A stretch of DNA of 64,000 nucleotides, taken from NCBI RefSeq assembly GCF_002261265.1, contig NZ_NEVK01000001.1, forward strand, positions 124,001 to 188,000. The letters are read 5' to 3'. Position numbers and translations under genes: made by a program. The notes below the pieces were generated by a model. The model saw only the letters and a list, made by a program, of their open reading frames with translations, searched no databases and had not been told where the DNA came from. Below, in pieces: positions 1 through 64,000 of this stretch (position 1 is its first letter; each line of letters begins with the position of its first letter). The DNA is from Bordetella genomosp. 7. Its GTDB lineage: Bacteria; Pseudomonadota; Gammaproteobacteria; Burkholderiales; Burkholderiaceae_B.

Positions 1-94
1 CCGCGCGCGTGACGTTCAGCTCGGTCAGCAGCGCCTCCAGCGTCACCAGCAGATTCAGGTCCAGCCGACGCAGCCGATCTACGGTATTGGGCAT
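1..94 (-). CDS. LysR-family transcriptional regulator, N-terminal part
   Basis: The first 31 codons of a leftward gene that runs off the window start. The translation from the ATG at 92-94 begins MPNTVDRLRRLDLNLLVTLE, and the 'LDLNLL..LEALL.E.NVTRA' pattern is the typical first helix of the LysR winged helix-turn-helix. The gene is divergent from the quinone reductase at 181, with 86 bases between them, so it is probably the regulator of that gene. The effector-binding domain lies outside the window. Confidence 0.75.
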   Translation of the reverse strand, partial: MPNTVDRLRRLDLNLLVTLEALLTELNVTRA

Positions 95-143
95 GGCAAT
101 AGTGACCAATAAAGGAATTCATTTCTAATATAGCGGACGCGAC

Positions 144-172
144 CCTATCGTGTGGCTGGCTATCTCGATAGG
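144..172. promoter_or_regulatory. Inverted repeat in the LysR/quinone-reductase intergenic region
   Basis: CCTATCG at 144-150 and CGATAGG at 166-172 form a 7-bp inverted repeat spaced by 15 bases. The right arm overlaps the ribosome binding site (AGGAG, 170-174) of the gene at 181. The position between divergent LysR and target genes suggests an operator or a translation-blocking hairpin. Neither role is shown by the sequence alone. Confidence 0.35.
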
Positions 173-180
173 AGCTTTCC

Positions 181-963
181 GTGAATCTGTTGCTTGTCTA
201 TGCCCATCCTGAACCGCGCTCGCTGAACGGGTCCATCAAGAACTTTATTTGCCGGCATGTGGAGCGCGGCGGCCATGCGGTGCAGGTTTCCGATCTGTAT
301 GCCATGGGCTGGAAGGCCGCGCTCGATGCGCAGGACAACATGGCCTGTGAGCCGGAAGCTCGCTTCGATCCTTCGGCCGAATCTGCAGCGGCCTTCCGGA
401 ATGGTACGCAAAGCGCCGATATCGAACGCGAGCAGGAGAAACTGCGCTGGGCCGATGGCGTCATTCTGCAGTTTCCGCTGTGGTGGTTCTCGATGCCGGC
501 GATCCTGAAGGGATGGGTTGAGCGCGTCTACGCGTATGGATTTGCCTATGGCGTGGGCGAGCACTCGGACACCCATTGGGGCGACCGCTATGGCGAAGGG
601 ACGCTCGCGGGCAAGCGGGCCATGCTGGTCGTGACTGCGGGCGGCTGGGAGTCGCACTACGGCCCCCGCGGCATCAATGGCCCTATCGACGACCTGCTGT
701 TTCCCATCCAGCATGGCATCCTGTACTACCCCGGGTTTGATGTGTTGCCGCCGCACGTCATCTATCGCACCAGCCGCATTGACACGCCCGCGTTCGAGCG
801 TGTGTGCCAGGCGCTGTCGCGCCGCCTGGACGACTTCTGGACGGCGCAGCCCATTCCCTTTCGCAAACAGAATGCGGGCAGCTACCTGATCCCGGAGTTG
901 ACCCTGCGGCCGGACATTGCGCCGGGCGAGTCCGGGTTGGCCATACACCTGGAGCGGCGATAG
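181..963 (+). CDS. NAD(P)H:quinone reductase, flavodoxin-like fold (NQO1/MdaB type)
   Basis: A 260-residue cytoplasmic flavoprotein. The N-terminus has the flavodoxin_2 signature VYAHPEPRSLNGS (about residues 6-18) that binds FMN/FAD phosphate. Residues around 98-115 (FPLWWFSMPAILKGW) form the second flavin-contact loop of the NQO1/MdaB family, and a TAGG motif follows near 157. Family members reduce quinones or nitro compounds by two electrons with NAD(P)H. The start is GTG at 181, with AGGAG at 170-174. It is divergent from a LysR gene, a common arrangement for substrate-induced quinone reductases. The physiological substrate cannot be read. Confidence 0.82.
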   Translation: MNLLLVYAHPEPRSLNGSIKNFICRHVERGGHAVQVSDLYAMGWKAALDAQDNMACEPEARFDPSAESAAAFRNGTQSADIEREQEKLRWADGVILQFPLWWFSMPAILKGWVERVYAYGFAYGVGEHSDTHWGDRYGEGTLAGKRAMLVVTAGGWESHYGPRGINGPIDDLLFPIQHGILYYPGFDVLPPHVIYRTSRIDTPAFERVCQALSRRLDDFWTAQPIPFRKQNAGSYLIPELTLRPDIAPGESGLAIHLERR

Positions 964-993
964 AGGCGCCAGGCGCGCGCATCGCGCGCGTAA

Positions 994-1020
994 AAAAGCC
1001 CCCGCAATGCGGGGGCTTTT
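994..1020. terminator. Bidirectional rho-independent terminator
   Basis: A perfect stem AAAAGCCCCCGC (994-1005) / GCGGGGGCTTTT (1009-1020) has a three-base loop. A-rich and T-rich tracts on its two sides let it end both the quinone reductase (+) and the cytochrome gene (-), which converge here. Confidence 0.9.
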
Positions 1021-1039
1021 CTTCGGGCCAGGGCAGGGA

Positions 1040-1954
1040 CTACTGGACCGACTGGACCATGTATTCGACAGCGGCCCGAATGTCTTCTTCGGAGGCGTTG
1101 GCCGCGCCACCCTTGGGCGGCATGGCGCCCTTGCCGGTGATGGCGACCTTGACCATGGCGTCCATGCCGGTCTTCAGGTAGGGTTCCCAGGCGGCCTTGT
1201 CGCCCAGCTTGGGAGCGCCGGCCACGCCCGTGCCGTGGCAAGCGAAGCAAGTGGCTTTGTACAGTTTTTCGCCAACCGGATTGACCGCGGCTTCGGCCTT
1301 GGGCGCCGGGGCCTGGGCTTGCTGTTGAGCCGGGGCGGGGGCTTGGGCCTGTGCCTGGGGGGCCGCGGCAGCAGGCGCGGCAGCGGCAGCGGCCGGAGCA
1401 GCCGCCTGCTTGGTTTCTTCGGGCTTGGCCTCGCCTTCCTGCGCGGGGGCTTCGGGTTCTTCGAACGAGCCGCCGGATTCATTGGCCATGTAGACCACCG
1501 CACGGGCGACTTCGTAGTCGCTCAGGGCCGGGTTGCCGCCCTTGGCGGGCATGGCGCCCTTGCCGTGCAGGGCCACGTCGAGCATGGCGTCGTAGCCCGC
1601 TTTCAGGAGAGGTTCCCAGGCGGCCTTGTCGCCCAGCTTGGGCGCGCCGGCCACGCCCGCCGTGTGGCAGGCCGTACAGACGGCCTGATAGACCTGTTCG
1701 CCGGTCTTGAAGACCTTGGGCGCGTTGGCATCGACCAGTTCAAACCCGGCCACCGGGGCAATGCGGCGGGCCACCGCTTCTTCGGTGAGGGTGTCGGAGC
1801 CGGCGCCCGTCTTGTCGCTGGCCGTGACCAAGTTCACCAGCATGATGATGACGATGATCGGCACCAGGAACGACAGCACGACCGTGACGATCAGCTGTTT
1901 GGGAGTCTTGATAGGCGACGCGTGTTCTTCGTGGTGTTCCTGCTCGTTGCTCAT
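1040..1954 (-). CDS. Diheme membrane-anchored cytochrome c (c5 family)
   Basis: A 304-residue electron carrier. The order is: a charged His-rich N-terminus (1-19), one membrane helix (about 21-44), a first cytochrome c domain with heme motif CTACH (C93, C96, H97) and axial Met near 135 (GAMPAKGG), an Ala/Pro/Gln-rich linker (about 165-222), and a second domain with CFACH (C236, C239, H240) and a repeated GAMPPKGG Met. The two heme domains are near copies, so the gene arose by internal duplication. The anchor places both domains in the periplasm, where they would pass electrons between the bc1 complex and terminal oxidases. I chose ATG 1954 (MSNEQ) over a longer frame because the first 34 residues would precede the helix without a role. 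A TATAAT-like -10 lies at 2064-2069 on the minus strand. Confidence 0.87.
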   Translation of the reverse strand: MSNEQEHHEEHASPIKTPKQLIVTVVLSFLVPIIVIIMLVNLVTASDKTGAGSDTLTEEAVARRIAPVAGFELVDANAPKVFKTGEQVYQAVCTACHTAGVAGAPKLGDKAAWEPLLKAGYDAMLDVALHGKGAMPAKGGNPALSDYEVARAVVYMANESGGSFEEPEAPAQEGEAKPEETKQAAAPAAAAAAPAAAAPQAQAQAPAPAQQQAQAPAPKAEAAVNPVGEKLYKATCFACHGTGVAGAPKLGDKAAWEPYLKTGMDAMVKVAITGKGAMPPKGGAANASEEDIRAAVEYMVQSVQ

Positions 1955-2145
1955 AACCAAATCCTGCAAATCGGGTACCGGGGCGCCTGGCGGCGGCAAC
2001 AGACGAATAACTACTGCGCAAGGATAGGCCAGAAAAGCGACCGACCCCGCATGCAAACGCTGGATTATATAACGCTAAGCCGGCCGGGGACGACGGAGGT
2101 CAACTTGTCTGGCCGCTGCGCCGCCGCAACGGCGCGAAATATGGG

Positions 2146-2151
2146 TACAAT
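2146..2151 (+). promoter_or_regulatory. Probable -10 box of the tRNA-Arg promoter
   Basis: TACAAT lies 11 bases before the mature tRNA 5' end and is followed by a GC-rich discriminator (gtcgcc). This is the usual layout of stringently controlled stable-RNA promoters. No good -35 hexamer is seen at 16-18 bases spacing. Confidence 0.45.
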
Positions 2152-2162
2152 GTCGCCTCTTT

Positions 2163-2237
2163 GCGCCCGTAGTTCAATGGATAGAATGAGAGTTTCCGAA
2201 GCTCTTGATACAGGTTCGATTCCTGTCGGGCGCGCCA
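2163..2237 (+). tRNA. tRNA-Arg, anticodon CCG
   Basis: The full cloverleaf is readable. Acceptor stem: GCGCCCG (2163-2169) / CGGGCGC (2227-2233). D-arm: AGTTCAATGGATAGA. Anticodon stem: AGAGT/GCTCT around loop TTCCGAA, giving anticodon CCG. T-arm: CAGG-TTCGATT-CCTG. The discriminator is G, and CCA is encoded at 2235-2237. It decodes CGG arginine codons. Its 3' end is the left boundary of the islet described below. Confidence 0.95.
2215..2237 (+). repeat. attL-like direct repeat (3' end of tRNA-Arg)
   Basis: The last 23 bases of the tRNA gene, starting TTCGATTCC and ending GCGCGCCA, recur without mismatch at 6375-6397. A tRNA 3' end duplicated in direct orientation is the footprint of site-specific integration by a tyrosine recombinase that restores the tRNA. 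The bases after it (2238-2517) hold no gene I recognise and contain a GGGCCC-N5-GGGCCC palindrome at 2262-2278. Confidence 0.7.
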
Positions 2238-2517
2238 TAGAATCAAGCACTTAAATTTTTTGGGCCCGTTCTGGGCCCATGCGACGCGTATTGGCGCGTG
2301 TTCTTTGGCCTTCTGCTGGCCCTCTTGTGCTGGCAAATGGTCTGCGTACAGCGCAGGCATCCTGGCCTTCTTCCTCTGATGACCTCACGCCTGTGAAAAA
2401 GGCGGCTACAAAGCAGTTGCGCCAGGGCGGTTCTTAGTGTGCGCCAACGTGCTCCAGCACCAGCAACGCGCTTGGTATCGGCCTGTGCCGCCACCACGAC
2501 GATCCTGCGGCGCCGAT

Positions 2518-3639
2518 TCATCGCATCCAGCGGTTTTGCCCGGTTTCGAGACCATCCAACATGCCGGCCGGGTGATCGGCGACGATGCAAGGGCCTGGCT
2601 GCGTGAATCCTTCCCCGGGGGCTTCGCTCAGACTCATGGGCGCACTTGAGACGACTTGCACCGTTGTTTGTACGCGTACTGCGCTGCGCCGCGCCCAGTC
2701 TTTGGGGCCCAGGCCATAACGCTGGCGAAATACTTTGCCGAAGTGGCTCTGGCTGGAAAACCCGGTATCGACCGCGGACTGGGTAACGCTGCAGCCGCGG
2801 TCGAGCATGGCCGCTGCTTCGGTCAAACGCAGGTCGCGCAAATAAGCGTGTACCGAAGTACCGAAGTACGCCCGGAACCCGGCCTGGAGTTTTTTTTCGG
2901 GAATGCCGACGCGCCGTGCCAACTGCCGTGGCGTCCAGGCCTCTGCGCAATTTTGGCGCAGCAGCGTTCCCGCGGCCACGATTGCGACGTATTCCTTGTC
3001 TGTGGGCCGCTGCAGCGGGAGCGGCGTGCAGATCGTGTCGGCTACCAGGGCCAGCGCCTCCTGGATGCGCGCCCAGCGCCACGCACGGCGCGCGAATGCG
3101 TCGCTGACCGGGGCGTCGCTCGCCAGCGCCCAGGCAAGATCCACGCAGGCCGACGGCGTGGCGAACGCTGCCGAAAAGGCGACGGCCCCCCCGCCATCCG
3201 GCCCCGCGAAACGGTGTTCGACCCGGCCGGGCAGGTGGCTCCAGCCCAAGCTGCATAGCGCCTCCAGTGTGAAGCGTATATCCACCAGCCTGATGCTCTG
3301 GCCCGCCGGCAAACGCCAGAGCGCGCAGGCCGGCACCGGGTGGTGAAACACCATCGCCATGCCGCCCGACAACAGGCAGGAACGGCCGCCGCCGTGGGTG
3401 AGCTCCAGGTTGCCTTCCAGGCAGATCTGTATGCCAAACAAGGCATTGTCGGGCGATGGAAGATGAAGTTCGCGCGGCGCCACGCCGTCAAGAACCACTA
3501 GGCTGACGCCCTCGGCCACCCGCTCGACCTGTTTGATGACGGCTTCCCAATCATCGTCTCGGGGCACCGTGGGCAGCGTGCCGCGCCACCATTCATGTGG
3601 CTTGTGCGGCGTGGCATAAATGGCGGGGGCAGGTTTCAT
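2518..3639 (-). CDS. AraC-family transcriptional regulator (PchR-like), probable siderophore regulator
   Basis: A 373-residue protein whose AraC-type DNA-binding domain, with two helix-turn-helix units, lies at about residues 225-319. The second unit shows the conserved 'VDTGFSSQSHFGKVFRQRYG' segment. The N-terminal ~200 residues are the variable ligand-sensing part. It lies head to head with a TonB siderophore receptor, as PchR-type regulators do; these activate receptor genes when the iron-siderophore is bound. A tail of about 54 residues beyond the HTH is unusual for the family, whose members normally end soon after it, and may be a product of the islet junction. The start at 3639 (MKPAPAIY) has no clear Shine-Dalgarno, and a start at 3759 is possible. 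Confidence 0.83.
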   Translation of the reverse strand: MKPAPAIYATPHKPHEWWRGTLPTVPRDDDWEAVIKQVERVAEGVSLVVLDGVAPRELHLPSPDNALFGIQICLEGNLELTHGGGRSCLLSGGMAMVFHHPVPACALWRLPAGQSIRLVDIRFTLEALCSLGWSHLPGRVEHRFAGPDGGGAVAFSAAFATPSACVDLAWALASDAPVSDAFARRAWRWARIQEALALVADTICTPLPLQRPTDKEYVAIVAAGTLLRQNCAEAWTPRQLARRVGIPEKKLQAGFRAYFGTSVHAYLRDLRLTEAAAMLDRGCSVTQSAVDTGFSSQSHFGKVFRQRYGLGPKDWARRSAVRVQTTVQVVSSAPMSLSEAPGEGFTQPGPCIVADHPAGMLDGLETGQNRWMR

Positions 3640-3793
3640 GTGGGTTCGGGATACCGCTTGCAGGAGTTCGCGTGGCCTACGACGCTGCGTGAAAACCGCT
3701 ATGCCGTAATGTCGCCGGGCCGCAAATCCGCCAGTGCGCGCCGGAAAAACGCCAGACATTGCCGCCGCGTTCTGGGATTATCCATTACCAATC

Positions 3794-3812
3794 AATAATG
3801 ATTCTTGTTAAT
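3794..3812 (+). promoter_or_regulatory. Fur-box-like site before the TonB receptor
   Basis: AATAATGATTCTTGTTAAT matches the 19-bp E. coli Fur consensus at 12 of 19 positions, including the whole AATGAT half. It lies 20-40 bases upstream of the receptor start, in the AraC/receptor intergenic region. Iron-Fur repression of this receptor is the expected role. Confidence 0.55.
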
Positions 3813-3832
3813 TATAACGAGGCCTGATCTTT

Positions 3833-6031
3833 ATGACCCTACCGCCGTTCCGTATGCGCCCGCTCGCGCTGGCTGTCCTCTTCAATCTGGGCGCGTGCGC
3901 GTCCGCCTTGGCACAGACGCCGGAAGCAGCCGTCCTGGCGCCGGTTCGCGTGGAGGGGAATGTCGATCAATCGCCCGCCTCGGGTGACGCGTATGCAGCC
4001 GTGCGCAGCCGGTCCAGCACCAAGACGGATAGCGCACTGATCGATATTCCTCAGACCGTGAACATCGTGACTCGCAACGAGATGGACCGCCAGGGTTCGA
4101 CGTCGGTGTCCCAGGCGCTGCGCTTCACCCCTGGCGTGGTGACGCAGTATGGCGACAACGACGCGCGCCACGATTGGCTGACGGTGCGCGGTTTCACGCC
4201 GGGGCGCTATCTGGACGGGCTGCTGCTGCCGTTTGGCGCACGGGGTTACGCGCAACCGCGGGTAGAGACATACGGATTGGAACGAATCGAGGTCCTGAAG
4301 GGGCCGTCTTCCGGCCTATATGGTCAGGCATCCCCCGGCGGCGTCATCAATATGACGAGCAAGCGTCCCACTGAAGACTATCGCAATGAGGTCATCGTGC
4401 AGGGAGGCAGTTTCGACCGGTTCCAGGGCGGATTCGATTTTTCGGGCCCGGTCGACGCGGACGGGCGTCTGCTGTATCGGCTGACCGGACTTGTGCGCGA
4501 TAGCGGGACACAGTTCGACTACGTGACCGACGACAAGGTCTTTATCGCGCCGAGCTTTACCTGGAAGGCGTCGGCCGACACCACCATCAATTTCTCCGTG
4601 CAGTACCAGGAAATCGACGCGGCCGGCGGCGGCGGCGCCCCGGCGCTGCCGGCGATCGGGACGCTGTATCCGTCTTCGAAGGGGCGCATTTCGCGCGATC
4701 GTTACGTCGGCGACCCCGACTATGACCGGTTCCGCAACGAACAGACGCTGGTCGGCTATACGCTGGACCACCGATTCAATGACGCACTCTCGTTCCGTCA
4801 GACGACGCGCTACAGTGAGGTCGATACCGATACGCGACGAGTTCAGCTCGGCGCCATGCCAACGGACACGCAGGCCATCCGCTACGCCTGGGCGTTTCCC
4901 GAATCCTCGCGCGCGATTCAGGTGGATAATCAGCTGGCCTGGAAATTCGATACGGGCCCGGTAAAGCACGACCTGTTGATAGGCTTCGATTATCTGCGCG
5001 AAAGTTCGAACTTCACCGAGTCGCAGCTGACCTTGCTGTTGCCGCCGATTTCCCCGCCATTGTTCGATCTGTACAACCCGGATTACGCCAATGCCGGCAT
5101 CCAGACGCCGCCGGACGGCATGCGCATTGACCAGCGGCGCGACCAGCTGGGCCTGTATCTGCAGGACCAGATTGCCATCGACAAGCTGCACCTTACCTTC
5201 GCGGGCCGGTATGACTGGACGCATTCCCGAACCCGTACCTGGACTCACGCATCGAATGCCACGGCGACGGCACGCAACAGTCCGGAGCACTTCACGGGCC
5301 GCGTGGGTGCCAGCTGGCGTTTCGATAACGGGATTGCGCCCTATATGGCGTATTCCACGTCGTTCCAGCCCCTGTCGGGAACGAATCGCCTGGGTATGCC
5401 GTTCAAGCCGAGCACTGGCGAACAGGTAGAAGCGGGCGTCAAGTACATGCCGGCCGGTTCCGATACGCTGGTGACCTTGGCCGTCTTCCAGCTGGACCAG
5501 AAGAACGTGCTGGCGCCCGATCCGCTCAACACCAGCTTCAATACGCAGACCGGCGCGGTACGGCTGCGCGGCGTAGAACTGGAAGCGAAGGCGCAGGTAA
5601 CGCGCGGGCTCGACGTTACGGCGTCGTATGCCTACACGGACAGCGAGATCCGCCGCACCAACGCCACCGACAGCACGGGCCAGCAAGGCAACCAGATGGC
5701 GTTTGTGCCGCGGCACCAGGCCGGTGTGTGGGTGGACTACACCTTCCAGGCCGGTGCGCTGCGCGGGCTAGGCATGGGTGCGGGCGCGACATATCGTGGC
5801 AGCAGCTACGGCGACAATGCGAACAACTACGCCATTCCTGCCGTGACGCTGGTGGACATGGCCTTGCGATACGAATTGGGGAATCTGTCCGAGGCGCTAC
5901 GAGGCGCTCAAGTGGCGCTGAATATTTCCAACGTGTTCGACAAAGAGTATGTCGCTACGTGCTTGGGCCCGCTGAGTTGCTACTGGGGCGCGGAACGCAC
6001 GGTACTGGCCACGCTGCGCTATCGCTGGTAA
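3833..6031 (+). CDS. TonB-dependent ferric-siderophore receptor
   Basis: A 732-residue outer-membrane receptor of the FhuA/FpvA class (siderophore subfamily). It has a signal peptide ending ALAQ (about residue 27), then a plug domain (about 65-180) with 'IDIPQTVNIVTR', 'LRFTPGVVTQYGDND', 'VRGF' and 'VLKGPSSGLYGQASPGG', then a beta-barrel to the C-terminus. The last strand ends in aromatic W ('LATLRYRW') after the 'FDKEYVATC' segment typical of siderophore receptors. It would import a ferric chelate using TonB-ExbBD energy. A divergent AraC gene and a Fur-like box support iron regulation. Which siderophore it takes cannot be told. The start may be 3833 or the Met at residue 8. Confidence 0.9.
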   Translation: MTLPPFRMRPLALAVLFNLGACASALAQTPEAAVLAPVRVEGNVDQSPASGDAYAAVRSRSSTKTDSALIDIPQTVNIVTRNEMDRQGSTSVSQALRFTPGVVTQYGDNDARHDWLTVRGFTPGRYLDGLLLPFGARGYAQPRVETYGLERIEVLKGPSSGLYGQASPGGVINMTSKRPTEDYRNEVIVQGGSFDRFQGGFDFSGPVDADGRLLYRLTGLVRDSGTQFDYVTDDKVFIAPSFTWKASADTTINFSVQYQEIDAAGGGGAPALPAIGTLYPSSKGRISRDRYVGDPDYDRFRNEQTLVGYTLDHRFNDALSFRQTTRYSEVDTDTRRVQLGAMPTDTQAIRYAWAFPESSRAIQVDNQLAWKFDTGPVKHDLLIGFDYLRESSNFTESQLTLLLPPISPPLFDLYNPDYANAGIQTPPDGMRIDQRRDQLGLYLQDQIAIDKLHLTFAGRYDWTHSRTRTWTHASNATATARNSPEHFTGRVGASWRFDNGIAPYMAYSTSFQPLSGTNRLGMPFKPSTGEQVEAGVKYMPAGSDTLVTLAVFQLDQKNVLAPDPLNTSFNTQTGAVRLRGVELEAKAQVTRGLDVTASYAYTDSEIRRTNATDSTGQQGNQMAFVPRHQAGVWVDYTFQAGALRGLGMGAGATYRGSSYGDNANNYAIPAVTLVDMALRYELGNLSEALRGAQVALNISNVFDKEYVATCLGPLSCYWGAERTVLATLRYRW

Positions 6032-6059
6032 GACGCGTGCGAACGCGGGTGTCTGCGCA

Positions 6060-6314
6060 TCAGCCGTCCGCCACGGTGCGAACCAGGCTGTTGCGCGGCT
6101 GGTCGGCTCGGTGATAGATGCATACCGGCATCCGGACTTCCGGCTCCAGGCGAACGAAACTCACTTTGAACGCACTGGCGATCTTCCGCGTGTACGCGGA
6201 ACTTATCATGTGGCCTCTTCCACTTTCCACGGCAGCTAAAGCTGTGCTCAGGCTGCTGAGCACGCGCCAGTCTGTCAGGACGAGGCGATCACGAAGGTAG
6301 CTGTTGACCTGCAT
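6060..6314 (-). pseudogene. LysR-family regulator, C-terminal remnant
   Basis: An 84-codon piece of a LysR effector-binding domain with no DNA-binding half. The segment 'ALAAVESGRGHMISSAYT', followed by 'FVRLEPEVRMPVCIYHRADQP', matches the last third of such domains (glycine loop, then the final beta-strand and helix). The gene is cut on its 5' side close to the duplicated tRNA end at 6375, so integration or later deletion at the islet edge is the likely cause of truncation. Confidence 0.55.
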
Positions 6315-6374
6315 GACCGAGCGCGAATCCCGCCCAACGTCGCGCCAATCGGCGCTAATATTGCGCCGTACCGA

Positions 6375-6397
6375 TTCGATTCCTGTCGGGCGCGCCA
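6375..6397 (+). repeat. attR-like direct repeat of the tRNA-Arg 3' end
   Basis: A 23-base exact copy of 2215-2237, lacking the rest of the tRNA, so it cannot be a functional tRNA gene. With the intact tRNA it brackets 4.1 kb holding the AraC/TonB receptor pair and the LysR remnant. Between here and the next gene (6398-6581) I see no supported gene. Confidence 0.7.
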
Positions 6398-6581
6398 GAA
6401 CTTCGCCTCCCGGCGTCGTCCTTCCGTCGCGCTGTAGCTTATTTCGCAGGCGTCGGTCTTTGTCGGGCCGACAGCCGCGCCGCGCTCCTTCAGTGCCTGT
6501 CGGGTCATTGCTCTGCCGGCCTCGCGCTACCACCTTCCGATGGCGGCCGCACCGCATTCTTCCAGGGGAACTCATCGCATC

Positions 6582-7517
6582 ATGCGTCGTATCCGCACGC
6601 CCAGCATGGCGGCGCTGACTGCCTTCGAGGCGGCGGCCCGGCACGAGAGCTTCACGCTGGCCGCGCGCGAGTTGTCCGTGACCGAAAGCGCCATTTCGCG
6701 GCAGATCAGTCTGCTGGAAGAAAGCCTGGGTGTGTCGCTCTTTGTTCGCGTCAAACAGCGGGTGACCCTGACCCGGCCGGGCCTGCTGTACAGCGAAAAG
6801 GTGCGCGCCTCGCTGCGTGCGCTGGAACAGGACACGCTGGCCATCGCCGCGCATGGCAGCGGTCGGGGCAATCTTGAACTGGCGGTGCTGCCGACGTTCG
6901 CGCTCGAATGGCTGATTCCACGGCTGCCCACGTTCTACGCGCGCTATCCGGATGTACGTATCAACATGGGCGTGCGCACTGCCCCGTTTTCGTTCGAAAA
7001 CGAACACTTTGATGCCGCCATACATCACGGCAAGCCCATCTGGCCGCACGCCACGCTGGAACTGCTGTTTGGCGAACGCATGGTCGCCATCGCCCGCGCC
7101 GACCTGATCGGCAAGCCGCTCGAGCGCGCCGAAGACCTGCTGCAGTACACGCTTCTGTATTCCACCACGCGGCCCGAGTCCTGGCGCCAGTGGTTCGAAC
7201 TTGCCGGCGTGGCGCAGATGCCTGAATCGATCGGCAGCGCCGGCTTCGAGTTGCAGTCGATGGTGGTGCGGGCCGCCGAAGCAGGGCTGGGGGTTGGCCT
7301 GGTGCCCGAATTCTTCGTGCCCGAGGCCGCCTGGCAGAATGGGGTGATACGGGCGCATCCACTTTCGATGCTGGCCGAAGATTCCTACCATCTTGTGTAC
7401 CCGCTTGAGACGCGGGACAACCTGCCGCTGCAGTGCTTTCGCGAATGGATACACCAGGAAGCGCGGGGCTTCGCCGCCGAGCTGCGGTTACCGCCATCCG
7501 ATAGGGTTGATGACTAA
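6582..7517 (+). CDS. LysR-family transcriptional regulator (GcvA-like)
   Basis: A 311-residue regulator. The winged HTH (residues about 5-65) contains 'LTAFEAAARHESFTLAARE' and 'AISRQISLLEESLGVSLF', and the substrate-binding domain follows from about 92. The start at 6582 (MRRIRTPSM) has AGGGGAA at 6564-6570. A start 14 codons upstream has none. The GcvA-like pattern (MAALTAFEAAARHESF) is common among regulators of small catabolic operons. It lies 92 bases upstream of, and parallel to, the ThDP enzyme gene, which it may control. Confidence 0.88.
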   Translation: MRRIRTPSMAALTAFEAAARHESFTLAARELSVTESAISRQISLLEESLGVSLFVRVKQRVTLTRPGLLYSEKVRASLRALEQDTLAIAAHGSGRGNLELAVLPTFALEWLIPRLPTFYARYPDVRINMGVRTAPFSFENEHFDAAIHHGKPIWPHATLELLFGERMVAIARADLIGKPLERAEDLLQYTLLYSTTRPESWRQWFELAGVAQMPESIGSAGFELQSMVVRAAEAGLGVGLVPEFFVPEAAWQNGVIRAHPLSMLAEDSYHLVYPLETRDNLPLQCFREWIHQEARGFAAELRLPPSDRVDD

Positions 7518-7609
7518 AACTCATCATATGGCAATTATTTGTCGCTTTACGCCTGGGTAGAAGCGATAAAAAATGGCGGGTTCAGTAGAAAACTGCGGGA
7601 AGAGTTTTT

Positions 7610-9154
7610 ATGAATGGCGCCAAAAGTCTGGTTAAAACCCTGCTGGCTTCCGGTATCGATACTTGCTTTGCGAATCCCGGAACCAGCGAAATGCATTTTG
7701 TTGCTGCACTCGACCAGGTGCCGGGCATGAAATGCGTGCTGGGCCTGCAGGAGAACGTGGTCACCGGCATGGCCGATGGTTATTTCCGCATCGCCCGCAA
7801 GCCTGCCTGCACCCTGCTGCATTGCGGCCCGGGGCTGGCCAATGGCATGGGCAACCTGCACAATGCCCGCCGCGCACGCAGCGGCATCGTCAACATTGTG
7901 GGCGACCAGGCCACCTACCATCGCCCCTTCGACGCGCCCCTGACCGCCGATACGGCCGGAATGGCGCAGACGGTGTCGCAATGGGTGCGCACCAGCGTCG
8001 ACAGCGCGCGCCTGGGCCGTGATGCGGCTGAAGCCGTCGCCGCGGCGCGCAGCTTTCCCGGCCAGATCGCCACGCTTATCCTGCCCGCCGATGTGTCCTG
8101 GAACGAGGGTGGGGTGGTCGGCGAGCCGGTGCCCGCGCCCGCGTCGCTGCCGGTAGACGGCAATGCCATCGAGAACGCCGCGCGCACGTTGCGCGCCCAT
8201 GGCGCCGACACCCTGATCCTGGTTGGCGGCACGGCGGTGCTGAGCGACGCGCACCCCTGGCTGTGGCGCATCGCGCAGGCAACCGGCGCCACATTGATGG
8301 CCGATTTCGTCACCGCGCACCTGTCGCGCGGCCGGGGCCGCCTGCAGCTCGAGCGCACGCCCTACGTGATGGAGGCTGCCATCAAGGCGTTGCAGCGCTA
8401 CAGGCACATCATTCTCGTCAACGCCAAGCCGCCCGTGGGCTTTTTTGCGTACCCCGGCCTGCCGTCGACGCAGTATCCGCCCGACGCCCAATTGCAGGTG
8501 CTGGCGCGCGCCGACCAGGATCCGCTGCCTGCGCTGCAGGCTTTGGCGTCGCTGCTGAACGCGCCCGAGGTCGCCATCCCCGACCCGGGGCCGCGCCCCG
8601 CGGTTGCGACGGGCGCGCCCACTCCGGAGGGCCTGGCCCAGACCGTGGCCGCCGTCATGCCCGAACACGCGATCATCTCGGATGAAAGCGTGTCGTTCGG
8701 GCGGGGCTTTTATAAGTTCAGCCATGCGGCGCCGCCCAACGACTGGCTGCACCTGGCTGGCGGCGCGATCGGCGACGGCCTGCCTGTGGCCACCGGCGCC
8801 GCCATCGGCGCACAGAAGCAGCGGCGTGTGATCAGCCTGCAGGCCGACGGCTCGGCCATGTATTCGCTGCAGTCGCTGTGGACGCAGGCCCGCGAAAAGC
8901 TGCCGTGCACGACCATCATCCTGAACAACAGCAAGTACAACATTCTTATCGGCGAGTACGCCAACGTGGGCGCGACCCCGGGCGATACCGCGATGAGTAT
9001 GCTGGACCTGGGCAACCCGGCGCTGAACTGGGTGGGCCTGGCCAACGCCATGGGCGTCGAGGCCGCGCGCGCCACCACCCTGGAGCAATGCGCAGACCTT
9101 ATGCAGGCCAGCTTCGGCAAGCAGGCCCCATTCCTTATCGAGCTTATGGTGTAA
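7610..9154 (+). CDS. Thiamine-diphosphate-dependent enzyme (acetolactate synthase-like/decarboxylase)
   Basis: A 514-residue cytoplasmic enzyme with the three ThDP-family domains. The N-terminal PYR domain carries the catalytic Glu in 'LQENVVTGMADGY' (E48). A central domain covers about 190-330. The C-terminal PP domain has a degenerate metal/ThDP motif 'ADGSAMYSLQSLW...NN' at about 412-438, with Ala for the usual first Gly. It is shorter than biosynthetic IlvB (about 560-600) and has no regulatory subunit nearby, so catabolic decarboxylation or carboligation of a 2-oxo acid is more likely than branched-chain synthesis. GGAAGAG precedes the ATG. A Bug receptor 54 bases downstream probably delivers its substrate or a precursor. 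Confidence 0.8.
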   Translation: MNGAKSLVKTLLASGIDTCFANPGTSEMHFVAALDQVPGMKCVLGLQENVVTGMADGYFRIARKPACTLLHCGPGLANGMGNLHNARRARSGIVNIVGDQATYHRPFDAPLTADTAGMAQTVSQWVRTSVDSARLGRDAAEAVAAARSFPGQIATLILPADVSWNEGGVVGEPVPAPASLPVDGNAIENAARTLRAHGADTLILVGGTAVLSDAHPWLWRIAQATGATLMADFVTAHLSRGRGRLQLERTPYVMEAAIKALQRYRHIILVNAKPPVGFFAYPGLPSTQYPPDAQLQVLARADQDPLPALQALASLLNAPEVAIPDPGPRPAVATGAPTPEGLAQTVAAVMPEHAIISDESVSFGRGFYKFSHAAPPNDWLHLAGGAIGDGLPVATGAAIGAQKQRRVISLQADGSAMYSLQSLWTQAREKLPCTTIILNNSKYNILIGEYANVGATPGDTAMSMLDLGNPALNWVGLANAMGVEAARATTLEQCADLMQASFGKQAPFLIELMV

Positions 9155-9208
9155 GTACAGCGCCGTAGACTACCTTTTGTCCCTTACCTGGATGGAGACA
9201 CATCTTTC

Positions 9209-10189
9209 ATGAAACACCGGAAACTTTCTCAGATCCTGGCCGCAGCCGTCATCGGTGGTACGGCGTTGTGCGCGCAGGCAGACGACTATCCGTCGCGCCC
9301 GATCACGTTGATCGTGCCTTACCCCGCCGGCGGCACCACCGACCTGGCCGCCCGTACGATCGCCCACGCCATGGGCCCGCTGCTCAAGCAATCCATCGTG
9401 GTTGAAAACCGCGCTGGCGCGGGCGGCAATATCGGCATGGGCGTGCTCAAGCGTTCCGACGCCGACGGCTACACCATCGGCATGGGCACTATCGGCACTC
9501 AGTCGATCAACCAGTTCATCTACAAGGACATGCAGTTCGACCCGGCCAAGGACTTCGCGCCCCTGGCCATGGTGTTCACCACGCCCAACGTGATTGCGGT
9601 CCGCCAGGACGCAAAGTGGAAGTCGGTGCAGGACCTGTTCGCGGACGCCAGGCAACGCAAGGACGCACTGATCTCGTATGCCTCGCCCGGCGTCGGATCG
9701 TCGGTGCACGTGACCGGCGCCTACCTGGAGCAGGCTGCCGGCATCAACATGCTGCACGTGCCCTTCAAGGGCGTGTCGGCGTCCATGCCGGCATTGATCG
9801 GCGGCCAGATCGACGTGCTGATGGATAACCTGCCCAGCACGATCAGCCAGCTGAAAGACGGTTCGCGCGTGCGCGCCCTGGCGGTTACTTCTGCCGAGCG
9901 TTCGCCCTTGTTGCCCGATGTGCCTACTGTGGCCGAATCGGGCCTCAAGGACTTCGACGTGACGGCGTGGTTCGCGCTGTACGCGCCGGCCGGCACGCCC
10001 GCCGAGGCGCAGGCCAAGCTGATCGAAGCGGCAAAGCAGGCATTGGCGACCCCTGCCGTGCAGGAGCAGTTTTCGAAGCTCGGCGCCACGCCCGGTTCCA
10101 TTACCGGCAAAGACCTGGCCGCGTTCGAAGTCACCGAACGCGAACGCTGGGGCAAGCTGATCAAGGAACGCAACATCACCACGGACTGA
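9209..10189 (+). CDS. Bug/TctC-family periplasmic substrate-binding protein
   Basis: A 326-residue receptor with a signal peptide cleaved after about residue 24 (ALCAQA-DD). The mature start 'YPSRPITLIVPYPAGGTTDLAAR' is the Bug hallmark. The two-lobed fold binds carboxylates or amides through backbone contacts in the PAGG loop. Further family motifs are 'VENRAGAGGNIGMG' and 'HVPFKGVSASMPALIGGQ'. No TctA/TctB membrane genes are in the window, so it is an orphan receptor, as is usual in Bordetella. It follows the ThDP enzyme by 54 bases and is probably co-transcribed with it. Confidence 0.92.
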   Translation: MKHRKLSQILAAAVIGGTALCAQADDYPSRPITLIVPYPAGGTTDLAARTIAHAMGPLLKQSIVVENRAGAGGNIGMGVLKRSDADGYTIGMGTIGTQSINQFIYKDMQFDPAKDFAPLAMVFTTPNVIAVRQDAKWKSVQDLFADARQRKDALISYASPGVGSSVHVTGAYLEQAAGINMLHVPFKGVSASMPALIGGQIDVLMDNLPSTISQLKDGSRVRALAVTSAERSPLLPDVPTVAESGLKDFDVTAWFALYAPAGTPAEAQAKLIEAAKQALATPAVQEQFSKLGATPGSITGKDLAAFEVTERERWGKLIKERNITTD

Positions 10190-10250
10190 CACCGCGCCGT
10201 ACGCTGCGGCGCACCTTACTCTTGACGGCGCAGCAGCGCCGGACTTAGAT

Positions 10251-10295
10251 GCGGCCGCCCAGGCCAAGCGCTACGCGCCTGGCCTGGGCGGCCGC
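10251..10295. terminator. Perfect 15-bp inverted repeat between convergent genes
   Basis: GCGGCCGCCCAGGCC (10251-10265) and its exact complement (10281-10295) enclose a 15-base loop. The repeat fills the gap between the Bug gene (+) and the GntR gene (-), which ends at 10297. It lacks a T-tract but can form a very stable hairpin in either transcript, so a bidirectional transcription barrier or mRNA 3' end is likely. Confidence 0.6.
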
Positions 10296-10296
10296 G

Positions 10297-10992
10297 CTAC
10301 AGATATTCCTTATACCGCTGGATGTATTCGCGCGCGCTGGTGTTCAGTTCGCGCACGCAGCGGTCGGCGGCGTCGGCGTCGCCGCGCATCATTGCCGCGA
10401 GCAATTCGCGGTATTGCTTGATGCCGGCTTCCGCGCGGCCCGGCAGTACGGCCACCCGCCGCATGGTGACCCGGGTGCGCTCGTAGATCCGTTCGATCAG
10501 GTCGCTGAGTATCGGATTGCCGGCCAGGCTTGTGACGCGGTAGCGAAAGCGCATGATGGTGTCTACATGCCCTTCGATATCGCCGTCGCGCAGGCTTTGC
10601 TCGAACGGCGGGCCGAGCCATTCCTGGAGCTCTTGCCAGTCTTCCGGGCGGGCGTTCTGCATGGCCAGGCGCACCGATAGGCTGTCCAGCGCTTCACGCA
10701 CTTCGTACAGGCGGTAGGTGGTCTGCATGTCTACCGGCACGACGATGGCTCCCTTGTTGGGCACACGCTGCACCAGCCCGCGGTCTTCCAGGGTGGCCAG
10801 TACCTCGCGCGCCTTGGCCCGCGTGATGCCGTAATGCTGCGCCAGATCTTCTTCGGGAATGCGCGAGCCTGGCAGCAATGCCTGCGCGGCAATGCGGTCG
10901 CGCACGTCCAGCACCACGGCCTGCGTGGAAATCAACTTTCTTTTTGCTGCCGCCGGCTTGTCGCTGGTCGCGGGCTTGGTTCGGGTTGCCAT
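10297..10992 (-). CDS. GntR-family transcriptional regulator, FCD (FadR-type) domain
   Basis: A 231-residue repressor or activator. After a lysine-rich N-terminus (1-20), the winged HTH spans about 22-85 ('ALLPGSRIPEEDLAQHYGI', 'LEDRGLVQRVPNKGAIV'). The all-helical FCD ligand domain follows at about 95-215, with 'VREALDSLSVRLA' and the metal/ligand histidine region. ATG 10992 (MATRTKP) is preferred over a start 24 codons upstream because GGTGGAA sits just before it. It is divergent from the large catabolic operon starting at 11159, with a palindrome in between, and is the obvious candidate for its regulator. Confidence 0.88.
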   Translation of the reverse strand: MATRTKPATSDKPAAAKRKLISTQAVVLDVRDRIAAQALLPGSRIPEEDLAQHYGITRAKAREVLATLEDRGLVQRVPNKGAIVVPVDMQTTYRLYEVREALDSLSVRLAMQNARPEDWQELQEWLGPPFEQSLRDGDIEGHVDTIMRFRYRVTSLAGNPILSDLIERIYERTRVTMRRVAVLPGRAEAGIKQYRELLAAMMRGDADAADRCVRELNTSAREYIQRYKEYL

Positions 10993-11053
10993 TTCCACCG
11001 TTCCTGAAAGGCAAATTGGGTGAGCGGAATGATAACACTCGTTTGGGCTCAAG

Positions 11054-11065
11054 ATTGTGCACAAT
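11054..11065. promoter_or_regulatory. Palindromic operator candidate for the GntR regulator
   Basis: ATTGTGCACAAT is a perfect 12-bp palindrome in the 166-base region between the divergent GntR gene and the operon at 11159. FCD-type GntR proteins bind short palindromes of this size. Nearby TTTGGG (11042-11047) and CCCAAA (11073-11078, again 11113-11118) add a second inverted set. TTGACA at 11092-11097 could be the -35 of the rightward promoter; its -10 is weak. Confidence 0.5.
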
Positions 11066-11158
11066 TTTATATCCCAAATTGTAATTCATCGTTGACACAA
11101 TCCTGATTCCGTCCCAAACTGCTTCCGTCCGATCGATGGGACGCTCGATATCAGGAGA

Positions 11159-12502
11159 ATGGCTTTGCATACCGATCACTCGACGGGGTTGCCCGGCCCT
11201 CGTTGCCAGGAATACTTGAACCGGCGCCAGGCGCTGGTTGCGCGCGGGGTGGTCAACGGGCCGCCCATATTCGCCCAGGAGGCTTCCGGCGCCACCGTTA
11301 TCGACCTGGACGGGCGCCGCTACCTGGATTTCGCCGGCGGCATAGGCACCCTCAATGTGGGGCACGCCCATCCCGAGGTCGTGCAGGCCGTCAAGGAACA
11401 GGCCGACGCTTATCTGCACACCTGCTTCAACATCGTGATGTACCCGGGGTATATCGAGCTGGCCCAGGCGCTGGTCGACCAGGTGCCGGGCGACTGGCCT
11501 AAAAAGGTCATGCTGCAAAGCACCGGGGCAGAGGCTATCGAAAACGCGATCAAGATCGCCCGGTGCGCCACCGGCCGGCGGGCAGTGGTGGCATTCGAGA
11601 ATGCATTTCACGGCCGCACCTACATGGCCCTGTCGCTGACCGCCAAGGCGCCGGCGTACAAAACCGGCTTCGGCCCGCTCGCGGGCGACGTGTACCGCGC
11701 GCCTTTTCCGGTGCCTTATCGCTGGCGCGGCGATGTTCAGTCGTGCGTGGACGACGCCTTTGCCCGGCTGCAGCGTATGGTCGAAACCGAGATCGGGGCC
11801 GACCAGGTGGCGGCGATTGTGATCGAACCGGTGCAGGGCGAGGGCGGATTTCATGTTGCGCCGCCCGAGTTCATGCAGCGCCTGCGCGATTACTGCACCC
11901 GCCACGGCATTGTCATGATTGCTGACGAGATCCAGTCGGGTTTTTGCCGCACGGGGCAGTGGTTCGCCACCGAACACAGCGGCGTGCAGGCTGACCTGTA
12001 CACCCTGGCCAAGTCCATGGGCGGGGGCATGCCTATCGCCGCCGTGGTGGGCCGGGCAGACTTGATGGACGCGCCCGCCGTAGGCGGGCTGGGCGGCACC
12101 TACGCCGGCAACCCGCTGGCCTGCGCCGCGGCATTGGCGACCATGCGCATCATGAAGCGCGACGACTACGCGGCCAAGGCCCGCCAGTTGGGCGAGGTGC
12201 TGCAGGCGCGGTTCGCGAAATGGGCTCGGGATATCGACATCGTGGGCGACGCCCGGGGCGTGGGCGCGATGCAGGCGGTGGAAATCGTGCAGGACAAGGC
12301 CGGCGCCGAGCCCGCGCAGGATTTGGCCGCCCGCATCGTGCAGTATGCCTACGAGGCCGGCCTGATCCTGGTGAAGGCCGGGTTCCACGGCAATGTGCTG
12401 CGCTTTCTCGGCCCGCTGAACATGAGCCAGGCCGAACTGGATCAAGGCCTGGATATCCTGGAAGCCGCCATCGTGCGTGTATCGCGGGAGGCTCGCGCAT
12501 GA
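11159..12502 (+). CDS. Class III (GABA-type) aminotransferase
   Basis: A 447-residue PLP enzyme of fold type I. The family segments are present in order: 'GIGTLNVGHAHPEVVQAV' (about 61-78), the phosphate-binding 'STGAEAIENAIKIAR', 'EPVQGEGGF', 'IADEIQSGFCRTG' with the PLP-ring Asp at D256, and the Schiff-base lysine K285 in 'LAKSMGGGMPIAAVVG'. It transfers the terminal amino group of an omega-amino acid (4-aminobutyrate-like) to 2-oxoglutarate or pyruvate. It is the first gene of a ten-gene run, overlapping the next by ATGA. AGGAG (11153-11157) is only one base from the ATG, whereas a TTG at codon 3 (11165) has ideal spacing, so translation may begin there. Confidence 0.88.
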   Translation: MALHTDHSTGLPGPRCQEYLNRRQALVARGVVNGPPIFAQEASGATVIDLDGRRYLDFAGGIGTLNVGHAHPEVVQAVKEQADAYLHTCFNIVMYPGYIELAQALVDQVPGDWPKKVMLQSTGAEAIENAIKIARCATGRRAVVAFENAFHGRTYMALSLTAKAPAYKTGFGPLAGDVYRAPFPVPYRWRGDVQSCVDDAFARLQRMVETEIGADQVAAIVIEPVQGEGGFHVAPPEFMQRLRDYCTRHGIVMIADEIQSGFCRTGQWFATEHSGVQADLYTLAKSMGGGMPIAAVVGRADLMDAPAVGGLGGTYAGNPLACAAALATMRIMKRDDYAAKARQLGEVLQARFAKWARDIDIVGDARGVGAMQAVEIVQDKAGAEPAQDLAARIVQYAYEAGLILVKAGFHGNVLRFLGPLNMSQAELDQGLDILEAAIVRVSREARA

Positions 12503-13479
12503 ACACGCTGCTCAAGCTCGACAATGCCCGCAAAGTGGTGCGCCTGCTGGGCGCGGCCCGGCCCGACATGAACGTGCTGGTGCTTTACGACTTCTATACC
12601 GAGCACAATGTGCAGCCCCTGGCCATTGCGGTGCAGGAAGCCGGCGCCGTGCCGCACCTGATGCAGATACCCGGCAGCCGCCAGCATGGCCGGCCGTTCT
12701 CCGACGTGGTGGCCAAGGCGATGTGCGCGGCCGATCTGGTCATTGCCCTGACGCGCGCCAACGCCGCGCACACCGAGGCACGCCAGCAGGCCACTCGCGC
12801 AGGCGTGGGCGTGATCGTCCTGCCCGAATCCGATCTGCCGGATTTCTTCCTGGCCGACGGATGGAACGCCGACTTCGAGGCCCTGCGCCCGCAGATCCAG
12901 GGCCTGGCCGACGCGTTGAGCCGCGCCGACCACGCTCGTGTCACCAGCGCCGCCGGCACCGATATCCGCATGAGCATCGCCGGACGACGCGGGCGGGCCC
13001 TGCATGGTTTCGCCAACACTGTCGATATTTCGGCGGGCTATTGCCTGGAGTCCAGCCTGGCCCCCGTTGAGGGCACGGCCGAGGGCGTCATCGTCGTGAA
13101 CGCCAGTATTCCCGGCGTGGGGCTGGTGCGCGACGAGCCGGTGCGCATTGTGTTTGAACGCGGCATGGCCGTCTCCATCGAAGGCGGAGACCTGGCAAGG
13201 CGGTTCCGCGATCTGCTGGCCAGCTTCCAGGATCCGGGCGTGTACAACCTGGGCGAGCTGGGCGTGGGCATGAATCCTTGCTGCACGCTGGACGGCACCA
13301 TGCTTTCCGACGAAAGCGTGTACGGATCGATCCAGTTGGCATTGGGAACCAGCGCCTACATCGGCGGCACGGTGAAGGCAGCTGCCCACTACGACACCAT
13401 CGTGACCGACGCGCAGCTGTGGCTGGATGATCGGCTGGTGCTTGACGGCACGCGGCTGATGCTGGAGGAACAGTCATGA
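12499..13479 (+). CDS. M29-aminopeptidase/NicX-like metallohydrolase
   Basis: A 326-residue protein of the thermophilic M29 aminopeptidase / 2,5-dihydroxypyridine dioxygenase (NicX) superfamily. The C-terminal part has the order seen in NicX: 'DPGVYNLGELGVGMNP' with a probable metal ligand E253 (His in NicX), then 'IGGTVKAAAHYD' with H297 and D299. The N-terminal domain is shorter than in true M29 peptidases. Hydrolysis of a small amide or peptide, or ring opening, are both possible, and the Glu replacement argues against NicX-type dioxygenation. The start ATG overlaps the stop of the aminotransferase (ATGA), implying translational coupling. Confidence 0.7.
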   Translation: MNTLLKLDNARKVVRLLGAARPDMNVLVLYDFYTEHNVQPLAIAVQEAGAVPHLMQIPGSRQHGRPFSDVVAKAMCAADLVIALTRANAAHTEARQQATRAGVGVIVLPESDLPDFFLADGWNADFEALRPQIQGLADALSRADHARVTSAAGTDIRMSIAGRRGRALHGFANTVDISAGYCLESSLAPVEGTAEGVIVVNASIPGVGLVRDEPVRIVFERGMAVSIEGGDLARRFRDLLASFQDPGVYNLGELGVGMNPCCTLDGTMLSDESVYGSIQLALGTSAYIGGTVKAAAHYDTIVTDAQLWLDDRLVLDGTRLMLEEQS

Positions 13480-14249
13480 CGATACGCGTGCAACAAGGCA
13501 GCGACGGCATCGCCACCGTGCTGCTGGACAGGCCGGAGAAGCGCAATGCCTTCACGCTGGAAATGTACCGGCAGTTCGGCGCGGCCATCGATGCGCTGGA
13601 TGCCGACGACAGTGTGCGTTGCATCGTTGTGCGGGGCGCCGGCGGCGCGTTCTGCGCAGGCAGCGATATCGGCGGCTTTGATGAAGAGCGCGGCGACGCC
13701 CAGGTGGCGCGGGAATATGCCGAACTGACGCTGGACATGACCGACCGCCTGAAGCTCACGCGCCATCCCACGGTGGCGTGCATCGAGGGCGCCTGCGTGG
13801 GCGGAGGGCTCGAGATCGCGGCGTTGTGCGATGTGCGCATCGCGGCGCGCAGCGCGCGCTTCGGCATACCGATCAACCGCATAGGCCTGACCCTGGACTA
13901 CCGCGAGCTCGAAGACCTGGTTGGCCTGATCGGCCCGGCACATGCCCTGGAAATCCTGCTCGAAGGCAGTGTGTTCGGGGCGGACGAGGCCATGTCCAAA
14001 GGGTTGCTGACCCGTGTGGTGGACGACGAGCAGGTGGTCGAGCACGCCTACCAGTGTGCGGCGCGCATCGCCAAAGGCGCGCCGCTGGTCAACCGATGGC
14101 ACAAGCGCTTCGTGCGCAAGCTGGCGTCGGGCGTACCCCTGAGCGAGGCAGAGCGGCTCGAGCCCTACGCCTGTTTCGACACCGAAGACTATCGCATTGG
14201 CAAGGCGGCTTTTCTGCGCAAGGAAAAGCCTGCTTTCCTGGGCCGTTAA
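13476..14249 (+). CDS. Enoyl-CoA hydratase/isomerase family protein
   Basis: A 257-residue crotonase-fold enzyme. 'LLDRPEKRNAFTLEMY' (about 16-31) contacts the CoA. The oxyanion-hole segments are 'GAGGAFCAGSDIGGF' (about 54-68) and 'ACIEGACVGGGLEIAALCDVRI' (about 98-119). The second Glu of typical hydratases is replaced in the 'FGIPINRIGLTLDYRELEDLVG' region, so the reaction (hydration, isomerisation or hydrolysis) is uncertain. It overlaps the preceding gene by ATGA and precedes a CoA-transferase, pointing to breakdown of an acyl-CoA made in this operon. Confidence 0.85.
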   Translation: MTIRVQQGSDGIATVLLDRPEKRNAFTLEMYRQFGAAIDALDADDSVRCIVVRGAGGAFCAGSDIGGFDEERGDAQVAREYAELTLDMTDRLKLTRHPTVACIEGACVGGGLEIAALCDVRIAARSARFGIPINRIGLTLDYRELEDLVGLIGPAHALEILLEGSVFGADEAMSKGLLTRVVDDEQVVEHAYQCAARIAKGAPLVNRWHKRFVRKLASGVPLSEAERLEPYACFDTEDYRIGKAAFLRKEKPAFLGR

Positions 14250-14266
14250 GAAGGAAATCCGTAGTC

Positions 14267-15469
14267 ATGGCAAACGAAGTCAAGCAGCCGCTGGCCGGCC
14301 TGAAGGTCCTGGACCTTTCTCAGATCATGGCCGGCCCATACTGCACCATGGTGCTGGCCGACCTGGGCGCCGAAGTCATCAAGGTGGAAAAGCCCGGAAG
14401 CGGCGATGATTCGCGCGAGATGGGGCCCTATGTCAATGGGGAATCCACCTGCTTTGCCCAGATCAACCGCAACAAGATGGGCATTTCGCTGAACCTGAAG
14501 CATCCGGATGCCCGCAACATCGTATATGACATGGTGCGCTGGGCGGATGTGGTGGTGGAAAATTATCGCGTCGGCGTCACCCGCTCGCTGGGGCTGGATT
14601 ACGACACGCTCAGCGCCATCAACCCCCGCCTGGTGTACTGCTCGATTTCCGGTTACGGGCAGACCGGTCCGTACGCCGGCAAGGGCGGGTTCGACCTGGT
14701 GGCGCAGGGCATGACCGGCATCATGAGCATGACCGGCGAGGCCGGGGGAAGGCCGTTGAAGTCCGGCATCGCCATCTACGACATTGGCGCCGGACTGACG
14801 GCCTGCTATGCCATCCTGGCGGCCTGCCTGCATCAGCGCCAGACCGGCGAAGGGCAGCACATCGATATTTCGCTGGCCGAATGCGGGCTGCCCTGGTTCA
14901 TCTGGGAAGCCGCGGCGTACTTCGCCGAAGGCACGGTGCCGCAGGCGACCGGCAGCCGGCACCGTGTGTCGGCGCCTTACCAGGCGTTCCAGACCGGAGA
15001 CGGCTACATCATTATCGGCGCGGCGAACCAGCGCACCTGGGAAAAGCTCTGTGCCGATGTGCTGGGGCGTCCGGAATGGATCACCGACCCCCGCTTCGCC
15101 ACGAATTCTGACCGCATGGCCAATATCGAAGTGCTGGAATCGTTGCTCGAGGCGGAGTTCGCCAAGGCCGATGCCGCTACGTGGATACAGCGTTGCGAAA
15201 CGGCAGGGGTGCCGTGCGGCCCCATCAACGATTTCGGCCAGGCGGTCAACGACCCGCATTACGCGGCGCGCGGCATGATCCAGGAACTGGATCACCCCAG
15301 GCTGGGGCGCATGAAGACGATCGGCATACCCACCCATTTCTCGCATACGCCGGGGCTGGTGCGCACGGCGGCGCCGCTGCACGGCCAGCACACCGACGAG
15401 GTGCTGGAGCGTTTCGGGGTGGACGCGGCGCGCCGTGCGCAGTTGCGCGAAGCAGGAGCCATCCAGTAG
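14267..15469 (+). CDS. CaiB/BaiF family III CoA-transferase
   Basis: A 400-residue enzyme that moves CoA between carboxylic acids, with an aspartyl-CoA anhydride intermediate. The start 'LAGLKVLDLSQIMAGPYC' (about 9-26) and 'LADLGAEVIKVEKPGSGD' are the family signature, and 'INRNKMGISLNLKHP' follows. The nucleophile aligns with D172 in 'IAIYDIGAGL'. AAGAAGGAAA lies upstream of ATG 14267. It would activate the operon's substrate acid for the crotonase encoded just before it. Confidence 0.88.
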   Translation: MANEVKQPLAGLKVLDLSQIMAGPYCTMVLADLGAEVIKVEKPGSGDDSREMGPYVNGESTCFAQINRNKMGISLNLKHPDARNIVYDMVRWADVVVENYRVGVTRSLGLDYDTLSAINPRLVYCSISGYGQTGPYAGKGGFDLVAQGMTGIMSMTGEAGGRPLKSGIAIYDIGAGLTACYAILAACLHQRQTGEGQHIDISLAECGLPWFIWEAAAYFAEGTVPQATGSRHRVSAPYQAFQTGDGYIIIGAANQRTWEKLCADVLGRPEWITDPRFATNSDRMANIEVLESLLEAEFAKADAATWIQRCETAGVPCGPINDFGQAVNDPHYAARGMIQELDHPRLGRMKTIGIPTHFSHTPGLVRTAAPLHGQHTDEVLERFGVDAARRAQLREAGAIQ

Positions 15470-15632
15470 TAAAGCAGGCAGTTCGACCGGCGGCGTACGA
15501 ACACGCAGCCGGCCAGGCAGCAAGCCCGAGCGTCGTCAGCAAGGGCCGACAACAAGAGCAACAAGGGGCCGGGCAGTCCAAGCCGGCATATTCGAAGAAT
15601 CGCAATGCGCATACGGCGCAGAAGGAACGAAT

Positions 15633-16868
15633 ATGAAGCACAGCATCAATCGCAGCCGCCGCCAGTTCGTGTCGTCCAGCGTGGCCCTGGGGGCCGCCTC
15701 GGTGTTTCCGTGGGCCGTCCGGGCCCAGTCGCCAGGCGAACCGTTTCGAATCGGAGCGCTGAACTCCATCACGGGCGTGGGCGGGCCTTATGGCGGCGCC
15801 ATGTTGCAGGCCATCCGCATCGCGGTCGACGAAGTCAATGCCGCCGGTGGCGCGGCGGGCCGGCAGCTGGCCCTGTACGCCGAGGACGACCAGACCAAGC
15901 CCGACGCCGCCGTGCTGGCGGTCAAGAAGCTCATCGACATCAACCGGGTGCAGGCGGTGGTCGGCGTGTGGCCGTCGGCGGTGGGGCTGGCCATCATGCC
16001 CATCACCAACAATGCCGGCGTCATCATGATGAACACCTGCGGCGCGCCCGAGATGCAGACGGAAAACAAGCGCGGCCTGGCCTGGATGTTCCAGGCGTCC
16101 AACGCCGTATTCGGCAAGGCGTTTGCCGAGATCGCGCGGCAGCGCGGATTCCAGCGGCCGGCGGTGATGGCGTTCAATAACTCGACCTTCGTCGGCCTGG
16201 CCAATTACTTCCGGCAAACCTGGGAAGCGGGCGGCGGCAAGGTCAGCGAACTGGTTATCTACGAGCCCAACCAGACCACTTACCGCACGGAACTGAACCG
16301 CGTGCTGGCCACCAAGCCCGACGTCATCGCCCTGGGCTCGTACCGCCCGGACGCGACGATCCTGCTGCGCGAATGGTTCCAGTCCGGCCAGGACTGCAAA
16401 TTCATCATGCCCGGATGGACCGCCAATGAAGACTTGGTCAAGGCGCTGGGCAAGGAAGCAACCGAAGGCATTATCTCGGTCTCGAACGTGGCGGCCCACG
16501 ACCACGAAGCCTACAAGAGCTTTGCGGCGCGCTTTCGCGACAAGATGAAGCGCGATCCCGACGTTTTCGCCGCGCAGAGCTATGACATGGTGATAACCCT
16601 GGCCCTGGCGCTTGAAGCGGCCGGCGCCCAGGCCACCACGATGGACATCAACGCGCATATCAAGCCCGTGACGTCCGGGGGCCAGAAGGTGTCGTCGTTC
16701 CAACAGGGGCGCGAAGTCCTGAAGTCCGGCGGCGACGTCGACTACGAGGGGGCGTCGTCGAGCCTGAACTTCGGCCAGCACGGCGAAACGGTTCCGGACT
16801 TCGGTGTGTTCGAAATCACCGACGGCAAGCTCGTCCTGAAAGAGACAGTGCCGGGTTCGCTAGCCTGA
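15633..16868 (+). CDS. Branched-chain-amino-acid-type ABC transporter, substrate-binding protein
   Basis: A 411-residue periplasmic receptor of the LivJ/AmiC type (Peripla_BP_6). The N-terminus has a twin-arginine-like export signal (RSRRQFV, residues 7-13) ending in 'WAVRAQ'. The mature part begins 'FRIGALNSITGVGGPYGG', followed by 'AVDEVNAAGGAAGRQL' and 'AVVGVWPSAVGLA', the usual ligand-binding lobe. AGAAGGAACGA precedes the ATG. The 163 bases before it (15470-15632) hold no gene. It delivers ligand to the permeases and ATPases that follow. Confidence 0.9.
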   Translation: MKHSINRSRRQFVSSSVALGAASVFPWAVRAQSPGEPFRIGALNSITGVGGPYGGAMLQAIRIAVDEVNAAGGAAGRQLALYAEDDQTKPDAAVLAVKKLIDINRVQAVVGVWPSAVGLAIMPITNNAGVIMMNTCGAPEMQTENKRGLAWMFQASNAVFGKAFAEIARQRGFQRPAVMAFNNSTFVGLANYFRQTWEAGGGKVSELVIYEPNQTTYRTELNRVLATKPDVIALGSYRPDATILLREWFQSGQDCKFIMPGWTANEDLVKALGKEATEGIISVSNVAAHDHEAYKSFAARFRDKMKRDPDVFAAQSYDMVITLALALEAAGAQATTMDINAHIKPVTSGGQKVSSFQQGREVLKSGGDVDYEGASSSLNFGQHGETVPDFGVFEITDGKLVLKETVPGSLA

Positions 16869-16883
16869 GGCACGGAGCAGAAC

Positions 16884-17759
16884 ATGGACTGGATTGCAAT
16901 CCTGAACGCGGCGATCAACGGCATCGTGCTCGGCACGCTGCTGGCACTGCCGGTGCTGGCGATTACGATGGTATTCGGCATCGCGCGCTTTCCCAACGCG
17001 GCCACGGGCGACTACATGACGCTGGGCGCCTACACCGCCATCGCGATGCAGACTTTCGTAAGCAGTTCGCTGGTGCTTGGCGTGCTGGCCGCCTGCGCAG
17101 TAACGGCCCTGGTTTCGGTGGGCTTTTACCTGTGGGTGTTCCGGGCGCTGGCGCATCGCTCCAACATCGCGCGGCTGGTCGCGTCGCTGGGGGTGGCGTT
17201 CGTGGTGCGCAATACCATCACGTTCTTTGCCGGCCAGGATCAGTACAACCTGGACGTGCCTCTGGTGCGGGCCTGGAACTTCAACGGGGTCAGGATCCTG
17301 CCCACCGATGTGTACATCCTGGCCACCGCGACGGTCGCGCTGATCCTGGTGTTCGTGCTCTTGCACGCTACCCCCATGGGACGCCGCATGCGAGCGGTGG
17401 CCGATAACGCCGACCTGGCGGCCGCGAGCGGCATACGATCGCGGCGGGTGATGCTGTGCCTGTGGACGCTGTGCGGCGTGTTCTCCGGTCTGGGCGGCGT
17501 GCTGCTCGGCATCAAGGCGGTGGTGATTCCCGAACTGGGTTTCGAACTGCTCATGCCGATGTTCGCGGCCGTGATCCTGGGCGGTATCGGCCATCCGGTG
17601 GGCGCGGTGGTGGGTACGCTGCTGTTCAGCGTGTCCCAGGAGATTGCCAGCCTGTACTTCGAACCGTCCTACAAGATCGTCATGGCGTTCGGGATTCTGC
17701 TGGTCGTGCTGCTGGTGCGTCCGCAGGGCATCTTTGGCCGGCCGATGGCAGCGAGGTAA
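16884..17759 (+). CDS. Branched-chain-type ABC transporter permease, LivH-like
   Basis: A 291-residue inner-membrane protein with about eight hydrophobic helices. The LivH-family features are 'AAINGIVLGTLLALPVLAIT' at the N-terminus and the cytoplasmic 'GRRMRAVADNADLAAASGI' loop (about 162-180) that couples to the ATPases. The 'GGIGHPVGAVVGTLL' segment is near the C-terminus. It begins 15 bases after the binding protein and is followed two bases later by its LivM partner. Confidence 0.92.
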   Translation: MDWIAILNAAINGIVLGTLLALPVLAITMVFGIARFPNAATGDYMTLGAYTAIAMQTFVSSSLVLGVLAACAVTALVSVGFYLWVFRALAHRSNIARLVASLGVAFVVRNTITFFAGQDQYNLDVPLVRAWNFNGVRILPTDVYILATATVALILVFVLLHATPMGRRMRAVADNADLAAASGIRSRRVMLCLWTLCGVFSGLGGVLLGIKAVVIPELGFELLMPMFAAVILGGIGHPVGAVVGTLLFSVSQEIASLYFEPSYKIVMAFGILLVVLLVRPQGIFGRPMAAR

Positions 17760-17761
17760 TC

Positions 17762-18658
17762 ATGGAAGCCTATCTGATCGCCATCTCCATTGGCATTCTG
17801 ATCTACATGCTCATGGCTGTGGGCCTGTCCCTGCACTATGGTTTTACGGGGTTGGTCAACTTCGGCCACGTGGGCTTTTTCGCAATCGGCTCGTATGCCT
17901 CCGCGCTGCTGTCGATGCAGGGGGTTCCCATCCCGCTGGCCATGTTGGGCGCAACGGTGCTGACCGCGCTTGCGGCCTATCCGATGGGCATTATTGCGCT
18001 GCGGCTGGGCAGCGATTACCTGGCCATCGTGACGCTGGGCTTTTCCGAGTCGGTGCGCATGATGCTGCAAACCGAAGAATGGCTGACGCGGGGCATGCAC
18101 GGCCTGCCGGGAATTCCGCGCATGTTCGCGGGGTGGGTACCGGCCGACCAGATCGACTTCTGGATCATGATCAGCCTGCTGGCGGTCAATGCAGCAGTGT
18201 TCTGGCTCGTGACGCGCGTCATCCGCAGCCCCTTTGGCCGGGTAATCGAGGCCATCCGGGACAACGAGGTGGCGGTGCGTGCGCTCGGCAAGGATCCGGC
18301 GCGGTTCAAGACGCGATCGCTGATGCTGGGCGCGGCCCTGGCAGGCCTGGCGGGCGCCTTCCAGGCCCATTACCTGACGTTTCTCAGCCCCGACCAGTTC
18401 GTGCCGCTTATCACCTTCTACATCTGGATCGCGGTGTTCGTCGGCGGCGTCAACCGGCTGTCGGGGGTGGCGCTGGGTACGGTGATCCTGATCGGGTTCC
18501 TGGAAGGTTCGCGTTTCGTGCGCGAGTTCCTGGGCGGCATTTCCGAAGTGCAGATGGCCAGCGTGCGTATCTGGGTGATCGGCATGGCGCTGATTCTTAT
18601 CGTTCTTTACCGCCCGCAAGGCGTACTGGGCAAGCCGACGGGAGGCAAGCAATCGTGA
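17762..18658 (+). CDS. Branched-chain-type ABC transporter permease, LivM-like
   Basis: A 298-residue inner-membrane protein with about nine helices. 'LSLHYGFTGLVNFGHVGFFAIG' (about 24-45) and 'GRVIEAIRDNEVAVRALGKDP' (the ATPase-coupling loop, about 160-180) are LivM hallmarks. The C-terminus has 'LYRPQGVLGKPTGG'. It pairs with the LivH-like subunit to form the channel. Its stop overlaps the GTG start of the ATPase gene. Confidence 0.92.
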   Translation: MEAYLIAISIGILIYMLMAVGLSLHYGFTGLVNFGHVGFFAIGSYASALLSMQGVPIPLAMLGATVLTALAAYPMGIIALRLGSDYLAIVTLGFSESVRMMLQTEEWLTRGMHGLPGIPRMFAGWVPADQIDFWIMISLLAVNAAVFWLVTRVIRSPFGRVIEAIRDNEVAVRALGKDPARFKTRSLMLGAALAGLAGAFQAHYLTFLSPDQFVPLITFYIWIAVFVGGVNRLSGVALGTVILIGFLEGSRFVREFLGGISEVQMASVRIWVIGMALILIVLYRPQGVLGKPTGGKQS

Positions 18659-19416
18659 AGATGCTCGAAGTCTGTAACGTCAGTGCCAGTTTTGGAGGCT
18701 TCAAGGCGCTGGACGATGTCAGCCTGCACCTGAATCGCGGGGAGCTGCTGGGTTTGATCGGCACCAACGGCGCGGGCAAAAGCACCCTGTTTTCGGCGAT
18801 AACCGGTTATGTGCCGCTGCAGTCGGGCGCCATCCGCTTCGATGGCCAGGACATCACCGACCTGGCTGTGCACCGGCGTGTGCGCCGCGGGCTGGCCCGG
18901 ACCTTCCAGGTGCCGCGCGAGTTTTCTCAGCTGTCGGTGCTGCACAACATGATGGCGGCCGCGCCCGACCTGAGCGGGGAAAAGCTGCTTGCGCTGTTCT
19001 TCTCGCCGCGCCAGGTTGCACGCGAAGAACAGCGCGCCGCCGAGCGCGCGCACGAGCTGCTGCAGTTCCTGAATCTTGCCCGTGTGGCGGATGAGCCGGC
19101 CGGCATGCTTTCCGGCGGCCAGAAAAAGCTGCTGGAGCTGGGGCGGCTATTGATGCTGGAGCCGCGCTGCATCATGCTGGACGAACCGTTCGCCGGCGTG
19201 AACCCGGTGCTTATCGGCGAGCTTTCCGAGCGCATCACGGCATTGAATCAACGAGGGATGACGGTGCTGATCATCGAACACAACCTGGAAGAACTGGCCC
19301 GCATCGTGCCCCGCATGTATGTCATGGATCGCGGCCAGGTCATCGCCGAAGGCGGGCCGCGCGAAGTGCTTGCGCAGGAAGCCGTGCGCGAAGCCTACAT
19401 GGGAGGCGTGATATGA
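18655..19416 (+). CDS. Branched-chain-type ABC transporter ATPase, LivG-like
   Basis: A 253-residue ATPase. Walker A is GTNGAGKST (about 36-44), signature LSGGQKKLLELGR (about 150), Walker B 'CIMLDEPFAGVNP' and the switch His in 'LIIEHNLEEL'. GTG 18655 is favoured as start because GGAGG (18641-18645) is nine bases upstream, and it overlaps the permease stop (GTGA). The ATG two codons later would be too far. It supplies ATP hydrolysis for uptake together with the LivF-like subunit. Confidence 0.9.
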   Translation: MKMLEVCNVSASFGGFKALDDVSLHLNRGELLGLIGTNGAGKSTLFSAITGYVPLQSGAIRFDGQDITDLAVHRRVRRGLARTFQVPREFSQLSVLHNMMAAAPDLSGEKLLALFFSPRQVAREEQRAAERAHELLQFLNLARVADEPAGMLSGGQKKLLELGRLLMLEPRCIMLDEPFAGVNPVLIGELSERITALNQRGMTVLIIEHNLEELARIVPRMYVMDRGQVIAEGGPREVLAQEAVREAYMGGVI

Positions 19417-20180
19417 GCGGGCCGGGCATTTCCCATGACACCGGCGGCGGCGCCTTGCTGTCCTTGCAGAACGTGGCCGGCGGCTACGGAGACGTGGATA
19501 TCGTCTGCGGCATCGACATGCAGGTGGCAGCGCAGGAAATCGTGACGATCGCCGGTACGAACGGGGCAGGCAAGTCCACGCTGATCAAGGCAGTGATGGG
19601 CTTGCTTCCTCGCCTGTCCGGCACGCTGGAGTTCAACGGTGTAGACCTGCGCAGCCTTGATGTCGAAGACCGGGTGCGGGTGGGCATTTCGTATGTGCCG
19701 CAAGTCAAGAACGTGTTCGGCGACCTTACCGTTCTGGAAAACCTGCAGGTCGTGGAGTATGTGCGGCAACCCCGGGCGCGCATCGCCGAAATGCTGGATA
19801 TGTTTCCCGCGCTGGCGGCGCGACGGCGCACTTACGCGTGCAATCTGTCCGGCGGCGAGCGGCAGCAACTTGCGTTCGCGCGAGCGCTCATGCCGGATCC
19901 CCGGCTGATACTGCTGGACGAGCCGTCGGCCGCGCTGTCTCCCGCCCTGACCGACCAGGTGTTCCGCGAAGTGCAGCGCCTGCCCAGCCTGGGCGTGGCC
20001 GTGCTGATGGTCGAGCAGCGGGCTCGCCAGGCGCTGCAGTTCAGCGACCGCGGGTACATCCTGGACGCCGGGCGCATCGTGCTTACCGACACGGGCGCCA
20101 ACCTGCTGGCCAATGAAGATATGGCCGATCTTTATATCGGCCGGGGCCACTCCACCGAACAGACCGGAGATCAACTATGA
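19413..20180 (+). CDS. Branched-chain-type ABC transporter ATPase, LivF-like
   Basis: A 255-residue second ATPase. It has Walker A GTNGAGKST (about 48-56), the LivF-type 'ISYVPQVKNVFGDLTVLENL' segment, signature LSGGERQQLAFARAL, and Walker B 'LILLDEPSAALSP'. The ATG overlaps the previous stop (ATGA), and its own stop overlaps the amidase start. All five importer subunits are therefore present and contiguous from 15633 to 20180. Confidence 0.92.
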   Translation: MSGPGISHDTGGGALLSLQNVAGGYGDVDIVCGIDMQVAAQEIVTIAGTNGAGKSTLIKAVMGLLPRLSGTLEFNGVDLRSLDVEDRVRVGISYVPQVKNVFGDLTVLENLQVVEYVRQPRARIAEMLDMFPALAARRRTYACNLSGGERQQLAFARALMPDPRLILLDEPSAALSPALTDQVFREVQRLPSLGVAVLMVEQRARQALQFSDRGYILDAGRIVLTDTGANLLANEDMADLYIGRGHSTEQTGDQL

Positions 20181-21508
20181 ATACCGCGGACTTGCGCGCG
20201 CGCCGACCGGCGCCGTCGTCTATTGCTCGCCTTACCATGGCCGAGGGCTTGCGGGCGCTGGATGCCGGCACCCTGACGTGCGAGGCCTGGGCGCAGGCCT
20301 GCCTGGAACGCATCGCCTTGCGCAACCCTGACGTTCGCGCCTGGGTGCATGTGGCCGGGGAACAATCGCTGGCCCGCGCCCGCGCCCTGGACAAGAGCGG
20401 CCGCACCCGTTTTTTTGACGGCGTGCCGCTGGGAATCAAAGACACCATCGACACGGCCGACATGCCCACGGAGCTTGGCGACCCCGAGATCTTTCCGGGG
20501 CGCCAGCCTGGCGCCGACGCGCCGGTGGTGGCCCGCGCCCGTGCGCTGGGCTACAACATACTGGGCAAGAATACCGTGTCGCGCCACGCCATCATGCTGG
20601 CCGGACCCTGCCGCAACCCCCATGACCTGAGCCGCAGCCCGGCTGCGTCATCGGCCGGGTCCGGGGCCGCGGTGGCCGATTTCATGACGCCGATCTCGGT
20701 CGGCACCCAGACGGCCGGGTCCATTCTGCGGCCGGCATCGTTTTGCGGAGCAGTGGGATTCAAGCCGACGCTGGATCTCATCCCGTATGTCGGCATCCGT
20801 ACGTATTCGCGGCCGCTGGACGTGATCGGGCCGTTGTGCCGCTCCGTGGAAGACGCGCAGCTATTCATGAAGGGCTTCGTAGGAGACCCGCGCTACACCG
20901 CCCAGGCGCCCGACGCCATGCCGCGGCTGGGCGTCTGGAAACCGCGCGACTGGCCGCAGGCGGATGCGCGTACGCAGGCAATCTTTGAAGAGAACCTGGC
21001 GTCGCTGGCCCTGGCCGGCGCACGCCTGGTGCCTTTGTCGATGCCCGGTTCGTACGAAGAGATCGGCGACATCCAGGACGTCATCATGGCGTACGACCTG
21101 GCGCGGGAATACGACGATCTGCGCCGTCACCACGCCGACCGATGCGATCCCGAACTGCTTGCCTACCTGGAGCTGGGCCGTTCATACAGCGATGAGGACT
21201 ACGCCCGGGCGCTGGACGCGGCCGACCGCTGCCGCCGCCAGTTCTACGATATTGCCCGCGACCTGGACGCGCTGGTCATGCCGGCTACGCTCGGCGAGGC
21301 AACCGAGATTTCCAGCACGGGCAGCTCAGTGTTCATCCGCGCATGGTCGCTGCTGCACAACCCGTCTATCTCGCTGCCGGTGGCGCGCGGGGACCACGGC
21401 CTGCCGATCGCCATCCAGCTGGTGGGCTTTCGCAATGAAGACCCCGCGCTGCTGGCATGGGCCCGCAAGGTGGAGCAGGTGCTGGGCAATCGCGCGCACG
21501 ATACCTGA
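20177..21508 (+). CDS. Amidase-signature family hydrolase
   Basis: A 443-residue amidase. The Ser-cisSer-Lys triad can be read: K88 in 'GVPLGIKDTIDT', the cis-Ser in 'SPAASSAGSGAAVA' (about 154-167) and nucleophile S182 in 'GTQTAGSILRPASFCG'. The family hydrolyses amides to acids and ammonia in the cytoplasm. It is the last gene of the run and starts inside the ATPase stop (ATGA), so it likely acts on the imported compound or an intermediate, producing the acid that the CoA-transferase activates. Confidence 0.88.
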   Translation: MNTADLRARRPAPSSIARLTMAEGLRALDAGTLTCEAWAQACLERIALRNPDVRAWVHVAGEQSLARARALDKSGRTRFFDGVPLGIKDTIDTADMPTELGDPEIFPGRQPGADAPVVARARALGYNILGKNTVSRHAIMLAGPCRNPHDLSRSPAASSAGSGAAVADFMTPISVGTQTAGSILRPASFCGAVGFKPTLDLIPYVGIRTYSRPLDVIGPLCRSVEDAQLFMKGFVGDPRYTAQAPDAMPRLGVWKPRDWPQADARTQAIFEENLASLALAGARLVPLSMPGSYEEIGDIQDVIMAYDLAREYDDLRRHHADRCDPELLAYLELGRSYSDEDYARALDAADRCRRQFYDIARDLDALVMPATLGEATEISSTGSSVFIRAWSLLHNPSISLPVARGDHGLPIAIQLVGFRNEDPALLAWARKVEQVLGNRAHDT

Positions 21509-21512
21509 ACCG

Positions 21513-21539
21513 CGCGTGCCGCGCCGTTCGCGGCACGCG
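21513..21539. terminator. Hairpin after the amidase gene
   Basis: CGCGTGCCGCG (513-523 of the 21-kb block) pairs with CGCGGCACGCG, with a five-base loop, four bases after the amidase stop codon. There is no T-tract, so it marks a probable mRNA 3' end rather than a proven intrinsic terminator. The remaining bases to 21724 contain no gene. Confidence 0.45.
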
Positions 21540-21724
21540 GCATGCGGCCGCCTTGCCGGCCCTTCGAATTTCGCCAACCGCCCTTGACCAAATCGCGCTT
21601 GCCGGTCGCCAGGGCATTCCTATACTGCTTTGCAGGGACGTGGCCGCCCGGTGGTTCGTGCGGCGGCCCCAGGCCGCGCCGCGCCGCGTCGGGCCACAAC
21701 GATAAGAACACATCGGAGGACGAC

Positions 21725-22702
21725 ATGCTGGTGAAGTCATTGGCCCGGGCTTGCCTGGGAATTGCGGTACTGTGGGGCAGCGCCGGCGCGGCGCTGGGCG
21801 CAGATTGGCCCGCGCAGCCCGTCAACCTGGTGGTGGGCTCGCCGCCGGGCGGCTCTACGGATTATCTGGCGCGCCTGTTGTCCGAGCCGCTGGGCGCCGA
21901 GCTGGGCCAGTCAGTGGTGGTGGTAAACAAACCGGGCGGCTCAGGCAATGTCGGCAATGGTTTCGTGGCGAATGCCCGTCCGGACGGCTATACGCTGCTG
22001 TTCGGCTATAACGGCTATCTGGTCTCGAATCCGCACTTGTTCAAGGATATCGACCTTGACCCCAACAAGCGCTTTACGCCGGTGGCGTTCGTGGCCAGTT
22101 CGCCGCAATTGCTGGTGGTGAGTGGCAAGGCGCCGTTTCAGGACCTGCCGGGCCTGATCGCGTACGCAAAGGCCAATCCCGGAAAAATCAACTACGCCTC
22201 GTCGGGGCAGGGCTCGATTCCCCATGTGGGCGCGGTGATGCTCGAGCAGATCGCCGGCATTTCCATGGTGCACATTCCGTTCAAGGGCGCGGGCGATGCC
22301 ATGCAGGCGCTGGCGGCAGGAACGGTCGATTTCTACATTACCAGCCCGGCCGGCGCCATGGGCCAGGTGAAGGCGGGCCTTGCCCGGCCTGTTGCGGTGT
22401 CGGGCGGCAAGCGGCTCGATGCGTTGCCGGACGTGCCCGCCACCGATGAACTGGGGCTCAAGGGCTACAACGTGGGCTCGTGGTTCGCCATCTATGGGCC
22501 CGAGAAGCTCGACCCCAAGATCGTTGCCCGCCTGAACAGCGCGTTCAACCGCGTGCTGGACACCGAAAAAATCCGCCAGGGCGTGCTCAGCGCGGGCATG
22601 TACGTGGACACCATGTCGCCCGACGAACTGGCTCGCTACACGAGCGAAGAGTTCGATCACTGGGGCGCTGTCATCAAGCAGGCCGGCATCAAGCTGGACT
22701 GA
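21725..22702 (+). CDS. Bug/TctC-family periplasmic substrate-binding protein
   Basis: A 325-residue receptor. The signal peptide ends about residue 25 (AALGA-DWPAQP). Family motifs are 'VVGSPPGGSTDYLAR' (the PAGG-loop variant), 'VVNKPGGSGNVGN' and 'HIPFKGAGDAMQALAAG'. GGAGG at 21715-21719 precedes the ATG. It is 17 bases upstream of the ketopantoate-reductase-like gene and likely co-transcribed with it. No membrane partner is nearby. Confidence 0.92.
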   Translation: MLVKSLARACLGIAVLWGSAGAALGADWPAQPVNLVVGSPPGGSTDYLARLLSEPLGAELGQSVVVVNKPGGSGNVGNGFVANARPDGYTLLFGYNGYLVSNPHLFKDIDLDPNKRFTPVAFVASSPQLLVVSGKAPFQDLPGLIAYAKANPGKINYASSGQGSIPHVGAVMLEQIAGISMVHIPFKGAGDAMQALAAGTVDFYITSPAGAMGQVKAGLARPVAVSGGKRLDALPDVPATDELGLKGYNVGSWFAIYGPEKLDPKIVARLNSAFNRVLDTEKIRQGVLSAGMYVDTMSPDELARYTSEEFDHWGAVIKQAGIKLD

Positions 22703-22719
22703 CCACCGGGGAAGGAGCA

Positions 22720-23652
22720 ATGGCAAAAGTATGTATTGTTGGGTGCGGGGCAATGGGCTCTGTCTACGCAGGCCTTATGGCGTCGGCCGGGCACGAGGTG
22801 CACGCGGTGACCCCGTGGAAAGAGCACGTGGATGCCATCAACGCGAACGGCCTGCGTGTGTCGGGTTATAGCGGCGAGCGGCGGGTGCGCCTGGCCAGTG
22901 CGTCTGTCGATACAGCGGGAATCGGCCCCTGCGACCTGGTCATCATCGCCACCAAGGCGTTCGACGTCGAAGCGGCCGCACAGGCCGCAGCCCCGCTGTT
23001 GAAGCCCGATACGGTGGTGCAGACCATCCAGAACGGCGTGGGCTCGCCGGAGCGGGTGGCGCGGTTTATCGATCCGGGCCAGTTGGCCGTGGGAGTAGTG
23101 GGCGGCTATGGCGCGTCCTTGCCCGAATGGGGCCATGTGCACCATAACGGCCTGGCCGTGACCTGGTTCGGCGCTTATGCGGGGCTGCCGCGCACCGCGC
23201 TTGAAGCGTCGGCCGAGGTATGGCGTTCGTCGGGCTTTGATGTGGCGTTGCACGACGATGTTTCGAGCATGGTCTGGAAGAAGGTCATCATGAACGTCGC
23301 GTATTCGGGCACCGCGGGGCTGACCGAGTTGACCATAGGCCAGATCATCGAGCACCCCGAGGCGTGGCGTATTGCGTCCGGCTGCGCTCAGGAGGCGGTG
23401 GATGTGTCGCGCAGCCTGGGCGTGGAGCTGGGGCTGCCGGACCCCATTGCCCACGTGCGCGCGCTGGGCGGCAAGATCCCCGGCGCGCGGCCGTCGATGC
23501 TGCTGGACCTGCAGGCGGGCCGCCGCTGCGAGGTGGATGCGATCAACGGCGCCATTGTCAGGCTGGGCAAAGAGCAGGGCGTGCCGACGCCGGTCAATGA
23601 TGTGGTGGTGGCGCTGATCCGCGCCAAGGAGTCGGAGCGCCTGCGGCCTTAG
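22720..23652 (+). CDS. 2-Dehydropantoate 2-reductase family protein (PanE/ApbA-like)
   Basis: A 310-residue NADP-binding oxidoreductase. The Rossmann motif is 'VGCGAMGSVYAGLMASAG' (residues 7-24). Catalytic K187 sits in 'MVWKKVIMNVAYS' with the conserved Asn following, and 'CEVDAINGAIVRLG' supplies the substrate-binding region. Known members reduce ketopantoate in pantothenate synthesis, but many paralogues act on other 2-oxo acids. Coupling to a Bug receptor here suggests a catabolic paralogue rather than the vitamin enzyme. AAGGAG precedes the ATG. Its stop overlaps the convergent LysR gene by four bases. Confidence 0.85.
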   Translation: MAKVCIVGCGAMGSVYAGLMASAGHEVHAVTPWKEHVDAINANGLRVSGYSGERRVRLASASVDTAGIGPCDLVIIATKAFDVEAAAQAAAPLLKPDTVVQTIQNGVGSPERVARFIDPGQLAVGVVGGYGASLPEWGHVHHNGLAVTWFGAYAGLPRTALEASAEVWRSSGFDVALHDDVSSMVWKKVIMNVAYSGTAGLTELTIGQIIEHPEAWRIASGCAQEAVDVSRSLGVELGLPDPIAHVRALGGKIPGARPSMLLDLQAGRRCEVDAINGAIVRLGKEQGVPTPVNDVVVALIRAKESERLRP

Positions 23653-24521
23653 CCGCGCCGTGTGTCGCGTGCAAAGCTCAGCCGCGTCTTCAGGCTCTGG
23701 AAAACCTGCCGTATCACCGGGTTGACCACGTGGCTGCGCACATATAACCGGTACACCAGGTCGGGCAGGGCCGGCATGCCGTCGCCGGCGCCCAGCACGC
23801 GCAGGCCCGGGTCCAGCTGTTCTACGCCGCGCGCGGTCACGCCCAGCCCCGCGCGCAAGGCGGAGCGTATGCCTACCAGGCTGGTAGAGGTGTGCCGCGG
23901 CGTCCACGCGATGCCGGCGGCGTCCAGCGCTTCGCACGCGATGCGCCGGAAGATGCTGGGGCCGTCGGCCATTACCAGCGGGACGGGCTTGGCGGGGTCG
24001 TGCGCATAGTTGGCGCCGCACAGCCACACCGTGGGGCTGGACCGAAGCACGAAGCCTTCGTACGAGGGGTCTTCGCGGTTGGATATCACCATGTCCATTT
24101 CCCCTTCTTTCAGCGATTCCATGAGAAACGGGCTGCGCCCGACGTGCAGGTCGAACTGCACGCCGGGAAAGCCGAGGGTGATTTCCTGAAGCACGGGCGG
24201 AAGCATGGTGTCGGCCGTGTCATGCGGCGCGCCGATGCGGATGAGGCCCTGCATGGATTGTTGCTGCAGGCTGCGCAGCGCTTCGTCGTGGATGGCGAGC
24301 ATGTGCCGCGCGTAACCCAGCAGGCGATGCCCGTGATCGGTCAGCCGTTTCTGCCGACCCTGCTTTTCAAACAACGGGTGGCCGGCCCGGTCTTCCAGGC
24401 GCTGGATCTGCTGGGTGATGGCGGCTTGGGTGCGCCCAAGTTGCACGGCCGCCGCGGCAAAACTGCCCTTGCTGACGATGGTGGAAAAGGTGCGCAGCAG
24501 GTCGATGTCTAGGGTGTCCAT
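23649..24521 (-). CDS. LysR-family transcriptional regulator
   Basis: A 290-residue regulator. The winged HTH at residues 4-62 contains 'LLRTFSTIVSKGSFAAAA' and 'AAITQQIQRLEDRAGHPLF', and the two-lobed effector domain spans about 90-285. It overlaps the 3' end of the PanE-like gene tail to tail and is divergent from the cysteine-dioxygenase-like gene at 24616, with 94 bases between them including an AT-rich stretch (24527-24550). It probably controls the thiol-metabolism genes to its right. Confidence 0.9.
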   Translation of the reverse strand: MDTLDIDLLRTFSTIVSKGSFAAAAVQLGRTQAAITQQIQRLEDRAGHPLFEKQGRQKRLTDHGHRLLGYARHMLAIHDEALRSLQQQSMQGLIRIGAPHDTADTMLPPVLQEITLGFPGVQFDLHVGRSPFLMESLKEGEMDMVISNREDPSYEGFVLRSSPTVWLCGANYAHDPAKPVPLVMADGPSIFRRIACEALDAAGIAWTPRHTSTSLVGIRSALRAGLGVTARGVEQLDPGLRVLGAGDGMPALPDLVYRLYVRSHVVNPVIRQVFQSLKTRLSFARDTRRG

Positions 24522-24615
24522 ACTTAAATTATATTTATATATTTATTCCTCGCGTTGGATTGTTGCCAGTCGGCCATAAGGCTAAAGTGAGCCCAACGAT
24601 TAAGAGGAGCTTGTC

Positions 24616-25206
24616 TTGACTACCATCTCTGAGCAACGCCAGGCGGCTGTGAGCGCAGCCATTTCAGCCATGAAGGCGGCGATCGGGCCAGGCCCCGCCA
24701 CGCGTGCAAGTCTGGACGCCGTCTTGCAGCAGCTGTTGGGCCTGGCGGCGCAGCGCCAGTTCTGGCAGCAGGCCGAGTTTGCCGCGCCAGAGCCTGGCGA
24801 ATACCAGAATCGTTACCTGATCGCCGAAGACCCGGACCAGAGCTATGCGCTGTATTTGAACGTGATGCGTCCGGGCAAGCGTATCGTGCCGCACAACCAC
24901 ACCACCTGGGCCTGTATCGCAGCGGTCGAGGGCTCGGAGCACAATCGCGTGTATGAACGCACCGACGATGGCTCGGTGCCTGGCGTGGGCAAGCTGCGCG
25001 AGACCGCCGTGGTCGTGGTCGAGCCGGGGCGCGGCATCGCGCTCATGCCCGAGGACATTCATTCTGTAGAGATCCAGGGCGACCAGGTGATTCGCCACCT
25101 GCATATGTACGGCCGGGCGCTCGAGACACTGACCGAGCGCATGAGCTATGACCTGGCTGCAGGCACCTGCAAGAAGATGGACATAGGCGTGCAGACGCGC
25201 CGCTAG
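24616..25206 (+). CDS. Cysteine dioxygenase-type cupin (thiol dioxygenase)
   Basis: A 196-residue non-heme iron enzyme that oxidises a thiol to its sulfinate with O2. The three-His iron site is visible: H93 and H95 in '[11 protein letters not shown]' and H149 in '[12 protein letters not shown]'. C100 falls where mammalian CDO has the Cys of the Cys-Tyr cofactor. Whether the substrate is cysteine or 3-mercaptopropionate cannot be decided. The start is TTG at 24616 with AGAGGAG at 24603-24609; no in-frame ATG before codon 19 exists. A rhodanese, a Bug receptor and a cystathionine-lyase-like gene follow. Confidence 0.85.
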
Positions 25207-25240
25207 CCAACCCGCAGCATTTATTCCGGCCCGGAAAGGT

Positions 25241-25288
25241 GTGCGCCCGCGAGGCGCACGGGGCTTCGTTTTGCCTGTTTTTTTTGAG
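25241..25288 (+). terminator. Hairpin with downstream T-tract (attenuator-like)
   Basis: GTGCGCC (25241-25247) and GGCGCAC (25253-25259) form a stem with a five-base loop. About 20 bases later come TTTT and then a run of eight T. It lies between the dioxygenase and the rhodanese genes, just before the latter's start, so it could be a terminator or a partial attenuator. The spacing between stem and T-run is longer than usual. Confidence 0.45.
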
Positions 25289-25294
25289 TATTCC

Positions 25295-26863
25295 ATGCCC
25301 AACTTCATATCCGCCGCCACGTTGAAGGCCATGCTGCATGATGGCCAGGAGATCGCCCTGCTGGACGTGCGCGAGCATGGCCAGTATGGCGAAGCCCACT
25401 TGTTCTATGCGGCTTCGCTGCCCTACAGCCGGCTGGAGCTGGACATCCACCGCCTGGTTCCGCGCAAGCAGGTGCGGATCGTGGTCTATGACGGCGGTGA
25501 CGAGGCCAGCCGCGACGTGGCCGGACGCGCGGCGCTGCGTCTGCAGGCGCTGGGCTATGCCCAGGTAATGATCCTGGAAGGCGGTGCGCGAGCCTGGCGG
25601 GACGCAGGGTACAAGCTGTTTGCCGGCGTCAACCTGCCGTCCAAGACCTTTGGCGAGCTGGTCGAGCACGCGTATCACACACCGCGCATCTCTGCGCAGG
25701 AACTTGCCCGCAAACAGGCGGCCGGAGAACCACTGGCGATCTTCGACGGGCGGCCGGTGAACGAGTTCCACAAGATGAATATCCCGGGCGCGACGTGCTG
25801 TCCCAATGGCGAACTGGCCTATCGCATCAAGAGCCTGGTGCCGGACGACTCGACCCCCATCGTGATCAATTGCGCGGGCCGCACGCGTTCGATCATCGGC
25901 GCCCAGACGCTGATCAACCTGGGCATTCCCAATCCCGTGTTTGCGCTGGAAAACGGCACGCAGGGCTGGTTTCTGGCGGACCTTGCGCTGGAGCACGGGG
26001 GCACCGACCGCTACGGCGACAACACCGGAAGCCCGGCGCTGCTGCCGCAGGCCCGGGCGTTGGCAGAACGCTTCAATGTGCCGTATGTGACGGCGCAGAC
26101 AGTACGCGCCTGGGCGCAGGACGCCGGGCGCACGCTGTTTCTGTGCGATGTGCGCACGTCCGCGGAGTTTCATGCAAAGTCGCTGCCGGGCGCACAGCAT
26201 ACGCCGGGCGGGCAGCTTATCCAGGCCTGCGACCAGTATGTGGGGGTGCGCGGCGCGCGGCTTGTGCTGTTCGACAGCGACGGTGTGCGCGCACCGGTGG
26301 TGGCCAGCTGGCTGCGCCAGATGGGCCACGATGCCAGCGTGCTCGAGGACGGCCTGTCCAGCGGCCTGGCCTTGCAGGCCGAACCTGCTGCAACGCCGCC
26401 CCGGCTGGAACGGATCTCGGCCGCGCAACTGGCCAGCCGCATGCAGGCGGGCGATGTGGCCGTCGTGGATGTGCGCGCCGGCATGCAATACCGCGCAGGA
26501 CATATACCCGGTTCCCGGTGGTCGATACGGCCCCGGCTGGCGAGCGACCTTCGCCACGAGACCCGCCAGGCGGTCCTGGTGGCCGACGACGCGCGGATCG
26601 CGCAATGGGCGGCCATCGAGCTGGTTCGCGCGCCGCTGCTGCTTGAAGGCGGGCTGGACGCCTGGCAGGCCGTCGGCTACGCCGTAGAACCCAGCCCGGA
26701 CTGCCCGTCGGACGAGGATTGCATCGATTACCTGTTCTTCGTGCACGACCGGCACGACGGCAACAAGGAAGCGGCGCGCCAATATCTTGCATGGGAGACC
26801 GGCCTGGTCGCCGAGCTCGACGAGCAGGAGCGCGGCAACTTTTACCTGCCCGCATCCGCATAG
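25295..26863 (+). CDS. Four-domain rhodanese-like sulfurtransferase
   Basis: A 522-residue protein made of four rhodanese repeats (about 1-112, 125-230, 260-365, 375-470) and a short C-terminal tail. Each repeat shows the '(L)DVR....(Y/F)..GH(I/L)PGA' pattern. Only repeat 2 keeps an active-site cysteine: C193 in 'INCAGRTRSIIG'. The other loops read 'YDGGDEASRD', 'FDSDGVRAP' and 'ADDARIAQ', so three domains are catalytically silent. It may carry sulfane sulfur from thiol breakdown; the dioxygenase 88 bases upstream supports a thiol-catabolic role. The ribosome binding site is weak. Confidence 0.87.
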   Translation: MPNFISAATLKAMLHDGQEIALLDVREHGQYGEAHLFYAASLPYSRLELDIHRLVPRKQVRIVVYDGGDEASRDVAGRAALRLQALGYAQVMILEGGARAWRDAGYKLFAGVNLPSKTFGELVEHAYHTPRISAQELARKQAAGEPLAIFDGRPVNEFHKMNIPGATCCPNGELAYRIKSLVPDDSTPIVINCAGRTRSIIGAQTLINLGIPNPVFALENGTQGWFLADLALEHGGTDRYGDNTGSPALLPQARALAERFNVPYVTAQTVRAWAQDAGRTLFLCDVRTSAEFHAKSLPGAQHTPGGQLIQACDQYVGVRGARLVLFDSDGVRAPVVASWLRQMGHDASVLEDGLSSGLALQAEPAATPPRLERISAAQLASRMQAGDVAVVDVRAGMQYRAGHIPGSRWSIRPRLASDLRHETRQAVLVADDARIAQWAAIELVRAPLLLEGGLDAWQAVGYAVEPSPDCPSDEDCIDYLFFVHDRHDGNKEAARQYLAWETGLVAELDEQERGNFYLPASA

Positions 26864-26931
26864 CCATATGCGGGGAGGAGCCGCGTTCGCGCGGAAACCA
26901 TAAGAAGCTCAAAGTAAACAGGAGAGTCACC

Positions 26932-27942
26932 ATGTCTGGAGCAAGGTTTGCAAAACTGATGATGCTGGGGGCGGCGACGGCAGTTGCTGCATTCGCGACG
27001 TTGTCGCACGCGCAGTCTGTCGAGCGCCTGCCCGCGCGCGACGGCTATCCGGGCGAGCCCATCCGGTTCGTGTCGCCGTTTCCGCCCGGAGGCGGCAACG
27101 ACGCCACGACGCGCTGGGTGACTTCGCGCCTGATGGACGTGACGGGGCAACCCGCTGTCGTGGAAAACCGCGGAGGAGCAGGGGGCAACATCGGCGCCAA
27201 GGCGGCAGCCTCGGCCAAGCCGGACGGCTATACCGTGCTGACGGGCCAGGTGTCGCTGATGGCGGTGAACCCCGCGATCTACAGCGACGCAGGGTTCGAC
27301 CCGCTGAAGAACTTCACGCCGATCACGCAGATCAATGCTGCCCCCCTGGCCATCGTGGTGCCGGCCGCGTCTTCCATCAAAGACTTCAATGACCTGGTGA
27401 CGCAAGCCCGCGCGAATCCCGGCCGCCTGACCTACGCCACCCCCGGCAATGGCACACTGTCGCATCTGGTGGGCGTGGTGCTGGCGAAGGAGCACGACAT
27501 TCCGCTGACGCACGTGCCGTACCGCGGGGCCGGGCCGGCCATCAACGACCTGCTGGGCAACCAGGTCAATGCGCTGGTTACGTCGACGTCGTCCGTGGCG
27601 GGCCTGATCCAGAACGGGCAGTTGCGCGCGGTGGCAGTCACGAGCCCGCGCCGCATCGGCGTCTTTACCCAGGTGCCCACGCTGGAAGAGCTCGGCCTGA
27701 AAGGCGCGCGATTTGAAGACTGGTATGGCTTTTTCGTGCCCGCCGGTACCCCGCAGGACCGTGTAGCCTATCTGCACGAGGCCATTGTGCGCACGTTGCG
27801 CTCGCCTGACGTCACGCGCTTGATCGTCGAGGGCGGCAGCGAGGTGGTCGCCAGCACGCCGGAAGATTTCGCCCGGCAACTGCGCGACGATATCCAGCGT
27901 TGGGCGCACGTTGTCAAACTGGCCGGCGCGAAGGTGGATTGA
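26932..27942 (+). CDS. Bug/TctC-family periplasmic substrate-binding protein
   Basis: A 336-residue receptor with a signal peptide ending 'LSHAQS' (about 27). The mature part shows 'IRFVSPFPPGGGNDATTR', 'VENRGGAGGNIGAK' and 'HVPYRGAGPAINDLLG'. The ATG follows ACAGGAGAG. It is placed between the rhodanese gene and the cystathionine-lyase-like gene, so a sulfur-containing organic acid is a reasonable but unproven ligand. Confidence 0.92.
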   Translation: MSGARFAKLMMLGAATAVAAFATLSHAQSVERLPARDGYPGEPIRFVSPFPPGGGNDATTRWVTSRLMDVTGQPAVVENRGGAGGNIGAKAAASAKPDGYTVLTGQVSLMAVNPAIYSDAGFDPLKNFTPITQINAAPLAIVVPAASSIKDFNDLVTQARANPGRLTYATPGNGTLSHLVGVVLAKEHDIPLTHVPYRGAGPAINDLLGNQVNALVTSTSSVAGLIQNGQLRAVAVTSPRRIGVFTQVPTLEELGLKGARFEDWYGFFVPAGTPQDRVAYLHEAIVRTLRSPDVTRLIVEGGSEVVASTPEDFARQLRDDIQRWAHVVKLAGAKVD

Positions 27943-27956
27943 GCCGGTGGCCGGTG

Positions 27957-27978
27957 GCCGGTGCGCATGCGCACCGGC
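27957..27978. repeat. Perfect 22-bp palindrome between Bug and lyase genes
   Basis: GCCGGTGCGCA (27957-27967) is followed at once by its exact complement (27968-27978). It lies in the 79-base gap before the lyase-like gene and is preceded by a GGCCGGT-type triple repeat. It could form a cruciform or a loop-less hairpin in the mRNA. No T-tract follows. It may also be a dimeric regulator site. Confidence 0.4.
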
Positions 27979-28021
27979 GCCCGCCCACGCCGGGCCATTA
28001 CCGAAGCAGGGTGAATTGAAC

Positions 28022-29203
28022 ATGTCGCGGACACAGGGCATAAAAACTCGACTGGCAAGCGTTGGCAAGACGCCGGCGTACGACGGCGGGACGGCAGTCA
28101 ACCCGCCCGTTGTGCGGGCCAGCACGGTGGTGTTCCGGAATGCCGCGCACCAGCGGCAGGCGCGCGAACAGCGCGGCCAGGATCGGCTCTTTACGTATGG
28201 CGCGCGCGGCACGCCCACCACGTTCGCCCTGGAAGACGCGGTATGCGAGCTGGAAGGCGCCTATCGCGCGCGCCTGTTCCCAACGGGCCTGACGGCCATT
28301 GCCATGACGCTGGTCAGCTACCTGCGGCCCGGCGACCATGTGCTGATTTCCGACAGTGCCTACCAGCCTGTGCGTCAGCTGGCGCGCCAGTTCCTGGAGC
28401 CCTACGGGATCGAATATTCGTTCTTTGCCGCCGACGGCAGCGATGCCGAAGACGGGATGCGCCCCAACACCCGGATGCTTTATGCCGAGTGCCCGGGCTC
28501 GCTGGTCTACGAGATGTGCGACCTGCCCGCGCTGGCCGCCATGGCCCACGCCCGGGGCGCATGGGTGGCCGCCGACAATACCTGGGGCTCGGGGTGCCAG
28601 TACCGGCCGCTGGCCCTGGGCGCCGACATTTCCGTCATGGCCGCCACCAAGTACCTGTCGGGCCATTCCGACGTCATGATGGGCACGGTTGCCACCACGG
28701 AAGCGGCGTGGAAGCCTTTGGCGCAGCGCTGCGACGCGTTCGGCATCACGGTAAGCCCGGACGACGCGTGGCTGGTGTTGCGCGGCGTGCGTTCATTGAT
28801 TCCGCGCCTGGCCATGCATGAACGGCACGCGCTGCAAGTGGCGCAATGGCTGGCGTCGCAACCCGGCGTGGCCACGGTGTTCTGCCCGGCCCTGCCATCG
28901 CACCCCGGCCACGACCTGTGGCAGCGCGATTGCCAAGGCACCAATGGGCTGGTGTCTATCGAGCTTGCCCGAACCACATCCCAGGCGAACGTCGACCGGT
29001 TCATCGACAGCCTGCAGCTGTTTGGCATAGGCGCGTCGTGGGGCGGGCACGAAAGCCTGGTGACGCAGGCTCATATGAGCGAGACGCGCAGCGTCACAGA
29101 CTGGAGCAAGCGCGGGCCGGTGGTGCGCCTGCACATCGGGCTGGAAGACCCGCAGGATCTTATTGACGACCTGGCGCAGGCGTTGCAGGCGGCGGCGCCG
29201 TAG
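28022..29203 (+). CDS. Cystathionine beta-lyase-type PLP enzyme (MetC-like)
   Basis: A 393-residue Cys/Met-metabolism PLP enzyme. The phosphate-binding 'FPTGLTAIAMTL' region, the PLP-ring Asp in 'WVAADNTWGSG' and the Schiff-base lysine K210 in 'MAATKYLSGHSDVMMGTV' are in the family order. The MetC-type N-terminus 'VNPPVVRASTVVF' and 'YGARGTPTTFALEDAV' are clear. It cleaves C-S bonds of cystathionine or related thioethers to a thiol, pyruvate and ammonia. Given the neighbouring dioxygenase and rhodanese, catabolism of a sulfur amino acid is as likely as methionine synthesis. Confidence 0.87.
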   Translation: MSRTQGIKTRLASVGKTPAYDGGTAVNPPVVRASTVVFRNAAHQRQAREQRGQDRLFTYGARGTPTTFALEDAVCELEGAYRARLFPTGLTAIAMTLVSYLRPGDHVLISDSAYQPVRQLARQFLEPYGIEYSFFAADGSDAEDGMRPNTRMLYAECPGSLVYEMCDLPALAAMAHARGAWVAADNTWGSGCQYRPLALGADISVMAATKYLSGHSDVMMGTVATTEAAWKPLAQRCDAFGITVSPDDAWLVLRGVRSLIPRLAMHERHALQVAQWLASQPGVATVFCPALPSHPGHDLWQRDCQGTNGLVSIELARTTSQANVDRFIDSLQLFGIGASWGGHESLVTQAHMSETRSVTDWSKRGPVVRLHIGLEDPQDLIDDLAQALQAAAP

Positions 29204-29225
29204 CGTGTTTGCCGCCATGCGCGCG

Positions 29226-30395
29226 CTACAGCCGCAGCCAGCCGCGGCGGCTGAGGCAATGCAGCGCGACGCCGGCCACGAAGCCCAGCGCCACGTTCCA
29301 GATACATAGCGCCGCACAGGCAAGCGCGACGATGCGGTCGCCGCGCTGCGCGGGAAGCGTGCTGCTGCCCGCGGCAAGCTGCATGCCGGTGATGAACAGC
29401 ACGACCCCCAGCACGGCCGGTGGAAACAGCTGGAAGAGGGCATGCACCGATCCGCTGAAGAACAGCGCCAGCGCCAGCAGGATGCAGCCCAGGATGACGA
29501 CCGAGCCCCCGGTGCGCGCGCCGAATGCGCGGTGCCCCGCCATGCCGCCGGCGCCATGGCACATCGGAACGCCGCCGATCGCGCCGCTGAACAGGTTCAT
29601 CAGGCCGGTGGAGACGGCCACCTTGCCCTCGGTGACGCGACGCTGCGGAAAGTACTTGTTGTTTTCTTCGGTGATGGCGATGACGGCATTGCCCAGCGTA
29701 AGCGGCACCTGGGGCAGCGCCAGCAGCACCAGGCCCACGAACACTTCGTTCCATGTGACGTCGGCCAGCGCGAACGACGGCGCGCTGAATCCGATGGAGG
29801 CCGCGCCCAGCCGCGACAGCAGCTCGGGCTGCTGGACGGCGCCCACTGCCGCTCCGAAGGCCAGCAGCACGAACATGGCCGGCACGGCCCGGTTGCCCAT
29901 CAGCGCCAGGGTGCCGGCCATGCCCACGATGGCGACCAGCCAGTCGGTGTGCATCATCCTGGCGCCTTGCAGCATGAAGCCGAAGCCCAGGCCCAGCACA
30001 ATGCCGAGCACGATGGACGGCGGCACCAGCCTGGCCACGCGCCCCATCAGCCCGCTGATTCCGATGCCGAACCAGATGATGCCGGTGGCGATCGCGGCGC
30101 TATATACGGCAGCCGGAGTCACCACGGCCGTCTGCACGGCCTGGATGGAGGCTACCGCGCCGATGGCCTTCATGGGCTGAACGGGGAAGGGCGTCCTGTA
30201 ATACAGCCCGCAGGCGATCATGGACACGCCAAAGGCGAACAGCACGCCGAACGGATCCATCCCCAGCACGCCGATATAGGCGGCCACGAAGGGGATGAGC
30301 GTACCCAGGTCGCCGAACGCGCCGGCCCATTCCATCCGGTCGTAGCGGTTGGCTGGGCTGCCGGTGGCGGGGGCGTCAGGATGAGTGGAGGGCAT
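29226..30395 (-). CDS. MOT1-type molybdate/sulfate transporter
   Basis: A 389-residue inner-membrane protein with about ten to eleven helices. It carries the two marks of the MOT1 branch of the SulP superfamily: 'GAFGDLGTLIPFVAAYIG' near residue 28 and 'VPMCHGAGGMAGHRAFGARTGG' near 285. It lacks the STAS domain of ordinary SulP transporters, as MOT1 proteins do. Molybdate or sulfate uptake is the family role. The start at 30395 (MPSTHPD) has no strong Shine-Dalgarno. It converges with the lyase-like gene at a 22-base gap. Confidence 0.8.
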   Translation of the reverse strand: MPSTHPDAPATGSPANRYDRMEWAGAFGDLGTLIPFVAAYIGVLGMDPFGVLFAFGVSMIACGLYYRTPFPVQPMKAIGAVASIQAVQTAVVTPAAVYSAAIATGIIWFGIGISGLMGRVARLVPPSIVLGIVLGLGFGFMLQGARMMHTDWLVAIVGMAGTLALMGNRAVPAMFVLLAFGAAVGAVQQPELLSRLGAASIGFSAPSFALADVTWNEVFVGLVLLALPQVPLTLGNAVIAITEENNKYFPQRRVTEGKVAVSTGLMNLFSGAIGGVPMCHGAGGMAGHRAFGARTGGSVVILGCILLALALFFSGSVHALFQLFPPAVLGVVLFITGMQLAAGSSTLPAQRGDRIVALACAALCIWNVALGFVAGVALHCLSRRGWLRL

Positions 30396-30490
30396 GCTGG
30401 CCGGGATAGCGGTTTGCAGTCGTCTGCATGAACGCGAGTGTACCCATCGCACGCCAGTGCAGCGAGGTTCGCGAAACAGCAGGCATCGTT

Positions 30491-31696
30491 CTACGCCGCC
30501 GCGGCCCGCATCCTGGGATGCCGCTGGAAGTAGACCGCTGCAGGGGTGGCCAGCAAGATGACCGTGACGCAGAAGGCGCACACGGCGATGTCCATGCCCC
30601 AATGGTCTGCGATCCAGCCGATGCCCATGGTGGGCGCCATGGCGCCGATGTAGCCGACGACCAGGTACGTCGACAGCAGGCCGGAGCGCGTGGTGGGGGT
30701 GGCCAGGCGGGTGAGCATGCTCATGCCGGCCAGCATGCACATGCCATGTCCGATGGCGGTGAACAGCACGCCCAGGCCGAACAGGATGGCCGAGCTGGTC
30801 CACAGGTTGGCGATCAGCAGCATGTTGCTGAGCGCCAGCATGACCAGGCCCCCAGCCCCGCACCATTGCGTGGGCATGCGGCCAACCGACATCTGCACCG
30901 CCGCCGACGCGAACAGAATGAGCGCGATGGCGGTGCCGCTGACCACGGGCCCGTGCCAGGGCACCAGTTGGTCCAGGAAGAGCGGCGCCATGGACGCATA
31001 CATCCCGAATACGCCGAACGCCAGGAAGGGCAGGGTACATGTCAGCACGAAGGCCCGCGCGTCGGTGCGGGCGGGCCAGGTGAGCGTGGGAAGAATGTCG
31101 CGCAGGCCGGGCTTCTTGGCGTGATGCGGGCTTTCATCGCGCGGCAGGGGCACCCGCCACAAGGCGAACAGGCCCAACGCGCCCAGGAACAGTGTGGGAA
31201 CGTAGGTGGTGACCAGCGGCGATGGCGCCCATTGCCCGAAGACGCCGCCCACCAGCGGCCCCAGGCCAAAGCCCAGCGCGAGCAGGAAGCCGGTCATCAT
31301 GGCCGCGCGTTGCACGCTGCCGGACCGCGATAGCCGCGCCAGCCCCAGTGTGGAGCTGGTGGTGACCAGGCTGGATGCCACCCCGACGACGAAACGGCCG
31401 GCGCACAGGCTGGCCAGGTCCCACGCTGCAAGGCTGGCGAATGTGCCGACCACCACCAGGGCCAGGCCGCACTGCATCATGGGCCTGAACCCCAACCGGT
31501 CGGGCAGCCGCCCCAGAAACAGCAGGCTGCACAGCGCGCCGCCCATGTAGACCACATACAGCACTGATATATCGCTGGTTTGCAGCTGCCACGTGTCTTT
31601 GTACAGGGCGTACAGCGGGCTGATGAGCGCGGTGCCCATCACACCCACGATCATCGCGAAACTCACCCATGCGTAGGGTGAACCTTTTAGTTTCAT
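30491..31696 (-). CDS. MFS transporter (drug/metabolite efflux type)
   Basis: A 401-residue protein with twelve predicted helices. The intracellular loop 2-3 motif is 'GRLPDRLGFRPMMQ' (about 62-75), a DxxGRR-type variant, and 'GFLLALGFGLGPLVGG' is a motif-C-like glycine pattern on helix 5, usual in exporters. It is followed leftward by the MOT1 gene and preceded (54 bases) by a MarR gene on the same strand, a standard MarR-exporter pair. The substrate is unknown. Confidence 0.88.
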   Translation of the reverse strand: MKLKGSPYAWVSFAMIVGVMGTALISPLYALYKDTWQLQTSDISVLYVVYMGGALCSLLFLGRLPDRLGFRPMMQCGLALVVVGTFASLAAWDLASLCAGRFVVGVASSLVTTSSTLGLARLSRSGSVQRAAMMTGFLLALGFGLGPLVGGVFGQWAPSPLVTTYVPTLFLGALGLFALWRVPLPRDESPHHAKKPGLRDILPTLTWPARTDARAFVLTCTLPFLAFGVFGMYASMAPLFLDQLVPWHGPVVSGTAIALILFASAAVQMSVGRMPTQWCGAGGLVMLALSNMLLIANLWTSSAILFGLGVLFTAIGHGMCMLAGMSMLTRLATPTTRSGLLSTYLVVGYIGAMAPTMGIGWIADHWGMDIAVCAFCVTVILLATPAAVYFQRHPRMRAAAA

Positions 31697-31750
31697 TGCG
31701 GGTTCAGCCTGGGAAGCAGGTTGCCGGGTCGGGATGCGCTGCGCCCGCTG

Positions 31751-32227
31751 TCAGGCCGGGGCGTTGAGCTCATGGAAACGACGCGAAATTTTTTCGAGGG
31801 CGATGAGGGTGACTTCACGTTCGTGCGGGGTCAGGTCGGCCAGGATGGTGCGTTCGATTTCCTGGCTTTTGGCCAGGATGGCGGCCGCGACCTGCCTTCC
31901 GGCGGGCGTCAGGCCGATGCGCTTGGTGCGGCGGTCGTCGGGGTCGCTGGACCAGTCGACCAGGCGGGCCTTGCGCAGGTAATTGAGCACGCGCACCAAT
32001 GATGAGGTGTCCAGGAACAGGGCGTTGGCCAGGTCTTTCTGGCGCAACGGTTCTCCCTGTACGTAAAGCACTAGCAGCGGCATGCGGGTGGCATCGGACA
32101 GGCCCTGGTCTTTGAAGCTGAGGTCAACCTGGCGGCGCCACTGCCGGAATACGCCGCCCAGCAAGGGGCCGAAGCGCGTGCGAACCTGCCGCGGGTCGGG
32201 CGCGGCGGGGGGCAAGGTAGTTTGCAT
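31751..32227 (-). CDS. MarR-family transcriptional regulator
   Basis: A 158-residue dimeric winged-HTH repressor. The segments 'RMPLLVLYVQGEPLRQKDLA', 'DTSSLVRVLNYLRKARLVDW' (recognition helix) and 'SSDPDDRRTKRIGLTPAGRQ' (wing with the conserved DxRxxR) are diagnostic. The start at 32227 (MQTTLPP) is preferred to one 15 codons upstream. It is upstream of the MFS gene on the same strand and would repress the exporter until a small aromatic ligand binds. The 73-bp repeat array begins 57 bases before its start codon. Confidence 0.9.
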   Translation of the reverse strand: MQTTLPPAAPDPRQVRTRFGPLLGGVFRQWRRQVDLSFKDQGLSDATRMPLLVLYVQGEPLRQKDLANALFLDTSSLVRVLNYLRKARLVDWSSDPDDRRTKRIGLTPAGRQVAAAILAKSQEIERTILADLTPHEREVTLIALEKISRRFHELNAPA

Positions 32228-32283
32228 ACAAAGTATTCTACTGCAGGGCGGCATCTTGGGACATGACGGCATGGCCTGTGAGG

Positions 32284-33090
32284 GTGTCTGACACCAAAGG
32301 TGTCAGACACCGTCTGGCAAGCAGCAGGCAGCGGCGTGATGGCACGGCCGTGGAGGGTGTCTGACACCAAAGGTGTCAGACACCGACTGGCAAGCAGAAG
32401 GCAGCAGCGTGATGGCACGGCCGTGGGGGGTGTCTGACACCAGAGGTGTCAGACACCGACTGGCAAGCAGAAGGCAGCAGCGTGATGGCACGGCCGTGGG
32501 GGGTGTCTGACACCAAAGGTGTCAGACACCGACCGGCAAGCAGAATGCAGCAGCGTGATGGCACGGCCGTGGGGGTGTCTGACACCAAAGGTGTCAGACA
32601 CCGTCTGGCAAGCAGCAGGCAGCAGCGTGATGGCACGGCCGTGGGGGTGTCTGACACCAAAGGTGTCAGACACCGTCTGGTAAGCAGCAGGCAGCGGCGT
32701 GATGGCACGGCCGTGGGGGGTGTCTGACACCAAAGGTGTCAGACACCGACTGGCAAGCAGCGGGCAGCAGCGTGATGGCACGGCCGTGGGGGAGTGTCTG
32801 ACACCAAAGGTGTCAGACACCGACCGGCAAGCAGCAGGCAGCGGCGTGATGGCACGGCCGTGGGGGGTGTCTGACACCAAAGGTGTCAGATACCGTCTGG
32901 CAAGCAGCGGGCAGCGGCGTGATGGCACGGCCGTGGGGGGTGTCTGACACCAAAGGTGTCAGACACCGACCGGCAAGCAGCGGGCAGCGGCGTGATGGCA
33001 CGGCCGTGGGGGTGTCTGACACCAGAGGTGTCAGACACCGACCGGCAAGCAAGACACGCCACTGTGTCAGACACCGCCTGGCAAGCAGGC
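32284..33090. repeat. Array of eleven ~73-bp hairpin repeats (REP-like)
   Basis: GGTGTCTGACACC-AAA-GGTGTCAGACACC, a 13-bp perfect stem with a 3-base loop, recurs eleven times. The GTGTCTG of each copy starts at 32284, 32357, 32430, 32503, 32575, 32647, 32720, 32794, 32867, 32940 and 33012. Units are separated by a nearly constant ~45-base spacer ending 'gatggcacggccgtgg'. The period is 72-74 bases. A twelfth half-copy ends near 33090. Variants are few (CAGAGG loops in copies 3 and 11, GATACC in copy 9). It fills the region between the divergent MarR and SDR genes. The bases up to 33226 hold no gene. Confidence 0.93.
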
Positions 33091-33226
33091 ATGCGATGTG
33101 CTGCGGGACGCGCGGCGCGCAGGGGCGGGTTTGCCGCGGGGGAGGTCCCGGTCTAAGCTTTGGGCAGGCTATCGACAGGCGGCGTTTGCCCGGGTCCTGG
33201 TTCTGGCGCGCCGCAAGGAGAACAGC

Positions 33227-34045
33227 ATGCGGAATTGCGTGGATCTATCGGGGAAGGTGGCGATCGTAACGGGCGCCAACTCGGGCATAGGCAAGGGCGT
33301 GGCCCTGGAGCTGGCGGCAGCCGGGGCCCGGGTGGTGGTGAACCACCGCCCCAATGAAGATTCGGCGCGGCGCGCCGCCGAGGTAGTCCAGGCCATTACG
33401 CAGGCGGGCGGCGCGGCGGTGGCGGGGCCGGCCGATATCAGCCGGGAAGACGATGTCGAACGGCTGTTCGGCATTGCCCAGGAACGCTTCCAGGGGCTGG
33501 ACATCCTGGTGAACAACGCCGGCATCGAGCAGCCCGCCCCGGTGCAGGATATGACCCTGGACCAGTGGCAACGGGTCATCGATGTAAATCTGACCGGCCA
33601 GTTCCTTTGCTCGCGCGCGGCGGTGCGGTCGTTCCTGAAACAGCACCCCTCGCCGCCCGCCGACACCGCAGCCGGCGCGATCGTTTTCATCAGTTCGGTG
33701 CACGAAGTCATTCCCTGGGCGTTCCAGGCCAACTACGCGGCCTCGAAAGGTGGCGTGTCGCTGCTGATGCAGTCGCTGGCGCAGGAGCTTGCGCCGATGA
33801 AGATACGTGTGAATTCGGTGGCGCCGGGGGCGATACGCACGCCTATCAATGCGCCCGCCTGGAACACGCCGGAAAGCCTGGTCCAACTGTTGAAGCTGAT
33901 TCCCTACGGCCGCATCGGCGAGCCGGTTGATGTGGCGCGCGCCGTGGCCTGGCTGGCCAGCGACAGCGCCGACTACGTCACCGGCCACACCCTGTTCGTG
34001 GATGGCGGCATGACGCTGTACCCCGGTTTTCGTGGAGCGGGCTGA
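33227..34045 (+). CDS. Short-chain dehydrogenase/reductase (glucose 1-dehydrogenase-like)
   Basis: A 272-residue NAD(P)-dependent oxidoreductase of the classical SDR type. It has TGANSGIG (15-22) for cofactor binding, NNAG (96-99), N121, and the catalytic S157-Y170-K174 in 'VFISSVHEV...NYAASKGG'. The end 'VTGHTLFVDGGMTLYPGF' is typical of glucose 1-dehydrogenase-like members. AAGGAG at 33215-33220 precedes the ATG. It is three bases upstream of the GH15 gene, suggesting sugar metabolism. Confidence 0.9.
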   Translation: MRNCVDLSGKVAIVTGANSGIGKGVALELAAAGARVVVNHRPNEDSARRAAEVVQAITQAGGAAVAGPADISREDDVERLFGIAQERFQGLDILVNNAGIEQPAPVQDMTLDQWQRVIDVNLTGQFLCSRAAVRSFLKQHPSPPADTAAGAIVFISSVHEVIPWAFQANYAASKGGVSLLMQSLAQELAPMKIRVNSVAPGAIRTPINAPAWNTPESLVQLLKLIPYGRIGEPVDVARAVAWLASDSADYVTGHTLFVDGGMTLYPGFRGAG

Positions 34046-34048
34046 GCG

Positions 34049-35869
34049 ATGTCCAAGCCAATCGAGGATTACGGATTGATCGGCAATATGCTGTCGGCCG
34101 CGCTGGTGGCGCGCGACGGCTCGATCGACTGGCTGTGCCTGCCGCACTTTGACTCGCCGGCCTGCTTTGCCGCGTTGCTGGGCGACGAAAGCCACGGCCG
34201 CTGGCTGCTGGCGCCGGCGCAGCCGTGCGCACCGGCGCGGCGCCGCTATCTGCCCGATACGGCCGTGCTCGAGACCCTGCACGAAACCGACACCGGCGCA
34301 GTGCGGGTATATGACTTCATGCCGCTCAGCGATGAGGACGAACGCGTGGACGTGGTGCGCATTGTGCGCGGCGAACGGGGCCACGTGGACATGCATACCG
34401 AGCTGACGCTGCGCTTTAACTATGGGCAGGCGGTGCCTTGGGTGCGGCGGCGCGATTATGGGCTGAGCGCGATCGCGGGGCCCGATGCAGTAGAACTGCA
34501 TACCTCGGTGCCGATGGAGGGCCATGACATGAAGAGCGTGGCCAGTTTCCGCGTGCACCAGGGCCAGACCGTGCCGTTTACCCTGTCGTACCACCGTTCG
34601 CACAAGACGCCGCATTTCGTGCCCGACCGCTTGGAAAGCATGGACCGGACCATTGCCTGGTGGCAGGAATGGGCCAAGCGGTGCCATTGGGAAAACGGAT
34701 CGGGCGAGCGGCGCGATGCGGTGGTGCGGTCGCTGATCACGCTGAAGCTGCTGATCTTCCAGCCCACGGGCGGCATCGTGGCGGCGCCCACGACCTCGCT
34801 GCCGGAAGAGCTGGGCGGCAGCCGGAACTGGGATTACCGCCATTGCTGGCTGCGCGACTCGGCCTTGACGCTGTACGCGCTGTTGAATGCCGGCTATCGG
34901 GAAGAGGCCGAAGCCTGGCGGCAATGGCTGTTGCGCGCGGCGGCGGGGCATCCCAACCAGATACAGATCATGTACGGCATTGCCGGCGAACGATGGCTGC
35001 CCGAGAACGAGATACCGTGGCTGCCGGGCTACGAGGGCAGCGCGCCGGTGCGAATCGGCAACGGCGCGGCGGGCCAGATGCAGCTGGACGTCTATGGCGA
35101 GCTGATCGAGACCCTGCACGCGGGCCGGGTCGCCGACCTGGCTCCGTTGGCCGAGGCATGGCGGATGCAGAAAGTGCTGCTCAAGCCGCTGGAGCAGCTA
35201 TGGGACCAGCCCGACCACGGCATCTGGGAAGTGCGCGGGCCGCGCCGCGCGTTTACGCATTCGCGGCTGATGTGCTGGGTGGCGCTGGACCGCAGCATCA
35301 AGTCGTGCGAGCGCTTCGGGCTGGAAGGGCCGGTAGAACGATGGCGCGAGCTGTGCGAACGCATACGCCAGGACATCTGCACGCATGGCTACGATGCGCG
35401 CATGAATTCGTTTGTGCAGTATTACGGCGGCACGGCGCTCGACGCCAGCCTGCTGCTGATTCCCCAGGTGGGGTTCCTGCCGGCCAGCGACCGCCGCGTG
35501 CAAGGCACCATTGCGGCCATCGAGCGCAAGCTGATGCGTGATGGCCTGCTGTTGCGCTACAGCACCGAAGAAAGCGATGATGGCCTGCCAGGCGAAGAGG
35601 GCGCGTTCCTGGCCTGCAGCTTCTGGCTGGCCGACGCGTACATCATGCAAGGACGCCTGGACGACGCCGAACGTCTGTTCGAGCACCTGCTGGCGCTGCG
35701 CAACGACCTGGGCCTGCTGGCCGAAGAATACGATGTGGCGCGGCGGCGGCTGGTGGGCAATTTCCCGCAGGGGTTCTCGCACATCGGCCTGGTGAACACG
35801 GCCTATAACCTGGGCAAGGCCGGCGGCACGGCGCGCCAACGATCCACGAGCGACGCGCCGCGCGACTGA
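34049..35869 (+). CDS. Glycoside hydrolase family 15 protein (glucoamylase/trehalase-like)
   Basis: A 606-residue cytoplasmic protein without a signal peptide. The N-terminal beta-sandwich begins 'IEDYGLIGNMLSAALVARDG', the standard start of bacterial GH15 proteins. The (alpha/alpha)6 barrel from about 240 has 'GSRNWDYRHCWLRDSALTLYAL', 'DHGIWEVRGPRRAFTHSRLM' (general acid Glu) and 'LLAEEYD' (catalytic base region). Family members release glucose from alpha-glucans, trehalose or glucosides. The SDR gene immediately upstream could oxidise the released sugar. Confidence 0.88.
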   Translation: MSKPIEDYGLIGNMLSAALVARDGSIDWLCLPHFDSPACFAALLGDESHGRWLLAPAQPCAPARRRYLPDTAVLETLHETDTGAVRVYDFMPLSDEDERVDVVRIVRGERGHVDMHTELTLRFNYGQAVPWVRRRDYGLSAIAGPDAVELHTSVPMEGHDMKSVASFRVHQGQTVPFTLSYHRSHKTPHFVPDRLESMDRTIAWWQEWAKRCHWENGSGERRDAVVRSLITLKLLIFQPTGGIVAAPTTSLPEELGGSRNWDYRHCWLRDSALTLYALLNAGYREEAEAWRQWLLRAAAGHPNQIQIMYGIAGERWLPENEIPWLPGYEGSAPVRIGNGAAGQMQLDVYGELIETLHAGRVADLAPLAEAWRMQKVLLKPLEQLWDQPDHGIWEVRGPRRAFTHSRLMCWVALDRSIKSCERFGLEGPVERWRELCERIRQDICTHGYDARMNSFVQYYGGTALDASLLLIPQVGFLPASDRRVQGTIAAIERKLMRDGLLLRYSTEESDDGLPGEEGAFLACSFWLADAYIMQGRLDDAERLFEHLLALRNDLGLLAEEYDVARRRLVGNFPQGFSHIGLVNTAYNLGKAGGTARQRSTSDAPRD

Positions 35870-35882
35870 CCGCGGGTGCTGT

Positions 35883-36866
35883 TTATTGCGGCTGGATACG
35901 GGCGGCCGTCACGATGTCGAGCCACTTTTTGCCTTCGGCCTCGGTAAAACGCGCGAAGGCCTGCGGATCGGAGCCCACGGGCTTGGCGCCCAGGCCCGCA
36001 TACTGGGCCTTCAGCCCGGGTTGCTGCAACGCCCGTGCAGCGTGCTGCGACAGTTTGGCCACGACCTCGGGCGGCGTGCCCGCAGGGGCCCACAGTCCAT
36101 ACCAGGTGCTGATGTCAAATCCCGGAAAGCCCGATTCGTCCATGGTGGGTACATCGGCCAGTTCGTCGACGCGCCGCGGCGTGGTGACGGCAACAGCGCG
36201 CAGTTTGCCGGACTTGATGAACGGCATGGCCGACGGCATGGAGTCGAACATAAGCTGGATCTGGCCGCCTACCAGGTCGGTGAGCGCGGGCGCGCTGCCC
36301 TTGTACGGTACGTGCTGCATAGTCAGGCCGCTGCGCACTTTGAAAGACTCGCCCGCCAGTTGCTGAGCCGACGCCGTGCCCGCCGAGCCGAAGTTCAGCG
36401 GCTGCGTCTGCCCCAGTTTGACTAGATCCTGCACGCTGCGCACGCTGGAGCTTGCCGGCACCACCAGCACAAGGGGTACGTCGGCCAGCTGCGTGATGGG
36501 GGCGAAGTCTTTGAATGCGTCATAGCGCATCGACTTGTACAAATAGGGATTGATAACGTGCAGCGACGCGTTGGCCAGGAAGGTATAGCCGTCGGGCTTG
36601 GCGCGCGCCACCAGGTCGGCGCCTATCATGCCGCTGGCGCCGGGTTTATTCTCGACTACGACACTCTGGCCGATGGTCTTGGACATTTCCGCGGCCACCA
36701 GGCGCGACACCGTGTCGGTGGGCCCGCCCGGCGGATACGGCACGACCATGGTGATGGGGCGGTCAGGGAAGTGGTCTGCGGCGGATGCGGCAAGGGGAAC
36801 AACGGTAAAACCGGACATGGCCAGCACGGCCGCGGCGCGGCGCAGGGGATGCGGCAAGGCAAGCAT
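35883..36866 (-). CDS. Bug/TctC-family periplasmic substrate-binding protein
   Basis: A 327-residue receptor. The signal peptide ends 'AASAADHFP' (about 28-30). 'ITMVVPYPPGGPTDTVSR', 'VENKPGASGMIGADL' and 'HVPYKGSAPALTDLVGGQ' are the family motifs. TAGGAGA precedes ATG 36866, and a longer reading frame is not needed. It is the last gene of a leftward operon with a quinone oxidoreductase and a CoA-transferase, so its ligand is probably the acid activated by that transferase. Confidence 0.92.
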   Translation of the reverse strand: MLALPHPLRRAAAVLAMSGFTVVPLAASAADHFPDRPITMVVPYPPGGPTDTVSRLVAAEMSKTIGQSVVVENKPGASGMIGADLVARAKPDGYTFLANASLHVINPYLYKSMRYDAFKDFAPITQLADVPLVLVVPASSSVRSVQDLVKLGQTQPLNFGSAGTASAQQLAGESFKVRSGLTMQHVPYKGSAPALTDLVGGQIQLMFDSMPSAMPFIKSGKLRAVAVTTPRRVDELADVPTMDESGFPGFDISTWYGLWAPAGTPPEVVAKLSQHAARALQQPGLKAQYAGLGAKPVGSDPQAFARFTEAEGKKWLDIVTAARIQPQ

Positions 36867-36877
36867 GGGGATGTCTC

Positions 36878-37882
36878 CTATTTTATTTTGAGCGCCACTT
36901 TGCCGATGACGCGCCGCGATTCCAGCGCGTCCAGGGCCAGGGCGAGATCGGCGGCCGGGTAGACCGCCGTGACTGCAGGCCGGATCCGCCCAGTGCGGGC
37001 CCAGTCCAGCAAGGTATGCATGGCGCGCTGCAGCGCCGGGGCATGCGCGATGCGCTCGTCTGCCGGGGTCCACCCCAGGTAGCGGCCATAGAAGAACCCA
37101 TGCAGGCTGATGTTCTTGACCAGCAGGAGGTTCAGCGGCACCGGCGGCACTTGGCCGCTGGCAAAGCCGATGCTCAGCATGCGGGCGTTGGCGGCGGCGG
37201 CCCGTACGCTGTGCTCAAAGGCTGTCCCTCCTACCGGATCGAACACCACATCCGCGCCGCGGCCGTGCGTCAGGGCCTTTACGTTTGCGGGCAGCTCCGC
37301 GTCGGCGGCCATGGCGTGGGCGGCGCCGGCGGTCAATGCGGCCTGGCGCTTGTCGGGCGTGCTCGCGCACGCGATGACGTGGGCACCCGCCTGCGTGGCG
37401 ATTTCAACTGCCGCGAGGCCCACGCCCGATCCCGCACCCAGCACCAACACGGTATCGCCGGGCTGCAGGCCGGAGCGCCACAAGAGCGCCGTATAGGCCG
37501 TGCCATATGAGATGGGCACGGGCAGCGATTTCAGAAGATCCAGCCCTTCTGGCACGGGGTAGACGGTGTACTCGGGCAGCGTCAGATACTGCGCGTAGCA
37601 GCCCCAGCGCGAAACGGCCACGACGCGATCGCCTGCGGCCACGCGGGTGACGGCGCTGCCGCGCGCGGTAACGCGCCCCACGGCTTCGGTGCCGGGCACG
37701 AAGGGCAAGGGCGGGCGGCTTTGATAGGTGCCTTCAATCAGCAAGCGCGTGGCGTGGCTGACGCTGGCGTGCTCGATTTCGATTGTGACTTCGTGCGGGC
37801 CGGGCGCGGGCGCGTTGTCGATTTCGCGCACGGTGACGTCGGCCACGGGGCCGTGGCGTTCGCAGACCAATGCACGCATCAT
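36878..37882 (-). CDS. Quinone oxidoreductase-type medium-chain dehydrogenase
   Basis: A 334-residue zinc-independent MDR enzyme. It shows the GroES-like N-terminus, 'LPFVPGTEAVGRV' (about 60-72), the nucleotide-binding 'DTVLVLGAGSGVGLAAVEIA' and 'GRGADVVFDPVGG'. Structural and catalytic zinc cysteines are absent. Such enzymes use NADPH to reduce quinones or enoyl-CoA/enone bonds. The ATG at 37882 overlaps the upstream CoA-transferase stop (ATGA), so the two are coupled, hinting at action on an acyl-CoA product. Confidence 0.87.
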   Translation of the reverse strand: MMRALVCERHGPVADVTVREIDNAPAPGPHEVTIEIEHASVSHATRLLIEGTYQSRPPLPFVPGTEAVGRVTARGSAVTRVAAGDRVVAVSRWGCYAQYLTLPEYTVYPVPEGLDLLKSLPVPISYGTAYTALLWRSGLQPGDTVLVLGAGSGVGLAAVEIATQAGAHVIACASTPDKRQAALTAGAAHAMAADAELPANVKALTHGRGADVVFDPVGGTAFEHSVRAAAANARMLSIGFASGQVPPVPLNLLLVKNISLHGFFYGRYLGWTPADERIAHAPALQRAMHTLLDWARTGRIRPAVTAVYPAADLALALDALESRRVIGKVALKIK

Positions 37883-39081
37883 GATGCCGGCTCCGCTTGC
37901 TGCACGACGCCGACGCGCAGCAGTTCTTCCACGTCTGCCTCGGCCACGCCCCAGTCGGCGAGTATCTGCCGGGAATGTTCGCCGATGGCCGGCGCGGGTA
38001 CCAGGCCGCGTGCCTGTGCCAGCCCGGGCGCGCGTGCGTAGGGCAGCGGGGCGCCGCCAGGTTGGGCGAGCGGCTCGAACAGATTCAAGTGCAGCGCCTG
38101 GGGGTGCGCTGCCAGGCCGTCGTAGTCGCGCACGCACGCGTGCAGCACGTCTTCGCGCGTCAATCGTTCAATCCAGTATGCCGACGGACGCTCGCGCAAC
38201 TGCGCGGCCAGCGCCTCGTGCAGCGCGTCGCGACGGGCCATGCGGCCGGCGTTGTCGGCGTAGGCGGGGTCGGTTAGCCAATGGGTACGATCCAGCGCCC
38301 GGCACAGGCGGCTGAACTGGTCGTTGTTCAGGGCCAGCACCGCCAGGCGTCCGTCGGCGGTGTCGAATACGCCGTTGGGCGCGCTGACCGGGCCGGCGAC
38401 TCGTTCGCCGGCCATCGCGTGCGCCACGATATCGTGCACTTGCAGTGCCGCGCACGCGTGGAACAGGCTGATCTCGACGTGGCTGCCGCCGCCGCCGCGA
38501 GCCTGCCGATACAGGGCGGCGCTGGCGGCCTGCGCGGCGTACAGGGCCGTGGCGATGTCTGCCATCAGCATGCCGATGCGGCGCGGCGCGCCGTCGGACG
38601 CCTGGTTGGCGACCATCAGGCCGCTGTCGGCCTGCATCACCGAGTCCGACGCCGGCGCATCGGCGTACGGGCCGTCGGCACCGTAGCCGCTGATCGAAAC
38701 ATAGACGAGCTCGGGGCAGTCGCGTGCCAGCTCAGCGTAGCCCACGCCCAGCCTCGATGCCACTCCCGGCCGGAAATTCTGGATCAGTACGTCGGCCTGG
38801 CCGGCCAACCGGGCGAGCAGAGTTCGGCCCGCTGGCTGCCGTGCGTCTACGCACAGGCTGCGCTTGCCGACGTTGTAGGCGATGGACAAGGCGCTGTCTG
38901 CGCCGCGCACTACGCCCACGTGGCGGCCCCAGTCGCCGGTGGGCGGTTCGACTTTTACGACCTCGGCGCCCTGCTGCCACAGGAGTTGCGCACAGTACGG
39001 CCCGGCAATGCCCTGGCTGATGTCCAGCACGCGCAGGCCCGTGAAGGGCAGCGGCACAGGGGAGGAGGCGGAACGATGCAT
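37879..39081 (-). CDS. CaiB/BaiF family III CoA-transferase
   Basis: A 400-residue CoA-transferase. It has 'FTGLRVLDISQGIAGPYCAQ' (13-32), 'GAEVVKVEPPTGDWGR', 'NVGKRSLCVDARQP' and a candidate catalytic D175 in 'RIGMLMADIATALYAA'. The start at 39081 (MHRSASS) is preferred to one 16 codons upstream, but neither has a clear Shine-Dalgarno. It is the first gene of the three-gene leftward operon (CoA-transferase, oxidoreductase, Bug), opposite a LysR gene. Confidence 0.88.
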   Translation of the reverse strand: MHRSASSPVPLPFTGLRVLDISQGIAGPYCAQLLWQQGAEVVKVEPPTGDWGRHVGVVRGADSALSIAYNVGKRSLCVDARQPAGRTLLARLAGQADVLIQNFRPGVASRLGVGYAELARDCPELVYVSISGYGADGPYADAPASDSVMQADSGLMVANQASDGAPRRIGMLMADIATALYAAQAASAALYRQARGGGGSHVEISLFHACAALQVHDIVAHAMAGERVAGPVSAPNGVFDTADGRLAVLALNNDQFSRLCRALDRTHWLTDPAYADNAGRMARRDALHEALAAQLRERPSAYWIERLTREDVLHACVRDYDGLAAHPQALHLNLFEPLAQPGGAPLPYARAPGLAQARGLVPAPAIGEHSRQILADWGVAEADVEELLRVGVVQQAEPAS

Positions 39082-39173
39082 GAGGCTTATGTCGTCTGGT
39101 GGGTGTATCCACTGATGGTAGGCAGGCACACCGTATTCGACAATGCGTGGAACTGTGCCAGTAATGGTGAATC

Positions 39174-40115
39174 ATGTTTGACAATATCCCCGACCTGAAC
39201 CTGGTGCGGCTGTTTGTCGCCATGGTTGAATCGCCCAATCTCAGCGTGGCGGCACAACGTTGCGGCATGACACGCTCGAACATGTCACACCGGCTGAAAA
39301 GGCTGGAACTCGTGATGGGGGCACAGCTGTTACGGCGCACGACCCGCCACGTGGAGCTCACCCAGGCAGGCCGCCTGCTGTACCAGCACGGCGTACGTTT
39401 GCTGGACGAAATGCGTGCCGCCCAGGCATCGATCGACAGCCTGGGCGGCACCGTGCGCGGCGATGTACGGGTGCGCCTGCCCACCGGGCTGGGACATTTA
39501 TACCTGGCTCCGGTACTGTTGGAATTCGCTCGCAGCTATCCGGATATCAGCCTGCGCGTGCACATCAATGACAACATCGGCGACCTGGTGTCGGCCGAGG
39601 TCGACCTGGCCTTGAAGATCACCTCAGCACCGCCTGAAGACCATGTGGCGCGGCGGCTATGTGCTATCCAGTGGGTGCTGTGCGCCGCGCCGTCGTTCAG
39701 GCACGAGGGCCGGCCGGTGCGCACGCTGGAAGAGCTGGGGCGGTGTTCGCTGATCGCGCCGCAGTCGATGGGCCGGCGCTTCGACCTGCGCTTGATGCAT
39801 GCGCATGGCGATCCGCTGGTGCTGCGCGTTGCGCCCCGTCTGCAGTCGGGCGACTACCCGTTTCTGCGCGAAGCTGTGCTGGCGGGGCTGGGCGTTGTCC
39901 TGCTGCCTCGTTATGCGGTGTGGAAAGAGCTGCGCGACGGCCTGTTGCAAGAGGTGCTGCCCGAGTTCGAACCCGAAGGCGTAGGCAACGCCATTTACCT
40001 GCTGACCGCGCCCAATCGGTTTCCGTCGATGGCTGCGCGTACCTTGGCGGCTTTCGTGCAAACGCATATCGAACGGCACCATCGAGACTGGCTGCGCCCC
40101 GCGGCGGGGCGCTGA
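39174..40115 (+). CDS. LysR-family transcriptional regulator
   Basis: A 313-residue regulator with the HTH at residues 6-65 ('LNLVRLFVAMVESPNLSVAA', 'MSHRLKRLELVMGAQLL') and the effector domain from about 93. It is divergent from the CoA-transferase operon (92-base gap), which it probably controls. Confidence 0.9.
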   Translation: MFDNIPDLNLVRLFVAMVESPNLSVAAQRCGMTRSNMSHRLKRLELVMGAQLLRRTTRHVELTQAGRLLYQHGVRLLDEMRAAQASIDSLGGTVRGDVRVRLPTGLGHLYLAPVLLEFARSYPDISLRVHINDNIGDLVSAEVDLALKITSAPPEDHVARRLCAIQWVLCAAPSFRHEGRPVRTLEELGRCSLIAPQSMGRRFDLRLMHAHGDPLVLRVAPRLQSGDYPFLREAVLAGLGVVLLPRYAVWKELRDGLLQEVLPEFEPEGVGNAIYLLTAPNRFPSMAARTLAAFVQTHIERHHRDWLRPAAGR

Positions 40116-40143
40116 TGGTCGCGCCAGGCGGCGCGCACGCCGG

Positions 40144-41724
40144 TCAGGGCTGGGCCGGCGCTTTCAGCGCGGCCTGGAAGCGCGCGACGTAGGTATCGAA
40201 ATCGATGTCGTCGCTTTGTTCCAGGCGAGCCTGTTCGGCATGCGACTGGCGCGCGGCGTCGGCGTAGGCGGCCGCGACGTCGGCTGGCAGGGGCGTGGCG
40301 CGCAGCGTATCGGCGTGCCGCTTGCTCAGTTGCAGCGAGTAGTCGTGGAAAGACAGGCCGCTGTCGCGCAGGCCGGCCAAGAGCTGCGCCGAGGGCGTCT
40401 GGTCGGGGTCGTCGAGCTTGGCGCGCTGGGCCTGCACGGCTCGTGCATAGGCGTCGCCGCCCAGCGCGTGGTCGTACAGGGCCGCATAGGGAGCGATCTG
40501 GTCAAGCAGCTGATGGCCCCACTCGGCCACGCCGATGCCGGCGCCATCGCGGTCGAGCAGCAGGCCGGGCCTGCGGCCTTCTTTGACGACCATCGAGAAG
40601 TTGTCGGCGCTGCGCTGGCAGTAGCCGTTCTGGGAGAAATACGGGCTGTCGGACGCGGCACAGAACAGCAGGAAGGCGTCCATGAAGCGCGCCGTTTCGG
40701 CGGCAATGCCCACAGGCTGCTGCGGGTCGATGTCCAGGCAGCGCACTTCGACGTACTGCACGCCGCGCTCGGCCAACGCAGTAACCGGCCGTTCGCACCG
40801 GCCGGTGGTGCGCTTGGGGCGGATGCTGGAGTAGTACTCGTTTTCGATCTGCAGCACGTTGGTGTTGAGCTGGATCCATTGGCCGTCGCGATGCGTGCCG
40901 ATGGCCTGGTAGTCGGGCCAGGGCTGCGTGACGGCGCCGTACAGGCGCCCCAGGAAAGTGCCCAGATCGTTGTAGCAGAGCTTGAGCTGCGATTGAGCCT
41001 TGTTCTGGTAGCCCAGGTCGCTCATGCGCAGGCTGGTGGCGTGGGGCAGGTACAGCGTGTGGGCGTCCAGCGATTGCAGGGCGTGGCCGTTGTCGCCCAT
41101 GAAGTCGCGCGAAACCGCCGGCGCCGCGCCGAACAGGTACATCAGCAGCCAGGAATAGCGGGTGAAATTGCGAATGAGCGCAATGTAGCCGCGCGATCGC
41201 CGTTCCTGGGCGGCGATAGGGCCGGGTTCGAGCTCGTCCCAGAGGGCGTCCGGCAGCGAGAAGTTGTAGTGCAGCCCCGCGATGCATTGCATGGCCTTGC
41301 CGTAGCGTTCGGCAAGCCCGCGCCGGTATACGTGCTTGAGCATGCCGGTGTTGGATGTGCCATACCAGGCGATGGGAATGTCGGCTTCGGGGGGCAGCGT
41401 GGCCGGCATGGACTGGTTCCAGATGTACTCGCCGTTCAGTACGCTGTAGACGAACCGGTGGGTGTCTTCGAGTTCGGCAAGCAGCGGCTCGACACGGGCA
41501 TGGGTGCCGGTAATGAGTTCGAGCAGCGCTTCGGAATAATCGGTAGTGACGTGTTCGTTGGTCAGGGCGGAGCCCAGGCCGGCGGGATGGGCGGTAAGTG
41601 CCAGCTTGCCGCGGGCGTCGACGCGCAGCCCTTCTTTTTCGATGCCGCGCAAAGTCTGGGCGAGCAGGTCGGGGCGGGCCTTCAGGCAGGCCATGCGGCT
41701 GGCAGCGGTATCGTTCACGGTCAT
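40144..41724 (-). CDS. gshA: Glutamate-cysteine ligase
   Basis: A 526-residue enzyme making gamma-glutamylcysteine from Glu, Cys and ATP, the first step of glutathione synthesis. The gammaproteobacterial-type family is shown by 'RGIEKEGLRVDARGKLALTAHP' (26-47), 'DYSEALLELITGTH', 'CIAGLHYNFSLPDALW', 'LRMSDLGYQNKAQS' and 'LIFCAA'-like 'AFLLFCAASDSPYFS'. The length fits the 520-residue family size. The start at 41724 (MTVNDTA) removes a 33-residue extension with no family match. It is divergent from a lipoprotein gene. Confidence 0.93.
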   Translation of the reverse strand: MTVNDTAASRMACLKARPDLLAQTLRGIEKEGLRVDARGKLALTAHPAGLGSALTNEHVTTDYSEALLELITGTHARVEPLLAELEDTHRFVYSVLNGEYIWNQSMPATLPPEADIPIAWYGTSNTGMLKHVYRRGLAERYGKAMQCIAGLHYNFSLPDALWDELEPGPIAAQERRSRGYIALIRNFTRYSWLLMYLFGAAPAVSRDFMGDNGHALQSLDAHTLYLPHATSLRMSDLGYQNKAQSQLKLCYNDLGTFLGRLYGAVTQPWPDYQAIGTHRDGQWIQLNTNVLQIENEYYSSIRPKRTTGRCERPVTALAERGVQYVEVRCLDIDPQQPVGIAAETARFMDAFLLFCAASDSPYFSQNGYCQRSADNFSMVVKEGRRPGLLLDRDGAGIGVAEWGHQLLDQIAPYAALYDHALGGDAYARAVQAQRAKLDDPDQTPSAQLLAGLRDSGLSFHDYSLQLSKRHADTLRATPLPADVAAAYADAARQSHAEQARLEQSDDIDFDTYVARFQAALKAPAQP

Positions 41725-41887
41725 ATGGATATTCTGGGATTGAGCGCGGATTTTACGGGGTGCGGGCGTTTCGTGCCGAGGGATCCCGCACCGGCAGTAG
41801 GGGGGCTTTTGATCTGCCCACACTGCCGGCGCCGATCGGCGACAATCAGCGCAACCCCACTGCTCGCGACCCGGAGGCCGCAGGACG

Positions 41888-42424
41888 ATGATTTCCCGAT
41901 TGTTTAGCCCGTTTATGGCGCGCCTGTCACGCCTGATTGTTGTCGCGCTGCTGCTGGCCGCCTGCTCGCCCAGTTACAACTGGCGCGAAATGGATGTGGC
42001 CGACGGCCATGTGCGCGCAGCCTTTCCGGCCAAGGTGCAGACTCAGGCCCGCGACATTTCGCTGGGCGGGCACCGGCTGCGGTTTACGCTGGATATGGCC
42101 GAGGTGGATGGATCCATGTTTGCCGTGGGGCATGCGCGGCTGCCCGAGGCCGTCGCAGGCGACCCCGCTGCGCGGTTGGCGCTGCGCGACGCCCTGGTGC
42201 AATCGCTGTATGCCAACCTGGGCGCCCGGCCCGCGACGCCGCTGCCCGGCGATGGCGAAGTGATCGAAATACATGGCCAGGCGGGCGAACGGCCCGGCTG
42301 GATACTGGCGCGGGTGTGGGTCACCGATACCCTGCTGGTGGACGCGGTGGCCGCCGGCTCGCCGCAGGGCTTGCCGCGCGAGCGCGCGCAGGAGTTCGTG
42401 CAGGCGGTGAAGATCAATCGGTAA
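41888..42424 (+). CDS. Putative lipoprotein
   Basis: A 178-residue protein with a lipoprotein signal: a hydrophobic stretch and lipobox LLAAC with Cys at residue 26, followed by SPSY, so it should be sorted to the outer membrane. The mature domain (27-178) has mixed alpha/beta content and begins 'NWREMDVADGHVRAAFPAKV', a pattern seen in small uncharacterised betaproteobacterial lipoproteins. Function unknown. Its 3' end overlaps the convergent LuxR-type gene by 11 bases. Confidence 0.75.
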   Translation: MISRLFSPFMARLSRLIVVALLLAACSPSYNWREMDVADGHVRAAFPAKVQTQARDISLGGHRLRFTLDMAEVDGSMFAVGHARLPEAVAGDPAARLALRDALVQSLYANLGARPATPLPGDGEVIEIHGQAGERPGWILARVWVTDTLLVDAVAAGSPQGLPRERAQEFVQAVKINR

Positions 42425-42680
42425 GCGGCGGCAACAGCCCCTGCCGCAGCGCCTGCGTGATTGCCGCGCGGCGGTTGTAGACGCCCAGCTTGCTGCACGC
42501 GTTGCCGATATGGAAATTGACGGTGCGTTCGGTAACGCCCAGGATGACGCCGGTTTCCCAGCTGGTTTTTCCCAGCGCTGACCAGTACAGGCAATCGCGC
42601 TCGCGGTCGGATAAAGGTTTGGCGTGCATGGCGACGCAATGCGGGGATGCGGGGCGGGAATGAGGGGGAAGATTTTCCAT
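42414..42680 (-). CDS. Solo LuxR-type HTH protein
   Basis: An 88-residue protein consisting almost only of a LuxR/GerE helix-turn-helix: 'LSDRERDCLYWSALGKTSWE', 'ILGVTERTVNFHIGNACSKL' and 'RRAAITQALRQGLL'. The 'TERTVNFHI..A..KL' helix matches autoinducer-type LuxR proteins, but no signal-binding domain is encoded upstream: only 73 bases separate it from the next gene. It is either a small free-standing regulator or the surviving C-terminus of a decayed LuxR gene. The start may be 42680 or the internal Met at 42629. Confidence 0.65.
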   Translation of the reverse strand: MENLPPHSRPASPHCVAMHAKPLSDRERDCLYWSALGKTSWETGVILGVTERTVNFHIGNACSKLGVYNRRAAITQALRQGLLPPLTD

Positions 42681-42753
42681 GGCGCCCGCATGGATGAGCG
42701 GGCACGAGCCGCCGGCGCCGGCTTATCGGACCGATCTGAATGGTGCCGTCGGC

Positions 42754-43626
42754 CTAATCGGCTGCCGCGGCGAACACCCCGCGCAAGGTCTGCGTGATTG
42801 CCGATTTGCCATGGTGGCGTCGTTCGAGCATGCCCACGCGCCGCAGGATGGGCGGCCCGGGCAGCGGCTTGACCGCCAATTGCTTGCCGTGGCGCCAGTC
42901 CGCATTGGCCAGCAGCGGCACAATGGCCACGCCATAGCCTTGCCGCACCAGCTCGGCAATGGCCTCGATGGAATTCAGCTCCAGGATGACGTCCGGGGCG
43001 GCGCGCAGGCGCGCCAGGGCGTCGGCGATCAGGTGGCCCGTCCAGAGCGAGCGGTCGAACTGCAGGAATGGTTCGGACGCCAGCAGCGACGCGACCGACT
43101 TGCGGCGCAGCCGCGGGGCGGCGATCAGGACCAGCGGCTCCTGGTACAGCGGTGTCCAGACCAGTGACGCGTCTACGCCATGCGGCGGCTCGGTAACCAC
43201 CGCAGCGTCCAGTTCGCCGCTGGCCACGCGCGCCGCGAAATCCGCCGACTGGCCGGCCAGCAGGGTGATGCGCAGGTCGGGGAAGTCGCGCTTTACGCGC
43301 GCCAGCACCGTGCCGAAGGTACCCATCAGGGACGACACCAGGGTGCCGATGCGCAGGCTGCCGCGCATGGGGTTGCCGCTGTGCGCGAGCAGCTGCTCGT
43401 AGCGCGCGACCAGGTCTTCGAGTTCGGCCAGTACCTGGCGGCCCTGCGCCGTGGGCACGGCCGCCTGCGCGCGCCGCTCGAACAGCTGTGTGTCCAGCTC
43501 GCTTTCCAGGTTTTTGATCTGCAGGCTGACGGCGGCCTGGGTCAACCCGACGTGGCGGCCGGCCGCCACGAAGCTGCCCAGCCGGGCGGCCGCGAGCGCG
43601 GTGCGGAACTGGCGTATGGATGCCAT
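42754..43626 (-). CDS. LysR-family transcriptional regulator
   Basis: A 290-residue regulator. It has an HTH at 3-62 ('IRQFRTALAAARLGSFVAAG', 'AAVSLQIKNLESELDTQLF') and an effector domain with 'LRIGTLVSSLMGTFGTVLAR'. It is divergent, by 77 bases, from the dehydrogenase/fumarase operon at 43704 and is its likely regulator. Confidence 0.9.
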   Translation of the reverse strand: MASIRQFRTALAAARLGSFVAAGRHVGLTQAAVSLQIKNLESELDTQLFERRAQAAVPTAQGRQVLAELEDLVARYEQLLAHSGNPMRGSLRIGTLVSSLMGTFGTVLARVKRDFPDLRITLLAGQSADFAARVASGELDAAVVTEPPHGVDASLVWTPLYQEPLVLIAAPRLRRKSVASLLASEPFLQFDRSLWTGHLIADALARLRAAPDVILELNSIEAIAELVRQGYGVAIVPLLANADWRHGKQLAVKPLPGPPILRRVGMLERRHHGKSAITQTLRGVFAAAAD

Positions 43627-43639
43627 GGGTCGACCCTAT

Positions 43640-43680
43640 ATAAGCAAAACTTGGTCTGTCCAAAATAATTAATAGTTTTA
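43640..43680. promoter_or_regulatory. Divergent promoter/operator of LysR and the dehydrogenase operon
   Basis: An AT-rich island in otherwise GC-rich DNA. It contains TTGG-N5-CCAA (43651-43654, 43660-43663), a T-N11-A-type LysR site, inside a wider AAAAC (43646-43650) / GTTTT (43675-43679) inverted repeat. TATATA at about 43638-43643 could be the -10 of the leftward LysR gene. Confidence 0.45.
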
Positions 43681-43703
43681 CTTCTGTCAAAGCCGGCTGC
43701 ACC

Positions 43704-44534
43704 ATGTATGGCGTTGCACATACACATGGAACGGCGATGGCCCAGCTTGAAACTGCTGCCGGGATGCTGCACGTCAAGGTATGGCGGGGCGGCCAGCATG
43801 GTGTCTTCCAGGACTACGAGCTGCCGCGCCGCGACAACCAGACCGTGCTGGACGTGGCCACGCATATCCAGCGGCACCTGGACCCCACCTTGTCATACCG
43901 GTATGCCTGCCGCGTGGGCATGTGCGGATCGTGCGCCATGACGGTCAACGGCGTGGCGCGCTGGACTTGCCGCACCCATGTGTCGCGCGTTGCCCGCGAT
44001 GGCCGCATCGAGCTCGCGCCGCTGTCGAATCTGCCCATCGTCAAGGATCTGGTGACCGACATGGCGCCCTTTTTCGACAAATGGCAGCAGGCGCAGGGCC
44101 GTTTCACGGGGCCGGCCAGCCGGCAAGATCCGGTGGCGCGCGTCAGCCCCGCATCGCCGGCGCGCCGCGCGGCCGATGCGGGAATCGAATGCATAGGCTG
44201 CGGTGTCTGCTATGCGTCTTGCGACGTGGTGAGCTGGAAGCCGCAGTTCCTGGGGCCGGCTGCGCTGAACCGCGCCTGGACGCTGGTCAACGACGAACGC
44301 GACACCGCCGGCGCCCGGCGGCTTGCTGCCGTGGCGGGCGACGCCGGCTGTCACGCCTGCCATACACAGGGCTCCTGTACGCTGCGCTGCCCCAAGGGCA
44401 TTGCGCCCACCGCCGCCATCGCCGGCCTGAAGCGCGTGACGGCGCGCGCGGCGTTGCGGGGCGAACTGACCGGCGCGGCCGCGCCGGAAGAAACGGCCGG
44501 CGCGCTGCCCGGCGTAACGGAAGCGACGCCATGA
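43704..44534 (+). CDS. Succinate dehydrogenase/fumarate reductase-like iron-sulfur subunit
   Basis: A 276-residue SdhB/FrdB-type subunit carrying electrons between flavoprotein and membrane quinone. The [2Fe-2S] ligands are C69, C74, C77 and C89 ('CRVGMCGSCAMTVNG'). C163, C166, C169 and C173 bind a [4Fe-4S]/[3Fe-4S] pair together with C216 and C225/C229 ('CIGCGVCYASC', 'CHTQGSCTLRCPKG'). The C-terminus is longer than in housekeeping SdhB (about 235). ATG may be at 43704 or 43737. It is the first gene of an operon with membrane, fumarase and flavoprotein subunits. Confidence 0.88.
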   Translation: MYGVAHTHGTAMAQLETAAGMLHVKVWRGGQHGVFQDYELPRRDNQTVLDVATHIQRHLDPTLSYRYACRVGMCGSCAMTVNGVARWTCRTHVSRVARDGRIELAPLSNLPIVKDLVTDMAPFFDKWQQAQGRFTGPASRQDPVARVSPASPARRAADAGIECIGCGVCYASCDVVSWKPQFLGPAALNRAWTLVNDERDTAGARRLAAVAGDAGCHACHTQGSCTLRCPKGIAPTAAIAGLKRVTARAALRGELTGAAAPEETAGALPGVTEATP

Positions 44535-44887
44535 GCGCGGCCAGCGCAGCGCGTCGGTGGTACTGGCAACGCATCAGCGCCATGGTCATGACGGTATTCG
44601 TGCTGGCGCATCTGGCGCTGGTGACATGGGCAGTGCGCGGCGGGCTGAGCGCCGCCGAGGTGCTGGGCCGCACGCAGGGCAGCGTGGGCTGGGGGGTGTT
44701 CTACGCGGTGTTCGTGCTGTTGGTGGCCATCCATGCGGGCATAGGCTTGCGCAATGTGCTCGACGAATGGGCGGCGACGCGCAAATGGTCAGGCGCAATG
44801 GGGCTGGCGGCGGGCGCGCTGCTGCTGGCACTGGGGTGGCGCGCCGTTGCCGCCGTGACGCTGGGGGGCGGATATGCGCCGCAATGA
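44531..44887 (+). CDS. Succinate dehydrogenase-like membrane subunit (first cytochrome b subunit)
   Basis: A 118-residue protein with three helices. 'YWQRISAMVMTVFVLAHLAL' contains the Ser/Arg quinone-site and His heme-ligand pattern of SdhC/D-type subunits, and a second His is in 'VLLVAIHAGIGLRNVLDEW'. The ATG overlaps the SdhB-like stop (ATGA). With the next gene it forms the membrane anchor. Confidence 0.8.
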   Translation: MSAASAARRWYWQRISAMVMTVFVLAHLALVTWAVRGGLSAAEVLGRTQGSVGWGVFYAVFVLLVAIHAGIGLRNVLDEWAATRKWSGAMGLAAGALLLALGWRAVAAVTLGGGYAPQ

Positions 44888-45227
44888 CCGCCGCGCCCGC
44901 ACGCATGCCAGCTGGCTGGCTTTTGCCGTGCACCGCATTTCAGGGCTGCTGTTGCTGGCGTTCCTGCCCGTGCACTTCTGGACATTGGGCCTGGCGCTTC
45001 AGGGCGAGGCGGCGCTGGACGGTGCATTGCGCTGGTACGAAGCGCCCATTTTCAAGTTCGGCGAATGGGCGCTGGTGCTGTGCCTGGCGCTGCATCTGGC
45101 GGGCGGGGTGCGCTTGCTGTGGATAGAGTTTGCGCCGTGGCAGGGGTTGCGGCGCGGATGGATCGCGGCGGGCACGCTGGCTTCGCTGGCGGTGTCTGTG
45201 CTTTTTGCCTTCAACATGCTGGGTTGA
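44874..45227 (+). CDS. Succinate dehydrogenase-like membrane subunit (second cytochrome b subunit)
   Basis: A 117-residue three-helix protein. 'AFAVHRISGLLLLAFLPVHFW' is the SdhC signature (HRxSG plus heme His), and 'CLALHLAGGVRLLWIEF' supplies another His. It overlaps the preceding gene by 14 bases. Two separate short anchor subunits make this a complete four-subunit complex with the genes at 43704 and 46735. Confidence 0.82.
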   Translation: MRRNDRRARTHASWLAFAVHRISGLLLLAFLPVHFWTLGLALQGEAALDGALRWYEAPIFKFGEWALVLCLALHLAGGVRLLWIEFAPWQGLRRGWIAAGTLASLAVSVLFAFNMLG

Positions 45228-45230
45228 ACG

Positions 45231-46109
45231 ATGCCAGAGATCGATTATGCGCAGGTGGAAGACGCCGCGCGCGAACTGTACATAAGGGCGCTCAAGCGGC
45301 TGCCTGACGATATCAAGCAGGGCTTTGCGCAGTTGCGCGCCGCAGAATCGTCGCCGCGCGCGCAGACGATCCTGGACACCATGACGACCAATATCACGGT
45401 GGCCGAACAGAACGACAACCTGCTTTGCCAGGACACCGGCATTCCCATCTATAACGTCTTGGTGGGGCGTCGCGTGGGGCTGGACGGCTGGCGGCTGAAG
45501 CAGGCAATCCGCGCCGGCTGCGAGCGCGCCACGCGCGAGCATCCGTTGCGTTCAAGTGTGGTGCATCCGATCAGCCGCAAGAACGCGCATACGTCGTGTG
45601 GCCCGGGCGTGCCCGTTATCCATATCGATTTCTGCGAGCAAGACGACCGCCTGGAAATCGAGATGATTCCCAAGGGCAGCGGTTCGGAAAACAATTCGTT
45701 CCTGCGCATGGCGATTCCGGCCGAGGGGCTGGATGCCGTGAAGACCTTCGTGATCGACTGTGTCATGCAGGCGGGCGGCAAAACCTGTCCGCCCACCATC
45801 GTGGGCGTGGGCGTGGGCGGCACCTCGGACCTGTGCGTGCACCTGGCCAAGCAGGCCGCGACCCGCCCGCTGGGTTCGCACTGTGGCGATCCGCTGGGCG
45901 CCGAACTGGAGCGCGACCTTTCCGTGGCGGTCAACCAGCTGGGCGTGGGCCCGCAGGGCCTGGGGGGCGACGCAACCGCCTTTGCCGTGCACGTCGAACT
46001 GGCGGCCACCCATATCACCATGAATCCGGTGGCCGTGAACATGCAATGCCATTCGGCGCGCCGGGCGCGCGCCATCTTCACGCCGCGGGGCGTGCAGTAC
46101 GGATTCTGA
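45231..46109 (+). CDS. Class I fumarate hydratase, alpha subunit (TtdA-like)
   Basis: A 292-residue [4Fe-4S] dehydratase subunit. A cluster cysteine is C66 in 'NDNLLCQDTGIPIYNV'; others lie in 'FVIDCVMQAGGKTC' and 'VNMQCHSARRARA'. 'KGSGSENNSFLRM' and 'GVGVGGTSDLC' are family motifs. Two-subunit members include tartrate dehydratase (TtdAB) and split fumarases. It starts three bases after the membrane subunit, inside the dehydrogenase operon. Confidence 0.88.
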   Translation: MPEIDYAQVEDAARELYIRALKRLPDDIKQGFAQLRAAESSPRAQTILDTMTTNITVAEQNDNLLCQDTGIPIYNVLVGRRVGLDGWRLKQAIRAGCERATREHPLRSSVVHPISRKNAHTSCGPGVPVIHIDFCEQDDRLEIEMIPKGSGSENNSFLRMAIPAEGLDAVKTFVIDCVMQAGGKTCPPTIVGVGVGGTSDLCVHLAKQAATRPLGSHCGDPLGAELERDLSVAVNQLGVGPQGLGGDATAFAVHVELAATHITMNPVAVNMQCHSARRARAIFTPRGVQYGF

Positions 46110-46126
46110 GCGCAGCGGGACGAGCC

Positions 46127-46738
46127 ATGACGCACCACGACCTGACCATGCCCATCACGCAAGCCCAGGCGCGCGCGCTGCGCGTGGGCGACACCGTAAC
46201 CCTGCAGCGCACCCTGTTCGGCATACGCGACGCGAGCTATATCGCGCTGTTCGACCAGGGGCGTGCGACCCGCCTGGATATGAACGGGCACGCCGTCATC
46301 CACACCGCGCCCAATGTGCGCAAGGTAACGCCCAGCGCGGCCAATCCGGCAGGTTATGAGCCGGTGTGCATTGGCACCACCACGTCATCGCGCATGGAGC
46401 GCTTCACGGCGCAGCTGATGCGCCAATGCGGCGTGCGCCTGATTGTTGGCAAGGGCGGCATGCATGAAGGGTCGAGCCGCGCGTTTGCCGAGCTGGGCGG
46501 CGCGTACCTTGCCATTGTCGGCGGAACTGCGGCGCTGGAAACCACGTGGATCGAATGCATCGAGGATGTCGACCTGGACGACCTGAACCCGGAGTCGCTG
46601 TGGAAGTTCCGCATCCGCGACTTCGGCCCGTTGCTGGTGGCCATGGACAGCCATGGCGCATCGCTGTATGAACAGGTGGCGCACGACGTCGCGGATCGGC
46701 GCCAGGCAGTACTGGCGAGCCTGGGGGTGACGCGATGA
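46127..46738 (+). CDS. Class I fumarate hydratase, beta subunit (TtdB-like)
   Basis: A 203-residue partner of the alpha subunit. 'LFGIRDASYIALFDQGRA', 'GTTTSSRMERFTAQLMRQCG' and 'IVGKGGMHEGSS' (the KGG..G substrate loop) are diagnostic. It lies 17 bases after alpha, and the flavoprotein gene overlaps its stop. The alpha-beta pair hydrates fumarate or a substituted fumarate, the product expected from the dehydrogenase encoded around it. Confidence 0.88.
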   Translation: MTHHDLTMPITQAQARALRVGDTVTLQRTLFGIRDASYIALFDQGRATRLDMNGHAVIHTAPNVRKVTPSAANPAGYEPVCIGTTTSSRMERFTAQLMRQCGVRLIVGKGGMHEGSSRAFAELGGAYLAIVGGTAALETTWIECIEDVDLDDLNPESLWKFRIRDFGPLLVAMDSHGASLYEQVAHDVADRRQAVLASLGVTR

Positions 46739-48468
46739 GCCAGCATGGCTTGCAGGTGCGCCAGACGGATGTGCTGATCCTGGGGTCGGGCGGCGCGGGG
46801 CTGTTCGCTGCGCTGCATGCGCACGACACGGCGCCGGGCCTGGACATTACCGTGGCCGTCAAGGGGCTGCTGGGAAAGTGCGGGTGCACGCGCATGGTCC
46901 AGGGCGGCTACAACGTGGCCCTGGCATCGGGCGATTCGCCCGAACGGCATTTCATGGACACCATCGAGGGCGGCAAGTGGCTGCCCGACCAGGAACTGGC
47001 CTGGACGCTGGTCAACCGGGCAATCGAACGCATCCACGAGCTGGAGAACGAGCTGGGCTGCTTCTTTGACCGCAACCCCGACGGCACACTGCATCAGAAA
47101 GCCTTCGCGGGCCAGACGTTCGACCGCACCGTGCACAAGGGAGACCTGACCGGCATCGAGATCATCAACCGGCTGGCCGAACAGGTATGGGCGCGGCGCA
47201 TCCATCGCATGGAAGAGCACCGCGCCGTCGAGCTGATACCGTGCCGCGACGGCCGACGCATCGCGGGCGTGCTGATGATAGACATCCGCACGGGCGAGTT
47301 CGTGCTGGTGCGGGCCAAGGCGGTGCTGCTGGCCACCGGCGGCGGGCCGACCATGTACCGCTTTCACACCCCCTCGGGAGACAAGAGCTGCGACGGCCTG
47401 TCCATGGCGTTGCGCCTGGGGCTGGGCCTGCGCGACATGGAGATGGTGCAGTTCCATCCCACGGGGCTGCTGGCGGGGACGGATACGCGCATGACGGGCA
47501 CCGTGCTCGAAGAAGGGCTGCGAGGTGCGGGGGGCTACCTGCTCAACGGCGCGGGCGTGCGCTTCATGCAAACCGTCGACCCGCGTGCCGAGCGCGCCAC
47601 GCGCGACATCGTGTCGCGCGGCATCTACGCCGAGATGCGCGCCGGACGCACATCGCCCAACGGCGGCGTGTATATCGAAATGGCCCACCTGGGGCCGGAT
47701 AACGTGCGGCGCCAGTTCAAGGGTATGGTCGAACGCTGCGCCGACTGCGGTTTCGACCTGGCGGCGGGGCGTGTCGAAGTGGTGCCGACCGCGCACTACA
47801 TGATGGGCGGCGTGCTGTTTGCCCCGGATTGCCGCACGGCCATGGCCGGCCTGTTTGCCGCCGGCGAAGATACAGGCGGCGTGCACGGCGCGAATCGCCT
47901 TGGCGGCAATGGGGTGGCCAATTCCACGGTATTTGGCGGCATCGCGGGCGACACCATGGGGCGTTGGGCGCCCGGCCAGGATTGGGCCGAGCCGGACCAG
48001 CGCGCCGTGCAGGCAGCCATGGCGCGCACACTGGCTCCGCTGGCCAGGCGGGGCGGCGATCTGCACGCCCTGCGCGAGCAGTTGTCGAACGTCATGTGGG
48101 ACGACGCCGGGATTGTGCGCGATGCAGAGGGTCTGCAGCGGGCGCTGGCGGCGCTGGCGCAGCTGCGCGGCGAGCTGGACAGCGTGGGCGTGGCGGAGTC
48201 GGGGCGCGCCTACAACATGACCTGGCACGATTGGCTGAACCTGGACAGCCTGGTGCACGTCAGCGAGGCCATAGTACGGGCCGCGCTGGCACGCGAAGAT
48301 TCGCGCGGCGCGCATTTTCGCGCCGATTATCCCGACGTGCGCGATCTGGAGCATTCGTGGTTTTCCGTGGTGTCGCAGCAGGACGGCGCCATGCAGGTGG
48401 AGAGGCATCCCGTGCAGTTCACACGCGTGCGGCCTGGCCAGACGCTGTTGCAGCAAGACGCGGCGTAG
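46735..48468 (+). CDS. Succinate dehydrogenase/fumarate reductase-like flavoprotein lacking the FAD-linking His
   Basis: A 577-residue FAD subunit. FAD dinucleotide motif: 'LILGSGGAGLFAALHA' (14-29). Active-site segments are present: 'EEGLRGAGGYLLNGAGVRFM', 'ERATRDIVSRGI', 'VVPTAHYMMGG' and 'SRGAHFRADYP'. In SdhA/FrdA a His in 'HTxxAQGG' binds FAD covalently. Here the stretch reads 'CTRMVQGGYNVAL', with C51 in place of His, so FAD should be non-covalent and its potential lower. That fits a substrate other than succinate, or work in the reductase direction. The ATG overlaps the fumarase beta stop. Confidence 0.85.
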   Translation: MSQHGLQVRQTDVLILGSGGAGLFAALHAHDTAPGLDITVAVKGLLGKCGCTRMVQGGYNVALASGDSPERHFMDTIEGGKWLPDQELAWTLVNRAIERIHELENELGCFFDRNPDGTLHQKAFAGQTFDRTVHKGDLTGIEIINRLAEQVWARRIHRMEEHRAVELIPCRDGRRIAGVLMIDIRTGEFVLVRAKAVLLATGGGPTMYRFHTPSGDKSCDGLSMALRLGLGLRDMEMVQFHPTGLLAGTDTRMTGTVLEEGLRGAGGYLLNGAGVRFMQTVDPRAERATRDIVSRGIYAEMRAGRTSPNGGVYIEMAHLGPDNVRRQFKGMVERCADCGFDLAAGRVEVVPTAHYMMGGVLFAPDCRTAMAGLFAAGEDTGGVHGANRLGGNGVANSTVFGGIAGDTMGRWAPGQDWAEPDQRAVQAAMARTLAPLARRGGDLHALREQLSNVMWDDAGIVRDAEGLQRALAALAQLRGELDSVGVAESGRAYNMTWHDWLNLDSLVHVSEAIVRAALAREDSRGAHFRADYPDVRDLEHSWFSVVSQQDGAMQVERHPVQFTRVRPGQTLLQQDAA

Positions 48469-48532
48469 CCCTGCCTGGTGGCACGCCACGCAGGCCGCTT
48501 CATAAAGAAAGAAGAAAAGCGAGGAGACCATC

Positions 48533-49552
48533 ATGGCAATCAGTGCAATCAGGGCATTCGGTGCATTCGGGGCGGCGCGGTGGGCCGCGGCGATGGCGGG
48601 CATGGCGGCCAGTATGGCGTTGGCAGGTCATGCCGCGGCACAGGCTTATCCGCAGCGCCCCGTGACGTTGGTGACCCCTTTCAGCGTGGGCGGGGACGCG
48701 GACCTTGCCGCGCGCAACCTGGCCGCGGTCGTGCAGCCATACCTGGGGCAGCCGCTGGTGGTGCTGAACCGGGCAGGGGCCAACGGCGCCATCGGCTCGC
48801 AATATGTCAGGGACGCCGAACCCGACGGCTATACCCTGCTGATGGCTCGCGTGGGGTCGCAGGCGATACTGCCCGCCTTGCAGCCGGGGCTTTCGTATCG
48901 CTGGGACGATTTCACGTTCCTGGGCTTGCTTGAGCTGAACCCCTACGTATGCGCCGTGCCCAAGAATTCCCGCTACCGCACGCTGGCCGACCTGGTGGCG
49001 GCCATCAAGGCGCGGCCGGGAGCCTTGAACTACGCGACCACGGGCCCGGCCACCGTGCTGAACCTGGGGCCGCAACTGCTGTTCAACGTGCTGGGGCTGT
49101 CGTCTACCGCCGCGATGCCGATTACCTATAAGGGTTCGGGCGAGGCGATGCTGGCCGCGCTGTCGGGGCAGGTGGATTTTGTGTGCACCAACTATGCGCC
49201 GATGGCCGGCCCTTTGCAGGACGGCCGCCTGCGCGCGCTGGTGACCACGACGCCCAAGCGCCTGGAAAGCCTGCCCGATGTGCCGACGGCACGCGAAGCC
49301 GGCTATCCGCAGCTCGAGGCCATTACGGGCTGGAGCGCGTTGTACGGCCCGCCGGGCATGACGCAGGACGCGGTGCGCAAATGGGCGGAAGTGCTGCGCC
49401 AGGTATCGTCCGACCGTGCCTGGATCGACGGCACCGTGCGGCTGGGCAGCGTGCCAGACGTGCGGCCGGCCGAGCCGACGCGGGCGTTCGTGCAGGCCCA
49501 GGTCGATGCCTATGTAAAACTGGGGCGCACGGCGGGTATTGCACTGAAATAA
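48533..49552 (+). CDS. Bug/TctC-family periplasmic substrate-binding protein
   Basis: A 339-residue receptor with a long signal peptide ending 'GHAAAQAYP' (about 37). The mature motifs are 'VTLVTPFSVGGDADLAAR' (an SVGG variant of the PAGG loop), 'VLNRAGANGAIGSQ' and 'ITYKGSGEAMLAALSGQ'. GAGGAGA precedes the ATG. It lies within the dehydrogenase/fumarase operon and so should bind the dicarboxylate-like substrate of that pathway. Confidence 0.92.
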   Translation: MAISAIRAFGAFGAARWAAAMAGMAASMALAGHAAAQAYPQRPVTLVTPFSVGGDADLAARNLAAVVQPYLGQPLVVLNRAGANGAIGSQYVRDAEPDGYTLLMARVGSQAILPALQPGLSYRWDDFTFLGLLELNPYVCAVPKNSRYRTLADLVAAIKARPGALNYATTGPATVLNLGPQLLFNVLGLSSTAAMPITYKGSGEAMLAALSGQVDFVCTNYAPMAGPLQDGRLRALVTTTPKRLESLPDVPTAREAGYPQLEAITGWSALYGPPGMTQDAVRKWAEVLRQVSSDRAWIDGTVRLGSVPDVRPAEPTRAFVQAQVDAYVKLGRTAGIALK

Positions 49553-49606
49553 GATTCGACAGGTCACTGCCGCTGCGTGCGGCATGCGCAACACGAGGGG
49601 TTATCG

Positions 49607-51220
49607 ATGGCAGTCAACGTTCGCGGCGCCGATGCACTGGCGCAGTCGATCAGGGCGGCAGGCATCACGCGCCTGTTCACCTTGTCGGGCAACCACATCA
49701 TGCCGGTATTCGACGCCGCGCTGTCGGCGGGAATCGAGCTGGTGCACGTGCGGCACGAGGCCGCCGCGGTACACATGGCCGACGCATGGGCGCGGCTGAC
49801 GGGCGAACCTGGGGTGGCGTTGGTGACGGGCGGGCCCGGCCACGCCAACGCGGTGTCGGCTCTTTACACCGCGCAGATGTCGGAATCGCCGGTGGTGCTG
49901 CTGTCGGGCCACGCGCCCAATCGCCAGGCGGGGTGGGGCGCCTTTCAGGAAATGGACCAGGCCGCCATGGCGGCCCCCGTGGCCAAGGCCTCGTGGGTTG
50001 CCGCGACGGCAGACGGGCTGGCAGCCGACTTCGCGCGCGCCTGCCGGGTGGCCGCCAGCGGCCGCCCTGGCCCGGTGCATCTGAGCCTGCCTACCGATGC
50101 GCTGGAGCAAGCTGCCGGCTCCGTAGCGCCGCCGGCCCAGGCGTACGCGCCGCAGCCCATGCCGCTGCAGGCCGATCGCGCGGCCTTGTTTGCGGCGCGC
50201 CTGGCGCAGGCGCGGCGCCCGCTGGTGCTGGTGGGGCCGCGAGGCTGGACGGATGCGGGCCGCGCCCGCGTGGCGGCGCTGCGCCGGGCCTGGGGAATCC
50301 CGGTCGTGGCCAGCGAGAGCCCGCGCGGCGCCAATGATCCGGCGCTGGGCGCGTTCGCGCCTGTGCTGGGTCGCGCCGATTGCGTGCTGCTGGTGGGCAA
50401 GCGGGTCGATTTCACCTTGCAATTCGGCCAGGCGTTCGACCCCGCATGCGTGTTTATGCAGATCGACGCCGACGAGTTTGAATACGACCGTACGCGCCGC
50501 GCCGTGGGCGAGCGGCTGCAGGAAACCGCGCAGGCCGACACCTATGCCGCGCTGGATGCCCTGGCGGCCATCCCGGCGCAAGGGCCGGCCGGCTGGCTGG
50601 CCGAGGTCGAGGCGGCGCTGGCCTATCGTCCATCGGCCTGGCGCGAGGCGCGCGGCGCCGATGCCGGACTGCATCCGGCCGAAATCTGCCGCGCGGTGCA
50701 GCACGTGCTGGACTCGCACGAAGATTCGGTGCTGGTGTGCGACGGCGGGGAATTCGGGCAGTGGGCGCAGGCGTGCCTGAACGCGCCGCATCGCGTCATC
50801 AACGGGGCCGCGGGCGCCATCGGCGCGGCGCTGCCTATGGCCCTGGCTGCGCGCCTGGCGTATCGCGGCGCGCCCGTGGTGGCGATGATGGGCGACGGCA
50901 CGTTCGGCTTTCATTGCGCTGAAATGGACACCGCGGTGCGCTACGGTCTGCCCTTCATTTGCGTAGTGGGCAACGACGCGCGCTGGAACGCCGAATACCA
51001 GATCCAGCTCAACCAGTATGGCCCCGGGCGACTGGTCGGTTGCGAACTGCTGCAGACGCGCTACGACCGCGTGGCCGAAGGCTTCGGTGCGCGGGGCGCG
51101 TGGGTCGGGCGCGCCGAGACTCTTGCGCCGGCGCTGCAGGCCGCGCGCGACGCCAGCCTGCCCACCTGCGTGAACGTGGCGCTGGACGGCTTGCCGGCCC
51201 CTGTGGTGCGGCAGGGCTGA
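49607..51220 (+). CDS. Thiamine-diphosphate-dependent enzyme (2-hydroxyacyl-CoA lyase/acetolactate synthase-like)
   Basis: A 537-residue ThDP enzyme. Catalytic Glu is in 'VHVRHEAAAVHMADAWAR' (E50). The PP-domain motif is 'MMGDGTFGFHCAEMDTAVRYG..VVGNDARWN', at about residues 430-460, the canonical GDG-to-N signature binding Mg-ThDP. It resembles oxalyl-CoA decarboxylase/2-hydroxyacyl-CoA lyase proteins more than biosynthetic synthases. CGAGGGG precedes ATG 49607. Placed after a Bug receptor and before a TauE exporter, it likely performs decarboxylation or C-C cleavage in the same pathway. Confidence 0.82.
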   Translation: MAVNVRGADALAQSIRAAGITRLFTLSGNHIMPVFDAALSAGIELVHVRHEAAAVHMADAWARLTGEPGVALVTGGPGHANAVSALYTAQMSESPVVLLSGHAPNRQAGWGAFQEMDQAAMAAPVAKASWVAATADGLAADFARACRVAASGRPGPVHLSLPTDALEQAAGSVAPPAQAYAPQPMPLQADRAALFAARLAQARRPLVLVGPRGWTDAGRARVAALRRAWGIPVVASESPRGANDPALGAFAPVLGRADCVLLVGKRVDFTLQFGQAFDPACVFMQIDADEFEYDRTRRAVGERLQETAQADTYAALDALAAIPAQGPAGWLAEVEAALAYRPSAWREARGADAGLHPAEICRAVQHVLDSHEDSVLVCDGGEFGQWAQACLNAPHRVINGAAGAIGAALPMALAARLAYRGAPVVAMMGDGTFGFHCAEMDTAVRYGLPFICVVGNDARWNAEYQIQLNQYGPGRLVGCELLQTRYDRVAEGFGARGAWVGRAETLAPALQAARDASLPTCVNVALDGLPAPVVRQG

Positions 51221-51224
51221 GCCC

Positions 51225-51971
51225 GTGCCCGTCGAAACATGGCTGCTGCTGGGCGGCGGCGCGTTTGTCGCGGGGTTTGTGCAGGGGCTGGCCGGGTTCG
51301 GATTCGGGCTGGTGGCGATGGCATTCTGGTCGTGGACGCTGCCCCCGTCGATGGCCGCGCCCGCCGTGGTGTTCGGGTCGCTGATCGGGCAGTTGCTGGC
51401 GGTGCGCTCGTTGCGCCATGGGTTCAGCTGGCGTCGCCTGTTGCCGTTTCTATTGGGCGGGCTGGCGGGCATCCCGCTGGGCGTGGCGCTGCTGCGCTAT
51501 GTCGATCCCGCCGCCTTCAGGCTGGGGGTGGGCCTGGTGTTGCTGGCCTATTGCCCGGCCATGCTGCTGGCTGCCGAGCTGCCGCGTATTGCGCGCGGCG
51601 GGCGCGCGGCCGACGCGGCGGTGGGATGGCTGGGCGGGGCCATGAGCGGGTTCGGCGGTCTGCCCGGTCCGGCGCCCACGTTGTGGTGTGTGCTGCGCGG
51701 CTGGCCGCGCGACGAGCAGCGCGCGGTGTTCCAGAGCTTCAACCTGGCGATGCATGCCGTCACCCTGGCAAGCTACGGGGTGGCCGGCCTGCTGACGCCG
51801 CAGACCGTGCCCGTGTTTTCCGTGGTGGGGGCGGCCGTCCTGATTCCCGCCCTGGCGGGCGTGCACTTGTATCGCCGCTTCAGCGATCTGGTGTTCCGCC
51901 GCCTGGTGCTGGCATTGTTGACCCTGTCGGGCATTGCGCTGGTGGTGGCGGGCGCGCGGGGGTTCTGGTAG
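51225..51971 (+). CDS. TauE/SafE-family membrane transporter (sulfite/organosulfur exporter type)
   Basis: A 248-residue protein with about seven to eight helices. 'FVAGFVQGLAGFGFGLVAMA' near the start and 'GGAMSGFGGLPGPAPTLW' in the middle are the two glycine-rich repeats of the TauE/SafE fold (DUF81). Characterised members export sulfite or sulfoacetate. The start is GTG at 51225, four bases after the ThDP gene stop. It is tail to tail with the sulfolactate operon, so a sulfite-efflux role for that operon is attractive though it is transcribed from the other side. Confidence 0.82.
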   Translation: MPVETWLLLGGGAFVAGFVQGLAGFGFGLVAMAFWSWTLPPSMAAPAVVFGSLIGQLLAVRSLRHGFSWRRLLPFLLGGLAGIPLGVALLRYVDPAAFRLGVGLVLLAYCPAMLLAAELPRIARGGRAADAAVGWLGGAMSGFGGLPGPAPTLWCVLRGWPRDEQRAVFQSFNLAMHAVTLASYGVAGLLTPQTVPVFSVVGAAVLIPALAGVHLYRRFSDLVFRRLVLALLTLSGIALVVAGARGFW

Positions 51972-51986
51972 CCCTGCGCGGCGGCT

Positions 51987-52994
51987 TCAGGCCTGGCCTG
52001 CCAGCGCGCGCAGTTGCGCAAGCAAGGGCTCGGGTATGTCCACGCCATGCTCGGCGGCGCGCCGTTGCAGGTCCGCCCGCCGGGCGCCCGGCAGCCGCAC
52101 GTCTTCGTCGGCCAGCATCGCGGCTATCAGGGTTTCGACACGGTCCAGGTAGACATCGCGGCCGGCCAGCGCGCCGGGGTCGATGGCCAGGAAGGCCTGT
52201 CCGATGCGCGCCTGGTTGCCTTCGTCGGTAAAGAACGAATCGGCTTCGAAACCGAAGTGCGCGCCGGTCAGCGCGCACGCCAACAGTTCGACGATCAGCG
52301 CCAGCATGGCGCCCTTGACGCCGCCCATCGGCAACATGCTGCCTGCCAGACCGGCCTTGGGGTCGGTAGTGGGGTTGCCGTCCGCATCCAGTGCCCAGCC
52401 CAGCGGAATTTCGCGGCCCTCGCGCGCGGCCACCATCAGTTTGCCGCGCGCGACTTCGGACAGCGACAGGTCGATGACCAACGGGTCACCGTCGCGGCGC
52501 GGAAAGGCGGCGGCGACGGGGTTGGTGCCGAACAGCGCGCGCCTGCCGCCCCAGGCGGGCATGGCCGCGGGCGAGTTGCCCATTGCCAGGCCCACCAGCC
52601 CCTGCCGGGCCAGCGCGTCCAGATGGTAGGCGGCCACGCCGAAATGGTGGCTGTTCGTCACGCCGGCAAAGGCCACGCCATGGCGCAGCGCGCGCGAGGC
52701 GGCTTCGTGGATGGCCATCGCGCACGCCGGAAAGGCAAGCCCCGCGCCGGCATCGATCAGTACGGCGCCGTCGCGCTGCCGCAGGATGCGCGGCACGGCG
52801 TCGCCCACCGCGCGGCCATTGCGCACATGCACCGCGTACGAGGGCACGCGCGACACGCCATGCGATGCCAGCCCCTGCGCATCGGCATAGACGAGCGCGC
52901 GGGCCGTGCTGGCGGCCATGTCGGGGCTGGCGCCCGCGCCACGCAGCGCAGCGGCGGCCAGATCATGCAGGGATTTCAGGTCTACAGTTGCCAT
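51987..52994 (-). CDS. Malate/L-lactate dehydrogenase-family enzyme, probable (R)-sulfolactate dehydrogenase (ComC-like)
   Basis: A 335-residue NAD(P)-dependent oxidoreductase of the Ldh_2 family. 'ASHGVSRVPSYAVHVRNG' (about 43-60), 'VTNSHHFGVAAYHLDALARQG' with catalytic His, and 'FGTNPVAAAFPR' are family motifs. The family includes ComC, which interconverts sulfopyruvate and (R)-sulfolactate. Being last in an operon with SuyAB and an SlcC-like enzyme, the ComC role is the best inference. Malate, ureidoglycolate or another 2-hydroxy acid remain possible. Confidence 0.75.
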   Translation of the reverse strand: MATVDLKSLHDLAAAALRGAGASPDMAASTARALVYADAQGLASHGVSRVPSYAVHVRNGRAVGDAVPRILRQRDGAVLIDAGAGLAFPACAMAIHEAASRALRHGVAFAGVTNSHHFGVAAYHLDALARQGLVGLAMGNSPAAMPAWGGRRALFGTNPVAAAFPRRDGDPLVIDLSLSEVARGKLMVAAREGREIPLGWALDADGNPTTDPKAGLAGSMLPMGGVKGAMLALIVELLACALTGAHFGFEADSFFTDEGNQARIGQAFLAIDPGALAGRDVYLDRVETLIAAMLADEDVRLPGARRADLQRRAAEHGVDIPEPLLAQLRALAGQA

Positions 52995-53018
52995 GGGATC
53001 CGGTCAGAGAAGTCAGGG

Positions 53019-53948
53019 TCAAAGGCCCTTGAGGGCCTGCGCCACGCGTTGCGCCACCATGCCGGACACGCGGACGTTGGCTTCCTGGGTCAGGCCGGCG
53101 ATATGCGGCGTGAGCACCAGGTTGGGCGCGTCGGCCAGCGGGCTGCCGGCGGCCAGCGGCTCGTTGTCGAACACGTCGATGGCCGCGCCCCGCAGGTGGC
53201 CGCTGCGCAGCGCGTCGGCCAGCGCCGCTTCGTCGACGATGCCTCCACGGGCGGTATTGATGAGCACGGCGCCGCGCTTCATTGCCGCCAGCCGGCGCGC
53301 GTCCAGCAGGTTGCGCGTGGCGTCCGTCAGTGGAATATGCAGGGTCAGGACGTCGGCGCGCTGCAGCAGGTCGTCCAGCGGCAGCGGCTGCACCCGCGCA
53401 TCGCGCCAGGCCGGGTCGTCGTCGCGCAACATCGGATCGTGCGCAACAACCTGCATGCCCAGCCCCTGCGCCAGACGGGCCGTCAGGCGGCCGATGCCGC
53501 CGAAGCCAACCACGCCCAGCGTGCGCGACTCGGCCTCGAGCCCGTTCGAGAGCTCGGTGCGCGGCCACGCGCCGGCGGCCACCTGCGCGCTGTGGCGGTA
53601 GGCCCCGCGCAGCAGCATCAAGGCGCTGGCGATGACGTATTCGGCCACGGCCCGCGCATTGGCGCCGGTGGCCGGCAGTACGGCAATGCCGCGCGCCCGG
53701 CAGGCGGGCAGGTCGATGTTGTCCAGGCCCACGCCCAGGCGTCCCACCGCCTTCAGGCGCGGGCCGGCGGCCAGCAATGCGGCATCGACGCGCGTGCGGT
53801 TGCGCACCACCAGCGCGTCGGCGTCGGCCAGGGCGGCCGCCAGCGCCTCACGCCGGTCGACCAGATCGGGCTCGTAGCGCACGTCGAAGTCGGCGCGCAG
53901 CGCGGCCACCGCCGCTTCGTCCATGAATTCGGAAATAACAATATGCAT
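53019..53948 (-). CDS. D-isomer 2-hydroxyacid dehydrogenase, probable (S)-sulfolactate dehydrogenase (SlcC-like)
   Basis: A 309-residue SerA-like enzyme without an ACT domain. It shows 'GRLGVGLDNIDLPACRARGI' (about 69-88), the Rossmann 'LGVVGFGGIGRLTARLAQGLG' (about 143-163), catalytic Arg in 'INTARGGIVDEAAL', Glu in 'DVFDNEPL' and His in 'LTPHIAGLT'. SlcC of sulfolactate degraders belongs to this family and oxidises (S)-sulfolactate to sulfopyruvate. Pairing with the ComC-like gene 24 bases downstream matches the racemisation scheme. Phosphoglycerate activity cannot be excluded. Confidence 0.78.
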   Translation of the reverse strand: MHIVISEFMDEAAVAALRADFDVRYEPDLVDRREALAAALADADALVVRNRTRVDAALLAAGPRLKAVGRLGVGLDNIDLPACRARGIAVLPATGANARAVAEYVIASALMLLRGAYRHSAQVAAGAWPRTELSNGLEAESRTLGVVGFGGIGRLTARLAQGLGMQVVAHDPMLRDDDPAWRDARVQPLPLDDLLQRADVLTLHIPLTDATRNLLDARRLAAMKRGAVLINTARGGIVDEAALADALRSGHLRGAAIDVFDNEPLAAGSPLADAPNLVLTPHIAGLTQEANVRVSGMVAQRVAQALKGL

Positions 53949-54022
53949 CAGGGCTGCTCGATGTCAGTGTAAGGTCGCTGCCGCCCTGCGCCCGCCGGGG
54001 GCGCGCACAGGGCGGCGGCATT

Positions 54023-55030
54023 TCAGCCAACCTGGATATTGGCCTCGCGAATGATTGTGCCCCATCGGTCGATCTCGGCGTCCAGGTATTGCTTGAAAGC
54101 CACCGGACCGCGCGGCCGCGGAACGAAACCCAGGCGCCGCAGCGATTCCTGCATGGCGGGGCGGGCCATTTCCTGTTCGATGGCGCCGCCGATGCGCAGT
54201 ACCAGGTCCTGGGGCAGGCCGGCCGGCGCGAGCACGCCGGTGAAGTTTTCGACCACCAGATCCGGCAGGCCGGCTTCGGCCACGGTGGGCACATCGGGCA
54301 GGTCGGGGCTGCGTTCCCGGGTGCTGACCGCCAGCGCGCGCAGCGTGCCGCTTTTTACGTGGGGCAGCGACTCGGGGTAGTTGGAAAAAATCACGTCCAG
54401 CTGGCCGCCGATCAGGTCCGTGAGCGACGGTGCGCCGCCCTTGTAGGGCACATGCAGCAGCGAATTGCCGGTCAGCTTCTGGTACAGGGCCAGGGTAAGG
54501 TGGGGCGGCGTGCCGTTGCCGCTGGAACCCGCCGACAGCGAGCCGCCCTTGGCGGCGTGCGCGAGCTCTTGCAGGCTGCGTATCGGGCTCTTGGCGGGTA
54601 CCACCACCATCATGGCCGACGATGCCAGCCCGGCCAGCGGCACCAGGTCTTTCTTGACGTCGTAGCCCGCCTTGCCGGCAAAGAGGGTTGCGTTGGCCGC
54701 ATGGGTCATGGTGATGGCCAGCCAGGTGTAGCCGTCGGCATTGGCGCGCGCGACCAGCGACGCGCCGATGTTGGCGCTGCCGCCCGGCTTGTTCTCGACC
54801 ACGACGTTCCAGCCCTGCGCGCTGGCCAGCGCCTGCGCCGTCTGGCGCGCCGCCACATCGGTCAGCCCGCCCGGCGAAAACGGCACCACATAGCTGATGG
54901 GCCGCTGCGGCCATTCTTGCGCGGCGGCCAGGCCGCGCGACCACGGGCCCAGGGCCAGTGCGCCGGCGCCGAGCAGCCCCAGCGTTCTGCGTCGCTGGAA
55001 ATCGGGACAGGCGGGACGGACAATGCGCAT
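54023..55030 (-). CDS. Bug/TctC-family periplasmic substrate-binding protein
   Basis: A 335-residue receptor. The N-terminus has a twin-arginine-like signal (RRRTLGLLGAG, residues 13-23) ending 'AAAQEWP'. Mature motifs are 'ISYVVPFSPGGLTDVAAR', 'VENKPGGSANIGASL' and 'HVPYKGGAPSLTDLIGGQ'. It sits between the ABC permease and the SlcC-like gene in the leftward operon, so this operon has two unrelated uptake receptors. Confidence 0.92.
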   Translation of the reverse strand: MRIVRPACPDFQRRRTLGLLGAGALALGPWSRGLAAAQEWPQRPISYVVPFSPGGLTDVAARQTAQALASAQGWNVVVENKPGGSANIGASLVARANADGYTWLAITMTHAANATLFAGKAGYDVKKDLVPLAGLASSAMMVVVPAKSPIRSLQELAHAAKGGSLSAGSSGNGTPPHLTLALYQKLTGNSLLHVPYKGGAPSLTDLIGGQLDVIFSNYPESLPHVKSGTLRALAVSTRERSPDLPDVPTVAEAGLPDLVVENFTGVLAPAGLPQDLVLRIGGAIEQEMARPAMQESLRRLGFVPRPRGPVAFKQYLDAEIDRWGTIIREANIQVG

Positions 55031-55074
55031 TGCAGGTTCTCCTTAGGTCACAGGTTGCCGCCCGGAGGGCGGAG

Positions 55075-55956
55075 TCAGTGCTGCATTCCCCACTTGCGTA
55101 TGGTGTGGATCTCGACAGTGCGGAAGATCACGTTCTCGACCAGCAGGCCGATGAGAATTACGGTGAACAGGCCGGCAAACACGTTGGGAATTTCGAGCAG
55201 GTTCTTGTTCTCGTAGATGAACCAGCCCAGTCCGCCCGAGCCCGAACTGACGCCGAACACGAGTTCGGCGGCGATCAGCGTGCGCCAGGCGAATGCCCAG
55301 CCGATTTTCAGCCCGGTGAGAATGCTGGGAAACGCCGCCGGGATCAGAATGCGCCTGACGTACCCGAATCCGCCCAGGCCGTAGTTGCGGCCCACCATGC
55401 GCAGCGTCATGGATACCGACAGGAAGCCGGAATGGGTGTTCAGGGCCACGGCCCACAACACCGAGTGGATCAGCACGAACACCACGCTGCCTTCGCCCAG
55501 GCCGAACCAGATCAGCGCCAGCGGCAACAATGCGATGGCGGGCAAGGGGTTGAACATCGATGTCAGGGTCTCGAGCAGGTCGGTGCCCAGCCGCGTGGTG
55601 ATGGCCAGCACCGTCAGCACTGCCGCCAGCGCGATGCCGGCCGCGTAGCCCACCAGCAGCACCCGGATCGAGGTCCATGCCTTGAGCAGCAGCGCGCCGT
55701 GGACCAGCCCGTCATACAGCGCCGCCACGGTAGAGCCGAAGGTGGGAAACAGCAGCGGGTTGTTGACGTTGCGCGCATACATTTCCCAGATGAGGGCTAG
55801 CACCGCCAGCAGGAACAGCTTGCGCAGGGCGCCCACGTTGTACAGGCGTTCCCAGGTAGACAGCGGCTTCTGCACCACGCCGAAGGAATCGTCGGCCACC
55901 GGTTCCAGGTAGCGTTCCGGGCGCGGGACGGCGAGGTCGGCATTGTGGTCAGCCAT
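55075..55956 (-). CDS. TauC/SsuC-type ABC transporter permease
   Basis: A 293-residue inner-membrane protein with about six helices after a ~45-residue cytoplasmic N-terminus. The ATPase-coupling EAA-type loop reads 'GYVRRILIPAAFPSILTGLKIG' (about 200-221), typical of nitrate/sulfonate/bicarbonate permeases. It overlaps the ATPase gene by eight bases. With the ATPase and binding protein it makes a complete TauABC-type importer. Confidence 0.9.
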   Translation of the reverse strand: MADHNADLAVPRPERYLEPVADDSFGVVQKPLSTWERLYNVGALRKLFLLAVLALIWEMYARNVNNPLLFPTFGSTVAALYDGLVHGALLLKAWTSIRVLLVGYAAGIALAAVLTVLAITTRLGTDLLETLTSMFNPLPAIALLPLALIWFGLGEGSVVFVLIHSVLWAVALNTHSGFLSVSMTLRMVGRNYGLGGFGYVRRILIPAAFPSILTGLKIGWAFAWRTLIAAELVFGVSSGSGGLGWFIYENKNLLEIPNVFAGLFTVILIGLLVENVIFRTVEIHTIRKWGMQH

Positions 55957-56746
55957 GATGGTGCCCCTCTTCTTCGACGCGGTCGGCGAACAGCATCGCG
56001 TTGATCTTGTCTTCGAGTTCCTGGTGGCGGGCCGCGTCCGATTCGCCGCGCGGCACGCTGTTGATCTCTGCCTTGACCTGGCCGGGATGCGGCGACAGCA
56101 GCAGGATGCGGTTGCCGATCTTGATGGCTTCGGGAATCGAGTGCGTGACGAACAGCACCGTGAACCGGGTGTCGTCCCACAGCTGCAGCAGCTCGTCCTG
56201 CATCTTGCGGCGCGTCAGCGCGTCCAGCGCGGCAAAGGGCTCGTCCATGAGCAGGATGTCCGGTTCCATGGCCATGCCGCGCGCAATGGCCACGCGCTGC
56301 TTCATGCCGCCGGACAGCATGTGGGGGTAGTGATCGGCGAACTTCGCCAGGTTCACCTTGTTGATGTAATGCATGGCGCGTTCGCCGGCCTCGCGCGGGC
56401 CCATGCGGCCGCTGGCCACCAGCGCGAACGCCACATTCTGGCGCACCGTCTTCCAGGGCAGCAGCTGGTCGAATTCCTGGAACACCATCATGCGGTCGGG
56501 CCCCGGCCGGGTCACCACTTCGGACTTCAGCCGGATCTCGCCTTCCACGGGCTGCAGATACCCGCCCACGGCCTTCAGCAACGTAGATTTGCCGCAGCCG
56601 GACGGCCCCAGCAAGATAAAGCGGTCCCCCTGCAGCACCTGGAAGTCCACCCGATAGGTGGCTGTGATGAGGTATTCAGGGGTTTTGTACTGCAGTGTCA
56701 CGCCGCGTACATCCAGCAGCGGCGCGGCGGTGTTTGCATCGGTCAT
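55949..56746 (-). CDS. TauB/SsuB-type ABC transporter ATPase
   Basis: A 265-residue ATPase. Walker A GPSGCGKST (47-55), signature 'MLSGGMKQRVAIARGM', Walker B 'ILLMDEPFAALDALTR' and the switch His in 'VLFVTHSIPEAI' are all intact. The subfamily is that of sulfonate, taurine and nitrate importers. It follows the binding-protein gene and overlaps the permease gene. Confidence 0.92.
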   Translation of the reverse strand: MTDANTAAPLLDVRGVTLQYKTPEYLITATYRVDFQVLQGDRFILLGPSGCGKSTLLKAVGGYLQPVEGEIRLKSEVVTRPGPDRMMVFQEFDQLLPWKTVRQNVAFALVASGRMGPREAGERAMHYINKVNLAKFADHYPHMLSGGMKQRVAIARGMAMEPDILLMDEPFAALDALTRRKMQDELLQLWDDTRFTVLFVTHSIPEAIKIGNRILLLSPHPGQVKAEINSVPRGESDAARHQELEDKINAMLFADRVEEEGHHHG

Positions 56747-56803
56747 GCCAGCCCTCCTGTGTAGGGCCCCGGCGCGAGGCCGGGGTTGGGTTTGACGCGG
56801 CCT

Positions 56804-57817
56804 TCAACTGCCCTGCAACGTGTGCGCGTTGGGAAAGAACAGGTCTTTCCATGAATCGGGCATGACTTTGATGGACCCCACCTTATGCATGAAATTCACG
56901 TACTTCATGATGTTGTTGGGGGTAAGGGTGTACGAGATGTCGGGGTTGTTCAGGATGTCGACCACATCCTGCAACGGGGTGCGCGTATCGTTGGCCAGGC
57001 GCAGGTAGGTCTTGGCCGCCCAGTTCTTGTCGTTATTGATCTTGTCGGTGGCTTCCTGCAGGGCCGCCATGAACGCCGCATATACCTTGGGGTTTTCTTT
57101 GTAGAACTTTTCGGTCGTCCATACCAGGTTGAAAGTGGCGGGGCCGCCCAGCACGTCGTACGAACTCAGGATGCGATGGATGCCCGGCTGCTTCAGTTCA
57201 AAATCCTGGAAGGGGGGCGACGTGAAATGCGCGGTGATTTCACTGGACCCCGACAGCAGCGCGGTCATGCCGTCGGGATGCGAGAGCGACACCGTCAGCT
57301 TGTCCAGGCGGTTCTGCTGCCCTTCGCCAAAGGCTTGCTCGGCCGCCATCTGCAGCGTGACGGCCTGGATGGATACGCGCACGGCGGGCAGGGCAATGCG
57401 GTCCTTGTCGGTCAGGTCCTTGATGGACTTGACCTGCGGGTTGCGCGAATTCAGGTACAGGGGCATGGCGTTGATGGCCGATACCGCCTTGACGTTGAGG
57501 TTGCCGCGCGTGCGCGCCCACATGGTCACCAGGGGGCCGACGCCGCCGGATGCGAAATGCAGGCTGCCCGACAGCACGGCCTCGTTCATGACATTGCCGC
57601 CTGCAAAGCGCGACCAGTTCACCTTCAGGTCGTCGATGCCCGCCTGCTTGGCGTGCTTCTCGATCAACTGTTCGTCCTGCATGATCATCAGCGACAGATA
57701 GCTGATGCCGGGCTGCACGGCGACAGCAAGCTCCGAGACCTCGGCGCGCGCCTGGGAACCAAGCAGCAGGCCTGCCGACAGACAGGCCGCCATTGCAATA
57801 TGCGTGAATCGCTTCAT
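56804..57817 (-). CDS. TauA/SsuA/NMT1-like ABC transporter substrate-binding protein
   Basis: A 337-residue periplasmic protein. The signal peptide ends 'GSQARAEVSE' (about 25). 'AVAVQPGISYLSLMIMQDEQL', 'GGNVMNEAVLSGSLHFASGG' and 'TSPPFQDFELKQPGIHRIL' follow the NMT1/TauA pattern of two-lobed receptors for sulfonates and similar anions. It is the third gene of the leftward operon, after suyB. Sulfolactate or another C3 sulfonate is the inferred ligand. Confidence 0.88.
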   Translation of the reverse strand: MKRFTHIAMAACLSAGLLLGSQARAEVSELAVAVQPGISYLSLMIMQDEQLIEKHAKQAGIDDLKVNWSRFAGGNVMNEAVLSGSLHFASGGVGPLVTMWARTRGNLNVKAVSAINAMPLYLNSRNPQVKSIKDLTDKDRIALPAVRVSIQAVTLQMAAEQAFGEGQQNRLDKLTVSLSHPDGMTALLSGSSEITAHFTSPPFQDFELKQPGIHRILSSYDVLGGPATFNLVWTTEKFYKENPKVYAAFMAALQEATDKINNDKNWAAKTYLRLANDTRTPLQDVVDILNNPDISYTLTPNNIMKYVNFMHKVGSIKVMPDSWKDLFFPNAHTLQGS

Positions 57818-57862
57818 GTCTTCCTCCTTGGGGGTGGTGCCTGGACAGGCGTAGGGCGGGAT

Positions 57863-57934
57863 GCGCGCCCGGCATCTGTGTGCCGGTGCGCGCAGGCCGT
57901 CGGGTGTGCATCAGGGCCCGGCGATCTGCCGGGC
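57863..57934 (-). promoter_or_regulatory. Two stem-loops between suyB and the binding-protein gene
   Basis: Hairpin 1 pairs 57863-57874 with 57881-57893 (12 bp with one bulge). Hairpin 2 pairs GCCCGGC 57916-57922 with GCCGGGC 57928-57934 around a five-base loop. They occupy the 154-base gap, the largest within this operon, and have no T-tract. They may protect the suyAB mRNA 3' end or separate expression of lyase and transporter. Confidence 0.4.
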
Positions 57935-57971
57935 GGGATCGATGTGGCTTGGCTTCATGGCGTGCGCCGCG

Positions 57972-59147
57972 TCATGCGCTTTCGTACAGGCGGGTCAGCA
58001 CGAACTCGCGATGGCCCAGGGCTTCGGCGGCGGTCCAGCGGCCATTGGCGGTAGCCAGCATGCATTCCAGCAGTTTGTCGCCGGCCTGGTCCAGGTCGAT
58101 CTCGCGTTGCAGCAGCGCCGATGTGTCGACATCGATGTGTTCGCTCATGGTGCGTACCGTGCGCGGGTTGGCGCAGATCTTGATGACGGGCAGGATGGGG
58201 TTGCCGATGACGTTGCCCTGGCCGGTGGGAAAGAAGTGCACGGCATAGCCCGACGCAGCGCACAGGGTCACCATTTCGGCGGCCGCCGAAGACGAGTCCA
58301 TGAACCACAGGCCTTTGCCGGTAGGCACTTCGGCCTTGTCGAGCACGCCGTCGATGCGGCATTTCTTGCCGATCTTCTGGATGTTGCCCAGCGCTTTTTC
58401 TTCGATGGTGGTCAGGCCGCCGGCGATATTGCCCTTGGTGGGCTGCGATTCGGACAGGTCGCTGGTTTTCCAGCGGTCGATGACTTCCTGGTAGCGATTG
58501 AACATGAACATGAAGCGCTCGCGCACCGCATCGTTGGCACAGCGTTCGGCCACGATGTGTTCGCCGCCGGTCAGTTCGGTGGTCTCGCCGAACACCAGCG
58601 TATTGCCCAGGGCATAGAGCTTGTCGAAGGCGTTGCCCACGGTGGGGTTGGCGCCGCAGCCCGACGTGGTGTCCGATTCGCCGCACTTGGTGGACACCCA
58701 CAGGTCGGATATGGGGCATTCCGTGCGTTGCAGGGACGTGGCGTAATGCACGAACTCCTTGGCCTGGCGCGATGCGCGCATGATGGTGTCGAGGTCGCCG
58801 TGCAGTTCGATGCTGAAGCCGGCCACGGGCTTGCCGGTGGCTGCAATGCCATCGACGACGCGCTTGGTCCAGCCTTCTTCGATGCCGATGACGATGACGG
58901 CCGCGACGTTGGGGTTGCTGCCCGTGCCGATCAGGGTGCGGAAATGCAGTTCCAGATCTTCGCCGAACTGCAGGCGGCCGTAGGGGTGCGGCAGGGCCAT
59001 GGTGCCCTTGATGTTGTTGGCGACGGCTTCGGCGGCTGCGTTGGAGATGTCATCCACGGGCAGGACGATGACGTGGTTGCGCACGCCTACGCGCCCATTA
59101 TCGCGGCGGTATCCCCGGAAGGTGGTCGAAGCATTGACGATGGCCAT
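57972..59147 (-). CDS. suyB: UxaA-family lyase large subunit, probable (R)-sulfolactate sulfo-lyase beta subunit
   Basis: A 391-residue protein of the altronate/galactarate dehydratase C-terminal family. It has '[21 protein letters not shown]' split as 9-29, then '[12 protein letters not shown]', '[20 protein letters not shown]' and '[16 protein letters not shown]'. The cysteines near 175-188 and later are iron or cluster candidates. The SuyAB enzyme has subunits of about 8 and 42 kDa and splits (R)-sulfolactate into pyruvate and sulfite; this gene and the next match those sizes. SlcC/ComC-like dehydrogenases in the same operon support sulfolactate over altronate. Without them the family alone would not decide. 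Confidence 0.75.
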
Positions 59148-59200
59148 GGCGGTTCCTATGTGGGTGTATCTGTGTATGGGGCGAGTGGGGGCGCGGCCGC

Positions 59201-59482
59201 TTACCAGCGCTTGGTCTTGATGTTGTGCACGTGGGCGTGCTGGCCGGCCTTGATGGGCTCGACCACCTTGCCGATGTCGATGCCGTACTTGAACACGGTG
59301 TCGCCGACCGCCATGTCTTTAAGAGCGACTTTGTGGCCGATGGGAATGTCCTGCAGCGCCTTCAACTGGATGATCTTGTCTTCATCCATGATCCAGGCGT
59401 TCAGTTCCGTGCCCGCCTTCAGGCCTTCCACGACGGCGACCGCCACCGTGTCTTTCGCATCGTGCAATACGGCGTGAATCAT
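59201..59482 (-). CDS. suyA: SAF-domain small subunit, probable (R)-sulfolactate sulfo-lyase alpha subunit
   Basis: A 93-residue SAF-domain protein ('[20 protein letters not shown]', '[20 protein letters not shown]', '[20 protein letters not shown]'), equal to the N-terminal domain of altronate dehydratase. Separate small/large subunits are the SuyA/SuyB arrangement. It is the first gene of the leftward operon, 53 bases before suyB, and is divergent from a GntR regulator. Confidence 0.75.
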
Positions 59483-59573
59483 TGCTGTCCTCTCTTGGTG
59501 TGATGACCGCCCCGGTTGCTCGATCGGAGCCGGTTGGACGCATCTTAGGCGAGCCGGCAGGTCAAGTCAACTA

Positions 59574-59598
59574 AATCATATATATGACATGTATGATT
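59574..59598. promoter_or_regulatory. Palindromic operator between suyA and the GntR gene
   Basis: AATCATA (59574-59580) and TATGATT (59592-59598) form a 7-bp inverted repeat around 11 bases (tatatgacatg), in the only AT-rich part of the 171-base divergent intergenic region. The position and symmetry fit a GntR/HutC dimer site that would cover both promoters. Confidence 0.5.
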
Positions 59599-59653
59599 GG
59601 GATTGTGCCGGCATGCGTGGCTACAATTCGGGCCTCTTCAATCTGGTTCTTCC

Positions 59654-60412
59654 ATGAAAAACACGACGACGACGACGGTTCCCCTGGGCAGCCCCCTGTA
59701 TGCGCAGGTCAAGCAGGCGGTGCTTGCCGCGCTGGCGCGTGGGGAGTGGAAGCAGGGCGAGGCCGTTCCGCCAGAGAAGACGCTGGCCGAACGCTTCGGT
59801 GTTTCCATCGGCACCCTGCGCAAAGCCATCGACGAACTGGCCGCCGAGAACATATTGGTGCGGCATCAGGGCCGCGGAACGTATGTCGCGGTGCACACCC
59901 GCAATCACCATTTCTTCAAGTTTTTCCGCATCGTGAGGCAGGACGGCCACAAGTCGTACCCCGCCACGCGCCTGGTGCGCTTTCGCCGCGTGCGGGCCAA
60001 TGCGGCGGCGCGCGAATACCTGAGCCTGCCCGCCGGCGCATACGTATTCGAGTTCACGAATGTGCTGTCGCTCAACGGCGATGTGGTGATGGTGGATGAC
60101 ATCAGTGTGCCCGAAGCGCGCTTTCCCGGCATGACCGAACAGCAGCTGCGCGAGCGGCCCAGCACGCTGTACGCGTTTTACCAGGACATGTTCGGCGTGA
60201 ACGTCATCGCCACCGATGAGCGGTTGCGCGTATGCCCGGCCGACGCCGCCCACGCCGGCTGGCTGGGCGTTGCCGAGCACACGCCCTTGCTGGAAATCCG
60301 CCGCGTGGCGTTTTCGTACAACCGGCAGCCGGTGGAATGGCGCATTTCGCGCGTCAACACCCAGGCGTACGAGTACCTGGGCCAGGAGCCCGGCGCCGCC
60401 GTAGCCGGATAG
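59654..60412 (+). CDS. GntR-family transcriptional regulator, HutC/UTRA type
   Basis: A 252-residue regulator. The winged HTH (about 12-80) has 'PLYAQVKQAVLAALARGEW', 'PPEKTLAERFGVSIGTLRKA' and 'LVRHQGRGTYVAVH'. A UTRA ligand domain follows (about 95-245). The start at 59654 (MKNTTTTT) is preferred to one 19 codons upstream. It is divergent from suyA and should sense an operon substrate or intermediate. The 81-bp repeat array begins nine bases after its stop codon. Confidence 0.88.
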   Translation: MKNTTTTTVPLGSPLYAQVKQAVLAALARGEWKQGEAVPPEKTLAERFGVSIGTLRKAIDELAAENILVRHQGRGTYVAVHTRNHHFFKFFRIVRQDGHKSYPATRLVRFRRVRANAAAREYLSLPAGAYVFEFTNVLSLNGDVVMVDDISVPEARFPGMTEQQLRERPSTLYAFYQDMFGVNVIATDERLRVCPADAAHAGWLGVAEHTPLLEIRRVAFSYNRQPVEWRISRVNTQAYEYLGQEPGAAVAG

Positions 60413-60421
60413 ACAGAGGAG

Positions 60422-60656
60422 GGTGTCTGACTTCCGCAGGGTGTCTGACACCTTCGGAGTCAGACACCGGCTTGTGGCGCGGTGGGGCTTGGCATTTGCA
60501 AAGGTGTCTGACTCCCGCAGGGTGGGGCTGGGCATCTGCAAAGGTGCCTGACTCCCGCAGGGTGTCTGACACCTTCGGAGTCAGACACTGGCTTGTGGCA
60601 TGGTGGGGCTGGGCATCTGCAAAGGTGTCTGACTCCCGCAGGGTGTCTGACACCTT
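60422..60656. repeat. 81-bp hairpin repeat array, left part
   Basis: Units start at 60422, 60503, 60543 and 60624. A full unit is GGTGTCTGACTCC, CGCAG, GGTGTCTGACACC, TTC, GGAGTCAGACACC, then a ~34-base spacer. The first and third blocks pair in a 13-bp stem. The unit at 60503 has lost the central hairpin (only 40 bases long). The unit at 60624 is cut at CACCTT (60656) by the IS110-family element. Confidence 0.93.
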
Positions 60657-60659
60657 GTA

Positions 60660-60860
60660 TCTTGAAGGCGGTGGTGATTAGCTATCGCTACTAGCGTATC
60701 CGGTGAGTTTGTTCTGACACCGAAAGCCTGGACTTTGTGACGCAGATTAGGCCCCGGATGCGCGCCTCTGAGAGCCGACTGGACATTGGACGGTAGCCTA
60801 GGGCATTGTGACCCTGCATGTACAAGGCAAATGGGCGCAGTGGGCTTGGAGGCCAAGTTA
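60660..60860 (+). ncRNA. Candidate bridge RNA of the IS110-family element
   Basis: The non-coding left end contains segments matching what an IS110 bridge RNA must recognise, in the expected order. Left target guide: TCTGACACC (60713-60721), identical to the target strand left of the core (60646-60654). Candidate right target guide: CCGGA (60754-60758), pairing with TTCGG of the target right side with one G-U. Left donor guide: GACGGTA (60789-60795), identical to the element's right end (61868-61874). Right donor guide: TACAAG (60821-60826), complementary to core plus left end CTTGTA (60654-60659). RNA ends are estimates. Confidence 0.68.
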
Positions 60861-60876
60861 AGAGGAGTCCGAGTCG

Positions 60877-61860
60877 ATGTTTTTTCTGGGAATTGACGTT
60901 TCGAAGGCCAAGCTGAACTGCGCTCTGATCGGCGCTGAAGGCGATAAGCGCAAGACCAAGGTGGTGCCCAATACGGTCGCGGGCATCCAGGCCTTGCTAG
61001 GGTGGTGCGCCAAGCAAGGTGCGCAGCCGGAGCAGTTGCACGTGGTGCTCGAGCCGAGCGGGCCGTACCACGAGCAGGCGGGCACTGCGCTGCATGACGC
61101 GGGGGCCAGGGTCTCGATGATCAATCCGGCGCAGGCGCGCGATTTTGCCGGTGCGCTGGCGGTGCGCACCAAGACCGATGAGATCGACAGCTACGTGCTG
61201 GCCCGCTACGGGCAGGCACTGCGTCCGCCGTTGTGGCAGCCGGCGCCGCTGCACGCGCGGCAACTGCGCGCGCTGCTGGCCAGGCACGAGGCGCTGGCCA
61301 AGGATCTGCAGCGTGAGCTCAACCGGCAGGAGAAGGCCCAGTTCGGCCAGTCGCCCGAGCCGGTCACCGGCTCGATTGACCAGGGCGTGGCGTTTCTGAC
61401 CGAGCAGATCAAGCGCCTGGAACGTGCTATCAATGACCATATCGACCGCCATCCAGACCTGAAAGAGGACCGGGACCTGCTGACCAGCATTCCGGCCGTC
61501 GGTCCGCAGACCGGCAACGCGTTGCTGTCGATCATGCATAACCGGCGCATCGAATCGCCTCAGTCGCTGGCGGCCTATCTGGGCTTGGCGCCCGTACAGC
61601 GCCAGTCCGGCACCAGTCTGAACGGCCGGTCTCGGCTGTCCAAGACGGGGCCGGCTAGAGTGCGAGCCACCCTGTACATGGCCGCGGTCGTGGCCGTGCG
61701 CCATAACCCTCACATACAGGCGCTCTACGCCCGTTTGCTGGCCGCCGGCAAGTCCAAAATGGCCGCTCTCGGGGCAGCCATGCGCAAGCTGGTCCACCTA
61801 TGCTTCGGCGTGCTTAAAAACCGCACCCCATATCGCAGCGATTACGCGTTAGCCACTTGA
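60877..61860 (+). CDS. IS110-family transposase (DEDD/serine recombinase)
   Basis: A 327-residue recombinase. The RuvC-like DEDD residues are D7 ('GIDVSK'), E59 ('VLEPSG'), D101 and D104 ('KTDEIDSYVLA'). A coiled-coil linker spans about 125-190. The C-terminal Tnp domain has 'LTSIPAVGPQTGNALL' and the catalytic serine S244 in 'QRQSGTSLNGRSRLSKTGPA', followed by 'RATLYMAA'. Full length and intact, so the element may be active. AGAGGAG at 60861-60867 gives the start. It cuts and rejoins donor and target guided by the bridge RNA. Confidence 0.95.
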   Translation: MFFLGIDVSKAKLNCALIGAEGDKRKTKVVPNTVAGIQALLGWCAKQGAQPEQLHVVLEPSGPYHEQAGTALHDAGARVSMINPAQARDFAGALAVRTKTDEIDSYVLARYGQALRPPLWQPAPLHARQLRALLARHEALAKDLQRELNRQEKAQFGQSPEPVTGSIDQGVAFLTEQIKRLERAINDHIDRHPDLKEDRDLLTSIPAVGPQTGNALLSIMHNRRIESPQSLAAYLGLAPVQRQSGTSLNGRSRLSKTGPARVRATLYMAAVVAVRHNPHIQALYARLLAAGKSKMAALGAAMRKLVHLCFGVLKNRTPYRSDYALAT

Positions 61861-61875
61861 CTGCCAAGACGGTAT

Positions 61876-62299
61876 CTTCGGAGTCAGACACCGGCTTGTG
61901 GCACGGTGGGGCTGGGGCATTTGCAAAGGTGTCTGACTCCCGCAGGGTGTCTGACACCTTCGGAGTCAGACACCGGCTTGCGGCAGGGCGGGGCTGGGCA
62001 TTTGCAAAGGTGTCTGACTCCCGCAGGGTGTCTGACACCTTCGGAGTCAGACACCGGCTTGCGGCATGGTGGGGCTGGGCATTTGCAAAGGTGCCTGACT
62101 CCCGCAGGGTGTCTGACACCTTCGGAGTCAGACACCGGCTTGTGGCACGGTGGGGCTTGGCATCTGCAAAGGTGTCTGACTCCCGCAGGGTGTCTGACAC
62201 CTTCGGAGTCAGACACCGGCTTGTGGCATGGTGGGGCTTGGCATTTGCAAAGGTGTCTGACTCCCGCAGGGTGTCTGACACCTTCGGAGTCAGACACCG
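61876..62299. repeat. 81-bp hairpin repeat array, right part
   Basis: It resumes with the remainder of the interrupted unit (CTTCGGAGTCAGACACC from 61876), then five full units starting at 61928, 62009, 62090, 62171 and 62252, an exact 81-base period. Spacers differ only by single changes (TGTGGCACGG, TGCGGCAGGG, TGCGGCATGG and so on). The last unit ends at ACACCG near 62299, 64 bases before the metX riboswitch. Confidence 0.93.
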
Positions 62300-62362
62300 C
62301 ACCCCGTCGCACCGGCTTCGCCGCCCTCGTGTTGCCGGCAGTGCTAAACTTCCGAACTTCAA

Positions 62363-62420
62363 CCGGCGCCGATTTGCCTGATCCGCTTGCGGGCGCCTCT
62401 ATAAATCCAGCTAAAGAGGT
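62363..62420 (+). promoter_or_regulatory. SAM-II riboswitch before metX
   Basis: The sequence follows the SAM-II consensus in order: GGCGCC (62365-62370), GATTTG (62371-62376), CTTGC (62386-62390), GGCGCC (62392-62397) pairing with the first arm, ATAAAT (62401-62406) and GCTAAAGAGG (62410-62419). The last block contains the metX Shine-Dalgarno (AGAGG, five bases before ATG 62425). In SAM-II the ligand locks a pseudoknot that hides this region, so S-adenosylmethionine would switch off metX-metW translation. Confidence 0.83.
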
Positions 62421-62424
62421 CCGT

Positions 62425-63669
62425 ATGACCGCTCCTGCCCTATCTCCGGCCGGGGGGCTAACCCCCGGCGCTGCGCCTGCCGACCCTGGTTCGGTGGGTA
62501 TCGTGACTCCCCAGCTCATCCGATTCGACGAGCCGCTGCAATTGGCCAGCGGCCAGTCGCTGCAATCGTACGAACTTGCCGTCGAGACCTACGGCGTCCT
62601 GAACGCCGAACGCACCAACGCCGTGCTGATCTGTCATGCGCTGAATGCGTCGCATCATGTGGCCGGCGTAGCGGCCGACGACCCCAACGACATCGGCTGG
62701 TGGGACAATATGGTCGGGCCGGGCAAGCCGGTGGACACCAACCGGTTTTTCGTCATCGGCGTCAACAACCTGGGGTCGTGCTTCGGGTCCACCGGCCCGG
62801 CCAGCATCAACCCCGCCACCGGTCGGCCATGGGGCGCGGCCTTTCCCGTGCTGACCGTCGAAGACTGGGTGCACGCCCAGGCGCGCCTGGCCGACTACTT
62901 CGGCATCGGGAAGTTTGCCGCGGTCATGGGCGGATCGCTGGGCGGCATGCAGGCCCTGAGCTGGGCCATTACCTGCCCGGAGCGCGTGGCGCACTGCATC
63001 GTCATCGCCAGCACGCCCCGCCTGTCGGCGCAGAACATCGGGTTCAACGAAGTGGCGCGGCGCGCCATCATCACGGACCCCGACTTCCACGGCGGCGACT
63101 ACTACGCCCACAACACGGTGCCGCGCCGCGGCCTGTCGGTGGCGCGCATGATCGGCCACATCACCTACTTGTCGGACGACGACATGGCCGAGAAATTCGG
63201 CCGTACCCAGCGCGAGCCCGCCGAAGGCGGCGCCTATCGCTACGGCTACGACGTGGAATTCGAGGTGGAGTCGTACCTGCGCTACCAGGGCGAAAAGTTT
63301 TCGCGCTACTTCGATGCCAATACGTATCTGCTGATCACGCGCGCGCTGGATTACTTCGATCCCGCACGCCGTACCGGCGGCGACCTGGCCCAGGCGCTGG
63401 AGCCCGCACGCGCCGATTTTCTGCTGGTGTCGTTCACGACCGACTGGCGCTTTCCGCCAGAGCGCTCGCGCGAAATCGTGCGGGCGCTGCTGAAAAACGG
63501 CAGCCCGGTGACATACGCCGAGATCGATGCGCCGCACGGCCATGATGCGTTCCTGCTCGACGACTCGCGCTACCACGCGGTAATGCGCGGGTATTACGAG
63601 CGCATCGCGCACAAGCTGGGCCTGGCCGTGACGGCCAGCGAACCTGCCGACGAAGGATGCCCAGCATGA
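62425..63669 (+). CDS. metX: Homoserine O-acyltransferase (acetyl/succinyl), MetX type
   Basis: A 414-residue alpha/beta-hydrolase-fold enzyme that activates homoserine for methionine synthesis. Nucleophile Ser is in '[15 protein letters not shown]' (about 170-184), Asp in '[13 protein letters not shown]' and His in '[13 protein letters not shown]'. '[17 protein letters not shown]' forms the oxyanion and acyl site. Several proteobacterial MetX proteins use succinyl-CoA rather than acetyl-CoA, and which applies here cannot be settled by eye. The start at 62425 follows AAAGAGG. The frame stays open upstream through the repeat array, but that part is not coding. It overlaps metW (ATGA). Confidence 0.93.
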
Positions 63670-64000
63670 GCCCCGCCAGCTTTCCGCCTGTGCGCAAGCA
63701 AGACGTGCGTCCGGACCTGATCCGCATTGCCAGCTGGATCGAGCCCGGCAGCCGCGTGCTGGACCTGGGGTGCGGCGACGGCGCCCTGCTTGCTTATTTG
63801 CGCGATGAGCGCCAGGTCAGCGGCGCGGGCGTGGAAATCGACGACAGCCACGTCATTACCTGCGTACAACGCGGTGTCGAGGTCATTCAGCAGAACCTGG
63901 AAGACGGCCTGGCCTTGTTCGACAACAAGCAGTTTGACACGGTCGTGCTGTCGCAGACACTGCAGTCCATGCATCGCACCGAACACATTCTGCGCGAGAT
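63666..64000 (+). CDS. metW: Methionine biosynthesis protein MetW, N-terminal part
   Basis: The first 111 codons of a SAM-dependent-methyltransferase-fold protein that continues past the window end. '[19 protein letters not shown]' (about 21-39, motif I) and '[20 protein letters not shown]' are the MetW pattern. MetW is encoded next to metX in many proteobacteria and is thought to support or modulate MetX activity. The ATG overlaps the metX stop. Confidence 0.93.

Follow-up and report, generated by a model that had tools for sequence, protein, structure and literature searches.

The window, i.e. the entire 64,000-nt stretch of DNA analyzed, carries an IS110-group element that interrupts a tandem array of a palindromic host repeat (Table 1). 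A domain search revealed both PF01548 and PF02371 in its 327-aa recombinase, and among solved proteins the recombinases of ISCro4 and IS621 came nearest (E values near 3e-59; 3.4e-59 for IS621). Residues D7, E59, D101, D104 and S244 align with the matching ISCro4 residues, at the places expected for DEDD and the serine, the presumed catalytic residues.

Table 1. Positions, in the window, of the element, its predicted RNA and guides, and the surrounding repeats
Feature	Positions	Strand	Basis or remark
Left block of the interrupted array	60422..60655	.	free target sites at 60444, 60565
Left target TCTGACAC	60646..60653	+	sequence
Left CT core	60654..60655	+	copy 1 compared with copy 2
IS110-group element between the two CT cores	60656..61875	+	1220 nt; 1222 nt including one core
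-10-like box TATCTT of the predicted junction promoter	60658..60663	+	17-nt spacing in 26/30 families
Predicted bridge RNA, covariance-model part	60664..60828	+	model R1
5′ stem-loop of the RNA	60671..60691	+	consensus fold, six clade members
Target-binding stem-loop	60694..60763	+	clade fold; stem covariation also in 17 other families
Left target guide UCUGACACC	60713..60721	+	same letters as left target and core C; covariation with the flanks
Right target guide GACGCAG (reads CT-GCGTC; AG pairs with core)	60739..60745	+	covaries, 20 families
AU after the right target guide	60746..60747	+	donor handshake-guide position of IS621, by analogy
Left donor guide GACGGUA	60789..60795	+	identical to 61868-61874, right end
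Inner hairpin of the donor loop, UAGGG/CCCUG	60799..60816	+	clade fold and covarying stems
Right donor guide UACAAG	60821..60826	+	complement of CTTGTA (core and left terminus)
IS110 recombinase gene, 327 aa	60877..61860	+	open frame, domains, residue alignment
-35-like box TTGACT, right end, overlapping the recombinase stop codon	61857..61862	+	junction scan
Right CT core	61876..61877	+	copy 1 compared with copy 2
Right target TCGG	61878..61881	+	sequence
Right block of the 81-bp array	61878..62299	.	free sites at 61950, 62031, 62112, 62193, 62274

The element and its boundaries

The non-coding ends of the element measure 221 nt on the left, 5′ of the gene, and 15 nt on the right, 3′ of it. 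A long left and a short right non-coding end is the arrangement of the IS110 group, whereas IS1111 elements have the opposite one. Two copies, compared with each other, revealed insertion at a short shared CT core without a longer target duplication. In domains and residues, in the lengths of the ends and in short-core insertion the element has the characters of the IS110 group, and the initial annotation had correctly named it an IS110 element with a long non-coding left end.

That annotation had also proposed that the intact 81-bp repeats fix the empty site, both junctions and a CTT core. The empty site is indeed clean: the joined flanks restore a repeat unit, with 105, 105 and 106 matches over 111 columns (2 gap columns each) to three neighbouring units in a gapped comparison of 110 nt; an ungapped version over 162 nt gave only 89-125 matches. 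The core had to be revised. The junctions of the second copy read ..TCTGACACCT|TGTATC .. GGTATCT|ACGGAG.., with A after the core where the array has T. Because this copy reads CT|ACGG, the core is CT and the T that follows belongs to the element; the CTT core, whose third T is supplied by the element in copy 2, was rejected.

Occurrences in the genome and the host palindrome

The genome of the window (G000) consists of 8 contigs and 4.13 Mb. It holds a second full copy, one base different from the window element (at 61752). Two further pieces, a left end and a right end, each lie at the end of a contig and probably belong to a single third copy in a palindrome of the same type. All three occurrences have TCTGACAC-CT as left flank, and the right flanks are CT-TCGG, CT-ACGG and CT-TCGG. 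Copy 2 and the two contig-end pieces thus have the same left target and CT, with (A or T)CGG on the right, and the refuting case named in the initial annotation, copies at unrelated sites, did not arise.

The window element lies in a palindrome loop, GGTGTCTGACAC|CT|TCGGAGTCAGACACC, inside a tandem array whose right block has a period of 81 bp. The 13-mer TCTGACACCTTCG offers seven free sites in the array besides the filled one, and to this extent the proposal that every unit is an equal target holds. Nevertheless, the array is not special, as there are 53 free TCTGACACCTNCG sites in the genome, of which 7 are in the window array. Copy 2 and the contig-end pieces sit in palindromes with flanks unlike those of the array, and with one of three occurrences in an array there was no basis for a preference, which was rejected. 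For the element, this array is one of many target clusters and has no special status.

The left target and core, TCTGACACCT, occur 172 times in the genome, the three filled sites included, and NCG follows in 3/3 occurrences vs 56/172 sites (p 0.03, weak). Sites with one more C (TCTGACACCCTNCG) number 168, and none is used by the three occurrences (p 0.015; this value and those of 0.03 and 0.06 for the other site-class contrasts were computed after the data had been seen).

The palindromes are very numerous: TCTGRCACCTNCG sites number 53 in G000, 62 in G001 and 29 in G003 (the genomes of two relatives described below), and those with one more C number 168, 77 and 69, compared to 0-3 for control patterns. 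A second tandem array at 32282-33051, with 10.6 copies of a 73-bp unit, contains a related palindrome. On its bottom strand there are 11 TCTGACACCT sites, with TTGG or CTGG next in place of NCG, and none of them is filled in the window. A SAM-alpha riboswitch match (62356-62435; 39.3 bits, cut-off 36) was found between the 81-bp array and the next gene, presumably metX. A literature search that covered few subscription papers and preprints matched the repeat core GTGTCTGACACC in a single paper, on zebrafish.

Predicted bridge RNA

The left end was analyzed with a covariance model (R1) built from 17 families that lie outside the clade of the window element and whose protein identities are 62% or less. 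The model recognized the window RNA at 102.4 bits (E 2.5e-25 over seven sources); a comparison with such a model had been suggested in the initial annotation. At E 0.01 its genome-wide hits were limited to both full copies and the contig piece with the left end (150 of 168 first-look candidates scored). Of the 20 base pairs of the model, 18 change on both sides, 88.2% of the cells are paired, and 0/500 shuffles were as good. Taken alone, the window left end folds moderately better than its shuffles (z -1.89), and no Rfam 15 family matches it.

The left end has the layout of an IS621-type RNA, namely a 5′ stem-loop, a target loop and a donor loop, the outer stem of the latter lying outside the model. 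That the target loop precedes the donor loop, as in known bridge RNAs, had been proposed before and is borne out by the clade fold and by the IS621 layout.

Guide segments of the window element

Three segments had been read as guides in the initial annotation: the left target guide, which equals the left target; GACGGTA, which equals the right terminus; and TACAAG, which complements the core plus the left terminus. These readings stand. Each of the segments (TCTGACACC at 60713, GACGGTA at 60789 and TACAAG at 60821) occurs once in the left end; when the left end was shuffled 20,000 times by mononucleotides, they turned up in 0.035%, 1.8% and 3.5% of cases, respectively. The left target guide covaries with the flanks as well (see below); the covariation evidence concerns the target guides, and the donor guides are backed by the sequence match.

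The fourth assignment did not survive. The segment CCGGA (60754-60758), proposed as the right target guide, forms one side of the target stem, opposite UCCGG (60699-60703), and 3/5 of these pairs change on both sides among six families. As a guide, scored at the best of three offsets, it fitted its own flanks at 2.96 of 7 letters vs 2.66 with swapped flanks, and 2,352/100,000 permutations were as good. The segment supported as right target guide is instead GACGCAG. In the window element it fits its own right targets in 4/7 letters, with the mismatch adjoining the core, and no TCTGACACCTGCG site is present among the 53 listed free sites of the genome. Directly 3′ of this guide AT is found in 21/27 families, and by analogy with IS621 (excerpts of PMC11208158) it may act as a handshake guide for the donor. 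At the second handshake-guide place of IS621, the donor-loop base after CAAG complements the last base of the left target in 24/27 families; six families have a base other than C at this position, and the match holds in half of them.

Pairing of the core dinucleotide by all four guides is not found in the window element, whose left target guide has G opposite the core T, i.e. CG opposite CT. The letters at this place are CT in 18/27 families, and the clade of the window element, unlike IS621, mostly lacks a guide letter for the core T. Since the IS621 papers show tolerance (excerpts of PMC11208160 and PMC11208158), we regard the mismatch as variation within the kind.

Guides and flanks among relatives

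Relatives were drawn from whole genomes and plasmids. The plasmid search matched 1288 records; the 60 listed were all below 50% identity, 20 others were at 60-80%, and seven of the 60 supplied sequence. A scan of IMG/VR with the recombinase returned one stretch and no relative. After eight loci with a missing or unrecognized left end and the duplicates L001, L002 and L024 had been dropped, the survey comprised 54 copies in 38 families. An anchored test was performed on 27 families, hand-selected among the 38 for left ends that align; 20 of these had a right flank. The 11 families outside this test include those of the Nitrosomonas type, in which right guides mostly match in full and left guides less so.

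The left guide fitted its own left target plus core at 8.46 of 10 letters, vs 5.18 with swapped flanks (27 families), and the segment at the GACGCAG position fitted its own right flank at 5.39 of 7, vs 3.77 (20 families); in both cases 0/100,000 permutations were as good. In an unanchored test (38 families left, 30 right), 0/20,000 permutations were as good, and the own left end was the best or tied-best match in only 24/38 families on the left and 16/30 on the right. Left guide matches were weak (5-7 of 10) in IS1663, L035 and L066. The initial annotation had held that the guides should covary with the flanks in related elements, and they do.

The covariation can be followed in single relatives. 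In G003, whose element is 87% identical to that of the window, TCTGGCAC is found in the guide and in 3/3 targets, although sites of this class, the filled ones included, are only 11 of the 32 in-register sites of that genome (p 0.03, post hoc). In an A. mucicolens relative (77% identical), TCAGACAC is found in both guide and target. Eight copies in genome G092 encode the IS1663 recombinase (99.4% for the copy compared); their right guide reads CTGTCCC, and 8/8 right targets are CT-GTCCC. The Nitrosomonas-type branch (L006, L039-L043, L045, L054) has the left end CGTAT, right guides that read CT-GACCC and right targets that are mostly CT-GACCC, with CT-GACAC in both guide and target of L006. 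In L063, from a Serratia symbiotica plasmid, TT apparently replaces CT beside the left end, and the left guide also has TT; no right end was found for this relative.

These data bear on whether the RNA selects the target at all. It could be argued that the recombinase recognizes the palindrome, or a cruciform, with the guide matches being incidental; all three occurrences in G000 lie in palindrome loops, and the window right guide fits poorly (4/7). This is very improbable, given that the guides follow the flanks letter by letter across families, with no permutation in 100,000 as good, and that the G001 copy L023 has the right flank CT-TCATACC, with no palindrome arm, and a left target with one mismatch. 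Less credible still is an ancestral match, in which a stretch of the host repeat was at some time picked up by the left end, through chance or a recombination event, and the element no longer moves. Such a history would suit the fact that 2/3 occurrences are not readable end to end, but the copies are one base apart, the gene is open, and relatives with altered guides occupy altered targets.

Predicted promoter at the circle junction and proposed mode of movement

When the right end is joined to the left end, TTGACT-N17-TATCTT is formed across the core, i.e. a sigma-70 type arrangement with a 17-nt spacer. A -35 box starting with TTG and lying 17 nt from the -10 box is present in 26/30 two-ended families, and in one the spacer is 18 nt. 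The junction promoter score was at least 9/12 in 24/30 families, vs 3% of shuffled junctions. A scan of 60400-62450 with fixed criteria found no sigma-70-like promoter in the integrated state. It is predicted from the joined sequence that the two ends would form a sigma-70 promoter on an excised circle; transcription from the excised circle is the arrangement of IS621 (excerpts of PMC11208160, PMC11208158).

At the level of sequence, then, the locus has a recombinase gene, defined ends, a CT core, guide matches, covariation of guides and flanks, and a covarying RNA fold. We conclude, with a probability of about 0.93, that the locus holds a complete insertion sequence of the IS110 group and that its likely mode of transposition is recombination guided by a bridge RNA, with the loop of a host repeat palindrome as the landing place. 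The central claim of the initial annotation, that the guides can be read against the element's own ends and its target, is supported by the copies, by the covariation and by the covariance model. Movement would proceed as follows: the recombinase would excise the element as a circle, the promoter at the joined ends would direct transcription of the left end as bridge RNA, one RNA loop would pair with both strands of a free palindrome, TCTGACAC-CT-NCG, the other loop would pair with the circle junction, GACGGTAT-CT-TGTA, and strands would be exchanged at CT.

Copies out of register in a related genome

The element of G001 is 95% identical to that of the window and has the same right guide, and its left guide is TCTGACAC-GG vs TCTGACAC-CG in the window. 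Four of its six copies lie at TCTGACACC-CT-GCGG, one base out of the guide register; the other two occupy TCTGACAC-CT-ACGG and TCAGACAC-CT-TCAT. All six have an identical guide and differ by at most one base from L014. The contrast with G000 and G003 together is 4/6 vs 0/6 (p 0.06, post hoc; G001 has six copies, G000 and G003 three each).

One explanation for the four copies would be that joining was imprecise at sites in register, TCTGACAC-CT-GCG, and added an extra C. The in-register form TCTGACACCTGCG is present twice in G001, and the p value of the contrast is only 0.06. On the other hand, the same C would have to be added four independent times, and addition of a C at insertion is unlikely because the palindrome with the extra C (TCTGACACCCTGCGGGAGTCAG) makes up 43 of the 44 matches to the pattern in G001, where the form lacking this base has 0. 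We therefore consider imprecise joining unlikely and a real slip in register likely.

As to its cause, pairing between the left guide and the core C may set the cut register, such that the C to G change in G001 lets the recombinase accept one extra base before the core. This is offered tentatively and is, on balance, doubtful, because the contrast reaches only p 0.06, slipped sites are the commoner class within G001 (77 vs 62 in-register), and L065, of another family, lacks the core C in its guide yet shows no slip.

Relation to known elements and significance

The window element is, in all likelihood, a further natural instance of the IS621-type bridge-RNA design, which is known and published. 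IS621 of E. coli, with a homologous recombinase, has a CT core, a target loop followed by a donor loop, a circle-junction promoter and REP palindrome targets (excerpts of PMC11208160, PMC11208158). The window element resembles it in the CT core, the loop order, the predicted junction promoter and the palindrome targets, whereas guides, host and repeat are all different. The closest named relative is IS1663 of Bordetella pertussis, with a recombinase 72% identical to that of the window; it shares the ends, the RNA layout and the CT core, but its guides and targets differ (GGTGC or GGAGC left, CT-GTCCC right). Insertion sites of IS1663 are counted in the seekRNA paper (PMC11187229), and our search, which reached few subscription papers and preprints, found no paper that combines IS1663 with the term bridge RNA. 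The seekRNA elements of the IS110 group, e.g. ISEc21, also have the non-coding region 5′ of the gene and the bottom-strand match before the top-strand one, ISEc21 being a different element with a different target; natural reprogramming between relatives is described there for ISEc11 and ISXne4, both of the IS1111 group (PMC11187229, excerpts).

For ISPpu9, ISPpu10, ISPa11 and IS621 the insertion point is constant within an extragenic palindrome of the host (PMC1525189). The window element behaves likewise, in a palindrome that is different from their REP and that is also found in 73- and 81-bp tandem arrays. The many copies of this palindrome are a large supply of landing sites for the element.

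The relatives in Bordetella and Achromobacter cleanly confirm the bridge-RNA rules in nature, in that one-letter guide changes accompany one-letter target changes between close relatives. If the core C does set the register, one guide letter moved the element to another subclass of host palindrome. The out-of-register copies bear on how strictly the guide fixes the cut position, and hence on the accuracy of bridge-RNA tools.
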